Positions 1 through 64,000 of a DNA stretch of 64,000 nucleotides are shown one piece after another. How positions within the stretch are numbered: position 1 is the first letter of the stretch; each line of letters begins with the position of its first letter. Made by a program: the position numbers and the translations under genes. Source of the DNA: Ascidiaceihabitans sp. (GTDB lineage Bacteria; Pseudomonadota; Alphaproteobacteria; Rhodobacterales; Rhodobacteraceae); contig JAOKHV010000007.1 of NCBI GenBank assembly GCA_028248455.1, positions 1-64,000 of the forward strand. The letters run 5' to 3'. The notes under the pieces were generated by a model. It had not been told where the DNA came from and ran no database searches. It worked only from the letters and a program-made list of their open reading frames with translations.

Positions 1-1073
1 AAGAGGCCGGGCGTCACATTATCCATATGGAAGTGGGCCAACCCGGTACCGGTGCGCCGAAGGTTGCAACCGACGCATTGGCACGCGCCATGGAGCAGGG
101 GCCCCTTGGGTATACTGTGGCTCTTGGCCTTCCGGCATTACGGGCGCGGGTCGCGCAAATGTATGGTGAGTGGTATAACGTCGACCTGAACCCAGAACGT
201 GTTGTGATCACGCCCGGATCGTCTGGTGGTTTCCTTTTAGCGTTCACGGCACTGTTTGACAGTGGGGATCGCGTCGGTATCGGCGCACCGGGATACCCTA
301 GCTATCGACAAATATTGCACGCATTGGGTTTGCAGCCTGTTGATCTGCAAACTGATCCTGCCAATCGCCTTCAACCTGTTGGGGCTGATTTTGAGGGAAT
401 GGATTTGGCAGGGTTAATGGTTGCCTCACCGGGGAATCCTACGGGCACGATGCTGGATCGCTCTGCAATGGGCGCATTGATCGATGCGGCGTCCGTGCAA
501 AAGGCGTCATTCATCAGCGACGAAATTTATCACGGTATCGAGTATGAAGCCAAAGCGGTCACTGCCCTTGAATTGACCAATGAATGTTATGTTATCAATT
601 CGTTCTCCAAGTACTTTAGCATGACGGGGTGGCGTGTTGGTTGGATGGTTGTCCCAGAGGACCACGTGCGTGTGGTTGAGCGGATAGCGCAAAACATGTT
701 CATCTGTGCGCCCCATGCCAGTCAGGTTGCAGCCCTTGCTGCGATGGATGCTGGGGACGAATTACAGGCGAACTTGGCCGTCTATACGCGCAATCGCTTG
801 TTGATGTTGGAAGGGCTGCCCAAAGCAGGGTTCGACCGCATCGCACCGCCTGATGGGGCGTTTTATGTTTATGCAGATGTGTCTGAGATTACGAATGACA
901 GTCGCGCATTGGCTGCGGAAATATTGGAGGGGGCTGGGGGTGCTGTGACACCCGGTCTTGATTTTGATCCGATACGTGGGCACCAAACGCTGCGGTTTTC
1001 TTATGCACGCGGTACAGCAGATATCGAAGAGGGATTGGTCCGTTTGCAAAAGTTCATGGCTGAGAGAGGCTAA
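1..1073 (+). CDS. Pyridoxal-phosphate aminotransferase class I/II, 5' end outside the window
   Basis: ORF 27..1073 is open upstream to the window edge (EAGRHIIH-MEVGQPGTGAPK). Motifs SPGNPTGT, SDEIYHGIEY and NSFSKYFSMTGWRVGW (PLP lysine region). Confidence 0.9.
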   Translation, partial: EAGRHIIHMEVGQPGTGAPKVATDALARAMEQGPLGYTVALGLPALRARVAQMYGEWYNVDLNPERVVITPGSSGGFLLAFTALFDSGDRVGIGAPGYPSYRQILHALGLQPVDLQTDPANRLQPVGADFEGMDLAGLMVASPGNPTGTMLDRSAMGALIDAASVQKASFISDEIYHGIEYEAKAVTALELTNECYVINSFSKYFSMTGWRVGWMVVPEDHVRVVERIAQNMFICAPHASQVAALAAMDAGDELQANLAVYTRNRLLMLEGLPKAGFDRIAPPDGAFYVYADVSEITNDSRALAAEILEGAGGAVTPGLDFDPIRGHQTLRFSYARGTADIEEGLVRLQKFMAERG

Positions 1074-1139
1074 GCTGAATTTCCATTCGCGACTGACTGG
1101 GTTAAGCTGATCAAAAAGGCCAATAAAGGTCTGAGCAGT

Positions 1140-2351
1140 ATGCGACGGGTAATTCAAACCGCAGCGATGATTTTGACCTTTGCCAATGCGGCAAACGCCC
1201 AAGGTTTTGGCGTTATTGCGCGTGTTGATCCTGTTGCGAGCGAGATTAAAGATGGATGGTTTGGTAAATCCAGTGTCGCTTTGAACTCAGTCAAGTTGTC
1301 CCATTGCGGGTTTTCCATCTGGATGCACCTGCGCGGCTTATTGTCGATTTCAAAGAAGCCAATCGGACAGGCGTAAGTGCCAACGAAATTCTGGAGGTAA
1401 ATGGCTGGATCACCGCTGCAAGGTTTGGCAGCTTTCAAGTGGGCTGGTCACGCATAGTTTTGGACTTGAATTAACCTATGTTGCCGATCGAAATTGGGAT
1501 GCCCGTTGACAGGTGACAGGGCAGGCAATTTTGCGTATAGTGCTTAGTCCAGTTACAGCAGAGGAATTTGCCGCAAATACGAGATCGCCCCTCAATGCAA
1601 ATTGGGCAGCTAAACAGGCGCGCATACCAGCAGTTGAAAAAATAGACGACGCATTTGTTGTAATGATCGATCCAGGGCACGGTGGCATCGACCCCGGCGC
1701 TGTGCGTGACGGTGTGAACGAAAAGGACCTGATGCTGACGCTGGGACGTGGATTGGCCGAAGCATTGATACGTACAGGCGAGGTTAAAGCATTTCTTACA
1801 CATAACGATGATAGCTTTTTTCTTTGCCCGCGCGTGTTTCGAAGGCGCATAAAGTGGGTGCTGACCTGTTTATTTTATTACATGCTGATGCGTTGTCCAA
1901 CGGGCAGGCGCAGGGGGCAACCGTTTATACGCTGTCTGATTATGCAAGTGATGCAGCGTCTGCACAATTGGCATTACAACACAATCGCGCTGACATTATC
2001 GCTGGCGTTGACCTGAATGGGTCTGACGACGAAGTTGCAAATGTCCTGATCGATTTAGCACGCCAAGAAACAGGGCCCCGCAGCGAATCATTGGCCACTG
2101 TTTTGCTTGAGATGATTGAAGGTTCAGGTGCGCCACTGAGTAAGAAGCGACAGAAACAAGCAGGGTTTTCTGTGTTGAAAAGCGCAGATATACGGTCTGT
2201 ATTGATCGAAGTTGGTTTTCTATCTAGCCCACGTGATCGGGCAAACCTGCATGACCCTGAATGGTGTAACCTGATTGTTTCAGCATTGGTGCAGGCGATC
2301 ATCGCATGGAGAGCCGATGACTTGGAGATCCGCCCCTTGGTACGCCAATAG
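1140..2351 (+). pseudogene. N-acetylmuramoyl-L-alanine amidase (AMIN + Amidase_3), disrupted by frameshifts and a stop
   Basis: Pieces in three successive frames: signal peptide/AMIN start (1140..), AMIN continuation FELSQVVPLRVFHLDAPARLIVDFKEAN..FGSFQVGWSRIVLDLN-TAA(1472), catalytic MIDPGHGGIDPGA (1513..), and PARVSKAHKVGADLFILLHADAL..VLIEVGFLSSPRD (1824..2351). Confidence 0.85.
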
Positions 2352-2459
2352 CGTTACGCAAGTTTCTGCCTATCATGCACCAAGTCGTGTTTTGACCCTA
2401 GCGGACCCATGTCATATAGCTTGGATAATTAAAGAACATCCTGAAGGGGTGCGCGCAGA

Positions 2460-5012
2460 ATGTTTCGATTTATACTGTCATTTTTTGGTGGAATTTTCAC
2501 AACCATAACAATGGGATTGGGCATGATTGCTCTCACCGTTGGTGCTATCTTTTGGATGTATGGTCGTGATTTACCTAGCCACGAATCTTTGGCAGAATAC
2601 ACACCTCCTACGATCAGCCGAATTTATTCGGGCCAAGGCCGCATTATCGATGAGTTCGCCAAAGAGCGTCGCTTGTTTGCGCCGGCTGAAACGATTCCTG
2701 ATTTGATTAAGCAAGCCTTCGTTAGTGCGGAAGACAAAAACTTTTACGAACACGACGGATATGATTTGCGCGGTATCGCCTTGGCTGGCTTTGACGCGGT
2801 GCGTACTCGTGGTCGCGACGTGCGCGGTGCGTCGACCATTACGCAGCAGGTTATGAAGAACTTCTTGCTTGGTGGGGAGCGTAAAGCTGAGCGTAAAATT
2901 CAAGAGATTATTCTGGCGTCGCGGATCGAGGAAACCCTTGATAAAGAAGGTATTCTTGAGCTGTACCTTAACGAGATTTTTCTGGGACAAAACAGTTATG
3001 GTGTGGCTGCTGCCAGCCAAACTTACTTTAACAAGACCTTGGATGAATTGGTGCCTCACGAGGCCGCAATGCTTGCCAGTCTCCCAAAAGCGCCGTCTCA
3101 GTTCCACCCGGTACGTCGCAAGGATCGTCTTCTTCAGCGTCGTAACTTTGTTTTAAAAGAGATGATGGAGAATGGGTATATCACGGAGGCAACTTATGAG
3201 GTTGAACGTGAGGCTGAACTGAAATCAGTGCAGAATGGTGATTTTGAGAGCTTTAGAAATGAATTGCCGCTGCGTGATTACTTCACTGATGAAATTCGTC
3301 GTCAATTGAGTGATGATTTTGGCGAAAGCGAATTCTTCACTGGGGGACTTTCTGTACGGGCGACAATCGATAACGAAATGCAGCCAATAGCGGCCACTGC
3401 CTTGCAACGTCAGTTGGAAAGCTATGACCGGTCGCAAGGTATCTGGCACGGCACTGGAAAGACAATTCCAGTTGATCAACTTGGTGACGAGGCAACGTGG
3501 CGCGAAGCGCTGTCTAACGTCCGCATTGCGCGCGATATTCGCTTGGGAAATGAATGGTATCCGGCCGTTGTCCTAGAGGTTGGTCAAAATGAAGCGCGCC
3601 TTGGGATTGAAGGCGTTGAGGAAGACGAAGACGGGCACTGGGTGCCCGCAAAAGATGTGCAATGGGCCCGCAAACGCCTCAGCGATGGTTCGTTGGCTAA
3701 GAAAGCCCGCGTTGCAGGCGATCTTGTTGCAGTGGGAGAGGTTGTCCATGTGCGCCGCATGACTGCGGACAATGATGCTTCCTTTATTCACTGGACGTTG
3801 CGCCAAGTGCCAAAAGTGCAGGGCGGCTTTGTTGCTATGGACGTCGATACAGGTCGTGTGATCGCGATGCAGGGTGGCTTTAGCTACCAAGCATCCGTGT
3901 TTAACCGTGCAACCCAAGCGAAACGCCAACCGGGTTCTAGTTTTAAGCCGTTTGTTTATGCTGCTGCCCTCGACAGTGACTATACCCCTGCAACGATTGT
4001 TGTGGATGCACCGATTGAGATTAACACACCACAAGGGCTATGGCGTCCGCGCAATTCATCCGACAAGTTCTACGGCCCAACGCCTCTTCGCACCGGGATC
4101 GAACAGTCACGTAACCTTATGACCATTCGTTTGGCCGAAGAGGTGGGGATGGATACGGTGGCAAATTATGCTGAAAGCTTTGGTGTTTATAACAACATGG
4201 GTCGTTTCCTTGCCAACTCGTTGGGCTCAGAGGAAACCACACTGTATCAGATGGTCGCCGCTTATGCGATGTTTGCGAATGGTGGTGAGCGCCTTGAGCC
4301 GACATTGGTTGACCGTGTGCAAGACCGCTATGGTAAAACGATTTATCGCCATGATGAGCGGGCTTGCGACGAGTGCAAAGTTGCCAGTCTTGAGCCGGGG
4401 TTCTCGCCGCGGATTATCTCGAACCGTGAGCGGGTCATGGATCCAATCACTGCTTATCAGCTGACATCAATGATGACTGGTGTTGTTGAGCGCGGCACGG
4501 CGCGTAAAACGATTAACTTGTCAGTCCCAACAGCGGGTAAGACTGGTACAACCAACGACGCCAAAGACGTATGGTTTGTTGGCTTTACCAAGAATATCGC
4601 TGCGGGTTGTTTCATTGGATACGACACACCAAAATCCTTAGGTCGTGGTGCGTCTGGTGGTGGCATGTGTGGGCCTGTGTTCAACACGTTCATGAAGGAA
4701 GCGACCAAGAAATATGGCGGTGGTGATTTTGACGTTCCTCCGGGTGGCTTCTTTTTGAAAATTGACCGCTTCACTGGCGCGCGTCTTAGCGATGATGCAA
4801 CAGGTGATAACGTTGTGGCAGAGTATTTCCGCGAGGGCGAAGAGCCAGTGTTTGGTATCGTTTTTGATGGTGGTTTTACGATGGGTGCAGATTTGCCATT
4901 GTTTGAAGAGGTAGGCGTTACATCCCGCCAAGTGACGACATCTACAGGCAAGAAAGCCGTCGTTGGGCCAAAAGCCACCTTTGGAACACTAAGTTCTGGC
5001 GGTCTTTATTAG
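2460..5012 (+). CDS. mrcA: Penicillin-binding protein 1A (bifunctional transglycosylase/transpeptidase)
   Basis: 850 aa. GT51 motifs EDKNFYEHDGYD and RGASTITQQVMKN; transpeptidase motifs RQPGSSFKPF and AGKTGTTNDAKDVWF. Confidence 0.95.
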   Translation: MFRFILSFFGGIFTTITMGLGMIALTVGAIFWMYGRDLPSHESLAEYTPPTISRIYSGQGRIIDEFAKERRLFAPAETIPDLIKQAFVSAEDKNFYEHDGYDLRGIALAGFDAVRTRGRDVRGASTITQQVMKNFLLGGERKAERKIQEIILASRIEETLDKEGILELYLNEIFLGQNSYGVAAASQTYFNKTLDELVPHEAAMLASLPKAPSQFHPVRRKDRLLQRRNFVLKEMMENGYITEATYEVEREAELKSVQNGDFESFRNELPLRDYFTDEIRRQLSDDFGESEFFTGGLSVRATIDNEMQPIAATALQRQLESYDRSQGIWHGTGKTIPVDQLGDEATWREALSNVRIARDIRLGNEWYPAVVLEVGQNEARLGIEGVEEDEDGHWVPAKDVQWARKRLSDGSLAKKARVAGDLVAVGEVVHVRRMTADNDASFIHWTLRQVPKVQGGFVAMDVDTGRVIAMQGGFSYQASVFNRATQAKRQPGSSFKPFVYAAALDSDYTPATIVVDAPIEINTPQGLWRPRNSSDKFYGPTPLRTGIEQSRNLMTIRLAEEVGMDTVANYAESFGVYNNMGRFLANSLGSEETTLYQMVAAYAMFANGGERLEPTLVDRVQDRYGKTIYRHDERACDECKVASLEPGFSPRIISNRERVMDPITAYQLTSMMTGVVERGTARKTINLSVPTAGKTGTTNDAKDVWFVGFTKNIAAGCFIGYDTPKSLGRGASGGGMCGPVFNTFMKEATKKYGGGDFDVPPGGFFLKIDRFTGARLSDDATGDNVVAEYFREGEEPVFGIVFDGGFTMGADLPLFEEVGVTSRQVTTSTGKKAVVGPKATFGTLSSGGLY

Positions 5013-5115
5013 CAATATCGGTTAAGGGGGCGCAAAGCTCTCCTTACGCGCTTGCTGTGCTTACAGTGCTGCTTTATCAACTCATTTCTAGTCAGTTCCC
5101 AATAGCAGGTGCACC

Positions 5116-6237
5116 ATGCGCGCAGAAATCCAGAATACCGTCACAGAGATTGAAAAGTCACTGGAGTTGCTCGGGCAACGTTTGGACGTCGAAACCTGTG
5201 CATTTCGGTTAGAGGAGTTCGACGCGCGCGTTGAAGATCCAAACCTTTGGGATGATCCAGATGCTGCGCAAAAGTTGATGCGCGAACGCCAAAATCTGGT
5301 CGATTCAATTAGAACTTATGAGGGTATCAAAACTGATCTAAACGATAATATCGAGTTGATCGAATTGGGCGAGATGGAAGAAGACCAAGAGGTCATTGGC
5401 GAAGCCGAAGCTGCCTTAAAAACTTTGGCCACAACTGCCGCCCAAAAAGAGCTGGAAGCATTGCTAGATGGCGAAGCCGATGGCAGTGACACTTTCCTTG
5501 AAATCAACTCGGGTGCTGGTGGTACAGAAAGCTGTGATTGGGCCTCGATGCTGGCGCGTATGTATGTGCGTTGGGCCGAGAAGAAGGGCTACAAAGTTGA
5601 ATTGCAGGCTGAGAGTGCCGGCGAGGAGGCAGGCATCAAGTCTGCGACTTACCGCATTAGCGGGCAAAATGCCTATGGATGGATGAAATCGGAATCCGGT
5701 GTACATCGTTTGGTTCGTATTTCACCGTTTGACTCTGCAGCGAAGCGCCACACGTCCTTTACGTCTGTGGGTGTATATCCGGTTGTCGATGACAACATCG
5801 AAATTGAAGTGAATCCGTCTGATATCCGCATTGATACATATCGTTCATCGGGAGCAGGTGGTCAGCACGTTAACACGACTGACTCAGCTGTGCGGATCAC
5901 ACACGCGCCAACAGGTATTGTTGTGACATCATCTGAGAAATCACAGCATCAAAACCGTGACATTGCGATGAAGGCTTTAAAATCTCGTTTGTATCAAATG
6001 GAGATGGATCGTCGCAATGCTGCTGTGAATGAGATGCATGAGAACAAAGGCGATGCTGGTTGGGGCAACCAAATCCGTTCATACGTTCTGCAGCCATATC
6101 AAATGGTTAAGGATTTGCGTACCAACTTTGAAACTTCTGATACAAAAGGTGTGTTAGACGGCGACTTAGATGGATTGATGGGCGCGACCTTGGCTTTGAA
6201 CGTGTCAGGCAAAAGCCGCGCCGAAGCACAAAACTAA
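5116..6237 (+). CDS. prfB: Peptide chain release factor 2
   Basis: 373 aa. [21 protein letters not shown] (GGQ) and [13 protein letters not shown] (SPF). Single uninterrupted ORF. Confidence 0.95.
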
Positions 6238-6246
6238 ATGCTGTGT

Positions 6247-6272
6247 GACTGATGTCTGATTAGACGTCAGTC
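6247..6272. terminator. Hairpin between convergent prfB and pseudouridine synthase genes
   Basis: GACTGATGTCT-GATT-AGACGTCAGTC, an 11-bp stem with one wobble. It overlaps the 3' end of the minus-strand gene and has no clear T-tract. Confidence 0.4.
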
Positions 6273-6808
6273 CATTTCCCCAAAGCAAGATCACCAAGTT
6301 TCCATTCGCCGATCTGGGCACGGATCAGCCGCAAGGTTGGGTGTCCAATGGCCGCTGTCATGCGTCGCACTTGACGGTTACGCCCTTCAGCGATCGTGAT
6401 GCTGATCCATGTATCTGGCACGGATAGACGGAACCGGACAGGCGGGTTCCGTTCCCATAGATCATCTGGCTCATCAATTTGCTGAACCTTTGCGGGAGCC
6501 GTTTTGCCGTCTTTCAGTAGGACACCATTGTTGAGTTTAGCCAAGCTTGCACCAGTTGGATTCCCTTCAACCTGAACCCAATAGGTTTTTGTCATCTTGT
6601 TTATCGGGTTAGAAATTTTGGACTGTAGGGCACCATTGTCCGTCAAGACCATCAAGCCTTCGCTGTCACGGTCCAAACGACCTGCTGGATAGACCCGCGG
6701 CACGTTGATGTATTTCGACAAGGTTGGGCGAGGGGAGCCATCGCTGCCTTTGTCGGTGAATTGCGACAAGACGCCAAAAGGTTTATTAAAAAGGATAACG
6801 CGTGCCAT
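6260..6808 (-). CDS. rRNA pseudouridine synthase (RluE/RsuA family)
   Basis: 182 aa. FNKPFGVLSQFT, PAGRLDRDSEGLMVLTDNG and EGRNRQVRRMTAAIGHPTLRLIR. Confidence 0.9.
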   Translation of the reverse strand: MARVILFNKPFGVLSQFTDKGSDGSPRPTLSKYINVPRVYPAGRLDRDSEGLMVLTDNGALQSKISNPINKMTKTYWVQVEGNPTGASLAKLNNGVLLKDGKTAPAKVQQIDEPDDLWERNPPVRFRLSVPDTWISITIAEGRNRQVRRMTAAIGHPTLRLIRAQIGEWKLGDLALGKWTDV

Positions 6809-6809
6809 A

Positions 6810-9275
6810 TCAGTTCACCGGATTTAAGGTGGTGATCCCAACAGGAGCCCCACGTGCAAGGTCTGTATCAAGAGACATTAAGATGTATTCGCCACGCCGC
6901 CATAGCTGCGCAAGGTCGTCATAATGTCGTGATAGAAAATGGCCAGATTGGCCTGTAGAGGTCACAAATATCGAACTGTCAGGGTCGGCGAAATCATAGA
7001 CACCACGATAGCCTGCACCATGTACATTTTGGAACGGGTTTGTACCAGTGCCTGAAGTGAGGCCACGGTTTAGGGTGTTGTCACCGCCCGAGGTCGATTG
7101 GCGGATATTTACGAAGTAACGTAGCAAAGGCACATCGCCCAATGTTTCATGGTCTTGGGCTGCCTGATGTGCATCGCCCCAGCGCAAGCTTTCAAAGGCA
7201 GTGCCCCAGTTTTCTGCAATTTCGATAAGTGCGTCATCCAATGCCAGGCGCGCCATATCTGCGCAGGTCTCGACTGGGGCGCTTTGTAGGATATCGCACC
7301 ATTGGGAGGCTCCATTGATATCGCGGAACACGCGTTCGATGAACAGTGGCTCAATGTGGGTGATTTCAGCAGCCATTGGACCAAGTTCATCTTTGATCAG
7401 GCGCGATTGCAGCGCGCGGACCCAGTTTGCGTAGATTAAGGGTTCTGGAAGGTGTTCGTTCATTTCGCCGTTCCAGTTGGCAAGCAACGTCAGGGCACGT
7501 TGGCGTTCGCGTTGTACTGTGCCCTCAGGAGCGGCTTCGCCTGTGAACCAGAGCTCTGCACCAATTAACGGCAACAATGCGCGAGCGGTGAAGCTGACGA
7601 TGTCCAGTTGCGCCTCAACAAAGCTGTCACGCGTGTGCACTTGGCGTGCTTGCATAAGGCGCTGCCAACGCTGAACCCGCTGAGTGTCACCCCACGTGAA
7701 CGAGATGTGGTTAGGGAAGGGACGTTCGACGGTTTTGTTGTTTGTGTTACCAAGCAGACCACCCAATGGTTCGATAAACTCTGGGTTTGAGGCATATGGC
7801 ATCATGCCGTCCCAAAGATTGCGGGGGTCGCTGCCAAGGCTGGGCATCCTCCCCTGACTTTGGTGATCGGTTCGGCGGCTTGGAATAGTACCGATTGTTT
7901 TCATAGCGATCTTGGTCTGATCCGCAACCGTCAGGTTCTGTGCTGGTGCCATATGGAATGAGCCGGCAAAAATAGCATCTTCAACGGTGGTTGATTGCAT
8001 AAGACGGATGCTGGCGCTTAGGGTTGTATCTTTTGGGCTCAGAGCCGTGGATGATAAGGCCGCAACGTGACCTGGAGGCGTTACTGTTCGCAGGTTTTGG
8101 AAACTACCGGGCAGGACTGGCCCGTTGTCCGACCAGCGTAGGGTAAGCGTAACCGGTGCTTCGCCTTTAATCTTTATAATTGTTGGGCGTGTTTGAAACT
8201 TTTTGAAGCCTGTTGGCGTTAGGTACTCTTCGGAGTTCTCAGGGTTTAGCTGTTCAACCACAACATCCTGATCGTCGACATAAGCTGTGGTTACGCCCCA
8301 ACCCAGTTTGGCGCTTCGGCCAGACCAGATGGATGGGATGCCGGGAACGGTTGCGCCGATAACACCACCCAGTTGTAGTTCAAGACGTGCCAAATACCAG
8401 ATAGATGGCGCTGTGAAGGTCATATGAGGATCGTTTGCCAGCAAGGTGCCACTGGTTGCTGAACGACTGGCTGCTGCTGCCCACGCGTTTGATGCACCGC
8501 TGAAACCACGCGCTTTGAACGGTGATAGTGGGTGGTTTTGGGTGGAGCTAATTGATGCATATTGTGGAACGCTTGGAACCAAACTGGAGTATTGCGGCAG
8601 GCTGGCAACCCCAGCGCCCGGTGAATCAGGAAGAATGTCGTTAAGCCGTTCGGTGTCTGGAAGCGCTAGCGACATGCGTGCTCGCAGCACCTCATCTGCC
8701 AAATGGCCTGAGGATTGTAAGGCCATCAGCTTGAGGATCGCAAGTGAGTCTGCTGGCCGCCACGGCGCGAAGGGGGTGTTGAAAACGAATAATTCAGGTG
8801 CACCACGCCCAGAAGAACCACGATTGATCTGCTGAAACTGTGCGTTCACGCCTTCAGAATATGCTTCTAGAGCTGCAAAGGTTTGTGCGTCTTGTGCATC
8901 GACTGAAGAAAGTGCCAAACGATAAATGTCGAAACGACGCATGTGCGCATCTGTTCCAACTGTTGAACGGCCGAATATTTCGGACAAGCGTCCCTGAGCG
9001 GTGCGGCGCAGCACAATCATTTGCCATAGACGATCCTGAGCGTGTGCAAAGCCGAGGCCGAAAAAAGCGTCATGGTCAGTTTTTGCCAAAATGTGGGGAA
9101 CGTTTGCATGGTCACGGACGATTTCGATGGGCGCATTTGGGCCTGCTAGCCCCAGCGTTGCATCATAATCGGGTAGGGACCGCGAAGCCAAGTAATAGGC
9201 CATAAAAGCGCTAAAAAATGCTAGCCCAATTAAAGTAGCAGCAAGCCGTACTAACCATTGAAACACATGTGCCAT
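6810..9275 (-). CDS. Penicillin acylase family protein (Ntn hydrolase)
   Basis: 821 aa. IVRDHANVPHILAKTDHDAFFGLGFAHAQDRLWQM and GASNAWAAAASRSATSGTLLANDPHM. Confidence 0.9.
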   Translation of the reverse strand: MAHVFQWLVRLAATLIGLAFFSAFMAYYLASRSLPDYDATLGLAGPNAPIEIVRDHANVPHILAKTDHDAFFGLGFAHAQDRLWQMIVLRRTAQGRLSEIFGRSTVGTDAHMRRFDIYRLALSSVDAQDAQTFAALEAYSEGVNAQFQQINRGSSGRGAPELFVFNTPFAPWRPADSLAILKLMALQSSGHLADEVLRARMSLALPDTERLNDILPDSPGAGVASLPQYSSLVPSVPQYASISSTQNHPLSPFKARGFSGASNAWAAAASRSATSGTLLANDPHMTFTAPSIWYLARLELQLGGVIGATVPGIPSIWSGRSAKLGWGVTTAYVDDQDVVVEQLNPENSEEYLTPTGFKKFQTRPTIIKIKGEAPVTLTLRWSDNGPVLPGSFQNLRTVTPPGHVAALSSTALSPKDTTLSASIRLMQSTTVEDAIFAGSFHMAPAQNLTVADQTKIAMKTIGTIPSRRTDHQSQGRMPSLGSDPRNLWDGMMPYASNPEFIEPLGGLLGNTNNKTVERPFPNHISFTWGDTQRVQRWQRLMQARQVHTRDSFVEAQLDIVSFTARALLPLIGAELWFTGEAAPEGTVQRERQRALTLLANWNGEMNEHLPEPLIYANWVRALQSRLIKDELGPMAAEITHIEPLFIERVFRDINGASQWCDILQSAPVETCADMARLALDDALIEIAENWGTAFESLRWGDAHQAAQDHETLGDVPLLRYFVNIRQSTSGGDNTLNRGLTSGTGTNPFQNVHGAGYRGVYDFADPDSSIFVTSTGQSGHFLSRHYDDLAQLWRRGEYILMSLDTDLARGAPVGITTLNPVN

Positions 9276-9359
9276 TGCGCCCCTCCCGTGTTGACCCCTT
9301 TGGTATGACTGTTAGGTATGGATTAAGTTGAAAGCAACACCACATCACGAGGAAACAAC

Positions 9360-10220
9360 ATGACTAAGCTAGCATTTTTGGGTTTGGGCGTCATGGGCGC
9401 ACCAATGGCAGGGCATTTACAGGGTGCAGGCCATAATGTGACGGTTTTTAATAGAACTGAAGCTAAAGCAAAGGCGTGGGCGGATAAGTACAAAAGTACA
9501 TCCGCCGCGACGCCGCGTGAAGCAGCGCAAGGGGCTGAATTTGTAATGGCTTGTGTGGGCAATGACGATGATCTGCGCTCGGTTTGCTTAGGGCCAGATG
9601 GGGCATTCGCTGGGATGGCCAAAGGATCTGTGTTTGTGGATCACACGACCGTGTCTGCCAAAGTGACAGCTGAAATGTACGTCGCCGCTGCAGATGCCGG
9701 AATTGCATTCATCGATGCGCCGATTTCCGGTGGGCAAGCAGGCGCTGAAAACGCTGTGCTTTCCATTATGTGTGGCGCGGACGAAGCTGCATTTGATAGC
9801 GCGTTGCCAATAATTGAGGTTTATTCCAAAGTTTGCCGCCGGATTGGCGCGTCTGGGGCAGGTCAAATGACAAAGATGTGCAATCAGATTGCGATTGCTG
9901 GTCTAGTTCAAGGGTTGTCTGAAGCGCTACATTTTGCACAAAAAGCCGGTCTTGACGAACATGCTGTCGTTGAGGTGATCAGTCAAGGAGCCGCCGGCAG
10001 TTGGCAAATGGCCAATCGTAACGAGACGATGCTTGATGACAACTTCGATCATGGGTTTGCGGTAGATTGGATGCGCAAGGATTTGGGAATCTGCCTTAGC
10101 ACAGCAGACGAAGTAGGGGCGTCTTTGCCTGTCACTGCTCTTGTTGATCAGTTTTATAAGGATATTCAGAAAATGGGTGGTGGTCGCTGGGATACCTCGA
10201 GTTTGATTAAACGCCTATGA
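9360..10220 (+). CDS. NAD(P)-dependent beta-hydroxyacid dehydrogenase (3-hydroxyisobutyrate dehydrogenase family)
   Basis: 286 aa. FLGLGVMGAPMAGHL, FIDAPISGGQAGAENAVLSIMCGA and GASGAGQMTKMCNQ. Confidence 0.92.
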   Translation: MTKLAFLGLGVMGAPMAGHLQGAGHNVTVFNRTEAKAKAWADKYKSTSAATPREAAQGAEFVMACVGNDDDLRSVCLGPDGAFAGMAKGSVFVDHTTVSAKVTAEMYVAAADAGIAFIDAPISGGQAGAENAVLSIMCGADEAAFDSALPIIEVYSKVCRRIGASGAGQMTKMCNQIAIAGLVQGLSEALHFAQKAGLDEHAVVEVISQGAAGSWQMANRNETMLDDNFDHGFAVDWMRKDLGICLSTADEVGASLPVTALVDQFYKDIQKMGGGRWDTSSLIKRL

Positions 10221-10256
10221 GAATTGGGTGGATGACGCATCTATGACCTAAATGTA

Positions 10257-10292
10257 TTAAGGCCGCTAACGTTAACAAGTTGACGGCCTTAA
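10257..10292. terminator. Probable bidirectional terminator between convergent genes
   Basis: TTAAGGCCG...CGGCCTTAA perfect 9-bp inverted repeat between genes ending at 10220 (+) and 10315 (-). Confidence 0.7.
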
Positions 10293-10314
10293 TTTATGAA
10301 TGATCGAGGTGTGT

Positions 10315-10881
10315 TTACGGAATGATCCGCGTGTATTTTGTGCCTTCAAGAGTTGCGCCAATACGTAAGCCTGCGCGGCCAAAGACAGCAGCCAAAACGG
10401 GTGACAAAACTGTTGTCGTGTCAGCAGCCACGCTGTCTCCCGTTGAGTTTAGAACATACTCAAGATCAGCACCTGCTGCCCAACCGCGTGAACTACGGAA
10501 GTCACTGAGCGCTTGTTCTGTCATGAAAAATAGAACGTGAGCGTATTGCTGGACACCAATTTGGAAACCGCCAGACGCCTTAGTCACCGAATAGTAATCG
10601 ACAGTCGTGTCGCCTACCAAGAGTGCACCGCGACCGTAAGCCCCGCCAAAACCTAAACCAGCTTCTGTGACCAAAGGCATGACCAACATGCCGTTAGCTT
10701 TGCTCGCTAGATCGGCTGTGTTTGGGTAACTGCTGTACATTTCGTTTAAAGTTGCTTGAACTCGTGCATCGATAGTGGCAGCACCACCTCCACCAACACC
10801 ATTGCCACAAGCTGCTACAGCTGTGGTTGTTGCTAAAGCGCCAAGCGCGAATGCGCGGCGAGAGAAATTTGTATTGGTCAT
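10315..10881 (-). CDS. SYLF/YSC84-domain lipid-binding-like protein, lipoprotein/Tat-like signal
   Basis: 188 aa. N-terminus SRRAFALGALATTTAVAACGNG, then KANGMLVMPLVTEAGLGFGGAYGRGALL and GGFQIGVQ. Confidence 0.8.
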   Translation of the reverse strand: MTNTNFSRRAFALGALATTTAVAACGNGVGGGGAATIDARVQATLNEMYSSYPNTADLASKANGMLVMPLVTEAGLGFGGAYGRGALLVGDTTVDYYSVTKASGGFQIGVQQYAHVLFFMTEQALSDFRSSRGWAAGADLEYVLNSTGDSVAADTTTVLSPVLAAVFGRAGLRIGATLEGTKYTRIIP

Positions 10882-10988
10882 GTTAACCGCCTGTAATTTT
10901 TAATACTGCTCGCCGGATTTTCCGGTCTTAATTGCATTCTTACGCCTATTGTGGTGCTTTGTCACGTCACAAGGAAGCTTTGGGTAAC

Positions 10989-11993
10989 TTACCGCTTTGA
11001 GGCCAAAAGGCGCGCAGCTTCTGGTGCGAAATAGGTCAGGATTCCGTTACAGCCTGCGCGTTTGAATGCCATCAAGCTTTCCATCATCACGTGTTCTTCA
11101 TCAATCCAGCCATTTTGGGCCGCTGCTTTGATCATGCTGTACTCGCCACTCACCTGGTAGGCATAAGTGGGGGCACCAAACGTATCTTTGACACGGCGGC
11201 AAATATCTAAATAGGGCATTCCAGGTTTTACCATCACCATGTCAGCACCTTCTGATAGGTCGCGTTCAATAAGGCGCAGCGCTTCATCAGAATTGGCAGG
11301 GTCCATTTGGTAAGTTTTCTTGTCTCCAACCAATGCACCGGATGCTCCAACTGCATCGCGGAATGGGCCATAGAATGCAGAGGCATATTTTGCAGAGTAG
11401 CTGAGGATCATTACGTTTTGATGTCCAGCTTCTTCAAGCGCTGCCCGCATTGCTGCGATGCGTCCGTCCATCATATCAGACGGTCCAATAATATCAGCGC
11501 CAGCTTCAGCTTGGGCCAGTGTCATTTTAACAAGCGCCTCAACTGTGCGATCGTTGACGATCTCGCCATTCTTAACAAATCCATCGTGTCCGTTGATGTT
11601 ATAGGTGTCCAAAGCCACGTCAGTCATGATCGCAATTTCAGGGACAGCAGCCTTGATAGCGCGAATTGCGCGGTTGGCGTGGTTTTCAGGATCCCAAGCA
11701 CCTGCGCATTCTTCTGTGCGTTCCTCAATTTCTGTGTAAGGAAAAATACAGATGGCAGGGATGCCAAGATCGGCAGCTTCACGTGCTGCGTCAACGACTT
11801 TATCAACAGAACGGCGGAATACGCCGGGCATTGAGGGGATCGGTTCCTCGATACCTTCACCGCTGCGTACGAAAACGGGCCAAATAAAGTCATCAACACT
11901 AAGGTCATTTTGACGTGTCAGGGCACGAATTGCAGCTGATTGGCGGGTGCGACGCAAACGGGTCGCAGGGAATTGGCTGATTGTGGGGCGCAT
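10989..11993 (-). CDS. hemB: Delta-aminolevulinic acid dehydratase (porphobilinogen synthase)
   Basis: 334 aa. DVALDTYNINGHDG, IIGPSDMMDGR, SYSAKYASAFYGPFRDA and MVKPGMPYLDI. Confidence 0.96.
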   Translation of the reverse strand: MRPTISQFPATRLRRTRQSAAIRALTRQNDLSVDDFIWPVFVRSGEGIEEPIPSMPGVFRRSVDKVVDAAREAADLGIPAICIFPYTEIEERTEECAGAWDPENHANRAIRAIKAAVPEIAIMTDVALDTYNINGHDGFVKNGEIVNDRTVEALVKMTLAQAEAGADIIGPSDMMDGRIAAMRAALEEAGHQNVMILSYSAKYASAFYGPFRDAVGASGALVGDKKTYQMDPANSDEALRLIERDLSEGADMVMVKPGMPYLDICRRVKDTFGAPTYAYQVSGEYSMIKAAAQNGWIDEEHVMMESLMAFKRAGCNGILTYFAPEAARLLASKR

Positions 11994-12126
11994 AGTGGAT
12001 CACCTTTTTCGATACATAGCGTTGCTGACACGGTTTTTTGCACCCTGCAAGGGTAGGAATTGTCGCAAAGCAAGGTTAGAACGATTTGAACATCCAAATT
12101 GTGGACCAAAATAAAAGGCTACCGCG

Positions 12127-12654
12127 TTGAACCTTACGCAAACCCTCTTCGAAGTTATCGATGTGCGCTCATTCTCGAACCTGTGGTTCTGGATTGGATT
12201 GGCTGTAATTTGGTCTTTGGCCAGCAACTGGGTTTTGGGTGTTCCAAATGATATGATCCAAAGGGCCCGACGTTATGGTGGGGATGCAGATGCTGATCTT
12301 GCAGAACTCGTTCGGATTAATTGCAATCGTCTGATGTATATCAGCAGCATCTCAGGACTGTGGCTCTCTGCATTCGGCTGTTTCTTTCTGACGGGCCTAG
12401 CGGTCACAGGATTCTACTATTGGGTTGAATTCGCCCAAGCTTTTTTTTTGTTGGTTTTTCCAATGAGCTTAGTTGGCTTGTTTAACGTATCAACCGCACG
12501 CCGGTTTCAATTGGAGCAAAGCACAGGTGCGGCGCTTCATAAGTTGTTGAACCGTCACCGCATGTTTACCCAATTCATTGGAATGGTTTCTATTTTCGTG
12601 ACAGCCCTGTGGGGAATGTTCTGGAACATGCGTGATTTGATTTTGCTACACTGA
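12127..12654 (+). CDS. Conserved membrane protein of unknown function
   Basis: 175 aa with several hydrophobic spans: FSNLWFWIGLAVIWSLASNWVLGVPNDM.. and QFIGMVSIFVTALWGMFWNM. No initiator checked beyond the ORF track. Confidence 0.7.
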   Translation: MNLTQTLFEVIDVRSFSNLWFWIGLAVIWSLASNWVLGVPNDMIQRARRYGGDADADLAELVRINCNRLMYISSISGLWLSAFGCFFLTGLAVTGFYYWVEFAQAFFLLVFPMSLVGLFNVSTARRFQLEQSTGAALHKLLNRHRMFTQFIGMVSIFVTALWGMFWNMRDLILLH

Positions 12655-12707
12655 CATTGGGCCGTTGACAGAGGCGCTTTTCGACATAGGTCCCCAGACT
12701 AGAATAG

Positions 12708-15700
12708 ATGCAAGGTCGTCCGATGAGTTCTCAATCTAAAATTACTATTTCTGGCGCACCAGAGGGCTTTGACGCTCAGCTGATCATACAGGAGCTGGAC
12801 AAAAGTGGTCAGCCAGTTTGCCACGTTGCGCGTGACGACAAGCGTATGGTGGCAATGCAGGATGCTTTGCGGTTTTTTGCACCAGACCTGCCTGTCATCG
12901 TCTTTCCGGGTTGGGATTGCCTGCCTTATGATCGTGTGTCTCCCAACTCCGATATTTCAGCGCAGCGCATGGCAACGTTGGCGGCACTTGTTCATGGGAT
13001 GCCTGCACAGTTTGTTCTTCTAACGACGTTGAACGCTGCAACACAGCGCGTTCCAGCACGTGCTTTGCTAAAAGAGGCGGCGTTTTCTGCGACTGTTGGT
13101 AGTCGTGTTGATGAAAAGGGATTGCGTAACTTTTTGGTACGTATGGGGTTCGTCCAAAGTCCTACTGTTATGGAACCTGGCGATTATGCGGTCCGCGGCG
13201 GTATCATAGACATCTATCCGCCTGGTGATTTGGGACCGATCCGCCTGGATCTATTTGGGGATGTTTTAGATGGGGCACGTCGTTTTGATCCCGCCACCCA
13301 GCGCACTACAAAAAAACTGGATGTCATAGAATTAGCACCTGTGTCCGAGGTCATCTTGGATGAGCAGGCAGTGACGCGTTTCCGCCAGAACTATCGCCTA
13401 GAGTTTGGTGCCGCTGGTACGGATGATCCGCTGTATGAAGCGATCAGCGCTGGGCGTAAAAATCAAGGGGCAGAGCACTGGTTGCCATTTTTTCATGCTG
13501 AACTTGAAACGTTGTTTGATTTCCTACCAAAGGCCTCCATCACGCTTGATGACCAGATGACGGGTGCACGTTTGGCCCGTTGGGAAGGAATCGAAGATCA
13601 ATACGAAACACGAAAACTTGCGATGGATAATCGCTCAAAGAATGACAGCGTTTACAAACCATGCAAGCCGCATGGCCTATATATGGATGACGCTAGCTGG
13701 GAAGCATCAGTTGCAGAACGCCGCGTGATCCAATTCGCGGCCTTGTCTCAAGCGACTGGTCCCAATGTAACCGACGCTGGTGGACGGATAGGACGTAACT
13801 TTTCGCCAGAGCGTCAACAGGAAAGTATAAGCCTTTTCGGATCTTTAGCAGTGCATATTAAAGCAAAACTGCAAGATAATCCTGTTGTGATTGCTAGTTA
13901 TTCCGAAGGTGCGCGGGAACGCCTGACTGGATTGATCGAAGAAGAAGGCTTGTCTGAAGTTCTGCCTATTAGCAATGCATCCCGCATCGGTAAGCGGGGT
14001 TTGCATCTGGTGGTGTGGGCGTTGGAGCACGGGTTTGAAACGCCCAATCTGACAGTGATTTCTGAACAGGATGTTCTGGGCGATCGGCTGATCCGCTCCA
14101 CTAAGAAACGAAAGCGTGCAGCGAATTTCTTGACCGAAACGCAGTCGCTTAGCCCCGGTGATTTGATCGTTCACGTGGATCACGGGATTGGCCGTTATCA
14201 AGGCATGGAAGTTGTCACTGCCGCTGGCGCTGCACATGAATGCCTTTTGCTTGAGTATTCTGAGCAAACCAAACTGTATATGCCAGTTGAGAATATCGAA
14301 TTGCTGTCCAAATATGGCCATGATGAAGGGTTCTTGGACCGTTTAGGTGGTGGTGCGTGGCAGGCTAAGAAATCGCGTCTCAAAGAACGCATTCGCGAGA
14401 TGGCTGAAAAACTTATTCGTGTTGCTGCAGAACGTGCATTGCGCCGTGCGCCAGTAATGGATCCGCCTGAAGGCATGTGGGATGCCTTTAGCGCACGGTT
14501 CCCATATTCGGAAACGGATGATCAGCTAAGCGCTATTGGCGATGTCGTTGATGATCTAACCAGCGGTTCACCTATGGACCGACTGGTCTGTGGTGATGTT
14601 GGATTTGGCAAAACCGAAGTCGCGATGCGTGCCGCTTTTGTTGCAGCTATGTCAGGCGCACAGGTGGCGATTGTTGCTCCGACGACCTTGCTTGCCCGTC
14701 AGCATTATAAATCTTTCGCTGAACGTTTCCGCGGTTTTCCAATAGAAGTACGTCAACTTAGCCGCTTTGTGTCCAAGAAGGATGCGGATGCGACGCGGGA
14801 TGGCATGTCACGTGGGACGATTGATATCGTGATTGGCACCCATGCACTGTTGGCAAAGAACATTCGTTTCAAGAACCTTGGCTTGTTGGTCATTGATGAA
14901 GAACAACACTTTGGGGTTACGCACAAAGAGCGCCTCAAGCAGATGCGTTCCGACATTCACGTCCTGACGCTGACGGCCACGCCGATTCCACGTACGTTAC
15001 AATTGTCCCTAACAGGTGTTCGCGATCTGTCCATCATTGGCACGCCACCAGTGGATCGTTTGGCAATCCGCACGTATGTGAGTGAATTTGACAAAATTAC
15101 AATCCGAGAAGGATTGCTGCGCGAACATTATCGCGGCGGACAGTCCTTTTATGTGGTCCCGCGTATCTCCGACATTGGAGAGATCGAAGATTTCTTGAAA
15201 GAACACGTTCCAGAGGTGTCTTATATAGTTGCCAACGGCCAAATGGCTGCAGGTGAGTTGGATGACCGTATGAACGCGTTTTATGATGGTAAATATGATG
15301 TTCTGCTGGCGACTACGATTGTTGAATCTGGCCTGGATATCCCAACTGCCAATACAATGGTTGTGCACCGTGCTGATATGTTCGGTCTTGCGCAACTTTA
15401 TCAAATTCGTGGGCGTGTGGGGCGCTCAAAAACACGTGCCTATGCCTATTTAACAACTAAACCACGAGCTAGGTTAACAGCGATGGCAGAGAAGCGTTTG
15501 CGCGTTCTTGGCTCTCTCGATACTTTGGGCGCGGGCTTTACTTTGGCCTCCCAAGATCTTGATATTCGTGGGGCAGGGAACCTGCTGGGCGAAGAACAAT
15601 CTGGGCAGATGCGTGATGTTGGATTTGAGTTGTATCAATCCATGCTCGAAGAGGCGATTGCCAAGATTAAGTCGGGCCAGTTGGAAGGTCTTTCAGACGA

Positions 15701-16178
15701 TGACGATCAGTGGGCACCACAAATCAAGCTGGGCGTGCCAGTCCTTATCCCAGAGAAATATGTTCCAGACTTGGATGTTCGATTGGGTCTATATCGCCGT
15801 CTTAGCGGGCTGAGTACAAAGGTAGAGCTAGAAGGCTTTGCTGCCGAGTTGATCGACAGATTTGGTACTTTGCCGCGCGAAGTGAACACCTTGATGCTGA
15901 TCGTTCGGATCAAAGCAATGTGTAAAAAGGCGGGGATTTCGAAATTGGATGGTGGGCCAAAAGGTGTCACAATCCAATTCCACAATGACAAATTCGCCTC
16001 GCCAGCTGGGTTGGTCGATTTTCTCGGGGACGAGGGCGGTGCAGCGAAGCTAAAGGACAACAAGATTGTTGTGCTGCGAGACTGGAAGAAGGACGCAGAC
16101 AAGATCAAAGGGGCGTTTTCAATCGCACGTGACTTGGCAGAACGGGTTGTCGCGGAAAAGAAGCGGAAGAAAAGTTAA
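12708..16178 (+). CDS. mfd: Transcription-repair coupling factor
   Basis: 1156 aa. FPGWDCLPYDRVSPN, DLIVHVDHGIGRYQGME, CGDVGFGKTEVAMRAAFVA, DEEQHFGV, LTATPIPRTLQ and RGRVGRSKTRAYAY. Confidence 0.97.
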   Translation: MQGRPMSSQSKITISGAPEGFDAQLIIQELDKSGQPVCHVARDDKRMVAMQDALRFFAPDLPVIVFPGWDCLPYDRVSPNSDISAQRMATLAALVHGMPAQFVLLTTLNAATQRVPARALLKEAAFSATVGSRVDEKGLRNFLVRMGFVQSPTVMEPGDYAVRGGIIDIYPPGDLGPIRLDLFGDVLDGARRFDPATQRTTKKLDVIELAPVSEVILDEQAVTRFRQNYRLEFGAAGTDDPLYEAISAGRKNQGAEHWLPFFHAELETLFDFLPKASITLDDQMTGARLARWEGIEDQYETRKLAMDNRSKNDSVYKPCKPHGLYMDDASWEASVAERRVIQFAALSQATGPNVTDAGGRIGRNFSPERQQESISLFGSLAVHIKAKLQDNPVVIASYSEGARERLTGLIEEEGLSEVLPISNASRIGKRGLHLVVWALEHGFETPNLTVISEQDVLGDRLIRSTKKRKRAANFLTETQSLSPGDLIVHVDHGIGRYQGMEVVTAAGAAHECLLLEYSEQTKLYMPVENIELLSKYGHDEGFLDRLGGGAWQAKKSRLKERIREMAEKLIRVAAERALRRAPVMDPPEGMWDAFSARFPYSETDDQLSAIGDVVDDLTSGSPMDRLVCGDVGFGKTEVAMRAAFVAAMSGAQVAIVAPTTLLARQHYKSFAERFRGFPIEVRQLSRFVSKKDADATRDGMSRGTIDIVIGTHALLAKNIRFKNLGLLVIDEEQHFGVTHKERLKQMRSDIHVLTLTATPIPRTLQLSLTGVRDLSIIGTPPVDRLAIRTYVSEFDKITIREGLLREHYRGGQSFYVVPRISDIGEIEDFLKEHVPEVSYIVANGQMAAGELDDRMNAFYDGKYDVLLATTIVESGLDIPTANTMVVHRADMFGLAQLYQIRGRVGRSKTRAYAYLTTKPRARLTAMAEKRLRVLGSLDTLGAGFTLASQDLDIRGAGNLLGEEQSGQMRDVGFELYQSMLEEAIAKIKSGQLEGLSDDDDQWAPQIKLGVPVLIPEKYVPDLDVRLGLYRRLSGLSTKVELEGFAAELIDRFGTLPREVNTLMLIVRIKAMCKKAGISKLDGGPKGVTIQFHNDKFASPAGLVDFLGDEGGAAKLKDNKIVVLRDWKKDADKIKGAFSIARDLAERVVAEKKRKKS

Positions 16179-17383
16179 TCTTCCGTGACTTGCCGATTAA
16201 TTCGGCTCATCAAGAACATAGCGCAAAGACCAAAAGCCAAGACAGTTATTATGAGAGGTGCAGGCGTGTCGCTTAGAAGTAAGCTTACAGGGGATGCAAT
16301 TAACGCGCCACCAAGGGTTGAGATTGAACCAACGACTGATGCTGCCATACCAGCGATATGGCCCATCGGTTCCATCGAAATCGCGTTGAGGTTGCCCATT
16401 GTCAGCCCCGCTTGAGAAAAAAGGCAGAACTGCCAAAACACAAACAATGGAAAGCTGATTGCAGGGAACAGTACCAGCGTTATCAGCACTGTAGCGCCAA
16501 TGACTACTTGTATGAACAAGGTCCGTGTGATCACTCGATACATTCCAAAATGGGTGACTATATAAGCGTTGAGAAGGCTTGAGGCCCCTGAAAATAAGGC
16601 AACGGCCCCAAACCAGAACGGGAATGTCTCGCCACGATCATAGATCTGGTCATAGATCGGCTGGATCAAGATGAGTGTTGCAAACAACATTGCGAGCATA
16701 AAGGTTTGTATTAGGATAGATAAACGTACCGTTTTGTGGGTCAGCAATTGCTTTACAGCATCTAGCATCAAACCCATCTGTAATGGACGGCGATCTACAA
16801 AGGCCAGTGACTCGTTATAGCGAGTACCCACCCAAATCACCAAAATCAGGGCAAAGATGATGAAGCTACCAAAAATACTGCGCCATCCAAAAGCATTTAT
16901 GATCACTTGTCCCATCGCGGGAGCGATAGCTGGGACAAGGATGAAAATTGCCATAGCTATTGAGATAATTCGTGCCATTTCACGACCAGAGAAGAGATCA
17001 CGCACCATTGCCATTGACACTACACGTGGCCCAGCCGCTCCCAGACCCTGACAGAACCGTGCAAACAAGATCCATTCAAGTGATGATGTCGCCCATGCGG
17101 CCATCGCGCTTATTATATAAATAATGACACCAACGTAAACGATCGGTTTGCGTCCATACGCGTCCGAGAGTGGACCAGCAAAGAAGGTACCAAGTCCCAT
17201 GCCAGCGACAAATGATGTCAGTATCCATGCGGCGTGTGAAACGCTTCCATCGGCTATTTCGTCCGCAATATCAGGAATAGCGGCCAACATTGCATCCATC
17301 GAGAAAGCAACGGTTGCGAACATCATCGCCATTAAGGCGATGAATTCTGTTCGGCCCATTACTTCACTTGGTGCTATCGGCAT
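16175..17383 (-). CDS. MFS transporter, Bcr/CflA-like drug efflux
   Basis: 402 aa, about 12 hydrophobic segments. FFAGPLSDAYGRKPIVYVGVIIYI. Confidence 0.85.
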   Translation of the reverse strand: MPIAPSEVMGRTEFIALMAMMFATVAFSMDAMLAAIPDIADEIADGSVSHAAWILTSFVAGMGLGTFFAGPLSDAYGRKPIVYVGVIIYIISAMAAWATSSLEWILFARFCQGLGAAGPRVVSMAMVRDLFSGREMARIISIAMAIFILVPAIAPAMGQVIINAFGWRSIFGSFIIFALILVIWVGTRYNESLAFVDRRPLQMGLMLDAVKQLLTHKTVRLSILIQTFMLAMLFATLILIQPIYDQIYDRGETFPFWFGAVALFSGASSLLNAYIVTHFGMYRVITRTLFIQVVIGATVLITLVLFPAISFPLFVFWQFCLFSQAGLTMGNLNAISMEPMGHIAGMAASVVGSISTLGGALIASPVSLLLSDTPAPLIITVLAFGLCAMFLMSRINRQVTED

Positions 17384-17498
17384 TGTTGCGTCCTGTTTCG
17401 ACGCTATTACGCGTCAATGTGATGTAAGAGCTATTTACCTATAGTTGAAAATAGCTAATTCCTGCATGTGTAAGTTAGCGCAACATTGATGGTTCGAA

Positions 17499-18155
17499 TT
17501 ATTGTGCTGCATCCGCTTGTGCCGCTAAATCAGCGATCACTTGTGCCCACAATTCGGGAGGTTGTGCACCCGGAACCGCGTGTTGGTTAGCAATGATGAA
17601 TGTTGGGACAGAATTAATGCCCATCTTGCGGCTGTGCTTGTCACGATCTTGGATCAGTTTCAAATCTTCGTCACTGTCCAAAAGACGTTTTACAACGTCG
17701 GCGTCCATTTCTACACTTTTTGCAATATTGATCAGGACATCCGCGTCACCAATGTCACGCGCATCGGTGAAATATGCTTTGAACAAGGCAGAGACAGCTG
17801 CTGTTTGGCGGCCCTCAATGCCTGCCCAATGGATCAGACGGTGAGCGTTGATTGTGTTTGGTGTACGTTTCATGCCTTCGAAATCGATTGCGACACCAGC
17901 TGTTTTCGAACTTTCTACAACAGGAGCATAGGCGCGCACCGCAGCTTCTTTACCGCCAAATTTACCTTCAAGGTATTCGCGTCGTCCCATGCCATTTGCG
18001 GGCATATCGGGGTTCAATTGAAATGGGTGCCATTCGATCAAGAATGGATGGTTCAGATGTGCAGACAGCGCTTTGTCCAAATAGGCCTTGCCAATAAAAC
18101 ACCACGGACAAATTGGGTCTGACATGATGTCAAGTTTGATCGGTTGCGTTGTCAT
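17499..18155 (-). CDS. DsbA-family/FrnE-like thiol oxidoreductase
   Basis: 218 aa. KLDIMSDPICPWCFIGKAYLDKA (CPWC) and GINSVPTFIIANQHAVPGAQP. Confidence 0.9.
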   Translation of the reverse strand: MTTQPIKLDIMSDPICPWCFIGKAYLDKALSAHLNHPFLIEWHPFQLNPDMPANGMGRREYLEGKFGGKEAAVRAYAPVVESSKTAGVAIDFEGMKRTPNTINAHRLIHWAGIEGRQTAAVSALFKAYFTDARDIGDADVLINIAKSVEMDADVVKRLLDSDEDLKLIQDRDKHSRKMGINSVPTFIIANQHAVPGAQPPELWAQVIADLAAQADAAQ

Positions 18156-18226
18156 ATGGGCCTCATTTGGTCGAAAATTGTGAATCTTGAGCCGCCATAT
18201 CTTAAATCACAGGCAGGTGCGAGGGA

Positions 18227-19744
18227 TCAGTGGTTTTCTTGTGTATATCTATCGCGCAGAATTTTTCTAAGAATTTTGCCATTTGCGCCCAATGGTAATG
18301 CGTCAATGTGAATGTATAGCCGCGGTTGTTTGTAACGCGCCAAATGGTTGGATGCGTGATCGTTGACTTTAGCTTCGTCGAGTGTGGCAGGCCCAGTATA
18401 GAAAGCAGCGATTACATATGTATCAGTTTTGACTTCAACCTGTGTAACGGCGACTGCGACCATGCCGGGGTAGCTGTTAAAGGCCTGCTCTACCTCTATG
18501 GGTGAAACCCGATAACCACCCGCATTCATCATATCATCATCGCGCCCAAGATAACTGATTTGGCCATCGTCATGCATGATCCCCTGATCGCCAGTTAGAA
18601 ACCAGTCACCCTGCATTTTAGCTGCCGTTTCTTCCGGCGCTTTAAGATACCCTTTCATTAGACCGCAGTCTCTCTTGTGCACCGCTATGGTTCCTTCACT
18701 ACCACGCGGGACCGGCCCGTCTGTTCCGAGGATCGCAATCCGTCTGCCTGTCTGAGGCTGCCCCAATCTGTCGCCAAGTGCGGGTTGCGCAGGACTGCCA
18801 GATAGGAATGTTGAACATTCCGACATGCCGTATGCTTCAAAGATTGGCATTCCGGTTGCCTTGTTCCAAGCTGTACGAGTAGCAGAAGGTAGCTTTTCTC
18901 CGGCACTCAATCCGTGACGCAGATTTGGTAAGGTTAGTGTTTCACAACCACGTAACAACTGGCGATAAACGCCAGGAGCGGCCGCAAAGATCGTTGCATC
19001 GTTGTTGGCCAGTAATGTTGGTAGTGCATCGGACTGTGTGCCCGCAGTGGGGATCATCGCAGTTGCGCCAATGGTCCAAGGGTCCATTAGCCCAGTGCCC
19101 ATGGTATAGGTCCAATTGAATTCACCAGAATGCAGAACGCGATCCTCGGATCGCAACCCATACCATCCCTCAAACATCATTTGACGGGCCCAAATCGCGC
19201 GATGGGCATGCGCAACTGCGCGTGGCTTGCCAGATGTACCAGATGTGTAAACAACGTAGCCCAAACGTTCAGGGTCACCCATGTGATAATCCACTGGTGG
19301 CAGGTCGCGCATGGCTTGCAGCTGCAGTAGGCGGATTTGATTGCTGGTTTCGGGGCAGGTTACGGCGGCATCGCGGACGATCAATTTCGGTGACAACTCT
19401 TCAATGATCCGTTCGACCTCTGGCAGCGTCAGTGCCGCAGACGTCGGCACTGGAACCAATCCAGCAGCCAATGCTCCAAGATAGGTCAACGGATAGTCCA
19501 CCGTATTCCCAAGACGCATCAGGATTAGATCGCCGATTTGCGCGTCATTCTCTAAAAGGCCAGCTGCAATACCTAAGACCGCGGCTTCAAGGTCTCGGTA
19601 CGTCCAATCTTCGCAGTGATCTGAGTGTAAAATTTGGAGCGCGATCTTGTCAGGACAAATATGGCTTTGGGACATAACATGTGCCGCCATATTAAACGGC
19701 TTAGGGCAGGGCGCTTGTGGGCCGTTATCAAAAATCGACTGCAT
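18227..19744 (-). CDS. Class I adenylate-forming enzyme (acyl-CoA/AMP ligase family)
   Basis: YVVYTSGTSGKPRAVAHAH, EAYGMSECSTFLSG and YLGRDDDMMNAGGYRVSPIEVEQ. Likely start at MQSIFDNG (19744) rather than 19801. Confidence 0.88.
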   Translation of the reverse strand: MQSIFDNGPQAPCPKPFNMAAHVMSQSHICPDKIALQILHSDHCEDWTYRDLEAAVLGIAAGLLENDAQIGDLILMRLGNTVDYPLTYLGALAAGLVPVPTSAALTLPEVERIIEELSPKLIVRDAAVTCPETSNQIRLLQLQAMRDLPPVDYHMGDPERLGYVVYTSGTSGKPRAVAHAHRAIWARQMMFEGWYGLRSEDRVLHSGEFNWTYTMGTGLMDPWTIGATAMIPTAGTQSDALPTLLANNDATIFAAAPGVYRQLLRGCETLTLPNLRHGLSAGEKLPSATRTAWNKATGMPIFEAYGMSECSTFLSGSPAQPALGDRLGQPQTGRRIAILGTDGPVPRGSEGTIAVHKRDCGLMKGYLKAPEETAAKMQGDWFLTGDQGIMHDDGQISYLGRDDDMMNAGGYRVSPIEVEQAFNSYPGMVAVAVTQVEVKTDTYVIAAFYTGPATLDEAKVNDHASNHLARYKQPRLYIHIDALPLGANGKILRKILRDRYTQENH

Positions 19745-19821
19745 GTCATTTGCTAGCCTGTGCTTGCGTGCCGCACAAGGCGCACGTTGCATGGCCAGCA
19801 CGCGACATCTATAGAACGGTC

Positions 19822-20445
19822 ATGACATCAAAGGATCCCAAATCGCTTATCAAGATCGCCCGTGAAGGTGGTGCAACCGAAACTGGGGAACCGCTTGATT
19901 TGGGTATGCGCGTGCGCGAATTGCGCAAAGCGCGTGATTGGACGCTTGAACAAGCTGCAGGGCAGGCAGGTTTGGCCCGTTCAACATTGTCTAAGATCGA
20001 AAACGGTCAGATGTCGCCAACCTATGAAGCGCTTAAAAAACTGGCCATCGGTCTAGAGATTTCTGTTCCGCAGTTATTTACACCACCGGAACAAGGCCAG
20101 GTGGGGGGCCGCATGGCTGTAACTAAAAGCGGTGAAGGCAATGCTACTGTCACTGTGACGTACGAACACGAGTTGTTGGCTGAGACGTTGACGCAGAAGA
20201 AGATGTTGCCGTACCGCGCGCGCGTCCGCGCCCGCTCTATGGATGAGTTCGATGGCTGGGTGCGCCATGACGGTGAAGAGTTTATATATGTGCTTACGGG
20301 CGTTGTGCAGCTGTACACTGAGTTTTACGAACCCGTTGAAATGCGTCGTGGCGACAGCGCTTATTACGACGCGACCATGGGGCACAATGTGGTGTCTCTT
20401 AGCGATGAAGACGCATCGATCCTATGGGTCACGTCGCTGAATTAG
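19822..20445 (+). CDS. XRE-family transcriptional regulator with C-terminal cupin domain
   Basis: HTH: MRVRELRKARDWTLEQAAGQAGLARSTLSKIENGQMSPTYEALKKLA. Cupin: HDGEEFIYVLTGVVQLYTEFYEPVEMRRGDSAYYDATMGHNVVSL. Likely start 19822. Confidence 0.9.
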   Translation: MTSKDPKSLIKIAREGGATETGEPLDLGMRVRELRKARDWTLEQAAGQAGLARSTLSKIENGQMSPTYEALKKLAIGLEISVPQLFTPPEQGQVGGRMAVTKSGEGNATVTVTYEHELLAETLTQKKMLPYRARVRARSMDEFDGWVRHDGEEFIYVLTGVVQLYTEFYEPVEMRRGDSAYYDATMGHNVVSLSDEDASILWVTSLN

Positions 20446-21095
20446 TCCTCAGAAAATAGCGCGACCAATATCTTCTGGGCGACAAATACCACAATAATTT
20501 GAACAACAATGAATGCCGCAATGTGACCGGGGTAGATGCCAGCGAAGGTATTGCTGAAACCGCGTGCAATTGTGACCGCTGGGTTTGCAAAGCTGGTCGA
20601 TGATGTGAACCAATACGCCCCGGTAATGTACATTGCGACAAGCGCAGGTACTGCCTCTGGGCGCGATTTGATCCCGCCAAAAATGACGAACAACAAGCAA
20701 AAAGTCGCAATTCCTTCAGACCACCACTGTGAAATGCCTGTGCGGTGCATTGTGCTAGAGGCCTGTAATATTGGCAGATCGAACATGAGGTGCGTCGCCC
20801 AAACGCCTAAAATCCCACAAACGATCTGCGTAGGAACGTATGCAAGCGCCGTGGCGCGATCCAAGTCGCCGCGTAAGTAAAAGGCTAAGGTTACTGCAGG
20901 ATTAAAATGCGCGCCCGATATTGGGCCTAAGACTGTGATGATGACGTAAAGCATACAACCCGTCGCAATAGCGTTGGCCAATAGTGCGATGGCAGTGTTC
21001 CCATCAGCTAGGCTTTCTCCCATGATCCCAGAACCAACAACTCCAATAAGAAGCAGAGCAGTTCCTAAGCCTTCGGCAGCAATTTTACGTATCAT
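20442..21095 (-). CDS. MIP/aquaporin-family channel
   Basis: Two NPA boxes: SGAHFNPAVTLAF and SFANPAVTIARGF. Six hydrophobic spans. Likely start 21095 (MIRKIAAEGLG). Confidence 0.9.
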   Translation of the reverse strand: MIRKIAAEGLGTALLLIGVVGSGIMGESLADGNTAIALLANAIATGCMLYVIITVLGPISGAHFNPAVTLAFYLRGDLDRATALAYVPTQIVCGILGVWATHLMFDLPILQASSTMHRTGISQWWSEGIATFCLLFVIFGGIKSRPEAVPALVAMYITGAYWFTSSTSFANPAVTIARGFSNTFAGIYPGHIAAFIVVQIIVVFVAQKILVALFSED

Positions 21096-21192
21096 GTGTT
21101 CGTCCTGATCGTTGAAGCGCAAAGCGCCAGAGGTTTGTGACCCCTAGCGCTTTGTCGTAAAAGTTTTATGACTTCAATAGAAAGTCGGGAGA

Positions 21193-23019
21193 TTAATCTT
21201 CCCACCACCATACTTCTGGCATGTAGTATGGACCATCGCCGTAGATCGGCAGGTTTTCAGGGTACTTCATTTCTTTCACATGTGCGATACGACCTGTTGT
21301 AAACTGCCAGAACGGTATCACATATCGACCCGTCATCAATGCGCGGTCAAGACCACGCACAGCTGCAACAAAATCGCCTTGTGATCCTGCTTTAAGCATT
21401 GCATTGACCATTGCATCCACTGCTGAACTTTGTGCGCCCATTAGGTTGCGACTGCCCTCCATTGAAGCAGACGGGCTGCCCCAATAGAACTGTTGCTCGT
21501 TGCCCGGTGAAAGCGACAATGAGCGGCGGTAATATGTGACGTCAAAGTCAAACTTACCCGTGCGCTCCACGTACTGCGCATTGTCCACTGTTTCTACTTC
21601 AGCTATTATACCTAGACGTTTCAGTGCACCAAGGTACAGATCAGCGATGGCTTTATGCTCAGACTTACCTTGAGCAAGTAGGATCGTCAGGCTTAGGCTT
21701 TCACCATCAGCGTTTTGCATCATGCCATCAACTGGCTCCCAACCGGCTTCTTTGAGCAAAGCAATTGCGTTGCGAAGGCCCTGACGATTGCGTTCAGAAC
21801 CATTAGATACAGGAAGCACGTAACCTTCCATCAGGCCCGGAGGCATATCTGCTGCGAAAGGTGCCAACAGCTCTGCGGTGCGGCCCTGTGCTTGTCCTTC
21901 TTGCATCGCAAGGAGCGAGTTGGAGAAGTAAGACGTGATACGTGGCTGTGCTCCGCCTGTGAGGGCACCATTGATGAACTCAAAGTTGAAGGCTTGAATA
22001 AGCGCCTCGCGTACACGCCAATCGTCGAATGGGGCGCGACGTGAATTCATAACAAAGCCGGTCATACCCGATGGCTTTTTGTGCGGAATCTCTGTTTTGA
22101 CAACATTACCAGCAAGGGCACGTGGGAACTCGTAGCGGCTGTTCCAGCGTTCCGCGTTAAATTCGCGTTGTGCGGATACTTGGCCAGCTTTGAAGGCTTC
22201 GCCTTGCGCGGTAGAGTCGCCGTAGAAGTCCAAAGTGATTTGATCGAAGTTATTCGTGCCTCTGCGCAGTGGCAGGTCAGCACCCCAATATTTCTCGTTA
22301 CGTGTTAACTGGACAGAACGGCCAGCATCATACTTGGTAATCACATATGGGCCAGAACCCATAGGAATGTCTGCGATTTTAGCATCGGCAAACTCTTTAC
22401 CTTTCCATTGGCTTTTTTGCAGGATCGGACGCATCCCTACCAGAAGAGCCAACTCGCGGTTTTCTTCACCAAAGGTAAAGCGAACGCTAGACGGTCCAGT
22501 TTGTTCAACACTTGAGATTTTGGACCACAAACCACGATAGCGTGGGTGACCTTCGGTGCCTAAAGTTTCAAAGCTCCAGATGACATCTTCTACCGTGATA
22601 GGGGAATCATCAGAGAACGTCGCTTCTGGGCGGAGTGTGAATTCGACCCAAGTGCGGTCTTCATTGGTGTTAATTGATTCGGCAATCAGCCCATAAAGTG
22701 CAAACGGCTCGTCTTGAGTGCGGCCCATTAGAGATTCATGTGTGAAAAATCTAAGCTGCCATGGGACCGTTCCTTTGGCGATATAGGGGTTAAGCGAATC
22801 AAAACCGCCTGTATTTCCCAAAACAATAGTGCCACCTTTAGGTGCATCGGGATTTGCGTAGGGTAGGGACACAAAATCATGTGGAAGAGCAGGTTCGCCG
22901 TACATAGCTATGCCATGAGCTGATTCTGCATGTGCTGTAGAATCGATAAGAATCGCTGCAGTCGTGAGTATTGAGGCTGCGTAAACCCCTCTAATTTTTT
23001 GGAAAAATACTGATCTCAT
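21193..23019 (-). CDS. Extracellular solute-binding protein, family 5 (oligopeptide ABC transporter)
   Basis: Signal peptide MRSVFFQKIRGVYAASILTTAAILIDSTAHA, then GGTIVLGNTGGFDSLNPYIAKG and FTLRPEATFSDDSPITVEDVIWSFE. Likely start 23019. Confidence 0.9.
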   Translation of the reverse strand: MRSVFFQKIRGVYAASILTTAAILIDSTAHAESAHGIAMYGEPALPHDFVSLPYANPDAPKGGTIVLGNTGGFDSLNPYIAKGTVPWQLRFFTHESLMGRTQDEPFALYGLIAESINTNEDRTWVEFTLRPEATFSDDSPITVEDVIWSFETLGTEGHPRYRGLWSKISSVEQTGPSSVRFTFGEENRELALLVGMRPILQKSQWKGKEFADAKIADIPMGSGPYVITKYDAGRSVQLTRNEKYWGADLPLRRGTNNFDQITLDFYGDSTAQGEAFKAGQVSAQREFNAERWNSRYEFPRALAGNVVKTEIPHKKPSGMTGFVMNSRRAPFDDWRVREALIQAFNFEFINGALTGGAQPRITSYFSNSLLAMQEGQAQGRTAELLAPFAADMPPGLMEGYVLPVSNGSERNRQGLRNAIALLKEAGWEPVDGMMQNADGESLSLTILLAQGKSEHKAIADLYLGALKRLGIIAEVETVDNAQYVERTGKFDFDVTYYRRSLSLSPGNEQQFYWGSPSASMEGSRNLMGAQSSAVDAMVNAMLKAGSQGDFVAAVRGLDRALMTGRYVIPFWQFTTGRIAHVKEMKYPENLPIYGDGPYYMPEVWWWED

Positions 23020-23054
23020 TTGTGCAACAATCCCTTTATGCCCTTGTTTTATTA

Positions 23055-23209
23055 ACCTTTGGCGCAATTGGGGTTACATGCAAGCCGAAATTTTTAGCTT
23101 GGCCAAGGACCGCCAAAGGTTTATGCAGATGTTACTGCTCGATAGGTTTCTTGCCTGTATGAAACCTGCCTCAATAACTTTACGCCAGCTTCGTGCTGGC
23201 GTTTTTTTT
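23055..23209 (+). ncRNA. Candidate structured small RNA ending in a Rho-independent terminator
   Basis: Perfect 10-bp stem ACCTTTGGCG(23055-23064)/CGCCAAAGGT(23111-23120); hairpin AGGTTTC(23144-23150)/GAAACCT(23161-23167); terminator ACGCCAGC-TTCGT-GCTGGCGT with T8. No + strand CDS upstream to terminate. Confidence 0.45.
23182..23209 (+). terminator. Rho-independent terminator
   Basis: ACGCCAGC (23182-23189), loop TTCGT, GCTGGCGT (23195-23202), T8 tract 23202-23209. Confidence 0.88.
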
Positions 23210-23356
23210 GGCTTATCGGAATTATGGTTGAGTGCAACTCGACTAAGATGCCTTAGCCGCGTAAATGCTAATCTGCGTGAGGCGGAAAGTCCGGTTCACG
23301 ACATATTAGATTTCAGCCTTGGACGGCGTTATTTGAATAGCTCGACAGGAGGCACC

Positions 23357-24064
23357 TTAAACTTCGGGTTCTGTTGGGTCTTTTGCATTGGGATAGACCA
23401 GCCCTGCAGAGATCACCAACTTTGCGGCGTCTTCCACACTCATGTCTAGCTCGATCACATCCATGGTAGGAACGAACAACAAGAACCCAGAAGTAGGATT
23501 TGGTGTTGTAGGTAAGAAAATCGACATAGCGCCACCATCTTTACCCGCGCGGTCAGAAATTTCAGCCTTCGCAGTAGTAGAGATAAAACCGATGGCCCAA
23601 ATCCCTTTGCGCGGGTATTCGATCAAACAGGCTTTTTCAAACGACCGCTCGGTCTGGGCAAATACGGTTTCAGAGATCTGTTTGATGCCTGAATAGATCG
23701 AGCGCACAACCGGCGTACGTTCAACGATGCCTTCAGCAAAACGTATCAGCGAGCGCCCCATAAAGCCTTTGGCCATCCAGCCAACGATGATTGTGAACAC
23801 CAAGAATATAACAACACCGATGCCGCGCACATCGATTTGGACATCACGCTCTAGCCCTAGCAGGTCTTGGATCATCTTGTCGGGTTGGTAAGAATTAGGG
23901 ACCCAAGGCAGGACCGCACCATCAATCCAACCGACAACGCTCCAGATCAACCAAACTGTAAGCCAAACGGGGGCAATAACCACCAATCCGGTCAAAAAAG
24001 AAGATCGAAGGCGTGCTAGTAAGCTAGCGCGGCGAGGTGTTTCTAAATCGAATGGGGTGTTCAT
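23357..24064 (-). CDS. DUF502 family membrane protein
   Basis: 235 aa. FLTGLVVIAPVWLTVWLIWSVVGWID, IPLVRSIYSGIKQ-like VRSIYSGIKQISETVF and LPTTPNPTSGFLLFVP. Confidence 0.88.
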   Translation of the reverse strand: MNTPFDLETPRRASLLARLRSSFLTGLVVIAPVWLTVWLIWSVVGWIDGAVLPWVPNSYQPDKMIQDLLGLERDVQIDVRGIGVVIFLVFTIIVGWMAKGFMGRSLIRFAEGIVERTPVVRSIYSGIKQISETVFAQTERSFEKACLIEYPRKGIWAIGFISTTAKAEISDRAGKDGGAMSIFLPTTPNPTSGFLLFVPTMDVIELDMSVEDAAKLVISAGLVYPNAKDPTEPEV

Positions 24065-24139
24065 GGTGTGTCCGATATAATTCTTCGTTTTTGGTAAGCG
24101 CTTTGATCTGATGCTACAATGGTTAGCGGCAATTCTGAG

Positions 24140-25057
24140 TTATTTTGCAGAGTAATTGGTTAAATGTTGGGCTATTCCTGCCGCCAGCTTCGCATTGTTG
24201 CGTACCAGTGCAATATTAGCTTCGAGGGATTTGCCCTCGGTTAGCTCAAAAATGCGTTGCAACAAGTAAGGGGTGACGCCTTTACCCGCGATGCCAAAGG
24301 CATCTGCATCTGCCTGAGCGCGCGCAATAATTGGGGCCAGAACTTCGGCACTGATTTCTGCGTCTTTTGGGATTGGATTCACGATCAATTGGCCACCCGG
24401 CACGCCCATTTTAACGCGTAGCCTGTGGGCCGCAGCGATTTGCGCTGGGTCGTCCATGCGCAAGGGGGCTGGCAATCCGCTTTCGCGAGACCAGAATGCG
24501 GGTATGTCATCTTGGCCATATGCGATGACTGGAACGCCTTGAGTTTCGAGAACCTCAAGTGTCTTGGGAATATCAAGGATCGCCTTGGCACCAGCGGCCA
24601 CAACCGTCACAGGCGTTTGTGCCAATTCCATCAAATCGGCCGAGATATCGAAGCTAAGCTCAGCGCCTTTATGAACGCCACCAATACCACCCGTTGCGAA
24701 GACGTGGATACCAGCCAAACGGGCGGCGATCATTGTCGCAGCAACCGTTGTGGCACCTGTACCGCCAGTTGCAATGCACGCGGCCATATCTGCGCGTGAA
24801 AGCTTGGCGACGTCTTTGGCTTTAGCCAATGTCTCAAGTTCAGCATTGTCTAAACCAGCTCGCAGGGTGCCGTTCAACACAGCCATCGTTGCGGGGATAG
24901 CACCCGCTGCACGTACATCTGCTTCGACCTGACGCGCGACCTCTAGGTTCTGCGGGTAGGGCATCCCGTGCGTAATGATCGTACTTTCTAATGCAACGAT
25001 CGGGGTTCCTTCGGCTTGCGCCTTGGCCACTTCAACAGATGGGTTAAATAGTGCCAT
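24140..25057 (-). CDS. psuG: Pseudouridine-5'-phosphate glycosidase
   Basis: 305 aa. VALESTIITHGMPYPQN, ATGGTGATTVAATMIAA, FATGGIGGVHKGAE and SRESGLPAPLR. Confidence 0.94.
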   Translation of the reverse strand: MALFNPSVEVAKAQAEGTPIVALESTIITHGMPYPQNLEVARQVEADVRAAGAIPATMAVLNGTLRAGLDNAELETLAKAKDVAKLSRADMAACIATGGTGATTVAATMIAARLAGIHVFATGGIGGVHKGAELSFDISADLMELAQTPVTVVAAGAKAILDIPKTLEVLETQGVPVIAYGQDDIPAFWSRESGLPAPLRMDDPAQIAAAHRLRVKMGVPGGQLIVNPIPKDAEISAEVLAPIIARAQADADAFGIAGKGVTPYLLQRIFELTEGKSLEANIALVRNNAKLAAGIAQHLTNYSAK

Positions 25058-25947
25058 TATATGGGTTCTCCAGAAACATAGGTGGCGGCGGATTTAAGGG
25101 CGTCGTTTAAGGAAGTCTTGCGGTCCGCGCCGCGGGATTCCGCAGCAATGTGAGCGGCCATAAATGTATCACCAGCGCCTGTTATGCGGGTCACCAGCAC
25201 TTGCGGTGGTGTTTGACTGATGATTTTATCATCCGTGCCTTCGCTGGCGTCTGATCCACCATCGGTCACTAGAACACGTGCGGCACCTTTTGCCAGCAGT
25301 GCAGCAGCAGCGTCGCTGGATGACGTAAATGTCGTTTGGCACAGGAGGCCAGCTTCCTCCAAATTCATATAGAGTGTGCCGCGACCTGCTTGGAGAAAAG
25401 GCAACAGGCGTTCTGCCTTGCCAGGGGAGGCAGGGGCAACGCGTAGGTCTGCCTTGATTAGGGAGGGATCGTTGGCAATCTCTGACAACAGCTCGATTGT
25501 CAGGTTGCCGTCCAGTGCAATCAGCCCATCAAAAAGGTGATCTGGGTCCGCTAAGGTACCATCGGATAGGGGGCGCAAAATCTTTGCGCCAGCAGCTTCT
25601 AACGAATGCGCATCAGCGACAGCGGCAATTAGGCCATTAGCACCTTCCACGGCCATATAACTGTCAGTGGGCAAATCCTCTGATCGGAAGATCGTGTCGG
25701 TGATCATGCCACGTGCGGCGCAAGCGACCATCAGTTCCTCGCCCTCTGCATCACGCCCAAGTGCAGTCAGGAGCGCTGGCGTCATGCCAAAGCGTGCCAG
25801 TGTCATAGCGATGTTCATTGCTACGCCGCCCGGCAGGCGGGTTATATGTCCGGGCACATCAGAGCCTTGGCGCATTGCGCAAGACGATCGGCCAATGACG
25901 TCCCAAAGAACGCTGCCAATGCATAAGATATCAGGTTGTTTGTTCAT
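25057..25947 (-). CDS. psuK: PfkB-family kinase, probable pseudouridine kinase
   Basis: ILCIGSVLWDVIGR, PGGVAMNIAMTLARFG and RITGAGDTFMAAHIA. Stop overlaps psuG start by 1 nt. Likely start 25947. Confidence 0.85.
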   Translation of the reverse strand: MNKQPDILCIGSVLWDVIGRSSCAMRQGSDVPGHITRLPGGVAMNIAMTLARFGMTPALLTALGRDAEGEELMVACAARGMITDTIFRSEDLPTDSYMAVEGANGLIAAVADAHSLEAAGAKILRPLSDGTLADPDHLFDGLIALDGNLTIELLSEIANDPSLIKADLRVAPASPGKAERLLPFLQAGRGTLYMNLEEAGLLCQTTFTSSSDAAAALLAKGAARVLVTDGGSDASEGTDDKIISQTPPQVLVTRITGAGDTFMAAHIAAESRGADRKTSLNDALKSAATYVSGEPI

Positions 25948-25993
25948 GTGAATAGTCTTGGACCGTGACGCCGACAGGCGCAAGGCAAACTGC

Positions 25994-26794
25994 CTATTCT
26001 GGAACCTGAAACGTGAGTGCTGCCCACAGTGTTTGCCAAACCGCTTTGTCGTCGTTGGTGTAGGGCTGCAAAACAACGGCATCAAATAGGTACGTATGCG
26101 CTGGTTTCACGGGAATCTGCGCAATGCCGTTGTCATCAGTTTGGTGCAGGGAGATCGAAACTGTTTCGTCAGGTGCGCGTTCAAATACCTCAACCTGCGT
26201 ATTCGGGCGTGGCATATATTCAAAGAACAGTTGGACCTGCATGTTTCCGTCGAAATCATCGTCGTAGGGGTTGGCGAGTGCCACAAACTCGGTTTCCATT
26301 CCATAGTTTTGGTCCGCACCATCTCCCGAACCAACAGCAATCAGTGCTTTGACGTGTCGGGTATAACTCTCTCTGAAGTTCTCGCTTGGCCAGCCAGCAG
26401 CTTTGTGATCGGCCTCCGCATTTTGGAAATTCTTATGTGCTGCAAACTTTGCAAACTTTGCCCATTCGTTGTATTTTAGTGTCGTTGGTGTTGTCTCATG
26501 TAGCACAACCAGCAATCCATCTTGATCAACACTTGTGGTCAATGCCGGTTGATCACCCGAGCGCCCTTGCGCAGGCGTCAACATATCGCCTTGCGCCAAC
26601 TCAAAGCGCGAAAATTGTTTTTCAAAATACGAAAGCTTTGAACCAACGAAGTTTTGACCATTCTTTAGGTCAATCTCCATAATCTCGTCGTTTTCCACTT
26701 GAAACTTCTGCGGTTCAATCCAAAACTCGTGTGAAAATACGCTCGTCGCGGATAGACTGAGGGTTACAGCAAGAACAAGACGGGACAACTTCAT
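25994..26794 (-). CDS. DUF4198-type periplasmic protein (putative metal-uptake accessory)
   Basis: 266 aa. Signal peptide MKLSRLVLAVTLSLSATSVFSHEFWIEP and C-terminal PVKPAHTYLFDAVVLQPY. Divergent from a HupE/UreJ gene. Confidence 0.7.
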   Translation of the reverse strand: MKLSRLVLAVTLSLSATSVFSHEFWIEPQKFQVENDEIMEIDLKNGQNFVGSKLSYFEKQFSRFELAQGDMLTPAQGRSGDQPALTTSVDQDGLLVVLHETTPTTLKYNEWAKFAKFAAHKNFQNAEADHKAAGWPSENFRESYTRHVKALIAVGSGDGADQNYGMETEFVALANPYDDDFDGNMQVQLFFEYMPRPNTQVEVFERAPDETVSISLHQTDDNGIAQIPVKPAHTYLFDAVVLQPYTNDDKAVWQTLWAALTFQVPE

Positions 26795-27935
26795 GACAAG
26801 AGCTTTCTATTGGTTAACACTTAAGCTGCGCTTTGCGGTGCTGATGTCAAGCTTACTTGTCTCAGGTGCCACATTTGTGAGTGCGCACGAGACAGTGCCA
26901 ACCATTGCAGACCTAGAAGTTGTGGAAGGTAATCTTACGTTTGCGATGCGTGTGAATGTCGAAGCTTTCTTGGCTGGTATTAACCTCGATGAAGTTACAG
27001 ATACTGACGAAGCCGATGAGGCTGAAAGTTACGACGCGCTGCGTGCATTGAACGCTGCGGAGATCGAGGGGCGTTTGCCTGGGCTTATCAATGGTTTCAA
27101 CGCGACACCGCTGGTTGCGGTCGATGGTCAGGCCGTTGCCCTCGCTATTTTGAACTTCGAGATAGCGATCATGCCCGATTTAGAACAACCGCGTATTTCC
27201 ACAATTGCGCTGAGTGGGGTTGTGCCAGCAAGCGCAGGTGAGGTGATCATCAATTGGCCAACTGGACGCGGTGCATTGGTATTGCGTCAACAAGGAGTGG
27301 AGGCACCCTTCACGGGATACGTTGATCCGGGTACTTCTAGCCCATCGATATTGATCGCAGGTGGCGGCGGAGCGACAGCGTGGGAAACATTCACCGCATA
27401 TATTCCCGTCGGATTTGACCATATTTTACCTAAAGGTCTTGATCACATCCTGTTTGTTTTAGGGTTGTTCTTTCTAAGCACACGAATGCGTCCTCTGTTC
27501 TGGCAGATCAGTGCCTTTACGCTTGCGCACACTGTTACGCTCGCATTGGGCGCGATGGGCTGGGTCAACGTAACCGGTAGTATTGTTGAGCCACTTATTG
27601 CAGCGTCCATCGTCTACGTTGCTGTCGAAAACATCTTTGCAAAAGGATTGAACCCGTGGCGTCCGTTTGTGATTTTCGGGTTTGGACTATTACACGGACT
27701 TGGTTTTGCGTCCGTGTTGGGCGAGTTTGGTTTGCCTGACGGACAATTTATTCCCGCACTGATTGCGTTCAACATTGGCGTAGAATTGGGCCAACTCACA
27801 GTTATCGCGTTGGCATTCCTAGCAGTTGGATGGTTCGCACGCAAATCATGGTACAGGGCAGGGATCGCGATCCCTGCATCCTGCATCATTGCCGCTGTTG
27901 GTGCATATTGGTGTATCGAACGTGTGTTCTTTTAA
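26793..27935 (+). CDS. HupE/UreJ-family membrane protein (putative metal transport)
   Basis: 380 aa. YIPVGFDHILPKGLDHILFVLGLFFLS, FTLAHTVTLALGAMGW and FGLLHGLGFASVLGEFGLP. Confidence 0.85.
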   Translation: MTRAFYWLTLKLRFAVLMSSLLVSGATFVSAHETVPTIADLEVVEGNLTFAMRVNVEAFLAGINLDEVTDTDEADEAESYDALRALNAAEIEGRLPGLINGFNATPLVAVDGQAVALAILNFEIAIMPDLEQPRISTIALSGVVPASAGEVIINWPTGRGALVLRQQGVEAPFTGYVDPGTSSPSILIAGGGGATAWETFTAYIPVGFDHILPKGLDHILFVLGLFFLSTRMRPLFWQISAFTLAHTVTLALGAMGWVNVTGSIVEPLIAASIVYVAVENIFAKGLNPWRPFVIFGFGLLHGLGFASVLGEFGLPDGQFIPALIAFNIGVELGQLTVIALAFLAVGWFARKSWYRAGIAIPASCIIAAVGAYWCIERVFF

Positions 27936-27938
27936 GGC

Positions 27939-28571
27939 TTAGGACATCGCTTCGCGTAAAGTCGTGAGGGCCGCAACCGGATCATCCGTTGACCAGATCT
28001 CATCACCGATAGCAAAAAAGTCTGTCATTGGGGTGAGCATCTTGATCATTTCAAGGTTCAGCAAGCCCTCAGCAACCACCGGTACTTCGATGACTTCCGA
28101 CCACCACTTGAACAGATCGGTTTCGGCAAAGCTGCCGTCGCCCAATGTGCTTTCTCGTACAGGGCCAAAGCAGACGTAATCCGCACCAGCCTCGCCAGCC
28201 CCCATGCCATCATGGCGTGACGTTGAACTGTGAACACCAACAATAGCGTCAGGGCCCAGTTCTTTGCGGGCATAACGAACTTGGTGAGCACCATCACTCA
28301 GGTGAACACCGTCAAGGCCAAGGCGTTCAACCAATGGAATATGGTCTTCAATTACCAGTGCAACATCTCTGGCATGTGTGACTTCGCGCAGGGCATCTGC
28401 CGCTTTGGACAGGCGTTGTTCATCTTGAGAGGCCATAGCCATGCGCACACAGGCGATAGGGTGTGCTTCTAAAACGCTGGCCAATAGGTCGGGAAACACG
28501 TCCAGTTCAAACTCTGCGGGAGTGATAAGATACAGCTGTGGTTGGTCGGGTTGTTTGTCTTTGGCGGCCAT
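27939..28571 (-). CDS. Thiamine phosphate synthase family protein
   Basis: 210 aa. LVIEDHIPLVERLGLDGVHLSDG, GVHSSTSRHDGMGAGEAGADYVCFGPV and VPVVAEGLLN. Confidence 0.85.
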   Translation of the reverse strand: MAAKDKQPDQPQLYLITPAEFELDVFPDLLASVLEAHPIACVRMAMASQDEQRLSKAADALREVTHARDVALVIEDHIPLVERLGLDGVHLSDGAHQVRYARKELGPDAIVGVHSSTSRHDGMGAGEAGADYVCFGPVRESTLGDGSFAETDLFKWWSEVIEVPVVAEGLLNLEMIKMLTPMTDFFAIGDEIWSTDDPVAALTTLREAMS

Positions 28572-28729
28572 TGGCTTGGTCCTTTTGTCTAAACTTGAGG
28601 CAGCACTAGCGGATGTTGTAGGAAAAGGAAACTTTTATGCCGCTGGTTTCGTTCGTTTGAACGCGTATTTTTAACAGAAACAAGAGCAGGGTGATTGTGT
28701 GCCCCGCGTCCTCTGGGTATGGAACGGGC

Positions 28730-29467
28730 ATGGTTCATATTCCTTTCTTTGTACTCGTGCGTCCGCAAATGGGCGAAAACATCGGCTCTGCAGCGCGGGC
28801 GATGTATAACTTTGGGTTAGATCGCATGCGCATTGTGGCCCCTCGTGACGGTTGGCCAAATCAGGCTGCGGTTGCTTTGGCCAGTGGTGCGGGTCGCTTG
28901 TTAGATGATGCGCAATTGTCAGATGATCTGCCCGACAGTTTGGCGGATTGCACATACGTCTTCGCGACGACCGCGCGGTCGCGTGATTTGACCAAACCTG
29001 TGTATTCACCGGAAGCTGCGATGAAATTGGCCGCCGAAAAAATTGCGGCTGGTGGTAAGGTCGCTGTGTTGTTTGGTCCAGAACGCGCAGGGTTAGAGAA
29101 CGAAGATATCGCGCAGGCGAACGCTATTATCTCTGTGCCCGTTAACCCAAATTTTGCGTCACTTAATTTGGCTCAATGTGTGCTCCTCGTAGGCTATGAG
29201 TGGATGCGCCAGCAGGGTAAAGTTGAGCATGAAGTTGTTGAGATGGCAGGAACTGACTGGGCGACTGGACAAGAGACAGAACATTTGGCGCGTCATTATG
29301 AAGACCGCTTGGATGTGGCTAACTTCTTTTACCCAGAACACAAAGCTACGAGTATGAAATTAAACCTGCGCAACATGTGGAGCCGTATGCCGTTAACCCG
29401 CGCAGATGTGCAGATGTTTCATGGCATCCTGCGGCAGATGGTCCGTTGGAAGGAACGCGACGACTGA
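28730..29467 (+). CDS. SpoU/TrmJ-family RNA methyltransferase
   Basis: FVLVRPQMGENIGSAARAMYNFGLDRMRIVAPRDGWPN, LFGPERAGLENEDI and VNPNFASLNLAQCVLLVGYEW. Likely start 28730. Confidence 0.9.
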   Translation: MVHIPFFVLVRPQMGENIGSAARAMYNFGLDRMRIVAPRDGWPNQAAVALASGAGRLLDDAQLSDDLPDSLADCTYVFATTARSRDLTKPVYSPEAAMKLAAEKIAAGGKVAVLFGPERAGLENEDIAQANAIISVPVNPNFASLNLAQCVLLVGYEWMRQQGKVEHEVVEMAGTDWATGQETEHLARHYEDRLDVANFFYPEHKATSMKLNLRNMWSRMPLTRADVQMFHGILRQMVRWKERDD

Positions 29468-29541
29468 TCCGCTGGACGATCCGGCTTGCGCGGCCTAACT
29501 TGCAACCAACAGTCGCCCTTTAATGTGACAAGAGGATCAAG

Positions 29542-30687
29542 ATGAGCACCAAACGCAGTATTTTTGAAGAGGTCGGCAGCTTCGACCAAACGCCCGCCGC
29601 GCAGCCTGGTATGATTGACAAAGGCCGAGATGGCGCACGTGGTGCGATCCGTGTTTGGCTGATGATCCTATTTGGACTGGTTGTGCTGATGATATTGGTT
29701 GGTGGGCTTACCCGCCTCACTGACAGCGGTCTTAGCATTACAGAATGGCACCCTTTTACTGGTGCGATTCCACCTTTGAATGCTGCTGATTGGCAATCCG
29801 AATTTGCGAAATATCAAGCAATTGATGAATTTCGCATTCAGAACCAATGGATGCAACTCTCTGACTTTAAAGTAATTTACTGGTGGGAATGGGGCCATCG
29901 CCAGTTAGGCCGCGTTGTTGGCTTGGTGTGGGCGATTGGTTTCTTCTGGTTCCTGTTGCGCCGCCAAATCCCAACCGGTTGGACACCACGTTTGCTGTTG
30001 TTGGGCGTCCTCGGTGGTACGCAGGGTGCTATTGGCTGGTGGATGGTTTCTTCGGGCGTAACATCTGGCGAAAGCATGGTTGATGTGGCCAGCTACCGTT
30101 TGGCGACCCATTTAGGGTTGGCGTTTGTCATCCTTGGTTTCATCGCATGGTACATGATGATGCTCTCGCGCCCCGAACGCGACCTGATGCAAGCACGTCG
30201 CGGCAAAGAGGCAAAGCTGTTTGGTTTGTCCACTGGGCTTATGCATTTCGCTTTTCTACAAATCTTGATCGGCGCACTGGTTGCTGGGATTGATGCCGGG
30301 CGCAGCTACATAGACTGGCCTTTAATGGGCGGGCAATTCTTCCCTGCGTCAGCATTTATACTTGAGCCATGGTGGCGCAATATCTTTGAAAGTCCGGGTT
30401 TAGTGCAATTTGTGCACCGCGTAGTTGGATATGCGTTATTGGCATTTGCGATCTTTGTTTGGTTGAAGGGGCGGAAATCAGCGCACCGTCGGACCCAAGC
30501 GGCGTTCAACATGGCCTTTGTCCTGCTGTGTGCACAGATTATTCTTGGTATCGTTACCGTTCTTTACGGCGCGCCTGTTCACATCGCCATTGTGCATCAG
30601 CTGTTGGCCGTGATCTTGTGGGTTACGATACTGCGCGCACGCTTCCTAAGCGCCTACCCAATAACAACGTCCCTAAGAGGAAATTGA
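29542..30687 (+). CDS. ctaA: Heme A synthase (COX15/CtaA)
   Basis: 381 aa. GGLTRLTDSGLSITEWHPFTGAIPPL, WWEWGHRQLGRVVG and QFVHRVVGYALL. Confidence 0.94.
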   Translation: MSTKRSIFEEVGSFDQTPAAQPGMIDKGRDGARGAIRVWLMILFGLVVLMILVGGLTRLTDSGLSITEWHPFTGAIPPLNAADWQSEFAKYQAIDEFRIQNQWMQLSDFKVIYWWEWGHRQLGRVVGLVWAIGFFWFLLRRQIPTGWTPRLLLLGVLGGTQGAIGWWMVSSGVTSGESMVDVASYRLATHLGLAFVILGFIAWYMMMLSRPERDLMQARRGKEAKLFGLSTGLMHFAFLQILIGALVAGIDAGRSYIDWPLMGGQFFPASAFILEPWWRNIFESPGLVQFVHRVVGYALLAFAIFVWLKGRKSAHRRTQAAFNMAFVLLCAQIILGIVTVLYGAPVHIAIVHQLLAVILWVTILRARFLSAYPITTSLRGN

Positions 30688-30691
30688 TCCA

Positions 30692-32167
30692 ATGACTGCT
30701 TACGACGACTTGATGGCGTTCACGCGCGAGACAACGGCCCTTGGCCAAATTGCTGGCCGCTTGGGTTGGGATCAAGAAACGATGATGCCGAAAGGTGCCG
30801 CACCGCAGCGTGGAGAAGAGATGGCTGCGATTGAAGGTGTCTTGCATGGGCGTCGCACGGATCCACGTGTTGGGGATTGGTTGGCGGCGATTGACACAAG
30901 CACGATTGGTGATGTTGGCAAAGCACAAGTGCGCCATATCCAACGCAGTTTTAACCGCGCGAGCAAAGTACCTGCAGATTTGGCCGCGACGATTGCGCGC
31001 GTAACGTCAACAGCGCAAGGCACATGGGCCGCTGCACGTGAAGCTGATGATGTTGCAGCTTTCGCGCCTACTTTTGAAGAGGTTATCAACCTTAAGCGCC
31101 AAGAAGGCGAAGCATTGGCCGCAGGTGGAGATGTCTATGACGCAATGCTCTCGGACTATGAACCGGGGACAACTGCCGCTGACTTGGAAGCAATGTTTGG
31201 CGCGTTACGCCCTGAATTGACGGCGCTACGTGCCGCAATTCGCGACGCTGACGCACCTGCACCTTTGGAAGGTACTTTTGACACTGGCAAACAGATGAAG
31301 CTGACGCGCCATCTGGCAAAGACATTCGGCTATGATATGAGCCACGGGCGCGTTGACAAAGCGGTTCACCCATTTAGTTCTGGCAGTGGCTTAGATGTAC
31401 GTATCACGACCCGTACCAACGAAGCTGACCCGTTCAATTGCTTTTACTCAACAATCCACGAAGTTGGGCACGCATGTTACGAGCAAGGGATCGACCGTGA
31501 CTATTTGCTGACACCCCTTGGTAATGGCGTTTCGATGGGTGTGCACGAAAGCCAGAGCCGCATTTATGAAAATCAAATGGGGCGCAGCCGTGCGTTTACC
31601 AGCTGGCTTTATACGGAAATGCGCGAGACCTTTGGGGACTTTGGAATTACAGACGCAGAAGCGTTTTACGGTGCAGTCAATCGTGTGAACGATGGCTATA
31701 TCCGCACGGAAGCCGACGAGGTTCAGTACAACTTGCATGTGCTGTTGCGGTTCGATCTAGAGCGGGCGTTGATGGCAGGCGATCTTCAGGTCGGTGATCT
31801 AGAGGCTGCATGGAACGACCGTTTTGAGGCCGATTTTGGCTATAAAGTGGACAAGGCCAGCAATGGCGTGCTGCAAGATGTGCACTGGCCTGTTGGTTTG
31901 TTTGGCTATTTTCCTACGTATTCATTGGGCAACGTTTATGCAGGTTGCTTGAACGAGGCGATGCGCGAAGCAATCCCAGAATTAGACGTGCAGTTGGCAC
32001 AAGGCGACACTGCACGTGCAACTAGATGGCTGCAAAACAACGTGCAAAAACACGGTGGATTGTATGAACCACTTGAGGTCATTGAAAAAGCCAGCGGTCG
32101 TGCGCCTGATCCGCAGCCTTTGATTAATTACCTAAAAACCAAATTCAGCGATATTTATAAGCTGTAA
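30692..32167 (+). CDS. Carboxypeptidase M32 (Taq family)
   Basis: 491 aa. TIHEVGHACYEQG (HExxH variant region), GVHESQSRIYENQMGRS and RTEADEVQYNLHVLLRFDLE. Confidence 0.94.
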   Translation: MTAYDDLMAFTRETTALGQIAGRLGWDQETMMPKGAAPQRGEEMAAIEGVLHGRRTDPRVGDWLAAIDTSTIGDVGKAQVRHIQRSFNRASKVPADLAATIARVTSTAQGTWAAAREADDVAAFAPTFEEVINLKRQEGEALAAGGDVYDAMLSDYEPGTTAADLEAMFGALRPELTALRAAIRDADAPAPLEGTFDTGKQMKLTRHLAKTFGYDMSHGRVDKAVHPFSSGSGLDVRITTRTNEADPFNCFYSTIHEVGHACYEQGIDRDYLLTPLGNGVSMGVHESQSRIYENQMGRSRAFTSWLYTEMRETFGDFGITDAEAFYGAVNRVNDGYIRTEADEVQYNLHVLLRFDLERALMAGDLQVGDLEAAWNDRFEADFGYKVDKASNGVLQDVHWPVGLFGYFPTYSLGNVYAGCLNEAMREAIPELDVQLAQGDTARATRWLQNNVQKHGGLYEPLEVIEKASGRAPDPQPLINYLKTKFSDIYKL

Positions 32168-32190
32168 GAACTCCACGCTAGAACTATGAA

Positions 32191-32222
32191 AAGACTGTGT
32201 ATCCTTGGAGGTGCGCAGTCTT
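32191..32222 (+). terminator. Possible terminator hairpin after carboxypeptidase M32
   Basis: AAGACTG...CAGTCTT 7-bp stem, no strong T-tract. Confidence 0.35.
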
Positions 32223-32498
32223 CTTGCATCTGATTGACGGCCTCAAACCCCAAAAAGAGGTCCGATTGAGAAACTTCCCATAAGCTCGCACTCCAACATC
32301 TGCCAGATAGGCGGGAGCAGTTAGTTTAGGGTGTATCATATTGAAATTGTTTGTTGTTTTAGTTTCAATTGCGGTCGTTGGCGCAAATGTTTTGGTTGCC
32401 CAATCTGAGTCTCGGACGGTACCAGAAGTGTGAGAGGTTGCTCGTATTGTGCCACATTCGGACTTGTCCGGCAGACCTCTTTGAACCCCAATTTTCGA

Positions 32499-32848
32499 TT
32501 AGATAAGTGCCATTCGCTCTGACCGTTCTGGATCAGGGTAAGATCGATATAGGCCGATGGAACTGTTCCCGATCAAGTCTTGGACTGCGCGATGTAGTCG
32601 GGCCACATCTTCGTCCTGTTTACCGCTTTCGCGAAAGGCGAGATCTAGTTGCGCAAGGTCGTTAACTTCAATTTCAAGTAAAAATCGCGGTGACTTTCAG
32701 AGGCAAGATTCAACTTACTCCGCAACATGCGCCAATGATTGATCTTACCTGCATCTTTCAGGTAGGTCATCCAAGTATCGACCAAGATGGAAAACGTCAA
32801 AGCCTTTGCGTCTTGTTTCAGATCTATCATGCAGTGGTAAAGGTTCAT
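32499..32848 (-). pseudogene. DUF6614-like small protein, frameshifted
   Basis: MNLYHCMIDLKQDAKALTFSILVDTWMTYLKDAGKINHWRMLRSKLNLASESHRDF, then a shift into LEIEVNDLAQLDLAFRESGKQDEDVARLHRAVQDLIGNSSIGLYRSYPDPERSERMALI-stop (32499). Confidence 0.7.
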
Positions 32849-32915
32849 CCTGCGCTCCGACTGTTGGTGTCAAAGCGCAGGATGTCATAAGCGTGTTACT
32901 CTTAAATTAAGAGCA

Positions 32916-35687
32916 TCATTCTTCAGTGGTTTCGCCGCCTTCAGCGTCACCATCGTTGTCATTTTGTTCAGCAATCCATGCAACACTCACAACAACTTCG
33001 TTCTTGCCCGTGTTGAAGACCTTAACACCACCGGCACTGCGTGAGCGGAAGCTGATGCCTTGAACCGGCACGCGGATCGATTGGCCTTTGGAAGTGGCCA
33101 ACATGATCTGGTCGTCTAGCTCGACAGGGAAGGATGCTACGATCTCGCCACCGCGCATCGCTTTGTCCATTGCTGTGACGCCCATACCACCACGCCCGCG
33201 AACGGGGTAATCGTGGCTGGAGGACAGTTTACCAGAGCCTTGCGATGTAATCGTTAGAATCAAGTTCTCACAAGCGGACATTTCTGCGTAGCGTTCGGTT
33301 GAGAAGTTAGGGTCAGCAGGTGCGTCGTCCTCATCTGCGTCTGTGTCATCAGCGAGACCCGCCATAGCACGGCGCATTTTAAGATAGGCTGTGCGTTCTT
33401 CAGATGTCGCATCGAAGTGGCGAATGATCGACATAGACACAACTGTGTCGTCACCATTCAATTTGATACCACGAACACCAACAGAGGCGCGGCTGTTAAA
33501 CACACGCACGTCTGTCGCAGGGAAACGAATGGCGCGACCAGAGTTGGTGATCAACATGACATCATCATCATTTGATGCTATACGCGCGTTAATCAATGTC
33601 GTCTCGGCGTGTTCATCCTCAAACTTCATCGCAATCTTGCCGTTTGCTTTCACATTGGTGAAGTCAGACAATTTGTTGCGACGAACCGTACCGGCGGATG
33701 TGGCAAAGACCACTTGCAAGTCGTCCCATTCCTTTTCATCCCGATCCACCGGCATGATTGCCGCGATTGAGACGCCAACTGGAATTGGTAGGATGTTGAC
33801 GATGGCCTTACCTTTGGACGTGCGACCACCTTGAGGCAGGCGCCATGTCTTGAGTTTGTAGACCATCCCATCTGTCGTAAAGAACAGCAATTGGGTGTGG
33901 GTATTGGCCACAAAGAGGGTCGTAATGACATCCTCTTCTTTGGTTTGCATCCCTGCAACACCCTTGCCGCCACGCTTCTGGGCGCGGAAATCGACAAGTG
34001 GTGTGCGCTTAATGTAGCCACCAGAGGTCACAGTCACGACCATGTCTTCTTTTTCGATCAGGTCTTCGTCTTCCATGTCGCCAGACCAGTCAACGATCTG
34101 AGTGCGGCGTGGAACCGCGAATTGGTCGCGAATTTCGGTCAACTCATCCGCAATAATACCCATGATCCGCTCGCGGGAGCCCAAAATTTCAAGGTATTCC
34201 TTGATCTTAGCGGCGAGTTCTTCCAGCTCGTCGGTGACTTCCTTAACGCCGATTTGGGTCAAGCGTTGCAGACGCAATTCAAGAATAGCGCGCGCTTGGA
34301 CTTCGGATAGGTTATAAGTACCGTCGTCATTTGCCGTATGGGTCGGATCATCAATCAAGGCTATGTAGGGCAGGATGTCAGCCGCAGGCCAGCGGCGTGT
34401 CATCAATTTATGGCGCGCTTCTGGCGCATCAGCAGATGAGCGAATAGCAGCAACAATTTCATCGATGTTTGTTACTGCAACAGCCAACCCACACAATACG
34501 TGGCTACGCTCACGGGCTTTGCGCAAGTTATACGCTGTGCGGCGTGCAACGACATCTTCGCGGAAGTCGATGAAGGACGTTAGGAACCGGCGCAATGTCA
34601 GCTGTTCTGGACGGCCACCGTTTAGGGCCAGCATGTTGCAGCTAAAGTAGGTTTGCATTGGCGTGAAGCGGAACAATTGGTTCATGACAACCTCTGCAGT
34701 CGCATCGCGCTTCAGTTCGACCACAACACGTACACCATTGCGGTCAGATTCGTCCTGAACGTGAGCGATGCCTTCGATCTTCTTGTCACGCGCCGCTTCT
34801 GCGATACGTTCGATCATAGTCGCTTTGTTCACTTGGTATGGAATTTCGTCCAAAATGATGGCGTAGCGATCTTTGCGAATCTCTTCGACGCGGGTCTTGG
34901 CGCGAACGATTACGCTGCCGCGGCCTTCAAGATAGGCCTTGCGCGCACCAGTACGGCCCAGCATGATACCTCCGGTGGGAAAATCGGGGCCTGGTACGTA
35001 TTCGATTAATTGCTCAGAGGACAAATCGGGCTCTTCTATCAAGGCCAAAGTGGCCTCAATAACTTCACCTAAGTTGTGCGGGGGAATGTTGGTCGCCATT
35101 CCCACAGCAATACCACCAGCGCCATTAACTAACATGTTCGGGAAGCGCGCAGGCAGAACTGTAGGTTCGCGATCTTTACCATCATAATTGTCTTGGAAAT
35201 CAACGGTATCCTTGTCGATGTCTGACAACAGGTATGCCGCTGGTTTGTCCATGCGCACTTCGGTGTAACGCATTGCAGCCGCATTATCGCCATCCATGGA
35301 GCCAAAGTTGCCTTGACCGTCCAATAGGGGCAACGACATAGAGAAATCTTGAGCCATGCGCACCAGCGCATCATAGATGGCAGAGTCTCCATGCGGGTGA
35401 TATTTACCCATCACTTCGCCAACCGCACGAGCGGACTTACGGTAAGATTTGTCGTGCGTATTGTTGGTCTCGTGCATCGCATAAAGAATGCGGCGGTGAA
35501 CCGGCTTTAAACCATCGCGAAGGTCAGGAATCGCTCGGCTGACGATAACAGACATGGCGTAGTCCAAATAGGAGGTACGCATTTCATGTTCGATTGAAAC
35601 GGATGGACCCTCATACACTGGACGGATAGGTAGGTTTTCATCATCATTTTCAGGGGGTTGTGGCGTGTCGTTCACGTTGTGGCCCAT
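32916..35687 (-). CDS. gyrA: DNA gyrase subunit A
   Basis: 923 aa. [53 protein letters not shown] and C-terminal beta-pinwheel repeats (GRGGMGV). Confidence 0.97.
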
Positions 35688-35885
35688 TCTGTTTTAGGGT
35701 TCTATATGTTGCGTCCATCCATATCAGAAGTAGCACATGCTGTGCAATGCTTATAGCTGGTATTGCTCAGATTTTACCCAGACCCAAGGCCCATAATGCA
35801 GATTTTCAATCCCTCGTAACCGAACCTTAATCCTGACGCTCTACGTCCTTTTGCGTGATAGATTTAGCAGTAAGGAAGCGAAGGT

Positions 35886-36125
35886 ATGCAAAAGGCAAAT
35901 GGACTTGGAATTTTGGCTCTTGGCGCATTAGGGGTGGTTCTTTCAACCGCGAATGCGCACGAGTCCAAGCGCGATGCGCAGCACTTCATATTGCTACCAG
36001 AGCTGCCCGTAATTGCGACCAAAGTTCTTGCACCACAAAAGGCGATGCTGTCGTCAGTTGGTTATATTAAGCAGAACATGACGCGCCCCCCAGTACGCAA
36101 AACTTGGCGCAATGGGGATGGTTAA
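35886..36125 (+). CDS. Small putative secreted protein
   Basis: 79 aa. MQKANGLGILALGALGVVLSTANA signal peptide-like start. 3' end overlaps the convergent radical SAM gene by 59 nt. Confidence 0.45.
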   Translation: MQKANGLGILALGALGVVLSTANAHESKRDAQHFILLPELPVIATKVLAPQKAMLSSVGYIKQNMTRPPVRKTWRNGDG

Positions 36126-37014
36126 GAGCGACGTCTTTTTCGGCGGCCTCAAGGGTTGTTCCCAGCTCAAACTCTGCTTCGTAAGGCAATAAGGTGCAGG
36201 TCAATACTGCAGGCTTTTCTGCCCCCTTACGTTTGACGACCATGCGCGAAGATGAGCACATTATAGAATCGGGCGACTTGTTTAAAATTTCCCAGCAAGC
36301 GGTAGTGATTTCAGGAACCTCGATGGTCTCATCCATCTCGGGAAACAAAACTGTCATTCCTGAATTGTTCGCGTCTATTTCATAACCGTGTTCAGCATAA
36401 AAAGCAGCGTATCCTGCACGGCTATCTGCTTCTGAATGTCCAAAAACACTGCGCCCAGCGACGGCCATTCTAAAGCCATTTTTCTGCAACCAATCCATAC
36501 CAACAACTGTTTTTGCGAATGCGCCGGCACCCCGTTCGGCATCGTGCAGGGCGGGGTCGTAATGATCAACGGAAATCCGAAGCGTTAGTTTTCCTGGGTA
36601 GTTGGTGTTAAGTTCTAAGAGACCGTTTTGAACGGACTTGCGCATCATCGGGCGCATCGCATTTGTAAGGATAAGCACTTGATACCCCGCCTCAAGCGAG
36701 GCGCGCGTGATTTCAATCATCTGTGGGTTCATAAACGGCTCACCGCCAGTGAATGCGATTTCTTTGATCGGCCAGTTTCGGTCCTTGATTTGGTTTAAGT
36801 AGTCCTGAACTTCATCGGCGGTGATGTAAACGAGTGCATCATTGCTAGGGCTAGATGCAATATAACAGTTTAAACATTCAATATTGCAAAGCGTTCCGGT
36901 GTTAAACCACAGGGTCTCAGGGTTATTCAGCGCAACGGATGCGCGATCTTCGCCCTTAGCGGTCAGGGCCGGATCAGCAAATTTTCCAATGTTTGCTTGC
37001 GCTAAATCTTTCAT
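36067..37014 (-). CDS. Radical SAM protein
   Basis: GTLCNIECLNCYIASS (CX3CX2C), EIAFTGGEPFMNPQM and a Cys-rich C-terminus HCAKFCVLGGASCSA. Likely start 37014. Confidence 0.88.
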   Translation of the reverse strand: MKDLAQANIGKFADPALTAKGEDRASVALNNPETLWFNTGTLCNIECLNCYIASSPSNDALVYITADEVQDYLNQIKDRNWPIKEIAFTGGEPFMNPQMIEITRASLEAGYQVLILTNAMRPMMRKSVQNGLLELNTNYPGKLTLRISVDHYDPALHDAERGAGAFAKTVVGMDWLQKNGFRMAVAGRSVFGHSEADSRAGYAAFYAEHGYEIDANNSGMTVLFPEMDETIEVPEITTACWEILNKSPDSIMCSSSRMVVKRKGAEKPAVLTCTLLPYEAEFELGTTLEAAEKDVALNHPHCAKFCVLGGASCSA

Positions 37015-37166
37015 AATCCACGTGTACCTTGCTGGTTGAACAATGCTTATTTGTGGTAGGATGTCTGTGAATGCAATAAAAGAACGTTTTTGCCATGTGA
37101 CAACCTTGTGATTTGGCTCAAAAAGCACCATGTTTGCGCTAACAGAAAATCAAATGGAACAACCCA

Positions 37167-38624
37167 ATGGTCTCACGTGTAATCCCAGTCGAAGCTTTTG
37201 ATCTTGTCATCTTTGGTGGGACGGGCGATTTGGCTCGCCGTAAAATTCTACCGGGCTTGTTCCGGCGCTTTTGTGCAGGTCAAATGCCTGTCGAATCCCG
37301 CATCGTTGGGGCTGCTCGCTCTCAGATGGATGGTGCGAAGTATCGCGAATTCGTCGCAGAAGCAATTGCCGAATTTGGCGGTAAGGTTGCAAGCGGCACT
37401 GAAAAATTAGCGGCGTTTTTACAGCAATTAGACTACGTTCCAATCGATGCACGCGGAGTTGGCGGTTGGGAAGAGTTGGCGGATAAGGTTAAGGGGCGTA
37501 AGATTGTGCGTGCCTTTTACTTCTCCGTTGCGCCGGGCCTATTTGGTGATTTGGCTGAGCGTCTGCACCAGTATGGCCTGTCCGATAAGGCAAGCCGTAT
37601 CGTTGTTGAGAAGCCATTTGGCCGCGACCTTGCCACTGCGCAAACGTTGAATACCTCTTTGGCTGAACACTTCAATGAGGATCAAATTTACCGCATCGAT
37701 CACTATTTGGGCAAAGAGACTGTCCAAAACCTGATGGCTGTTCGCTTTGGCAATATGTTGTTCGAACCTCTGTGGAATTCGCAATACGTCGATCACATCC
37801 AAATTACGGTTGCTGAAACCGTTGGTGTCGGCACGCGGGGCGAATATTACGACAAATCAGGTGCAATGCGTGACATGGTGCAGAACCATCTGATGCAATT
37901 GCTTTGTTTGATTGCGATGGAACCGCCAGCCAAGTTTGAGCCAGGGGCTGTGCGTGATGAGAAATTGAAAGTAATCCGCGCGCTTGATTCTGTTGAGCCC
38001 CACCATATCGTGCGAGGACAGTATTTAGGCGATGACGAAGATCCAAGTTATCGTGAGAGCGTAAAGGACCCGCGTTCTAAAACAGAAAGCTATGTTGCGA
38101 TGAAGGTTGGGGTTTCCAATTGGCGTTGGGCGGGCACACCTTTCTATCTTCGTACGGGTAAGAAGCTTGCGGAACGTGCCAGCGAAATCACCGTTGTTTT
38201 CAAGGAACTGAACCACTCGATATTTGAAGACGACGAAGGGGGGCATCGCAATGTGCTTTCTATTCGTCTTCAGCCAAACGAGGGCATTACCCTTGGGGTG
38301 ACAATTAAAGAACCTGGCCCGGGCGGTATGCGATTGATCGACGTTCCGCTGGACATGAGCTTTGCCGAAGCATTGGGCGACGCAGGAGGTGATCCGCCAG
38401 ATGCTTATGAGCGCCTGATAATGGATGTTATTCGTGGGAACCAAACCTTGTTTATGCGCGGCGATGAAGTTGAAGCCGCATGGGAGTGGACGGATCCAAT
38501 CATCAACGGTTGGACAGAGCGCGGCGATGTGCCCAAGTCCTATGACGCTGGAAGCGATGGTCCAGGGGACGCAGCAATAATGTTGGCCCGTGATGGCCGT
38601 TCATGGGGAGCGATTAATTCATGA
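37167..38624 (+). CDS. zwf: Glucose-6-phosphate 1-dehydrogenase
   Basis: 485 aa. FGGTGDLARRKILPGLF and IYRIDHYLGKETVQNLMAVRFGN. Confidence 0.96.
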   Translation: MVSRVIPVEAFDLVIFGGTGDLARRKILPGLFRRFCAGQMPVESRIVGAARSQMDGAKYREFVAEAIAEFGGKVASGTEKLAAFLQQLDYVPIDARGVGGWEELADKVKGRKIVRAFYFSVAPGLFGDLAERLHQYGLSDKASRIVVEKPFGRDLATAQTLNTSLAEHFNEDQIYRIDHYLGKETVQNLMAVRFGNMLFEPLWNSQYVDHIQITVAETVGVGTRGEYYDKSGAMRDMVQNHLMQLLCLIAMEPPAKFEPGAVRDEKLKVIRALDSVEPHHIVRGQYLGDDEDPSYRESVKDPRSKTESYVAMKVGVSNWRWAGTPFYLRTGKKLAERASEITVVFKELNHSIFEDDEGGHRNVLSIRLQPNEGITLGVTIKEPGPGGMRLIDVPLDMSFAEALGDAGGDPPDAYERLIMDVIRGNQTLFMRGDEVEAAWEWTDPIINGWTERGDVPKSYDAGSDGPGDAAIMLARDGRSWGAINS

Positions 38625-39289
38625 GTTTTCAAGAATATTCTAACCGCGAGATGCTGATCATCGAAGTTGCCCAGAATATTTTGGGCGATCTGAAGGCAGC
38701 ACTTTTGACCCAAGAGAATGTTTCATTTGTTGTCCCCGGCGGTACGACGCCAGGCCCAATCTTTGATATTCTGTGTACCGCTGACATCGAATGGAACCGC
38801 GTGCACGTCATGCTGAGTGATGAGCGCTGGGTGCCTGACGACAATGACCGCTCAAACGCAAAGCTTTTGCGTGATCGTCTATTGGTCAATCGCGCGGTGG
38901 GCGCAAAGTTTACTCCGTTCTATGTGCCTGATGTTGAAGTAACAGTTGCCTGCAAAGATTTGTCTGAAACGCTCGCGTCTGAGTGGCCGATTTCTGTTTT
39001 GGTTTTGGGGATGGGCGCTGACATGCACACAGCATCATTGTTCCCTGAAGCGAACGGTTTGGGAGCCGCTTTGAGTGCGAATGCTGATGCATTATTGCCC
39101 ATTCAGGCGGAGGGCCAAGAACAGCGCGTCACACTTAGTGCCCCTGTTTTGAACAGTGCCATTTCTAAACACATCGTCATCTTTGGTGATGACAAACGTG
39201 CAGCACTTGATGTTGCTAAAGGATCTTTGCCAGAGCTTGCACCAGTTGCGGCAGTTCTGGGCGGTGCAACAATTCACTGGGCTGTATAA
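38621..39289 (+). CDS. pgl: 6-phosphogluconolactonase
   Basis: 222 aa. VVPGGTTPGPIFDIL, VHVMLSDERWVPDDNDRSNAKLLRDRL and VLGMGADMHTASLFP. 4-nt overlap with zwf. Confidence 0.94.
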   Translation: MSFQEYSNREMLIIEVAQNILGDLKAALLTQENVSFVVPGGTTPGPIFDILCTADIEWNRVHVMLSDERWVPDDNDRSNAKLLRDRLLVNRAVGAKFTPFYVPDVEVTVACKDLSETLASEWPISVLVLGMGADMHTASLFPEANGLGAALSANADALLPIQAEGQEQRVTLSAPVLNSAISKHIVIFGDDKRAALDVAKGSLPELAPVAAVLGGATIHWAV

Positions 39290-40897
39290 ATGACTGATAA
39301 AATGAACGCTGCTTGGTCTGCACTCGAAACTTTGGAAACTGGCGTTAACGACCGCCATATGCTTAATTTGTTTGAAGTCGACGCGTCTCGTGCGGATACG
39401 TTCCAATGCACAGCTGGCGATATATTGTTGGACTACTCCAAAACCAACATTGATGGCGCAGCCAAGACGGCGCTATTGGCATTGGCCGAAGCTGCAAACG
39501 TAACTGAACGCCGCGCTGCGATGTTTGGTGGCGCTGTCATCAACGAGACAGAAGGGCGTGCTGTATTGCACACCGCACTGCGCAACCTTGATGGCGATCC
39601 AGTTTTGGTAGACGGCGCTGATGTCATGCCAGAGGTGCACGCAACTTTGAGCCGCATGGGCGATTACGCGGATCTGGTCCGCTCAAGCGGAATTACCGAC
39701 GTGATCAACATCGGTATCGGTGGATCTGACCTTGGTCCGGCGATGGCAGTTATGGCGCTGAGCCCATACCACGATGGTCCAAGCGTTCACTTCGTATCAA
39801 ACATAGATGGTGCTGATGTGTCTGATACGTTGCGGGGGCTGGATGCTAAAACAACGTTGGTAATTGTTGCCTCTAAAACTTTTGGCACAATCGAGACGAT
39901 GACAAACGCCCGTACTGCGCGCGCTTGGATGCTTGAGAACGGTGGTAAACCGGATGAACAGTTTGCGGCCCTCAGCACGTCAGAGGAACGCACAGCAGCT
40001 TTTGGTATTCCAGCGGAACGCGTTTTCGGCTTTGAAGACTGGGTAGGTGGTCGCTACTCTATGTGGGGCCCAATTGGCCTTAGCCTGATGATTGGCATCG
40101 GTCGTGAAGCGTTCACAGCGTTCTTGCGTGGTGGCCAAGCTATGGACACACACTTCTGTGCTGCAGAGGGTGCAGAGAACATGCCGTTGATGCATGCGCT
40201 TGTTGGTATCTGGCACAACCAAATCTGTGGCCACGCGACACGTGCTGTTTTGCCATATGACCAACGCCTTGGCCTACTTCCTGCTTATTTCCAACAGCTT
40301 GAGATGGAAAGCAACGGTAAAAGTGTCGCAATGGATGGCGCGCAGTTACCGCGCCACAGTGGTCCTGTTGTTTGGGGCGAACCTGGCACGAATGGTCAAC
40401 ACGCATTTTACCAGTTGATCCATCAAGGCACCCGCGTCATTCCATGTGAATTCATGGTTGCGGCTGAAGGGCATGAACCGGACCTAACGCATCACCACCA
40501 ATTGCTGGTCGCGAACTGTTTAGCTCAATCAGAGGCATTGATGCGTGGCCGTTCATTGGATGAGGCACGCGAAATTATGGCTGCCAAAGGCCTGACAGGT
40601 GACGAGCTTGAACGCCAAGCCGCACATCGCGTCTTTGCTGGCAATCGTCCGTCGGTGACGATTGTGTATCCAAAACTGGATCCGTTCGTTTTGGGTCAGA
40701 TCATCTCGCTTTATGAGCACCGTGTCTTTGTTGAGGGCATCATCTTGGGCCTGAATTCATATGACCAATGGGGTGTTGAACTGGGTAAAGAGCTGGCAAC
40801 AGCACTTGAACCAGTCGTCGCTGGAACGCAGTCAGCCGACGATAAAGATGGATCGACCCGCGGTCTGGTTGATTACGTACAGCGCCATCGCGCTTAA
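39290..40897 (+). CDS. pgi: Glucose-6-phosphate isomerase
   Basis: 535 aa. NIGIGGSDLGPAM, SKTFGTIETMTNA, GGRYSMWGPIGLS and SYDQWGVELGKELA. Confidence 0.96.
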   Translation: MTDKMNAAWSALETLETGVNDRHMLNLFEVDASRADTFQCTAGDILLDYSKTNIDGAAKTALLALAEAANVTERRAAMFGGAVINETEGRAVLHTALRNLDGDPVLVDGADVMPEVHATLSRMGDYADLVRSSGITDVINIGIGGSDLGPAMAVMALSPYHDGPSVHFVSNIDGADVSDTLRGLDAKTTLVIVASKTFGTIETMTNARTARAWMLENGGKPDEQFAALSTSEERTAAFGIPAERVFGFEDWVGGRYSMWGPIGLSLMIGIGREAFTAFLRGGQAMDTHFCAAEGAENMPLMHALVGIWHNQICGHATRAVLPYDQRLGLLPAYFQQLEMESNGKSVAMDGAQLPRHSGPVVWGEPGTNGQHAFYQLIHQGTRVIPCEFMVAAEGHEPDLTHHHQLLVANCLAQSEALMRGRSLDEAREIMAAKGLTGDELERQAAHRVFAGNRPSVTIVYPKLDPFVLGQIISLYEHRVFVEGIILGLNSYDQWGVELGKELATALEPVVAGTQSADDKDGSTRGLVDYVQRHRA

Positions 40898-41030
40898 TCA
40901 CTTTTACACAACGTAATTTGGCAAGCCTTGCGCGCAGGGCTTGCCAGACCACTTCACGCTTGGCAAGGTTATTTTATCAGAGGACGCGCAGCCTATGACG
41001 CGCCTTTACATATCAAATATGGAGGTGCCG

Positions 41031-42650
41031 ATGCTTGGTCAAATGATGATGTCCGCTTTGACAATACAATCCCTAGTGGATCATGCCGCCCGTTATCACA
41101 CGGGGACTGAGGTGTATTCTGTCAACACCGGTGGCGGTGTGGAGAAGACCACTTGGGGCCAAGTTGGCGCCAATGCACACCGCCTTGGGCACGCATTGTC
41201 CAAGCTGGGTCTGGAACCACAGGCCCGGTGTGGCACGATTGCGTGGAACAATCGCCGCCATTTGGAAATTTACTTTGGCGTCTCAGGTGCTGGTTTTGTT
41301 TGCCACACAATCAATCCGCGTCTTTTTCCCGAACAATTGGTCTACATCTTGAACCATGCGGATGACAAAGTGCTGTTTGTGGACCGTACTTTTATCCCGC
41401 TTGTGGCTGCTATTCGTGACAAATTACCCAATCTTGAGCACATCGTTTTGATGGAAGGTCGCGATGAAAGTGCCGCAGAAGTTATCGACGGGTTGGTTTT
41501 TTATGATGAGCTGATTGCGGATTGTGATCCAGCATATGTGTGGCCTGATTTTGATGAAAACACGGCTTCAAGTCTTTGTTATACGTCAGGAACCACTGGA
41601 AACCCAAAGGGGGTTTTATATTCCCATCGCTCTACGGTATTACATGCTTTGGCATCTAATTTGACCGACTGTATCGGATATTCTGCAATGGACGTTGTAT
41701 TACCGGTTGTGCCGATGTTCCACGTCAACGCATGGGGCACGCCCTATGCCTGTGCTATGACAGGCGCGCGGATGGTGATGCCGGGGCCTGGCTTAGACGG
41801 TGCTTCACTGGTGGCCTTGATCGACAAGTATAAGGTAACCACCGCCCTCGGCGTTCCGACGATTTGGTTAGGTCTTCTAGGTGAAGCGGAAAAAGCGGGC
41901 TCGCAACTTGCGTCCTTGAAGCGAACCGTTGTTGGTGGCTCTGCTTGCCCACCCTCAATGATCACGGCGTTCCGTGAGAAATACGATGTTGAAACCATTC
42001 ATGCATGGGGCATGACGGAAATGTCTCCGCTGGGTTCCGCCAATCAGCCATTGGCCAAACACCTTCATTTACCGATCGATGAGCAACACAAACTTCGCGA
42101 AAACCAAGGCCGCCCAATGTGGGGCGTCGAATTAAAGGTTGTTGACGAAGAGGGGGGCGAGTTGCCCAACGATGCGCAAACCCAAGGTAATTTGATGGTG
42201 CGTGGTCATTGGATTTTAGATAGTTATTTCCAGAAAACGCGTGAAGAAACTTTGACCGATGATTGGTTTCATACCGGTGATGTCGCGACGCTAGATCCGG
42301 ATGGATATCTTAGTATCAAGGACCGTTCGAAGGACATCATCAAGTCGGGCGGGGAATGGATTTCGTCTGTTGATCTGGAAAATATAGCGATTGGTCATCC
42401 ACAGCTTGCGGATGCTGCCGTGATTGGAGCAACCCATGCCAAATGGGATGAACGCCCAATCTTGATCGCCGTTGTTGTCGAAGGTGAAACACCTTCAGAG
42501 GCAGACGTACTCGCAATATTTGAGGGTAAGATTGCGAAGTGGCAAATCCCTGACTGCGTTGTCTTTACTGACGTTTTGCCTCGCAACGCTACTGGAAAGG
42601 TCCTTAAGCGAAACTTGAGGGATGAGTTCGGCGACGTTCTTATGGATTGA
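41031..42650 (+). CDS. Long-chain fatty acid-CoA ligase (AMP-dependent synthetase)
   Basis: [32 protein letters not shown] and [32 protein letters not shown] precedes ATG at 41031. Confidence 0.92.
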
Positions 42651-42668
42651 AACAAATCGAAAAAAGAG

Positions 42669-42702
42669 AAACGGCGCGACCAAAGTTTGGACGCGCCGTT
42701 TT
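42669..42702 (+). terminator. Terminator downstream of the acyl-CoA ligase
   Basis: AAACGGCGCG...CGCGCCGTTTT strong GC-rich stem directly after the stop codon region. Confidence 0.8.
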
Positions 42703-42908
42703 CTGGAGATGCGCAACTTCAACCAAAAATCATCAAGTTTACTAGCCAATGCATGACTAGCCTTTACAGCGGCGGTTTTGCTGCGGGTCTTCAAGCACAT
42801 GACAATACGAGGCTTCTCATAATGCTTTTGAATGTCATTCGGGACATGTCTGGTAAAGTAATAAACTCCACCTTTGCACATCAAATAATGAGCAATTTTG
42901 TCTACCAT
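42699..42908 (-). pseudogene. Tyrosine recombinase/integrase N-terminal remnant
   Basis: KIAHYLMCKGGVYYFTRHVPNDIQKHYEKPRIVMCLKTRSKTAAVKASHALASKLDDFWLKL resembles integrase N-termini (Y-x-x-RRVP-x-D-x motif). Similarity ends at the ligase terminator. Confidence 0.7.
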
Positions 42909-42984
42909 ATTGTCTACTCCACATCATTCGCAAAACATTAAATGATTATAAATCAAGTAGTTAAACGCATCTACAGAGGTTTGT

Positions 42985-43058
42985 TGGAGCGGGTAACGAG
43001 AATCGAACTCGTAACTAAAGCTTGGGAAGCTGCCGTGATACCTTTTCACCATACCCGC
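42985..43058 (-). tRNA. tRNA-Gly (anticodon CCC)
   Basis: Reverse complement GCGGGTATGGTGAAAAGGTATCACGGCAGCTTCCCAAGCTTTAGTTACGAGTTCGATTCTCGTTACCCGCTCCA. Acceptor GCGGGTA/TACCCGC, T-arm ACGAG-TTCGATT-CTCGT, anticodon loop TTCCCAA, encoded CCA. Confidence 0.93.
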
Positions 43059-43099
43059 CACTCGGTGGGGCAATAGGCGATTGGGGTAGGGCGGTCAAC

Positions 43100-45142
43100 C
43101 TATCCTCGGCGTCGTCTGCGGCGCCCACCACCTTCTTTGTCTCCACCGCCTGTGTTGAAGTTCACATCGGGTATAGTGACGATTGAATTTAGGATCGGAA
43201 ACGGTTCTGCTGAGTTCGGTATCGCAGACGCGTTTACAAAGTGCTCTTGAAAACGCGGCTCAATTGCCGTCTCGATTTTGTGAATGGCACGTACAGTCGC
43301 TTCGATCTCTGTGCGTGCTTCGCGATTTAGAAGTGCAATACGCGCCCCTGTGCCTGCAGCGTTGCCAGCGGATGTAACCTTGTCCAAAGGCGCGTCGGGG
43401 ATCATACCCAGCACCATCGCGTGTTTTGGTGAGATATGCGCGCCAAAGGCGCCAGCCAGAACTACACGGTCCACTTTGTCGACATTGAATTTATCCATTA
43501 ACAAACGGGCACCTGAGTAAAGAGCTGCTTTGGCCATTTGAATTTCACGGATATCGCGGTTTGTGACTGTTATTTTGGGGCCACCGCTTTCCGTCGCATC
43601 GTAAACAAGGAAGGAATAAGTACGCCCGTCCAAGAAGCAATTGGTAGACCCAGTCTGCTCTGGTGACCCGATCAGGCCGGGTCCATCTACAATGCCGGCA
43701 AGGCGCATTTCGGCGACCATCTCGATAATGCCGGAACCACAGATGCCGGTCACGCCAGTACCTGCGATGGCTTCATCGAAGCCGTCCTCGTCTGACCAGA
43801 TGTCTGACCCGATCACACGGAAACGCGGAACCTTAGTGACAGGATCAATTTCTACTCGCTCTATCGCACCGGGTGCAGCGCGTTGGCCTGAGCTAATTTG
43901 AGCACCTTCAAAAGCGGGACCTGTTGGGGATGAGCAGGCAAGGACCTTTTCTTTATTGCCCAGAAGGATTTCAGCGTTTGTCCCTACGTCTACCACCAAA
44001 ACAAGGTCTTCAGACTTGTCTGGTGCCTCAGAGAGCGCGACAGCGGCTGCATCCGCGCCAACGTGGCCCGCGATACACGGCAGGATGTAAATGCGGGCAG
44101 AGGGATGGATGTTTAGGTCTAAGTCATCAGCACGCAAGCGCAATGAATCCGATGTGGTCAACGCGAAGGGGGCTTGGCCCAATTCAAAGGGATCAATGCC
44201 AAGGAACAGATGGTGCATAACTGGATTGCAGACGAACACAGCGTCTACGATCAATGCTTTGTCGATTTCGGCCTCTGTGCTGACTTGGGTAAACAAGGCG
44301 TTCATCCCCTCGCGCACGGCTGCTGTCATTTCTGCTGCACCACCGGCGTTCATCATTGAATAGCTGACGCGGCTCATTAAATCTTCGCCAAAGCGGATTT
44401 GTGGGTTCATGACACCAGAGGAGGCGACAACTTCACCTGTTTGCAAATCACACAAGTGCGCGGCAATCGTGGTAGAGCCCAGATCGACAGCAAGGCCGTA
44501 AACCGTACCCTCATAATAGCCCGGCCATATGTGCATAATGCGCGGCGCGTTTTCATCATCACCCAAGTGCACAGCACAGGTGGCTTTCCACCCACCTTTG
44601 CGCAGGATTGGCTGCATCTTTTGCAAGATATGCAGATCGGCGTGTACATTCTCAAGCTGCCATTGCTCATTGAGTGCAATGCGCAATCGTTCAAGATCGC
44701 CCGTAGGGTCGTGCATGTCGGGTTCTTGGACTTCTATATAATACAATTTGGTTGACGGGTTCATTACAATGTCACGCGCCTCAGCACGTTTGCGAACAAC
44801 TTGTTTGTGCACTTGGCTTTCTGGTGGAACATCGATCACGATGTCGCCTTGTACAGTCGCTTGGCACCCCAAACGACGGCCCTCAATTAAGCCGCGCTTG
44901 TCTTGATAACGCTGTTCAACACTGTTCCATTCACTCAATGCGCCATCTTGAACAGTAACACCGTGTTTGGAAAATTCGCCGTAGCTGGGTGTGATCTGAC
45001 ATTTAGAACAAATGCCACGTCCTCCACAGACCGAGTCCAAATCAACGCCCAACTTTCGTGCCGCTGTCAAAATTGGTGTGCCAATCGCGAAATTTCCGCG
45101 TTTGCCGGATGGGGTGAAAACGACGAGAGGATCAGTGCTCAT
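43100..45142 (-). CDS. Corrinoid-activation/ASKHA protein with N-terminal 2Fe-2S ferredoxin domain (DUF4445, RACo-like)
   Basis: 680 aa. CGGRGICSKCQI (2Fe-2S), YGLAVDLGSTTIAAHLCDLQTGEVVASSGVMNPQIRFGEDLMSR, LVVDVGTNAEILLGN, GSGIIEMVAEM. C-terminus GGGRRRRRRG. Confidence 0.9.
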   Translation of the reverse strand: MSTDPLVVFTPSGKRGNFAIGTPILTAARKLGVDLDSVCGGRGICSKCQITPSYGEFSKHGVTVQDGALSEWNSVEQRYQDKRGLIEGRRLGCQATVQGDIVIDVPPESQVHKQVVRKRAEARDIVMNPSTKLYYIEVQEPDMHDPTGDLERLRIALNEQWQLENVHADLHILQKMQPILRKGGWKATCAVHLGDDENAPRIMHIWPGYYEGTVYGLAVDLGSTTIAAHLCDLQTGEVVASSGVMNPQIRFGEDLMSRVSYSMMNAGGAAEMTAAVREGMNALFTQVSTEAEIDKALIVDAVFVCNPVMHHLFLGIDPFELGQAPFALTTSDSLRLRADDLDLNIHPSARIYILPCIAGHVGADAAAVALSEAPDKSEDLVLVVDVGTNAEILLGNKEKVLACSSPTGPAFEGAQISSGQRAAPGAIERVEIDPVTKVPRFRVIGSDIWSDEDGFDEAIAGTGVTGICGSGIIEMVAEMRLAGIVDGPGLIGSPEQTGSTNCFLDGRTYSFLVYDATESGGPKITVTNRDIREIQMAKAALYSGARLLMDKFNVDKVDRVVLAGAFGAHISPKHAMVLGMIPDAPLDKVTSAGNAAGTGARIALLNREARTEIEATVRAIHKIETAIEPRFQEHFVNASAIPNSAEPFPILNSIVTIPDVNFNTGGGDKEGGGRRRRRRG

Positions 45143-45177
45143 TTACGTGCCCTTTGCAGTGTTTGAACATAGCATAG

Positions 45178-46836
<1,659 letters not shown>

Positions 46837-46881
46837 TCCACTTCTTCTTGCCGACTTCGGCCAATAGTTAGGAAACATGTC

Positions 46882-48039
46882 ATGACCCCAGGCGCACGCG
46901 TGGCTGCAGCCATTGAAATCTTGGACATGATCCACGATGGACAAGCGGTTGAAAAATCCTTGACCGCGTGGGCGCGCCGCAGCCGTTTCGCAGGGTCTAA
47001 AGACCGTGCGGCGGTTCGTGATCACGTGTTTGATACGGTTCGCAACTGGCGAGCAGACGCAGTGCGTGGTGGTAGTGGAACAGGTCGTGGTCGCATGATT
47101 GGTCGTTTGCGAGCGTTCGATATGGATATTGATGCGTTGTTCCACGGCGAAGGCCATTCACCTGAACCGCTTACGGATGAAGAAAAAATCGCTGGTCAGC
47201 GACCAACTGAGCAGGCGGACGTCTGGAATATGCCTGATTGGATTTTGCCCGAACTTGAGCGCTCATTAGGTGAAGGTGCTGCGGATACCGCTGTCATGCT
47301 GCAATCGCGCGCGCCCATCACGATACGGGTCAATCTGGCTAAGTGTAATATAAGCCAAGCTGCCGCTGATTTGGCGGAAAGTGGTGTCGAAACGCAGGCT
47401 AACCCGGTTTGTTCAACGGCGCTTACGATCACAGCTGGCGAACGAAAATTGCGTAACAGCCCTGCATATTTAGAGGGTTGGGTTGAACTGCAGGATGCAT
47501 CAAGCCAAGCTATCGTTGCTGATCTTCCTGAAGCTGAGCAAGTTTTGGATTACTGCGCTGGCGGTGGTGGTAAAGCGCTGGCACTTGCAGCACAGGGTCG
47601 CAAAGTAATAGCACATGACATTAATTTTGATCGAATGATGGACATTCCAGCACGCGCTGAGCGGGCAGGTACAAGCATCAAACTTTTGGCGACTGATATG
47701 ATCGAAGCTGAAGGGCTTTTTGATCTTGTGTTGGTTGATGCACCTTGCTCTGGTAGTGGTGCATGGCGTCGAAGCCCAGAGGGTAAGTGGGCCTTGACCG
47801 CGGAACGCCTGACTGAATTGACCGTGATCCAAGACAGTATTTTGGATGAAACTGTTCAGTATGTTTCTCAAGGTGGGGCCCTTGTCTTCGGAACCTGTTC
47901 AATTTTCAAATGTGAAAATGAAGACCGGATTTCTGCCTTCCTTGAGCGTCATTCTGGATGGAAATGCGTAAAACAATCCCGCTTGGATGTATCTGAAATG
48001 GCTGATGGGTTTTTTGTCGCTCACTTGACACGCGAGTAA
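46882..48039 (+). CDS. RsmB/NOP-family class I SAM-dependent RNA methyltransferase
   Basis: 385 aa. QVLDYCAGGGGKALALAAQGR, VDAPCSGSGAWRRSPEGKW and LVFGTCSIFKCENE. Confidence 0.9.
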   Translation: MTPGARVAAAIEILDMIHDGQAVEKSLTAWARRSRFAGSKDRAAVRDHVFDTVRNWRADAVRGGSGTGRGRMIGRLRAFDMDIDALFHGEGHSPEPLTDEEKIAGQRPTEQADVWNMPDWILPELERSLGEGAADTAVMLQSRAPITIRVNLAKCNISQAAADLAESGVETQANPVCSTALTITAGERKLRNSPAYLEGWVELQDASSQAIVADLPEAEQVLDYCAGGGGKALALAAQGRKVIAHDINFDRMMDIPARAERAGTSIKLLATDMIEAEGLFDLVLVDAPCSGSGAWRRSPEGKWALTAERLTELTVIQDSILDETVQYVSQGGALVFGTCSIFKCENEDRISAFLERHSGWKCVKQSRLDVSEMADGFFVAHLTRE

Positions 48040-48101
48040 ATCCACCCACTGCCCAACCTTAGATGGTATTTTTGCACGATTAAGAGGTCATTAACTGTGC
48101 A

Positions 48102-48525
48102 GAAGCAATAACCACGACAGAATTTCTGTTTCTGATTGGGATCTCCTTGGGTGATAGCGCACTTTCCGTAAATTTATTGGGCCAGTTGGCTCAGGCGGAC
48201 GTTGCTAAAATTGGGCGCATCTTGGTTTCAGCGGTTTTAGTTGGCGGCCTTGGCCTGTTGTCGCCTATTTTTCCGGTCACATTGGCACTTGCCACAGCAT
48301 CGATGTCTTTGCTCGTTTTGGGTTTGGTTCTGTTTGCCATTGGTTGGCGAAACAATCGAAAAAACGTTTGGCTCTCGCGATTACTGGTGAATTTATCGAA
48401 AATGACGCTACGCCTAGTTTTGTTGTTTCAAACGATGGCGAAATCAACTCAATCAACCAAGCCGCGCGTACGAAGTTTGTAACATCTGCAGGTACAACTT
48501 TAGCGGCTGTTTTACATGGGGTATA
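48102..48525 (+). pseudogene. Truncated PAS-domain sensor protein (membrane sensor-kinase remnant)
   Basis: Hydrophobic spans ILVSAVLVGGLGLLSPIFPVTLALATASMSLLVLGLVLFAIGWRNNRK, then after a -1 shift in A6 (48359-48364) KRLALAITGEFIENDATPSFVVSNDGEINSINQAARTKFV.., stopping inside an inverted repeat. No good start codon in frame. Confidence 0.6.
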
Positions 48526-48555
48526 GGCGTACTTTCCGCCTATACCCCATGTAAA
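48511..48555. repeat. Perfect 19-bp inverted repeat, 7-nt loop
   Basis: TTTACATGGGGTATAGGCG (48511-48529) - TACTTTC - CGCCTATACCCCATGTAAA (48537-48555). Confidence 0.97.
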
Positions 48556-48560
48556 TTTGC

Positions 48561-50111
48561 CTACGTAGGTAGGTAGATATTAAATCGCTCGCGGATAGCG
48601 GCATCCAGCACCGGATCAAGCTGTGCCTTTGAACGATGGCTCAAGATTTCTTCTTTGCGTGCAATTGCGTTTTCGATCAAATCAGGCTTGTCTTTCTCAG
48701 CCCATTCCTTTGGTGACATCCGGTTCCCAAAGGTCGGATAGACACAATCCGTCTGCATCCTAGCAAGCGTTTGATCCGTTCCAAGGTAATGACCAGGTCC
48801 GCCCATGCAAACCTCAGCAATCTGATCCAGCGCCATTGTTTCGTCATTCACCTCGACGCCGCGCACGCAACGCAACGCTTGGCCAATAATGTCATCGCCC
48901 AATATGAGGGATTCATGGCAGAACCCTAACAGTGACGCGTGCATCCCCGCAGCCTCATAAACCATGTTTACACCTGACAGCCCGGCCATGACGTTTGAGC
49001 ACATCTGTTCCCAACCTGCCTGCATGTCCGGCATCTTGGAATCCGTGGCACCTGCCGCTGCACCGCCCGGTAGATCATAAAAACGGTGCATCTGGCCGCA
49101 ACCCGCAGTCAGCAATGCCTGTTCGCCAGAACCGATAGACATAGCTCCTGTGCGCAAATCCAGTCCGAAAGGCCATGTGCCAAAGATCGCTGGCGCACCT
49201 GGTTTTACTGCGTTCACATAGACCAAACCTGCCAAACATTCAGCTACGGCTTGCACGATCGCGCCCGCAATTGTGGAGGGAGCCGTGGCACCAGACATGC
49301 CTGCTGATAGCAGGAGAACGGGCATGCCAGCCTTGATGCATTTTTCCATAACTTGGCAGGATTCGGTTGCGAACTTCATTGGTGGCACAACAAAACAGTT
49401 GGAATTGGACATGAATGGACGTTCGCGCCATTTGTCTTCGCCCCCTGCAATCATGTGCAGCATTTCAATTGCGGGTGCCACGAACTCGGGTTCGGAAAAG
49501 GACATGCCAATGTGTTTGGTCGTTCCCGTGCAGGTCGCAAAGACGCTGTTGTATTCCATTTCACAATTGTCTGTGATGTCACGCGCAACCATCGGGCGTT
49601 GGCAAAAATGGATGTTGTCTAAGGTATCACAGATATGGGCCGCGTCATGCAGGTCTTGGATCGTGGATTCACGATAATGCCGGCCATGGACGTCTACCAA
49701 ATGAACTGCAGCACCGGCAGTGCCGTAATGGACGCGGCTGCCACCCAAATCCATGTCGTTAAGGCCGTCACGGCTGTGTAATGTCATGGAGCGGTTGGCT
49801 TTGGCTATTGTGTCCTCAACCAACGCACGGGGGAAACGGATGCGACCGTCTTCGCCCTCGATGGCACCAACACTTGTTAGGTAAGCCGCACCTGAGGGCG
49901 GTGCATCCGCCAGCCCGATGGTTTCAAGGGCGGTTAGTGCTGCTTCGTGAATGTTCTGCACATCGATATCTGTGAGGGGATTATAGCGTCCACCGTCCAT
50001 ACCGGGGCGAACGGGGCGCATGTTTGCTGCTAAAGGTGCTGCGCGGGCTGCGCGGCGCGCGGCGCGGCCACCGCTGCGGCCAGCGTTACGTGATGGGGTT
50101 TCGTCGTTCAT
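48561..50111 (-). CDS. Trimethylamine methyltransferase (MttB) superfamily protein, non-pyrrolysine type
   Basis: 516 aa. HEAALTALETIGLADAPPSG, VHYGTAGAAVHLVDVHGR, AIVQAVAECLAGLVYVNAVKPGAPAIFGTWPFGLDLRTGAMSIGSGEQALL. No in-frame TAG. Arg-rich N-terminus. Confidence 0.93.
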   Translation of the reverse strand: MNDETPSRNAGRSGGRAARRAARAAPLAANMRPVRPGMDGGRYNPLTDIDVQNIHEAALTALETIGLADAPPSGAAYLTSVGAIEGEDGRIRFPRALVEDTIAKANRSMTLHSRDGLNDMDLGGSRVHYGTAGAAVHLVDVHGRHYRESTIQDLHDAAHICDTLDNIHFCQRPMVARDITDNCEMEYNSVFATCTGTTKHIGMSFSEPEFVAPAIEMLHMIAGGEDKWRERPFMSNSNCFVVPPMKFATESCQVMEKCIKAGMPVLLLSAGMSGATAPSTIAGAIVQAVAECLAGLVYVNAVKPGAPAIFGTWPFGLDLRTGAMSIGSGEQALLTAGCGQMHRFYDLPGGAAAGATDSKMPDMQAGWEQMCSNVMAGLSGVNMVYEAAGMHASLLGFCHESLILGDDIIGQALRCVRGVEVNDETMALDQIAEVCMGGPGHYLGTDQTLARMQTDCVYPTFGNRMSPKEWAEKDKPDLIENAIARKEEILSHRSKAQLDPVLDAAIRERFNIYLPT

Positions 50112-50674
50112 GGGATGTATCCTGTTGGGCTAATGGCTGAATTGACTTCAGGTGCTGTCGATCAATTCAAAGCGGGGTGCCCCCGCGCCGCACGCCCACG
50201 TTCTGCGCCTATCGTACGCACAACCAGGTCAATTTTGCAGAAAGGTTCCTGCATTGGCGTCCTCCCAAATGTTCCTTGAATGAATGTTGTGGCGAACAGT
50301 TGTGCGCTGTCGAGCCTGTTTGCGACCTATGTCGCTTTTGCATCATCCGCGGGGGGGATTACTGCAGATACTATTCAATTTTTGTAGAGGTCTGCGCAGT
50401 GTCGAAGTGCACAGGTCGTTTGGTGATTTTGGCGTTGGAATGCTGAAATTCAATTTGTTTAGAACATCGGCTTTGCACAAGCAGATGGATCAGTCTCTGC
50501 AGGCCTGCACTGTCAAATAAGTCGTTGGTAAGATGAACAATGAACAGGATCTTGAAGTGAAACCTTTAGTGACATTTGCAGCCCCAGTCGTGACCGGGAC
50601 ACCGGCCTTTGCGCAAATTGTTCCGTTTCTAATTTGGATCAATTTGGCAGAGGTGAAACTGCGCCCCCCATATT

Positions 50675-51505
50675 TCACCAGCGTCCTGATGAACCACCAC
50701 CGCTAGAGCGCCCAACGTCAAACCCGCGGTTTTTGGAATCAGAGCGGCGGCTGATCACATAGTTTGAGCTTTCGGAATGGTCGCAGCGGGTACAGTGCAA
50801 CGTTTTGCGCCCTGATCCTTCCGCCGTGCTGCTGGCGTTGCGCGTGGTCTTTTGTCTGATCCGTAGAGCACCGCGATGCATACAGGATGGGCACTTGCGC
50901 AGTTTGGTCGCCCTATCACCCAGCCAGCGGCGGAAAGTGAACGCAACGGCTGCGAAAAGGCCAACGATGAACACCAGCGGGCTGTTGTTTGATTTTGGGG
51001 CAGGTTGCCCCTTTGCATAGGGACGGGCCAGCAGGGCAATTGTATCTGCCACACCGTCTTTGATCCCAAGTGCGTATTTATCGCTGCGAAAAGATGGCAA
51101 ATAACTGCGGTCAATGACCCGACCAGCCTCGTTGTTCCAACTTGCGTCGTATCCCGCACCAAGTTCAATTCGCATGGCACGGTCATCTGGTAGGACCAAG
51201 ACCAATATGCCGTCATTGCGCGTTGCATCCCCAATACCCCAATCGTTGAACAGATTGGCGGCAAACTCTTCTAGTGTTTCGTCAGGCGCATAGGGCGCTT
51301 GGCTTTCCAACGTGACAACGGTCATTTGAATGCCGGTGTCGGCCTTCAACGATTTCAGCATGCCGCGCACCTCTGCCAGATCCTCAGTGTCGAGCAATTG
51401 GACAAAATCGTTTACATGCGGCGAGATTGGCGAAGGATATGGCTGTGCGATGCTGGCCATAGGAAAAAGGCAAACGATTATGGCAAACAAAAAATGTCGC
51501 ATCAT
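50675..51505 (-). CDS. TPM-domain (YgcG family) membrane-associated protein
   Basis: Signal peptide MMRHFLFAIIVCLFPMASIAQ, VNDFVQLLDTEDLAEVRGMLKSLKADTGIQMTVVTLES, LNDWGIG-like NDWGIGDATRNDGILVLVLPDDRAMRIELG. C-terminal GRSSGGGSSGRW. Confidence 0.88.
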   Translation of the reverse strand: MMRHFLFAIIVCLFPMASIAQPYPSPISPHVNDFVQLLDTEDLAEVRGMLKSLKADTGIQMTVVTLESQAPYAPDETLEEFAANLFNDWGIGDATRNDGILVLVLPDDRAMRIELGAGYDASWNNEAGRVIDRSYLPSFRSDKYALGIKDGVADTIALLARPYAKGQPAPKSNNSPLVFIVGLFAAVAFTFRRWLGDRATKLRKCPSCMHRGALRIRQKTTRNASSTAEGSGRKTLHCTRCDHSESSNYVISRRSDSKNRGFDVGRSSGGGSSGRW

Positions 51506-51513
51506 TAAATTTC

Positions 51514-52686
51514 TCAAACGATCAAAGTATTTGCAAACTCGCATAGGGTTTCTAGCGCCTGCACAAACGCACCATCCTCAATGGTCATCGCCACCCGGAT
51601 ATGGCCTGCCGCTGCCGCGCCAAAGCTTTCTCCGGGCATAACAGCGATATGGTGCGCCTCTAGCAATGCATAGGCAAAGGCTTCACCACTCATTCCAGTC
51701 GCGCGAATGTCCAGCATCATATACATTGCACCCTGTGCTGGGGTCAGTCCAACGGTGCTTTGGTGCTCTAGGATTTCTTGGCCCAGAGCGCGGCGGCGGC
51801 GGAAAGGCGCAGCAACGTCTTCTTCAAACGCAGGCCCTTGGTTTAGGGCAAAGTCACTGGCGTCCTGAATAAAGCCAGCGACGCCATATGTGGTGTGTGT
51901 GGCAAGGTTGATCAGGCTTTCGATCACTTCAGCTGGTCCAACGACCCATCCACACCGCGATCCCGTCATCGCGTGGGATTTGGACATCGAACCCACAACC
52001 AAAGTGCGTTGCGCCATATCGGGCAATGCGCGCGGGCTGATGTGTTCACCATCCCACACTTGAGTGTCATAGACTTCATCAGAGATCAGCCACAAATCAT
52101 GCGCTTTGCACACATCCGCGATGCCTTCCAGCGTTTCACGCGAATAGACTGTGCCGGTGGGATTGTTCGGTGTGTTGATCAACAGGGACCGTGCACCCGC
52201 TGCACAGGCGTCGATATCGCCAGTGCGGGGTTGGAATGCATCCTCTGCCCGTGTCTCGATTGCCTTTGGGATAGCACCCACACCGCGCAACGTTCCGGGG
52301 TAGGTGGCATAGAACGGATCAAGGTACAGCGCGGTTTCACCCGCGTCACACGCCACCATGTGCGCGGCGAACAATGCGGCTTGTCCCCCAGGAGTGATCA
52401 ATACGTTCTGAGGGCCTGTCGGGACGCCTGTGCGCTCTTGGACACGTTTGGCCACAGTCTGGCGCAATGCATCTGTGCCGGGGACAGCAGCATAGCCTGT
52501 ATGTCCTCCCATCGCAGCCTTGTGCATATCCTGCAAAATAGGCGCAGCGGTGCGGATGTCGTGTTCACCAATGGTGAGTTCAACCACATCAATACCGTCT
52601 TTAATCATCTCACGGGCTTTGATGAACACCTCCCAACCGTCAGAACCATCACCCAATAGGCCAGAGATACGTTGAGAGAGTTTCAT
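51514..52686 (-). CDS. Pyridoxal-phosphate aminotransferase class I/II
   Basis: 390 aa. LINTPNNPTGTVYSRE, LISDEVYDTQVW and SMSKSHAMTGSRCGWVVG. Confidence 0.93.
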   Translation of the reverse strand: MKLSQRISGLLGDGSDGWEVFIKAREMIKDGIDVVELTIGEHDIRTAAPILQDMHKAAMGGHTGYAAVPGTDALRQTVAKRVQERTGVPTGPQNVLITPGGQAALFAAHMVACDAGETALYLDPFYATYPGTLRGVGAIPKAIETRAEDAFQPRTGDIDACAAGARSLLINTPNNPTGTVYSRETLEGIADVCKAHDLWLISDEVYDTQVWDGEHISPRALPDMAQRTLVVGSMSKSHAMTGSRCGWVVGPAEVIESLINLATHTTYGVAGFIQDASDFALNQGPAFEEDVAAPFRRRRALGQEILEHQSTVGLTPAQGAMYMMLDIRATGMSGEAFAYALLEAHHIAVMPGESFGAAAAGHIRVAMTIEDGAFVQALETLCEFANTLIV

Positions 52687-52816
52687 GAGGTGTCATCCTG
52701 TTAGCTTGGCGTTCGGCAAAGGGGACAGAGCCGCGCGATATTGTCAATTGGCTGTGTGGGGGGAAAGACAGCTATACAGGCCTGGTTCATTAATCAACAT
52801 GGCCCGCTGATTGTTT

Positions 52817-53893
52817 TTAATCCAGTTCAAGAACTATCTTACCTATATGTCCTTTTTCAACAAAAGCGCTTTGTGCCTTTGCGATTTCGCGCAGCGGATA
52901 GGCCTCAGCCACCAGAGATGCGATTTCTTTATGCTCGATCCGTTTTACAAGATTCTTGAATACCTGCGGCTCAAGGACAGTACAGCCAAAAAAGCTGAGG
53001 TCTTTAAGGTAAAGGGAGCGTACATCCAGTTCAACGATCGGACCAGCGATTGCACCGGCTACAGCGTACCGCCCATGAGGGCGTAATTCATCAAGAAATG
53101 CGGGCCATTGGGGGCCAGCGACCAAGTCAATGACGACATCAACGCTAGTTGCTCCTATAGCAGCAATTAGATTATCACCTCGATCAATGGTCTTCAGTGC
53201 ACCCAGTTCTAAGAGGGCTTTTGCTTTGGAGGCGCTGGTAACTGCAATCACCTTTGCACCACGCGCTTGCGCCAACTGAACAGTTGCGGATCCGACACCA
53301 TCAGATGCGCCCGTTACCAATACTGTTTCACCCTCGCGCAGGTTGGCACGCGTCAGCATATTTTCGGCTGTAGAGTAAGAACAAGGGAAGGATGCCAATT
53401 CATTGTAGGTCAGTTCGCAATCGATTGCGTGCGCGTATTGGTTAGCAATCCGCGTATACTGAGCAAAGCCACCGTCACACTCAGACCCGAAGTACCAAGG
53501 CGTCTCTAACGTTTTGCCATTCACCTCACGAAGGCATTGTTCGATCAATATGCGTTCGCCAATGCGGGCAGGATCAACCGCGGTGCCTACAGCAACAATT
53601 TAGCCGCAATCATCTGCGCCTCGAGTGCGCGGGAATGTAAGGGGGTAACCGGTCCATGCTGCATCATCAGGAGATCAATCACCCTTTGAGTACCATCCAT
53701 TACGCGTATTGATGTCCGTGTTGTTGACCCCTGCGGCTTTGACCATGACGATTACATCGTTTTCAGAGGGGGTGGGTACAGGCAGGTTATCGCACCACGC
53801 AAGCATTTCGGGACCACCGATGCCAATAAGAGCAACGCCAGACATTGTTTCGGGTAAAGCCATCTTGGTCTCCAATATTTTGAAAGCGGACAT
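52817..53893 (-). pseudogene. Zinc-type alcohol dehydrogenase/quinone oxidoreductase family, two in-frame stops
   Basis: One frame: ..ETMSGVALIGIGGPEMLAWCDNLPVPTPSENDVIVMVKAAGVNNTDINTRNGWYSKGD-TGA-SPDDAAWTGYPLTFPRTRGADDCG-TAA-IVAVGTAVDPARIGERILIEQCL..WYFGSECDGGFAQYTR..VLVTGASDGVGSATVQLAQARGAKV. Confidence 0.85.
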
Positions 53894-54166
53894 TTTTGGA
53901 AGACCTCAGGACTTTCAATCTGAACGTGAAGCGATCTTGCTGCATCCGCCCCAAGTACACCGCAGACATGTGCAGTTTAAAAGATGTAGATTTCCCCAAA
54001 CACTTGACCCAACTCCTATATGCAGGCTAGGCAATAATAATGAAAAACTGCGCAACCATTATTATTTGCTGCATTACCTGCTGAACCATTCCAGCGGGAA
54101 TTTCTGTCATTTCATCTTCAGACTAGAATTGTTATGCCCGCGCTGACTTGCGTAAGGACGTACACC

Positions 54167-55594
54167 ATGACTGACATTTATCTATACAACACTAAGACAC
54201 GGACCAAGGGGCAGCAGTTCACGCCCATTGATGACAAAAACGTACGGATGTATGTCTGTGGGCCAACGGTATATGACCGCGCCCACCTCGGAAACGCGCG
54301 TCCTGTGATTGTGTTTGATGTGCTCAACCGATTGCTGCGTCATGTGTATGGGGACAAACACGTCACCTACGTGCGCAACTTCACGGACGTGGATGACAAG
54401 ATCAACGCACGCGCAGCTGAAAGCGGCCGTAGCATTGGCTATATCACGGATGAGACGATCCAGTGGTTCCTAGACGATATGGGGGCAGTGGGGGCGATCG
54501 AACCTGACCACATGCCACGTGCCACCGCCTATATCGCGCCTATGGTTGCTATGATCGAAGACCTGATTGCCAAGGGACACGCCTATGCGGCCGAAGGGCA
54601 TGTGTTGTTCTCTGTCTCTAGTTACGCAGAGTACGGTGCACTCTCTGGTCGCTCTATGGATGATATGATTGCGGGGGCACGGGTAGAGATAGCCCCATAC
54701 AAACGCGATCCTATGGATTTTGTCCTATGGAAGCCATCAGACGCAGATACCCCCGGCTGGGACAGCCCATGGGGCCGTGGACGTCCGGGTTGGCATATTG
54801 AATGCTCCGCTATGGCGCATGACCTACTGGGCGCACAGTTTGATATTCACGGTGGGGGGAATGACCTGACCTTCCCACACCACGAGAATGAGATAGCCCA
54901 GTCCAAATGCGCAGGCCACGATTTCGCGAACGTATGGCTGCACAATGAGATGTTACAGGTAGAGGGCAAGAAGATGTCCAAAAGCCTTGGCAACTTCTTC
55001 ACTGTTCGTGATCTGTTGGATCAGGGGGTATCGGGAGAGGTCATTCGCCTTGTGATGCTATCCACGCATTACCGCAAACCTATGGACTGGACAGAGACCA
55101 AACGTAAGGAAGCAGATAATACACTTAGCGATTGGATATCTGTTCTGCAAAAGCACGGGTACTGTGCCAAGACAGTAGAGATGCTAAAGGCTGCTGGGGA
55201 CTGGACAGCGGATGTTGAATTAATGGGTGTTCTAGGTAATGACCTGAACACACCGGGTGCATTGGCACGTTTGCATGTTCTGTCTAAGGGCCGCACCGCC
55301 GAAGCCCTTGCACCGTTTGCGCATGGACTAGAGACCTTGGGCCTTGTGTCTGATTGGAGCGCGGTTGAAGCCTCTGCTTCTGAAAGGGATGATCTGGCCG
55401 ATTGGATTGCCCCAGTGATTGATCGTCTGTTGGTTGAGCGCAGCACGGCACGCGCCGATAAAAACTGGGGCGAGGCGGATCGCCTGCGTGATTTGCTTAA
55501 TGCTTCGGGTGTTCAAGTGACAGACATTGCGGGTGAAGCAAGCTGGGCCCAAGGTCCAGACTTTGATCCAAGCGTGTTGGAGGCCCTCAAATGA
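54167..55594 (+). CDS. cysS: Cysteine-tRNA ligase
   Basis: [47 protein letters not shown] and [12 protein letters not shown]. Likely start 54167. Confidence 0.97.
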
Positions 55595-57219
55595 GCAAAG
55601 AACGCCTATATCTTTTCGACACCACCCTACGCGACGGGCAGCAAACCCAAGGTGTGCAGTTTTCAACCACCGAAAAGCTTCAGATCGCGCAGGCCCTTGA
55701 TGCGCTGGGCGTGGATCATATCGAGGGCGGTTGGCCGGGTGCAAATCCAACTGACAGCGCGTTTTTCGACGAAGCCCCAAAATCCCGCGCTACGATGACC
55801 GCATTTGGGATGACCAAACGCAAAGGTATCTCGGCGGAAAACGACGACGTGCTGGCGGCGGTGATCAATGCCAATACGGCTGCGGTCTGTCTGGTTGGTA
55901 AAACCCACGAATTTCACGTCAAAACCGCGCTGGGCATCGAGCTTGATGAAAACACTGATAACATCGCTAGAAGTTTTGCTTATCTCGAGGCGAAGGGGCG
56001 CGAAGCGATCTTTGACGCCGAACACTTCTTTGACGGTTTTAAGGCCAACCCAGAATACGCTCTTGAAGCGATCAAAGCGGCCTATGACAACGGCGCACGC
56101 TGGATCGCGCTGTGTGACACTAACGGCGGCACCTTGCCCGCAGATGTGGGGCGCATTACGGCGGAAGTGATTGCAGCGGGTATTCCGGGCGACCACTTGG
56201 GTATTCACACCCATAACGACACCGAGAACGCCGTGGCCTGTTCGTTGGCCGCTGTGGACGCAGGTGCGCGCCAAATCCAAGGGACGTTGAACGGGCTGGG
56301 GGAGCGGTGTGGTAACGCTAATCTTGTGACCCTGATCCCGATCCTGTTGTTGAAAGAACCATACGCCAGCAAATTTGAGACAGGCGTGCCTGCGGATGCA
56401 TTGCAAAACATATCCCGTACCAGCCGTATGTTGGACGAAATCCTGAACCGCGTTCCGCAAAAACAGGCGGCTTTTGTCGGCTCATCGGCCTTTGCACACA
56501 AGGCGGGGCTGCACGCGAGTGCAATTCTGAAAGACCCAACAACTTACGAACACATCGAGCCATCGTTGGTTGGCAATGAGCGCGTGATCCCGATGTCAAA
56601 CCAAGCGGGGCAATCGAATCTGCGCCGTCGCTTGGAATCCGCAGGGATTGAAGTCACGCCAAAAGACCCAGCATTGGGCCGCATTTTGGAACGCATTAAG
56701 GTGCGAGAATCCGATGGGTATTCCTATGACACCGCGCAAGCCAGTTTCGAGCTGTTGGCGCGCGATGAATTGGGCCTTATGCCAGACCTGTTCGAGGTGA
56801 AACGCTACCGCGTGACTGTCGAACGTCGCAAAAACAAACGTGATCAAATGGTTAGCCTGTCGGAGGCTGTGGTAGTCGTTAAGGTGAACGGTGAGAAAAA
56901 GCTATCTGTCAGTGAATCCATGGATGAAACAGGCGGTGATCGTGGTCCTGTGAATGCATTGTCCAAGGCATTGGCCAAAGACCTTGGCCCGTATCAATCA
57001 ATGATCGACGACATGCACCTTGTTGATTTCAAAGTGCGGATCACTCAGGGCGGGGTCGAAGCCGTTACGCGCGTGATCATCGATTACGAGGACGGGCAGG
57101 GCAACCGTTGGTCCACAGTTGGTGTCAGCGCGAACATAGTTGATGCATCGTTTGAAGCGTTGCTTGACGGTATCCGTTGGAAAATATTGCGCGATACATT
57201 TATCAAACAGCAACCTTAA
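55591..57219 (+). CDS. cimA: Citramalate synthase
   Basis: 542 aa. [48 protein letters not shown] and [18 protein letters not shown]-terminal LeuA_dimer region. Confidence 0.92.
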
Positions 57220-57334
57220 CTTTACATTTTTACGCCTGTGACTAGCAAGGGGCGCTATCTGGTGGTACCCGATGTCGGGCATCTTGCGATTGTGGATGCA
57301 GATGAAACGTTTACTGTGATCAAAGAGGACCTCA

Positions 57335-58099
57335 GTGGAATTTAACGAGGATATAATAGCCTGCGCTGGCTTGGTTGAACGGGGCGATCCGGATCGCTTT
57401 CGCACTGTGATGGCAGCCCCATTGGCTGCGCGTCCTGTGATGTTTACGCTTTATGCCCTGAACGTCGAAGTTGCACGCGCCCCATGGGTGACCAAAGAGG
57501 CGATGATCGCCGAGATGCGTTTGCAATGGTGGCGCGATGTTTTGGAAGAAATCAGTCTGTGCAAAGCACTGCACAGACATGAGGTGGCAACACCGTTGTC
57601 CAAAATTCTCACGCCCAGCGATGCCAAGATGTTAGATCAGCTGGTGGCGATAAGGCGTTGGGATATATATAAAGATGCGTTTGAGGATGCAGATCACTTT
57701 AAGAATTACATCGACCAAACAGCAGGGCACCTCATGGTTGCCACAGCAAGATGTTTGGGTGAATGTGACGAAGCTGTGGTGCGCGATGTGGCCTATGCGG
57801 CTGGCTTGGCCGCATGGTTCCAAGCGGTACCAAAGCTTGAAGAAGAAAAACGCATTCCAATGGTCGATGGACGCGCAGAAGCGATCCAAGAGTTGGCGCA
57901 ATCTGGCCTTGACCGCCTGACCAGGGCGCGCAAATCGCGCAGCGCCGTGTCCAAGGCATCACGTCCTGCTTTGTGGTCAGCGCTATCTGCGCAAAAGATG
58001 CTACAACAAGTAATCATAGATCCCTTCATCGTGGTAGGGGGTGCCATACGCCCTGTTCAGGGCAACCTTGCATGGGCTGCCTTAACAGGGCGCTGGTAA
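57335..58099 (+). CDS. Squalene/phytoene synthase family protein
   Basis: 254 aa. FTLYALNVEVARAPWVTKEAMIAEMRLQWWRDVLEE and GHLMVATARCLG. Confidence 0.85.
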   Translation: MEFNEDIIACAGLVERGDPDRFRTVMAAPLAARPVMFTLYALNVEVARAPWVTKEAMIAEMRLQWWRDVLEEISLCKALHRHEVATPLSKILTPSDAKMLDQLVAIRRWDIYKDAFEDADHFKNYIDQTAGHLMVATARCLGECDEAVVRDVAYAAGLAAWFQAVPKLEEEKRIPMVDGRAEAIQELAQSGLDRLTRARKSRSAVSKASRPALWSALSAQKMLQQVIIDPFIVVGGAIRPVQGNLAWAALTGRW

Positions 58100-58100
58100 C

Positions 58101-59330
58101 TTAGGACGCTGGCTTTTCTTCAGGCCGCGTCACCAACCAGATCAATGCACCGGCGGCTAAAACCAAGAATGGTGCCATCGCATAGTTCACTGAAGCCCAG
58201 CCTTGAACCGCACTGCCTCCAGAACAATTCATCAAACCGCCTGAGGCAAGCGACGCGATCGTGACGCCACCAAAGACCAACAAGTCATTCAGGCCCTGCA
58301 TGCGTCCACGCTCGTGAACTGTATGTGCACCGGCCAACATGGATGTGGCCCCGATAAAGCCAAAGTTCCAGCCAATACCCAGTAATATCAATGCTATAAA
58401 GAAGTTGGGCAGGGCCACGCCGCTCAGCGCAACGATGCCAGCACTGCCAAGGATAGCAATGCCCAGCCCCATGATCTTTTCAACGCCAAAGCGGGCGATC
58501 AGGTGGCCGGTAAAGAAGGATGGAATGAACATCGCCAAAACGTGGCTCGTGACCACATCCGCGGCTGTGCCCTTAGTAAACCCACAGCCTACAACGGCCA
58601 GAGGCGTTGATGTCATGACCAAGTTCATCAAGGCGTAAGATACCATTGCGCAGATTACGGCGACCGCGATCCGTGGTGTTTTGATCAGCTCCCAACGGGT
58701 ACGCCCTTTTGGCGTGTCTGCAGTCGGGGCCTCAGGTTTGGGCATATCGACGAATAGAAACAGGGCTGATCCGACGACATTGATGACGATTACCGCCAAA
58801 TAAGTCCCAAGGAAAGGGACCAGCATCGCGTCAGAGGTGACTTTAAACAATTGTGGGCCAAGCACGGCAGCAACAAGCCCACCTGCCATAACGTATGAAA
58901 TCGCCTTGGGACGGAACGCATCGGACGCGGAATCTGCCGCAGCAAAGCGATAAAAGCCCTGCGCAGACATGTAGACGCCAGTAAAGAAGCTCCCCAGTAA
59001 GAATAATGGGAAACTGCTGGAGTATAATGCGTAGGCACAAACGGCTGCACCAATAGCTCCACCCAACGTTCCCAACCAAAAGCCAACGCGACGGCCATAG
59101 TTTTGCATGATCGCTGAAACGGGCGTGGCAGACAGCATTGATCCCAGCACGATCATCGAAATCGGCAATGTAGCAAAGCAAACGTTTGACGCCAGAGATT
59201 GTCCCGCCAATCCACCAATCGTGAAAATGAGCGGCATCTGCGCGCCCAAAATTGCTTGGGCCAAAACCAAAACGGTGACGTTGCGAACGGCACGTTTGTG
59301 CGAAACGGGATCTGAATTTAAATCTGTCAT
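58101..59330 (-). CDS. MFS transporter
   Basis: 409 aa, about 12 TM segments. MQNYGRRVGFWLGTLGGAIGAAVCAYAL and FGFIGATSMLAGAHTVHERGRMQGLNDLLVFGGVTIASLASGGLM. Confidence 0.88.
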   Translation of the reverse strand: MTDLNSDPVSHKRAVRNVTVLVLAQAILGAQMPLIFTIGGLAGQSLASNVCFATLPISMIVLGSMLSATPVSAIMQNYGRRVGFWLGTLGGAIGAAVCAYALYSSSFPLFLLGSFFTGVYMSAQGFYRFAAADSASDAFRPKAISYVMAGGLVAAVLGPQLFKVTSDAMLVPFLGTYLAVIVINVVGSALFLFVDMPKPEAPTADTPKGRTRWELIKTPRIAVAVICAMVSYALMNLVMTSTPLAVVGCGFTKGTAADVVTSHVLAMFIPSFFTGHLIARFGVEKIMGLGIAILGSAGIVALSGVALPNFFIALILLGIGWNFGFIGATSMLAGAHTVHERGRMQGLNDLLVFGGVTIASLASGGLMNCSGGSAVQGWASVNYAMAPFLVLAAGALIWLVTRPEEKPAS

Positions 59331-59392
59331 GAATTTGCGATAGCCCTTAGGTTGAGCATGGGCAATGGGCCCTTGGTCTAAGGCTAGGTAAA

Positions 59393-60127
59393 ATGATGAA
59401 ACTGCTATTGATTGCGGGAATGGGGGAAAGCGTCGCTTTGGCGCGTAAACTCTCTGTAATTGAAGGGCACGAAGTCATTTGTGTGACCGAAGGGCGCGCA
59501 GTCGCCCGCGCCGAACCACCTGCAAAAATATATGACGGTATATTTGAAACTGATGCGGAGTTTGCCGGATACATAGCCTCTGAGAGGTTTGACATGGTTG
59601 TGGATGCCGCCCATCCGTTTGAGGCCCGCCTTGGCAACATCGCACGCGGTTTGGAACTGCCTTACCTGCGCGTCACACGCCAAGAATGGGCACCCAAGCA
59701 GAATGAAGACTGGATTAACGTTGCCTCTATGAAAGAGGCTGTGGTTGTCGTCCCGAAGGCCGCGCGCGTGTTCCTTGCCACAGGGCGGGGAAGTGTTCAT
59801 GCGTTTCAGGATCGCGCCGATGCCTACGTCATGTGTCGTCAGCTCGAACAACATGACCGTGCCTTTCCACTAGAAAATGGCGAATACATATTTGGCGAAG
59901 GTCCGTTTTCAGTGACCGCAGAAATGGAAACACTTCAATCCCTTAAGGTTGATTGTCTGATTCTGCGCAATTCAGGCAGCGTTCAGGGACGCAGCAAAGT
60001 CGATGCGGCTGGTAACCTTGGGATAAAGGTTATTATGATCCAAAAAAGCGATATGGGCTTGCCCCAATTACAAATAGCAACATTCATGGATGTCGCAAAG
60101 CGGGTGGCTGATTATGCGGATCATTGA
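59393..60127 (+). CDS. cobK: Precorrin-6A/cobalt-precorrin-6A reductase
   Basis: 244 aa. LLIAGMGESVALARKL, DMVVDAAHPFEARLGNIARGLELPYLRVTRQEW, VFLATGRGSVHAF and CLILRNSGSVQGRSKVDAAGNLGIKVIMI. Confidence 0.85.
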   Translation: MMKLLLIAGMGESVALARKLSVIEGHEVICVTEGRAVARAEPPAKIYDGIFETDAEFAGYIASERFDMVVDAAHPFEARLGNIARGLELPYLRVTRQEWAPKQNEDWINVASMKEAVVVVPKAARVFLATGRGSVHAFQDRADAYVMCRQLEQHDRAFPLENGEYIFGEGPFSVTAEMETLQSLKVDCLILRNSGSVQGRSKVDAAGNLGIKVIMIQKSDMGLPQLQIATFMDVAKRVADYADH

Positions 60128-60734
60128 AACAGACGCGGATGTGAATGAGGGCGCTGCGTGGCTTGCCACACACGATGAACGCCTTGCCTATGCGTTGTCC
60201 CAAACGGGGCCACTGCCGCTGCGCCGCAGACCCGATGGTTTTGCCCAATTGCTCAGTGCGATCATTTCACAACAGGTGTCGGTCGCCTCTGCTGCTGCAA
60301 TATGGAAACGGATGGAAGATGCAGGCTTGACGACTGAAACCGCAGTTCTAGCCGCGGGTGAGGATGGACTGCGCGGTGCCGGGCTAAGCCGCCAAAAGAT
60401 TGCTTATTCCCAAGCCCTCGCTGAGGCGAAGATTGACTATGACGCAGTGCGCCACGTACCAGATGCTGATGTGATGGCGACCCTTACCGCCGTCAAAGGC
60501 ATTGGGGTTTGGACGGCCGAAATCTATGCGATGTTCTCACTGGGGCGCTGCGATGTCTTTGCGCCGGGTGATTTAGCGCTGCAAGTCGCGGCCCAAGATC
60601 TATATGGGTTGGTGGATCGACCAAAGGAAAAAGAGCTGCGGCAGATGTCGCTGGACTGGACGCCATGGCGGTCGGTTGCAGCGCGGCTGTTGTTTGCATA
60701 CTACCAGATTGCAAAGGGCAGGGAAGGTATCTGA
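60114..60734 (+). CDS. DNA-3-methyladenine glycosylase family protein (HhH-GPD)
   Basis: FAQLLSAIISQQVSVASAAAIWKRM, LTAVKGIGVWTAEIYAMFSLGRCDVFAPGDLALQVA and WTPWRSVAARLLFAYYQ. Likely start 60114. Confidence 0.92.
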   Translation: MRIIETDADVNEGAAWLATHDERLAYALSQTGPLPLRRRPDGFAQLLSAIISQQVSVASAAAIWKRMEDAGLTTETAVLAAGEDGLRGAGLSRQKIAYSQALAEAKIDYDAVRHVPDADVMATLTAVKGIGVWTAEIYAMFSLGRCDVFAPGDLALQVAAQDLYGLVDRPKEKELRQMSLDWTPWRSVAARLLFAYYQIAKGREGI

Positions 60735-61399
60735 TGACACGAGTATTGAATGCAGAGCGGCGCGAGCCAGTTTCGGGCGAAACACGATCCGTTGTTGTGT
60801 TTGTGCACGGCTACGGAGCCAACGGCGCAGACCTTTTGGGGTTGGCTGATCCGCTGAGCGAGCACCTTCCAGATACCTTGTTTATCGCACCTGATGCGCC
60901 TGAAATGATCCCAGATATGCCAAACGGATACCAATGGTTCCCGATCCCGTACATCGACGGCTCATCTGAGGAAGAATCAGAACGTGGCATGGACTCAGCT
61001 GTTGAGGATTTTCATTCCTTCTTGGATGCCCTGATGGTCGATGAAGATGTTCTTCCTGAACAGGTTGTTCTGTTCGGATTTTCTCAAGGGGCCATGATGA
61101 GCCTGCACATTGCGCCGCGCCGCGAAGATGAACTTGCAGGCGTTGTTGCCATTGCAGGGCGTTTGTTGCGTCCAGATTTGTTGGCTGACGAAGTTGTAGG
61201 CCGTCCACCAATCTTGTTGGTCCACGGCGATCAAGACGATGTTGTGCCACCGCAATCCCTGCAATTGGCAGCCGAAGCCTTGCAAGAAGCGGGATGGAAA
61301 GACGTCTTTGCACACGTGATGAAGGGCACCGCCCATGGGATAGCACCTGATGGCCTGTCTGTCACGTTAGCCTTTATGCGTGACAAACTAGGGCTCTGA
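60734..61399 (+). CDS. Phospholipase/carboxylesterase, alpha/beta hydrolase
   Basis: VVFVHGYGANGADLLGLADPLSEHLPDTLFIAPDAPE, VLFGFSQGAMMSLHIA (GxSxG) and ILLVHGDQDDVVPPQSL. Confidence 0.92.
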   Translation: MTRVLNAERREPVSGETRSVVVFVHGYGANGADLLGLADPLSEHLPDTLFIAPDAPEMIPDMPNGYQWFPIPYIDGSSEEESERGMDSAVEDFHSFLDALMVDEDVLPEQVVLFGFSQGAMMSLHIAPRREDELAGVVAIAGRLLRPDLLADEVVGRPPILLVHGDQDDVVPPQSLQLAAEALQEAGWKDVFAHVMKGTAHGIAPDGLSVTLAFMRDKLGL

Positions 61400-61563
61400 T
61401 CCGTCACCATAGCGTACATATTTAGCTTAGTTCATAGGCGAGATGTTGTGGGGCAGCTTGGGGTTGCATGCTGTCAACCACGACTTATAGTAATAGGTGC
61501 AGGATCAGGGATCTGTCCCCGAGAATGCTGTTGGTCGCAGTATGGGTAAGGATGGCACGCAAT

Positions 61564-62172
61564 ATGGCCAATGACTTAAGCAGTACTCTTAACTATGACG
61601 TTCGTGCAGATTTGCTGCGCGGTGCTGGTGCGATGAGCAAACATCCCGCGTTAGTGCTGAATGCGGATTATCGACCGCTCAGTTATTATCCACTTTCATT
61701 GTGGACATGGCAGGACGCCGTCAAAGCCGCGTGGCTGGACAGGGTCGACATCGTGGCCGAGTACGAAGACGTGGTGCATTCCCCAAGTACGGTGGTCAGA
61801 ATACCATCCGTTGTTGTCCTAAAAGATTATGTCAAACCTCAAAAGCGCGTGGGCTTCACGCGCTTTAATTTATTTTTGAGGGATGAATTCAGATGCCAAT
61901 ATTGTGGAAAGAGCGGTGAACTTACCTTTGACCACGTCGTTCCACGTGCCTCTGGGGGTGTGACCAGTTGGCAAAACGTTGTTGCTGCCTGCAGCCCATG
62001 CAATCTGCGCAAAGGCTGCAAATCGCTTCATCACACAGGTATGAACCTGAGGAAACCACCGCGCCAACCTGCAGCCGAGGAATTGCGCAACATGGGCCGC
62101 AAATTCCCACCCAACCATCTTCACGACAGTTGGATGGACTTTTTGTATTGGGACGCAGAGCTAGAGGCGTAA
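61564..62172 (+). CDS. HNH endonuclease family protein
   Basis: HPALVLNADYRPLSYYPLSLWTWQDAVKAAWLDRVDIVAEYE, RCQYCGKSGELTFDHVVPRASGGVTSWQNVVAACSPCNLRKG. Start uncertain (61468, 61564 or 61633). Confidence 0.9.
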   Translation: MANDLSSTLNYDVRADLLRGAGAMSKHPALVLNADYRPLSYYPLSLWTWQDAVKAAWLDRVDIVAEYEDVVHSPSTVVRIPSVVVLKDYVKPQKRVGFTRFNLFLRDEFRCQYCGKSGELTFDHVVPRASGGVTSWQNVVAACSPCNLRKGCKSLHHTGMNLRKPPRQPAAEELRNMGRKFPPNHLHDSWMDFLYWDAELEA

Positions 62173-63222
62173 TTAGCCAGCACGCTGCAACATTCCAAAC
62201 AGGTCGCGTGGGTCTTCTGGATCTGCCAGCAGATCAAGCGGATGGAACAGTTTGGTCGCTTTGATTTGATCGCGCACATAGCGCAGGGCGCTAAAGTCCT
62301 CGATTGCGAAGCCGACACTGTCAAACAGGGTGATCTGTGCCTCTGATGTGCGCCCATCGGCCTGTCCCGTCATGACCTGCCAAAGTTCAGTGACCGGATG
62401 ATCCGCCGCCAATTGCTGAATTTCGCCTTCAATCCGTGTCTGTTCGGGATATTCTACAAAGATAGTTGAACGATGCAGGATTGCTTCGGCCAGTTCTGTT
62501 TTGCCCGGACAATCGCCACCAATCGCGTTGATGTGTACACCCGCGCCGACCATGTTGTCTGTGAGGATCGTGGCATATGCCTTGTCAGCAGTGCATGTGG
62601 TGATAATATGGGCACCCTCAATGGCCTCTTGGCCGGTTTTGCAGGCGACGATTTTCATACCAGTGCCTTGTAGGTTCGCCGCACACTTGGCTGTGGCGGC
62701 AGCATCAATGTCATACAACCGCACCTCATCAATCCCAACGATAGCTTGTATGGCAGTTGCCTGAAATTCGGACTGTGCCCCATTGCCGATCATTGCCATA
62801 ACGCGTGTGCCCTTTGGGGCCAATAACTTTGCCACAACAGCCGAGGTCGCCGCTGTGCGCAGGGCAGTGAGCAAGGTCATCTCTGTCAACAACACAGGAT
62901 AACCACTGGCCACATCCGCCAACAATCCAAAGGCCACAACGGTTTGTAACCCTTCTTCAGTGTTCTTGGGGTGGCAGTTGACGTATTTAAATCCGTAATC
63001 AAGGCCATCTGACGTTGGCATCAACTCCATCACACCATCATCAGTGTGGCTGCCGACGCGTGGTGTCTTATCAAAGCTCTCCCAGCGTTTAAAATCTGCC
63101 TCAACATAGCCAGCAATGCCTTTCAGCATGTCATGCAGACCCATGTGGTGGATCAGTTTCATCATGTGGTCGACAGAAACAAAAGGGACCAGTGCTTTGT
63201 CGGAGGGGTTTAGGTTAATCAT
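62173..63222 (-). CDS. Ornithine cyclodeaminase
   Basis: VKYVNCHPKN-like FKYVNCHPKNTEEGLQTV, MTLLTALRTAATSAVVAKLLAPKGTRVMAMIGNGAQSEFQ and GDCPGKTELAEAIL. Likely start 63222. Confidence 0.93.
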   Translation of the reverse strand: MINLNPSDKALVPFVSVDHMMKLIHHMGLHDMLKGIAGYVEADFKRWESFDKTPRVGSHTDDGVMELMPTSDGLDYGFKYVNCHPKNTEEGLQTVVAFGLLADVASGYPVLLTEMTLLTALRTAATSAVVAKLLAPKGTRVMAMIGNGAQSEFQATAIQAIVGIDEVRLYDIDAAATAKCAANLQGTGMKIVACKTGQEAIEGAHIITTCTADKAYATILTDNMVGAGVHINAIGGDCPGKTELAEAILHRSTIFVEYPEQTRIEGEIQQLAADHPVTELWQVMTGQADGRTSEAQITLFDSVGFAIEDFSALRYVRDQIKATKLFHPLDLLADPEDPRDLFGMLQRAG

Positions 63223-63232
63223 ATCAGTGTCC

Positions 63233-64000
63233 TTAGTCAAAAGCGTGGGTAGGGCGGTCAAACACTTTGCGCCCCATGGCAGAGGCGGTCAGTTCGACCA
63301 TTAATTGTGCGGTGCGGCCGCGTTCATCGAGGAACGGATTAAGTTCGACCAAATCCAGCGATGTCATCAACGCGCTGTCGTGCAGCATCTCCATCACCAA
63401 ATGGGCTTCGCGCACAGTGGCACCGCCAGGGACAGTTGTACCAACAGCTGGGGCCACGGATGGATCAAGGAAATCAACATCCAACGAGACATGAAGCAAG
63501 CCGTTGGCGTCCTTCACATCTGCAAGGAATTGGGCCAATGGCTTTGCAATCCCACCTTCATCAATTGCACGCATGTCATAACCGCGGATGGCCGTGTCCT
63601 GCATATCCTCGCGCTCGGCCTGATCCACGGACCGCAGACCAATGAGGCAGATGTTTTCATGTGGCACAGGGTGTTCAAATGTCGGGAACCCATCGAACCC
63701 TTCGCGCCCTGACAAATAGCCAACGGGTGTGCCGTGCAAGTTGCCAGAACTGGTTGTGTGGGGCGTGTGGAAATCCGTATGTGCATCGAGCCATAGGATA
63801 AACAATGGCCGGTCGACTTGTGCTGCATGGCGTGCAACGCCCAAAACGGTGCCAAGCGATAGGGCGTGATCCCCACCCATAAAGATAGGAACACTGCATT
63901 TCATTGCGGATTGCGCGGCGTCGGCCAGTGCTTCTGTCCATGCGATGTTTTCGGGAAGGGCGTATATCGTGTCAGACGGCGCGGCCTTGTGCGCATTGGG
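63233..64000 (-). CDS. Arginase, 5' end outside the window
   Basis: FMGGDHALSLGTV, WLDAHTDFHTP, HVSLDVDFLDPSVAPAVGTTVPGG. Reading frame continues past the ORF-track start to the window edge (..ENIAWTEALADAAQSAMKCSVPIF). Confidence 0.93.
   Translation of the reverse strand, partial: PNAHKAAPSDTIYALPENIAWTEALADAAQSAMKCSVPIFMGGDHALSLGTVLGVARHAAQVDRPLFILWLDAHTDFHTPHTTSSGNLHGTPVGYLSGREGFDGFPTFEHPVPHENICLIGLRSVDQAEREDMQDTAIRGYDMRAIDEGGIAKPLAQFLADVKDANGLLHVSLDVDFLDPSVAPAVGTTVPGGATVREAHLVMEMLHDSALMTSLDLVELNPFLDERGRTAQLMVELTASAMGRKVFDRPTHAFD

Follow-up and report, generated by a model that had tools for sequence, protein, structure and literature searches.

A small-RNA gene of Ascidiaceihabitans, very probably an ortholog of StsR, with predicted pairing to the dcw leader

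What does an intrinsic terminator end when no gene precedes it on its own strand? In the 64,000-nt stretch of Ascidiaceihabitans DNA analysed here (the window), such a terminator stands between a gene for a peptide-type solute-binding protein (SBP) and a DUF502 gene, both on the minus strand. An earlier note on the region had read it as the end of a small RNA (sRNA) of 100-160 nt, divergent from the transporter gene and folding into three stems. The three stems lie where it had placed them, the T-tract is indeed confined to the + strand with no + strand gene before it, and the two flanking genes are as described. That the element is an sRNA gene in divergent orientation also stands, but its extent does not: the RNA is predicted at about 76 nt, and the first stem is not part of it. 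The features of the locus are these:

21193..23019, minus strand: SBP_bac_5 gene (peptide-type solute-binding protein; Pfam 1.2e-64), constant divergent neighbour
23055-23064/23111-23120, no strand: inverted repeat ACCTTTGGCG/CGCCAAAGGT, the first stem of the earlier note; lineage-specific, over the promoter region, outside the sRNA
23098..23102, + strand: -35 element CTTGG of the sRNA promoter, with RpoHI/RpoHII-like TTG (column statistics, 148 sequences)
23121..23126, + strand: -10 element TTATGC (consensus TTATAA) of the sRNA promoter (column statistics)
23134..23209, + strand: stsR-like small RNA gene, predicted 5' end at 23133-23134, 3' end within the T-tract (conservation, folding, R. 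sphaeroides ortholog L224)
23135..23141, + strand: 5' anchor CTGCTCG; the dcw (mraZ) leader contains its complement CGAGCAG
23144-23150/23161-23167, + strand: hairpin 1, AGGTTTC, 10-nt loop, GAAACCT (folding; invariant in all relatives)
23152..23169, + strand: TGCCTGTATGAAACCTGC, the principal pairing region, made up of the loop of hairpin 1 and its 3' side; its complement in the dcw leader/UpsM is GCAGGTTTCATACAGGCA
23182..23209, + strand: intrinsic terminator, 8-bp stem ACGCCAGC-TTCGT-GCTGGCGT (23182-23202), then T to 23209
23357-24064, minus strand: DUF502 gene

The limits of the RNA were set from its promoter. Upstream of it, relatives conserve the RpoHI/RpoHII-like form CTTGG-N18-TTATAA: across 148 sequences the -35 columns hold T at -34 (100%), T at -33 (91%), G at -32 (97%) and G at -31 (89%), TAT at -11 to -9 is conserved in 95-99%, and the consensus reads CAAACTTTTAGCTTGG from -46 to -31 and TTATAA around -10. 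In R. sphaeroides, RpoHI/RpoHII promoters are marked by TTG at -35 and TAT near -12, and the 148 relatives match both by sequence. With the two boxes at 23098-23102 and 23121-23126 the transcript start is placed at 23133-23134; since they lie inside or beside the unconserved first stem, the RNA comes to about 76 nt rather than 100-160. The RNA so defined (ACTGCTCGATAGGTTTCTTGCCTGTATGAAACCTGCCTCAATAACTTTACGCCAGCTTCGTGCTGGCGTTTTTTTT, 23134-23209) consists of a 5' tail, a single hairpin (23144-23167) and the terminator, and folds at -23.9 kcal/mol, where shuffled versions average -12.9 (z = -4.3; 0 of 200 shuffles as good). The window's genome encodes Hfq and an RpoH-family sigma factor, the latter scoring 268 bits, below the model cut-off of 323.

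Two side observations concern the promoter region. The 10-bp inverted repeat (23055-23120), perfect over the divergent promoters in the closest relatives only, is perhaps a lineage-specific regulator site. In most relatives, CAAACTTTT beside the sRNA -35 gives TTGAAA when the minus strand is read, with a conserved TA 17 nt away, a pair that could be a back-to-back promoter of the SBP gene; the window has degenerate versions of both boxes (23084-23102; consensus -50 to -31 in relatives).

The element proved to be widespread, within one family. A DNA search of 61 genomes, including 24 outside the window's own family, found the region in 35, all of them within the family, and in none of the 24 outside it; in distant members the match contracts to about 23134-23209. 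Of 397 family genomes sampled more widely, one per genus except for the window's own genus, 387 contain the sRNA, among them 347 of the 349 of good quality. A pattern scan of named genomes gave at least 118 loci; most of those listed are labelled Rhodobacteraceae, Paracoccaceae, Rhodobacterales or genera thereof, the rest being Alphaproteobacteria bins with no finer name, and the genera listed include Paracoccus, Ruegeria, Sulfitobacter, Roseobacter, Rhodovulum and others, also Neomegalonema. Ruegeria pomeroyi carries the RNA (L054). Eight genomes (G173, G216, G224, G294, G313, G330, G386 and G395) show two matches to the sRNA query each instead of one, possibly paralogs or partial copies. The neighbourhood is as constant as the list above implies: the SBP gene is the divergent neighbour at 145 of 157 loci examined, its match being absent despite room at seven while the locus ends too soon at five.

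Conservation within the RNA is divided between its two halves. Nucleotides 1-40 are practically unchanged across 148 distinct sequences; because these were selected by nt 8-37 (the middle 30 nt, two substitutions allowed), the independent evidence for invariance lies in nt 1-7 and 38-40 and in the BLAST-selected set. The terminator forms a perfect hairpin in 143 of the 148, with 43 different arm pairs: as read from the aligned letters, its stem covaries, with compensatory change on both arms. The earlier note had proposed conservation of the stems upstream of the transporter gene as a check; hairpin 1 and terminator are kept in all 30 aligned sequences, and the first stem is not kept beyond the four nearest relatives.

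The Rfam scan that it also suggested left the element without a match above gathering score; run against Rfam 15 at the gathering score and then at E <= 10, it gave chance-level matches only. Among these, SorY, RyhB, MicX and Hrs12 likewise combine a hairpin, a terminator and a U-tract; at 15-22 bits against gathering scores of 55-111 they were rejected as identities. The family is missing from Rfam, and the RNA therefore goes unannotated in these genomes. Elsewhere in the window, a PYLIS_3 match at 48950-49049 (minus strand; 42.4 bits, cut-off 38) falls within a 516-aa ORF (48561-50111, minus), MttB-type methyltransferase-like and open without a stop, and probably reflects plain protein homology rather than pyrrolysine insertion. 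Downstream of the sRNA, the intergenic stretch 23210-23356 contains GAGGCGGAAAGTCCGGTTCAC, which recalls the 5' motif of RNase P RNA and is conserved in the closest relatives only; this stretch has no Rfam match.

A known RNA of R. sphaeroides fits the description. StsR (formerly RSs0827) is 72 nt long and under RpoHI/RpoHII control, with induction strongest in late stationary phase; it binds UpsM RNA and the leader of the dcw genes, as well as rpoE mRNA, and is known to slow cell division under stress. The R. sphaeroides genome in our set was recognised by its TspO protein, the query being checked against PDB: in G093 (4.6 Mb, 7 contigs) TspO lies next to a crtB-like gene and differs from PDB 8e7w at one residue only, alanine where 8e7w has threonine. 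We take that threonine to be the studied A139T mutant of TspO. This genome has a single copy of the element (L224), 92% identical to the window RNA over 76 nt and adjoining an SBP gene of the same type. In L224, 72 nt counted from ACTGCTCGATAGG, that is from the conserved A (ACTG), reach the fourth U; in the window and R. sphaeroides alike the stretch that begins at the conserved A and ends in the T-tract measures 72-76 nt (ends predicted), against the published 72 nt of StsR.

Because StsR has been described as a 72-nt RNA under RpoH control that targets UpsM/dcw, the element is very probably a trans-acting sRNA gene orthologous to it; the comparison is with published properties, not letters, and the grounds for the identity are accordingly size, promoter type, target and uniqueness. 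StsR and the window RNA are both about 72-76 nt long and single-copy, with an RpoHI/HII-type promoter, an intrinsic terminator and complementarity to the UpsM/dcw leader. The R. sphaeroides copy differs in the letters of the terminator stem and in the single-stranded linker, and the window RNA is known from sequence alone. The other published target of StsR, rpoE, comes from the literature only. A literature search with the RNA's own letters or with RSP_0827 returned nothing relevant.

UpsM (RSs0682), a 206-nt leader-derived RNA at another locus, carries with the dcw 5' leader the conserved complementary sites: it is a target, not the same RNA. The mraZ leader is 268 nt long and UpsM makes up its first 206 nt; the published start site of UpsM puts it at 1445-1650 of L228 in the G093 set. 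There the block GCAGGCTTCATACAGGC (1498-1514; UpsM nt 54-70, 215 nt upstream of mraZ) is complementary to nt 20-36 of the RNA with one mismatch, and CGAGCAG (UpsM nt 107-113) to nt 2-8. Under stress RNase E cleaves UpsM and leaves a 3' fragment of 130 nt, in a reaction that needs Hfq and RpoHI/HII; the length of this product places the cut near UpsM nt 76, and so between the two pairing blocks.

Both blocks recur across the family. Of 30 family dcw leaders, 25 have the main site as an unbroken complementary run of 15-18 nt, three more (28 of 30 in total) as one of 11-12 nt interrupted by one mismatch, and the other two lack it; in shuffled leaders the longest complementary run averages about 7, and three dcw leaders from other families give runs of 6-7, the background level. 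CGAGCAG occurs in 26 of the 30, usually about 35-40 nt after the main site. From this conserved complementarity, 15-18 nt plus 7 nt, we predict base-pairing of the RNA with UpsM and with the dcw 5' leader. When the R. sphaeroides RNA is co-folded with UpsM, the ddG is -11.3 kcal/mol, matched by 69 of 200 shuffled RNAs; the energy alone is therefore not discriminating, and it is the length and conservation of the complementary run that carry the case. In the window's own genome a contig end truncates the dcw leader; the target is therefore seen only in relatives, and the window's congeners carry the site. A second conserved target was considered and rejected: in genomes with three sites, the extra GGYTTCATACAGGC matches, the dcw leader and the RNA's own antisense set aside, lie in or beside unrelated genes that differ between genomes, with one site common to two genomes.

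Could the RNA nonetheless be the longer one, taking in the 10-bp stem with the two later hairpins as a new sRNA of 100-160 nt? The whole stretch (23040-23215, + strand) does fold beyond its shuffles (z = -2.6; 3 of 200 shuffles do as well) and the first stem pairs perfectly along all 10 bp, but that perfection is limited to the window and its four nearest relatives, with 6 of 10 pairs in the next two and 1-7 of 10 elsewhere; the stem straddles the conserved -35 and -10 boxes, and in distant relatives conservation starts abruptly at the predicted start, all of which makes this extent very improbable. Slimmer still are the chances of a cis-acting 5'-UTR element of the SBP gene on the minus strand, a reading to which the constancy of that divergent neighbour and the folding of the minus strand (z = -3.1) lend something. 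The T-tract works on the + strand only, and promoter boxes, start and terminator are ordered for that strand; the 40 conserved nucleotides lie more than 100 nt upstream of the SBP start, the RNA persists at several loci without an SBP match, and its pairing target is the dcw leader.

The divergent sRNA might, finally, be a family-wide RNA other than StsR that shares its length, RpoH-like promoter and UpsM target by chance. In its favour is that the StsR letters were not directly compared; yet R. sphaeroides has one copy only, complementarity to UpsM is the very property for which StsR is named, and a second RpoH-dependent 72-nt RNA with the same target is unlikely, so that we give such a coincidence little credence and retain orthology with StsR.

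By analogy with R. sphaeroides, we would expect stress to induce the StsR-like RNA of the window, and the RNA to reduce expression of dcw. As the R. sphaeroides literature suggests, it would be transcribed by RpoHI/RpoHII when cells are under stress or in stationary phase; the loop of hairpin 1 would contact ATACAGGC in the dcw leader, and the duplex would extend through the 3' side of the hairpin, the pairing block in the RNA including GCCTGTAT, while the 5' tail would pair with CGAGCAG further down. The leader could then refold and be cut by RNase E with Hfq, so that UpsM and dcw mRNA would fall and growth and division would slow.

What is added here is how far the RNA extends through the family, together with its invariant functional half, its constant gene neighbours and its complementarity to the dcw leader in two blocks, though the 2021 NAR paper on StsR may already report part of the conservation. 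An anonymous terminator thereby becomes a regulator with a name, for which RpoH is the predicted trigger and the dcw leader the predicted target, and the 40 invariant nucleotides, set against a drifting terminator, give a clean and testable definition of the functional part. On balance we favour the view that StsR, rather than a Rhodobacter speciality, is a near-universal, almost letter-invariant RNA brake of the Rhodobacteraceae, marine roseobacters included, with one conserved target, the dcw operon leader, engaged through two-block pairing, and with rpoE and others as later or local additions. The link from stress to cell division described in one phototroph is probably common to hundreds of genera, many of them marine.
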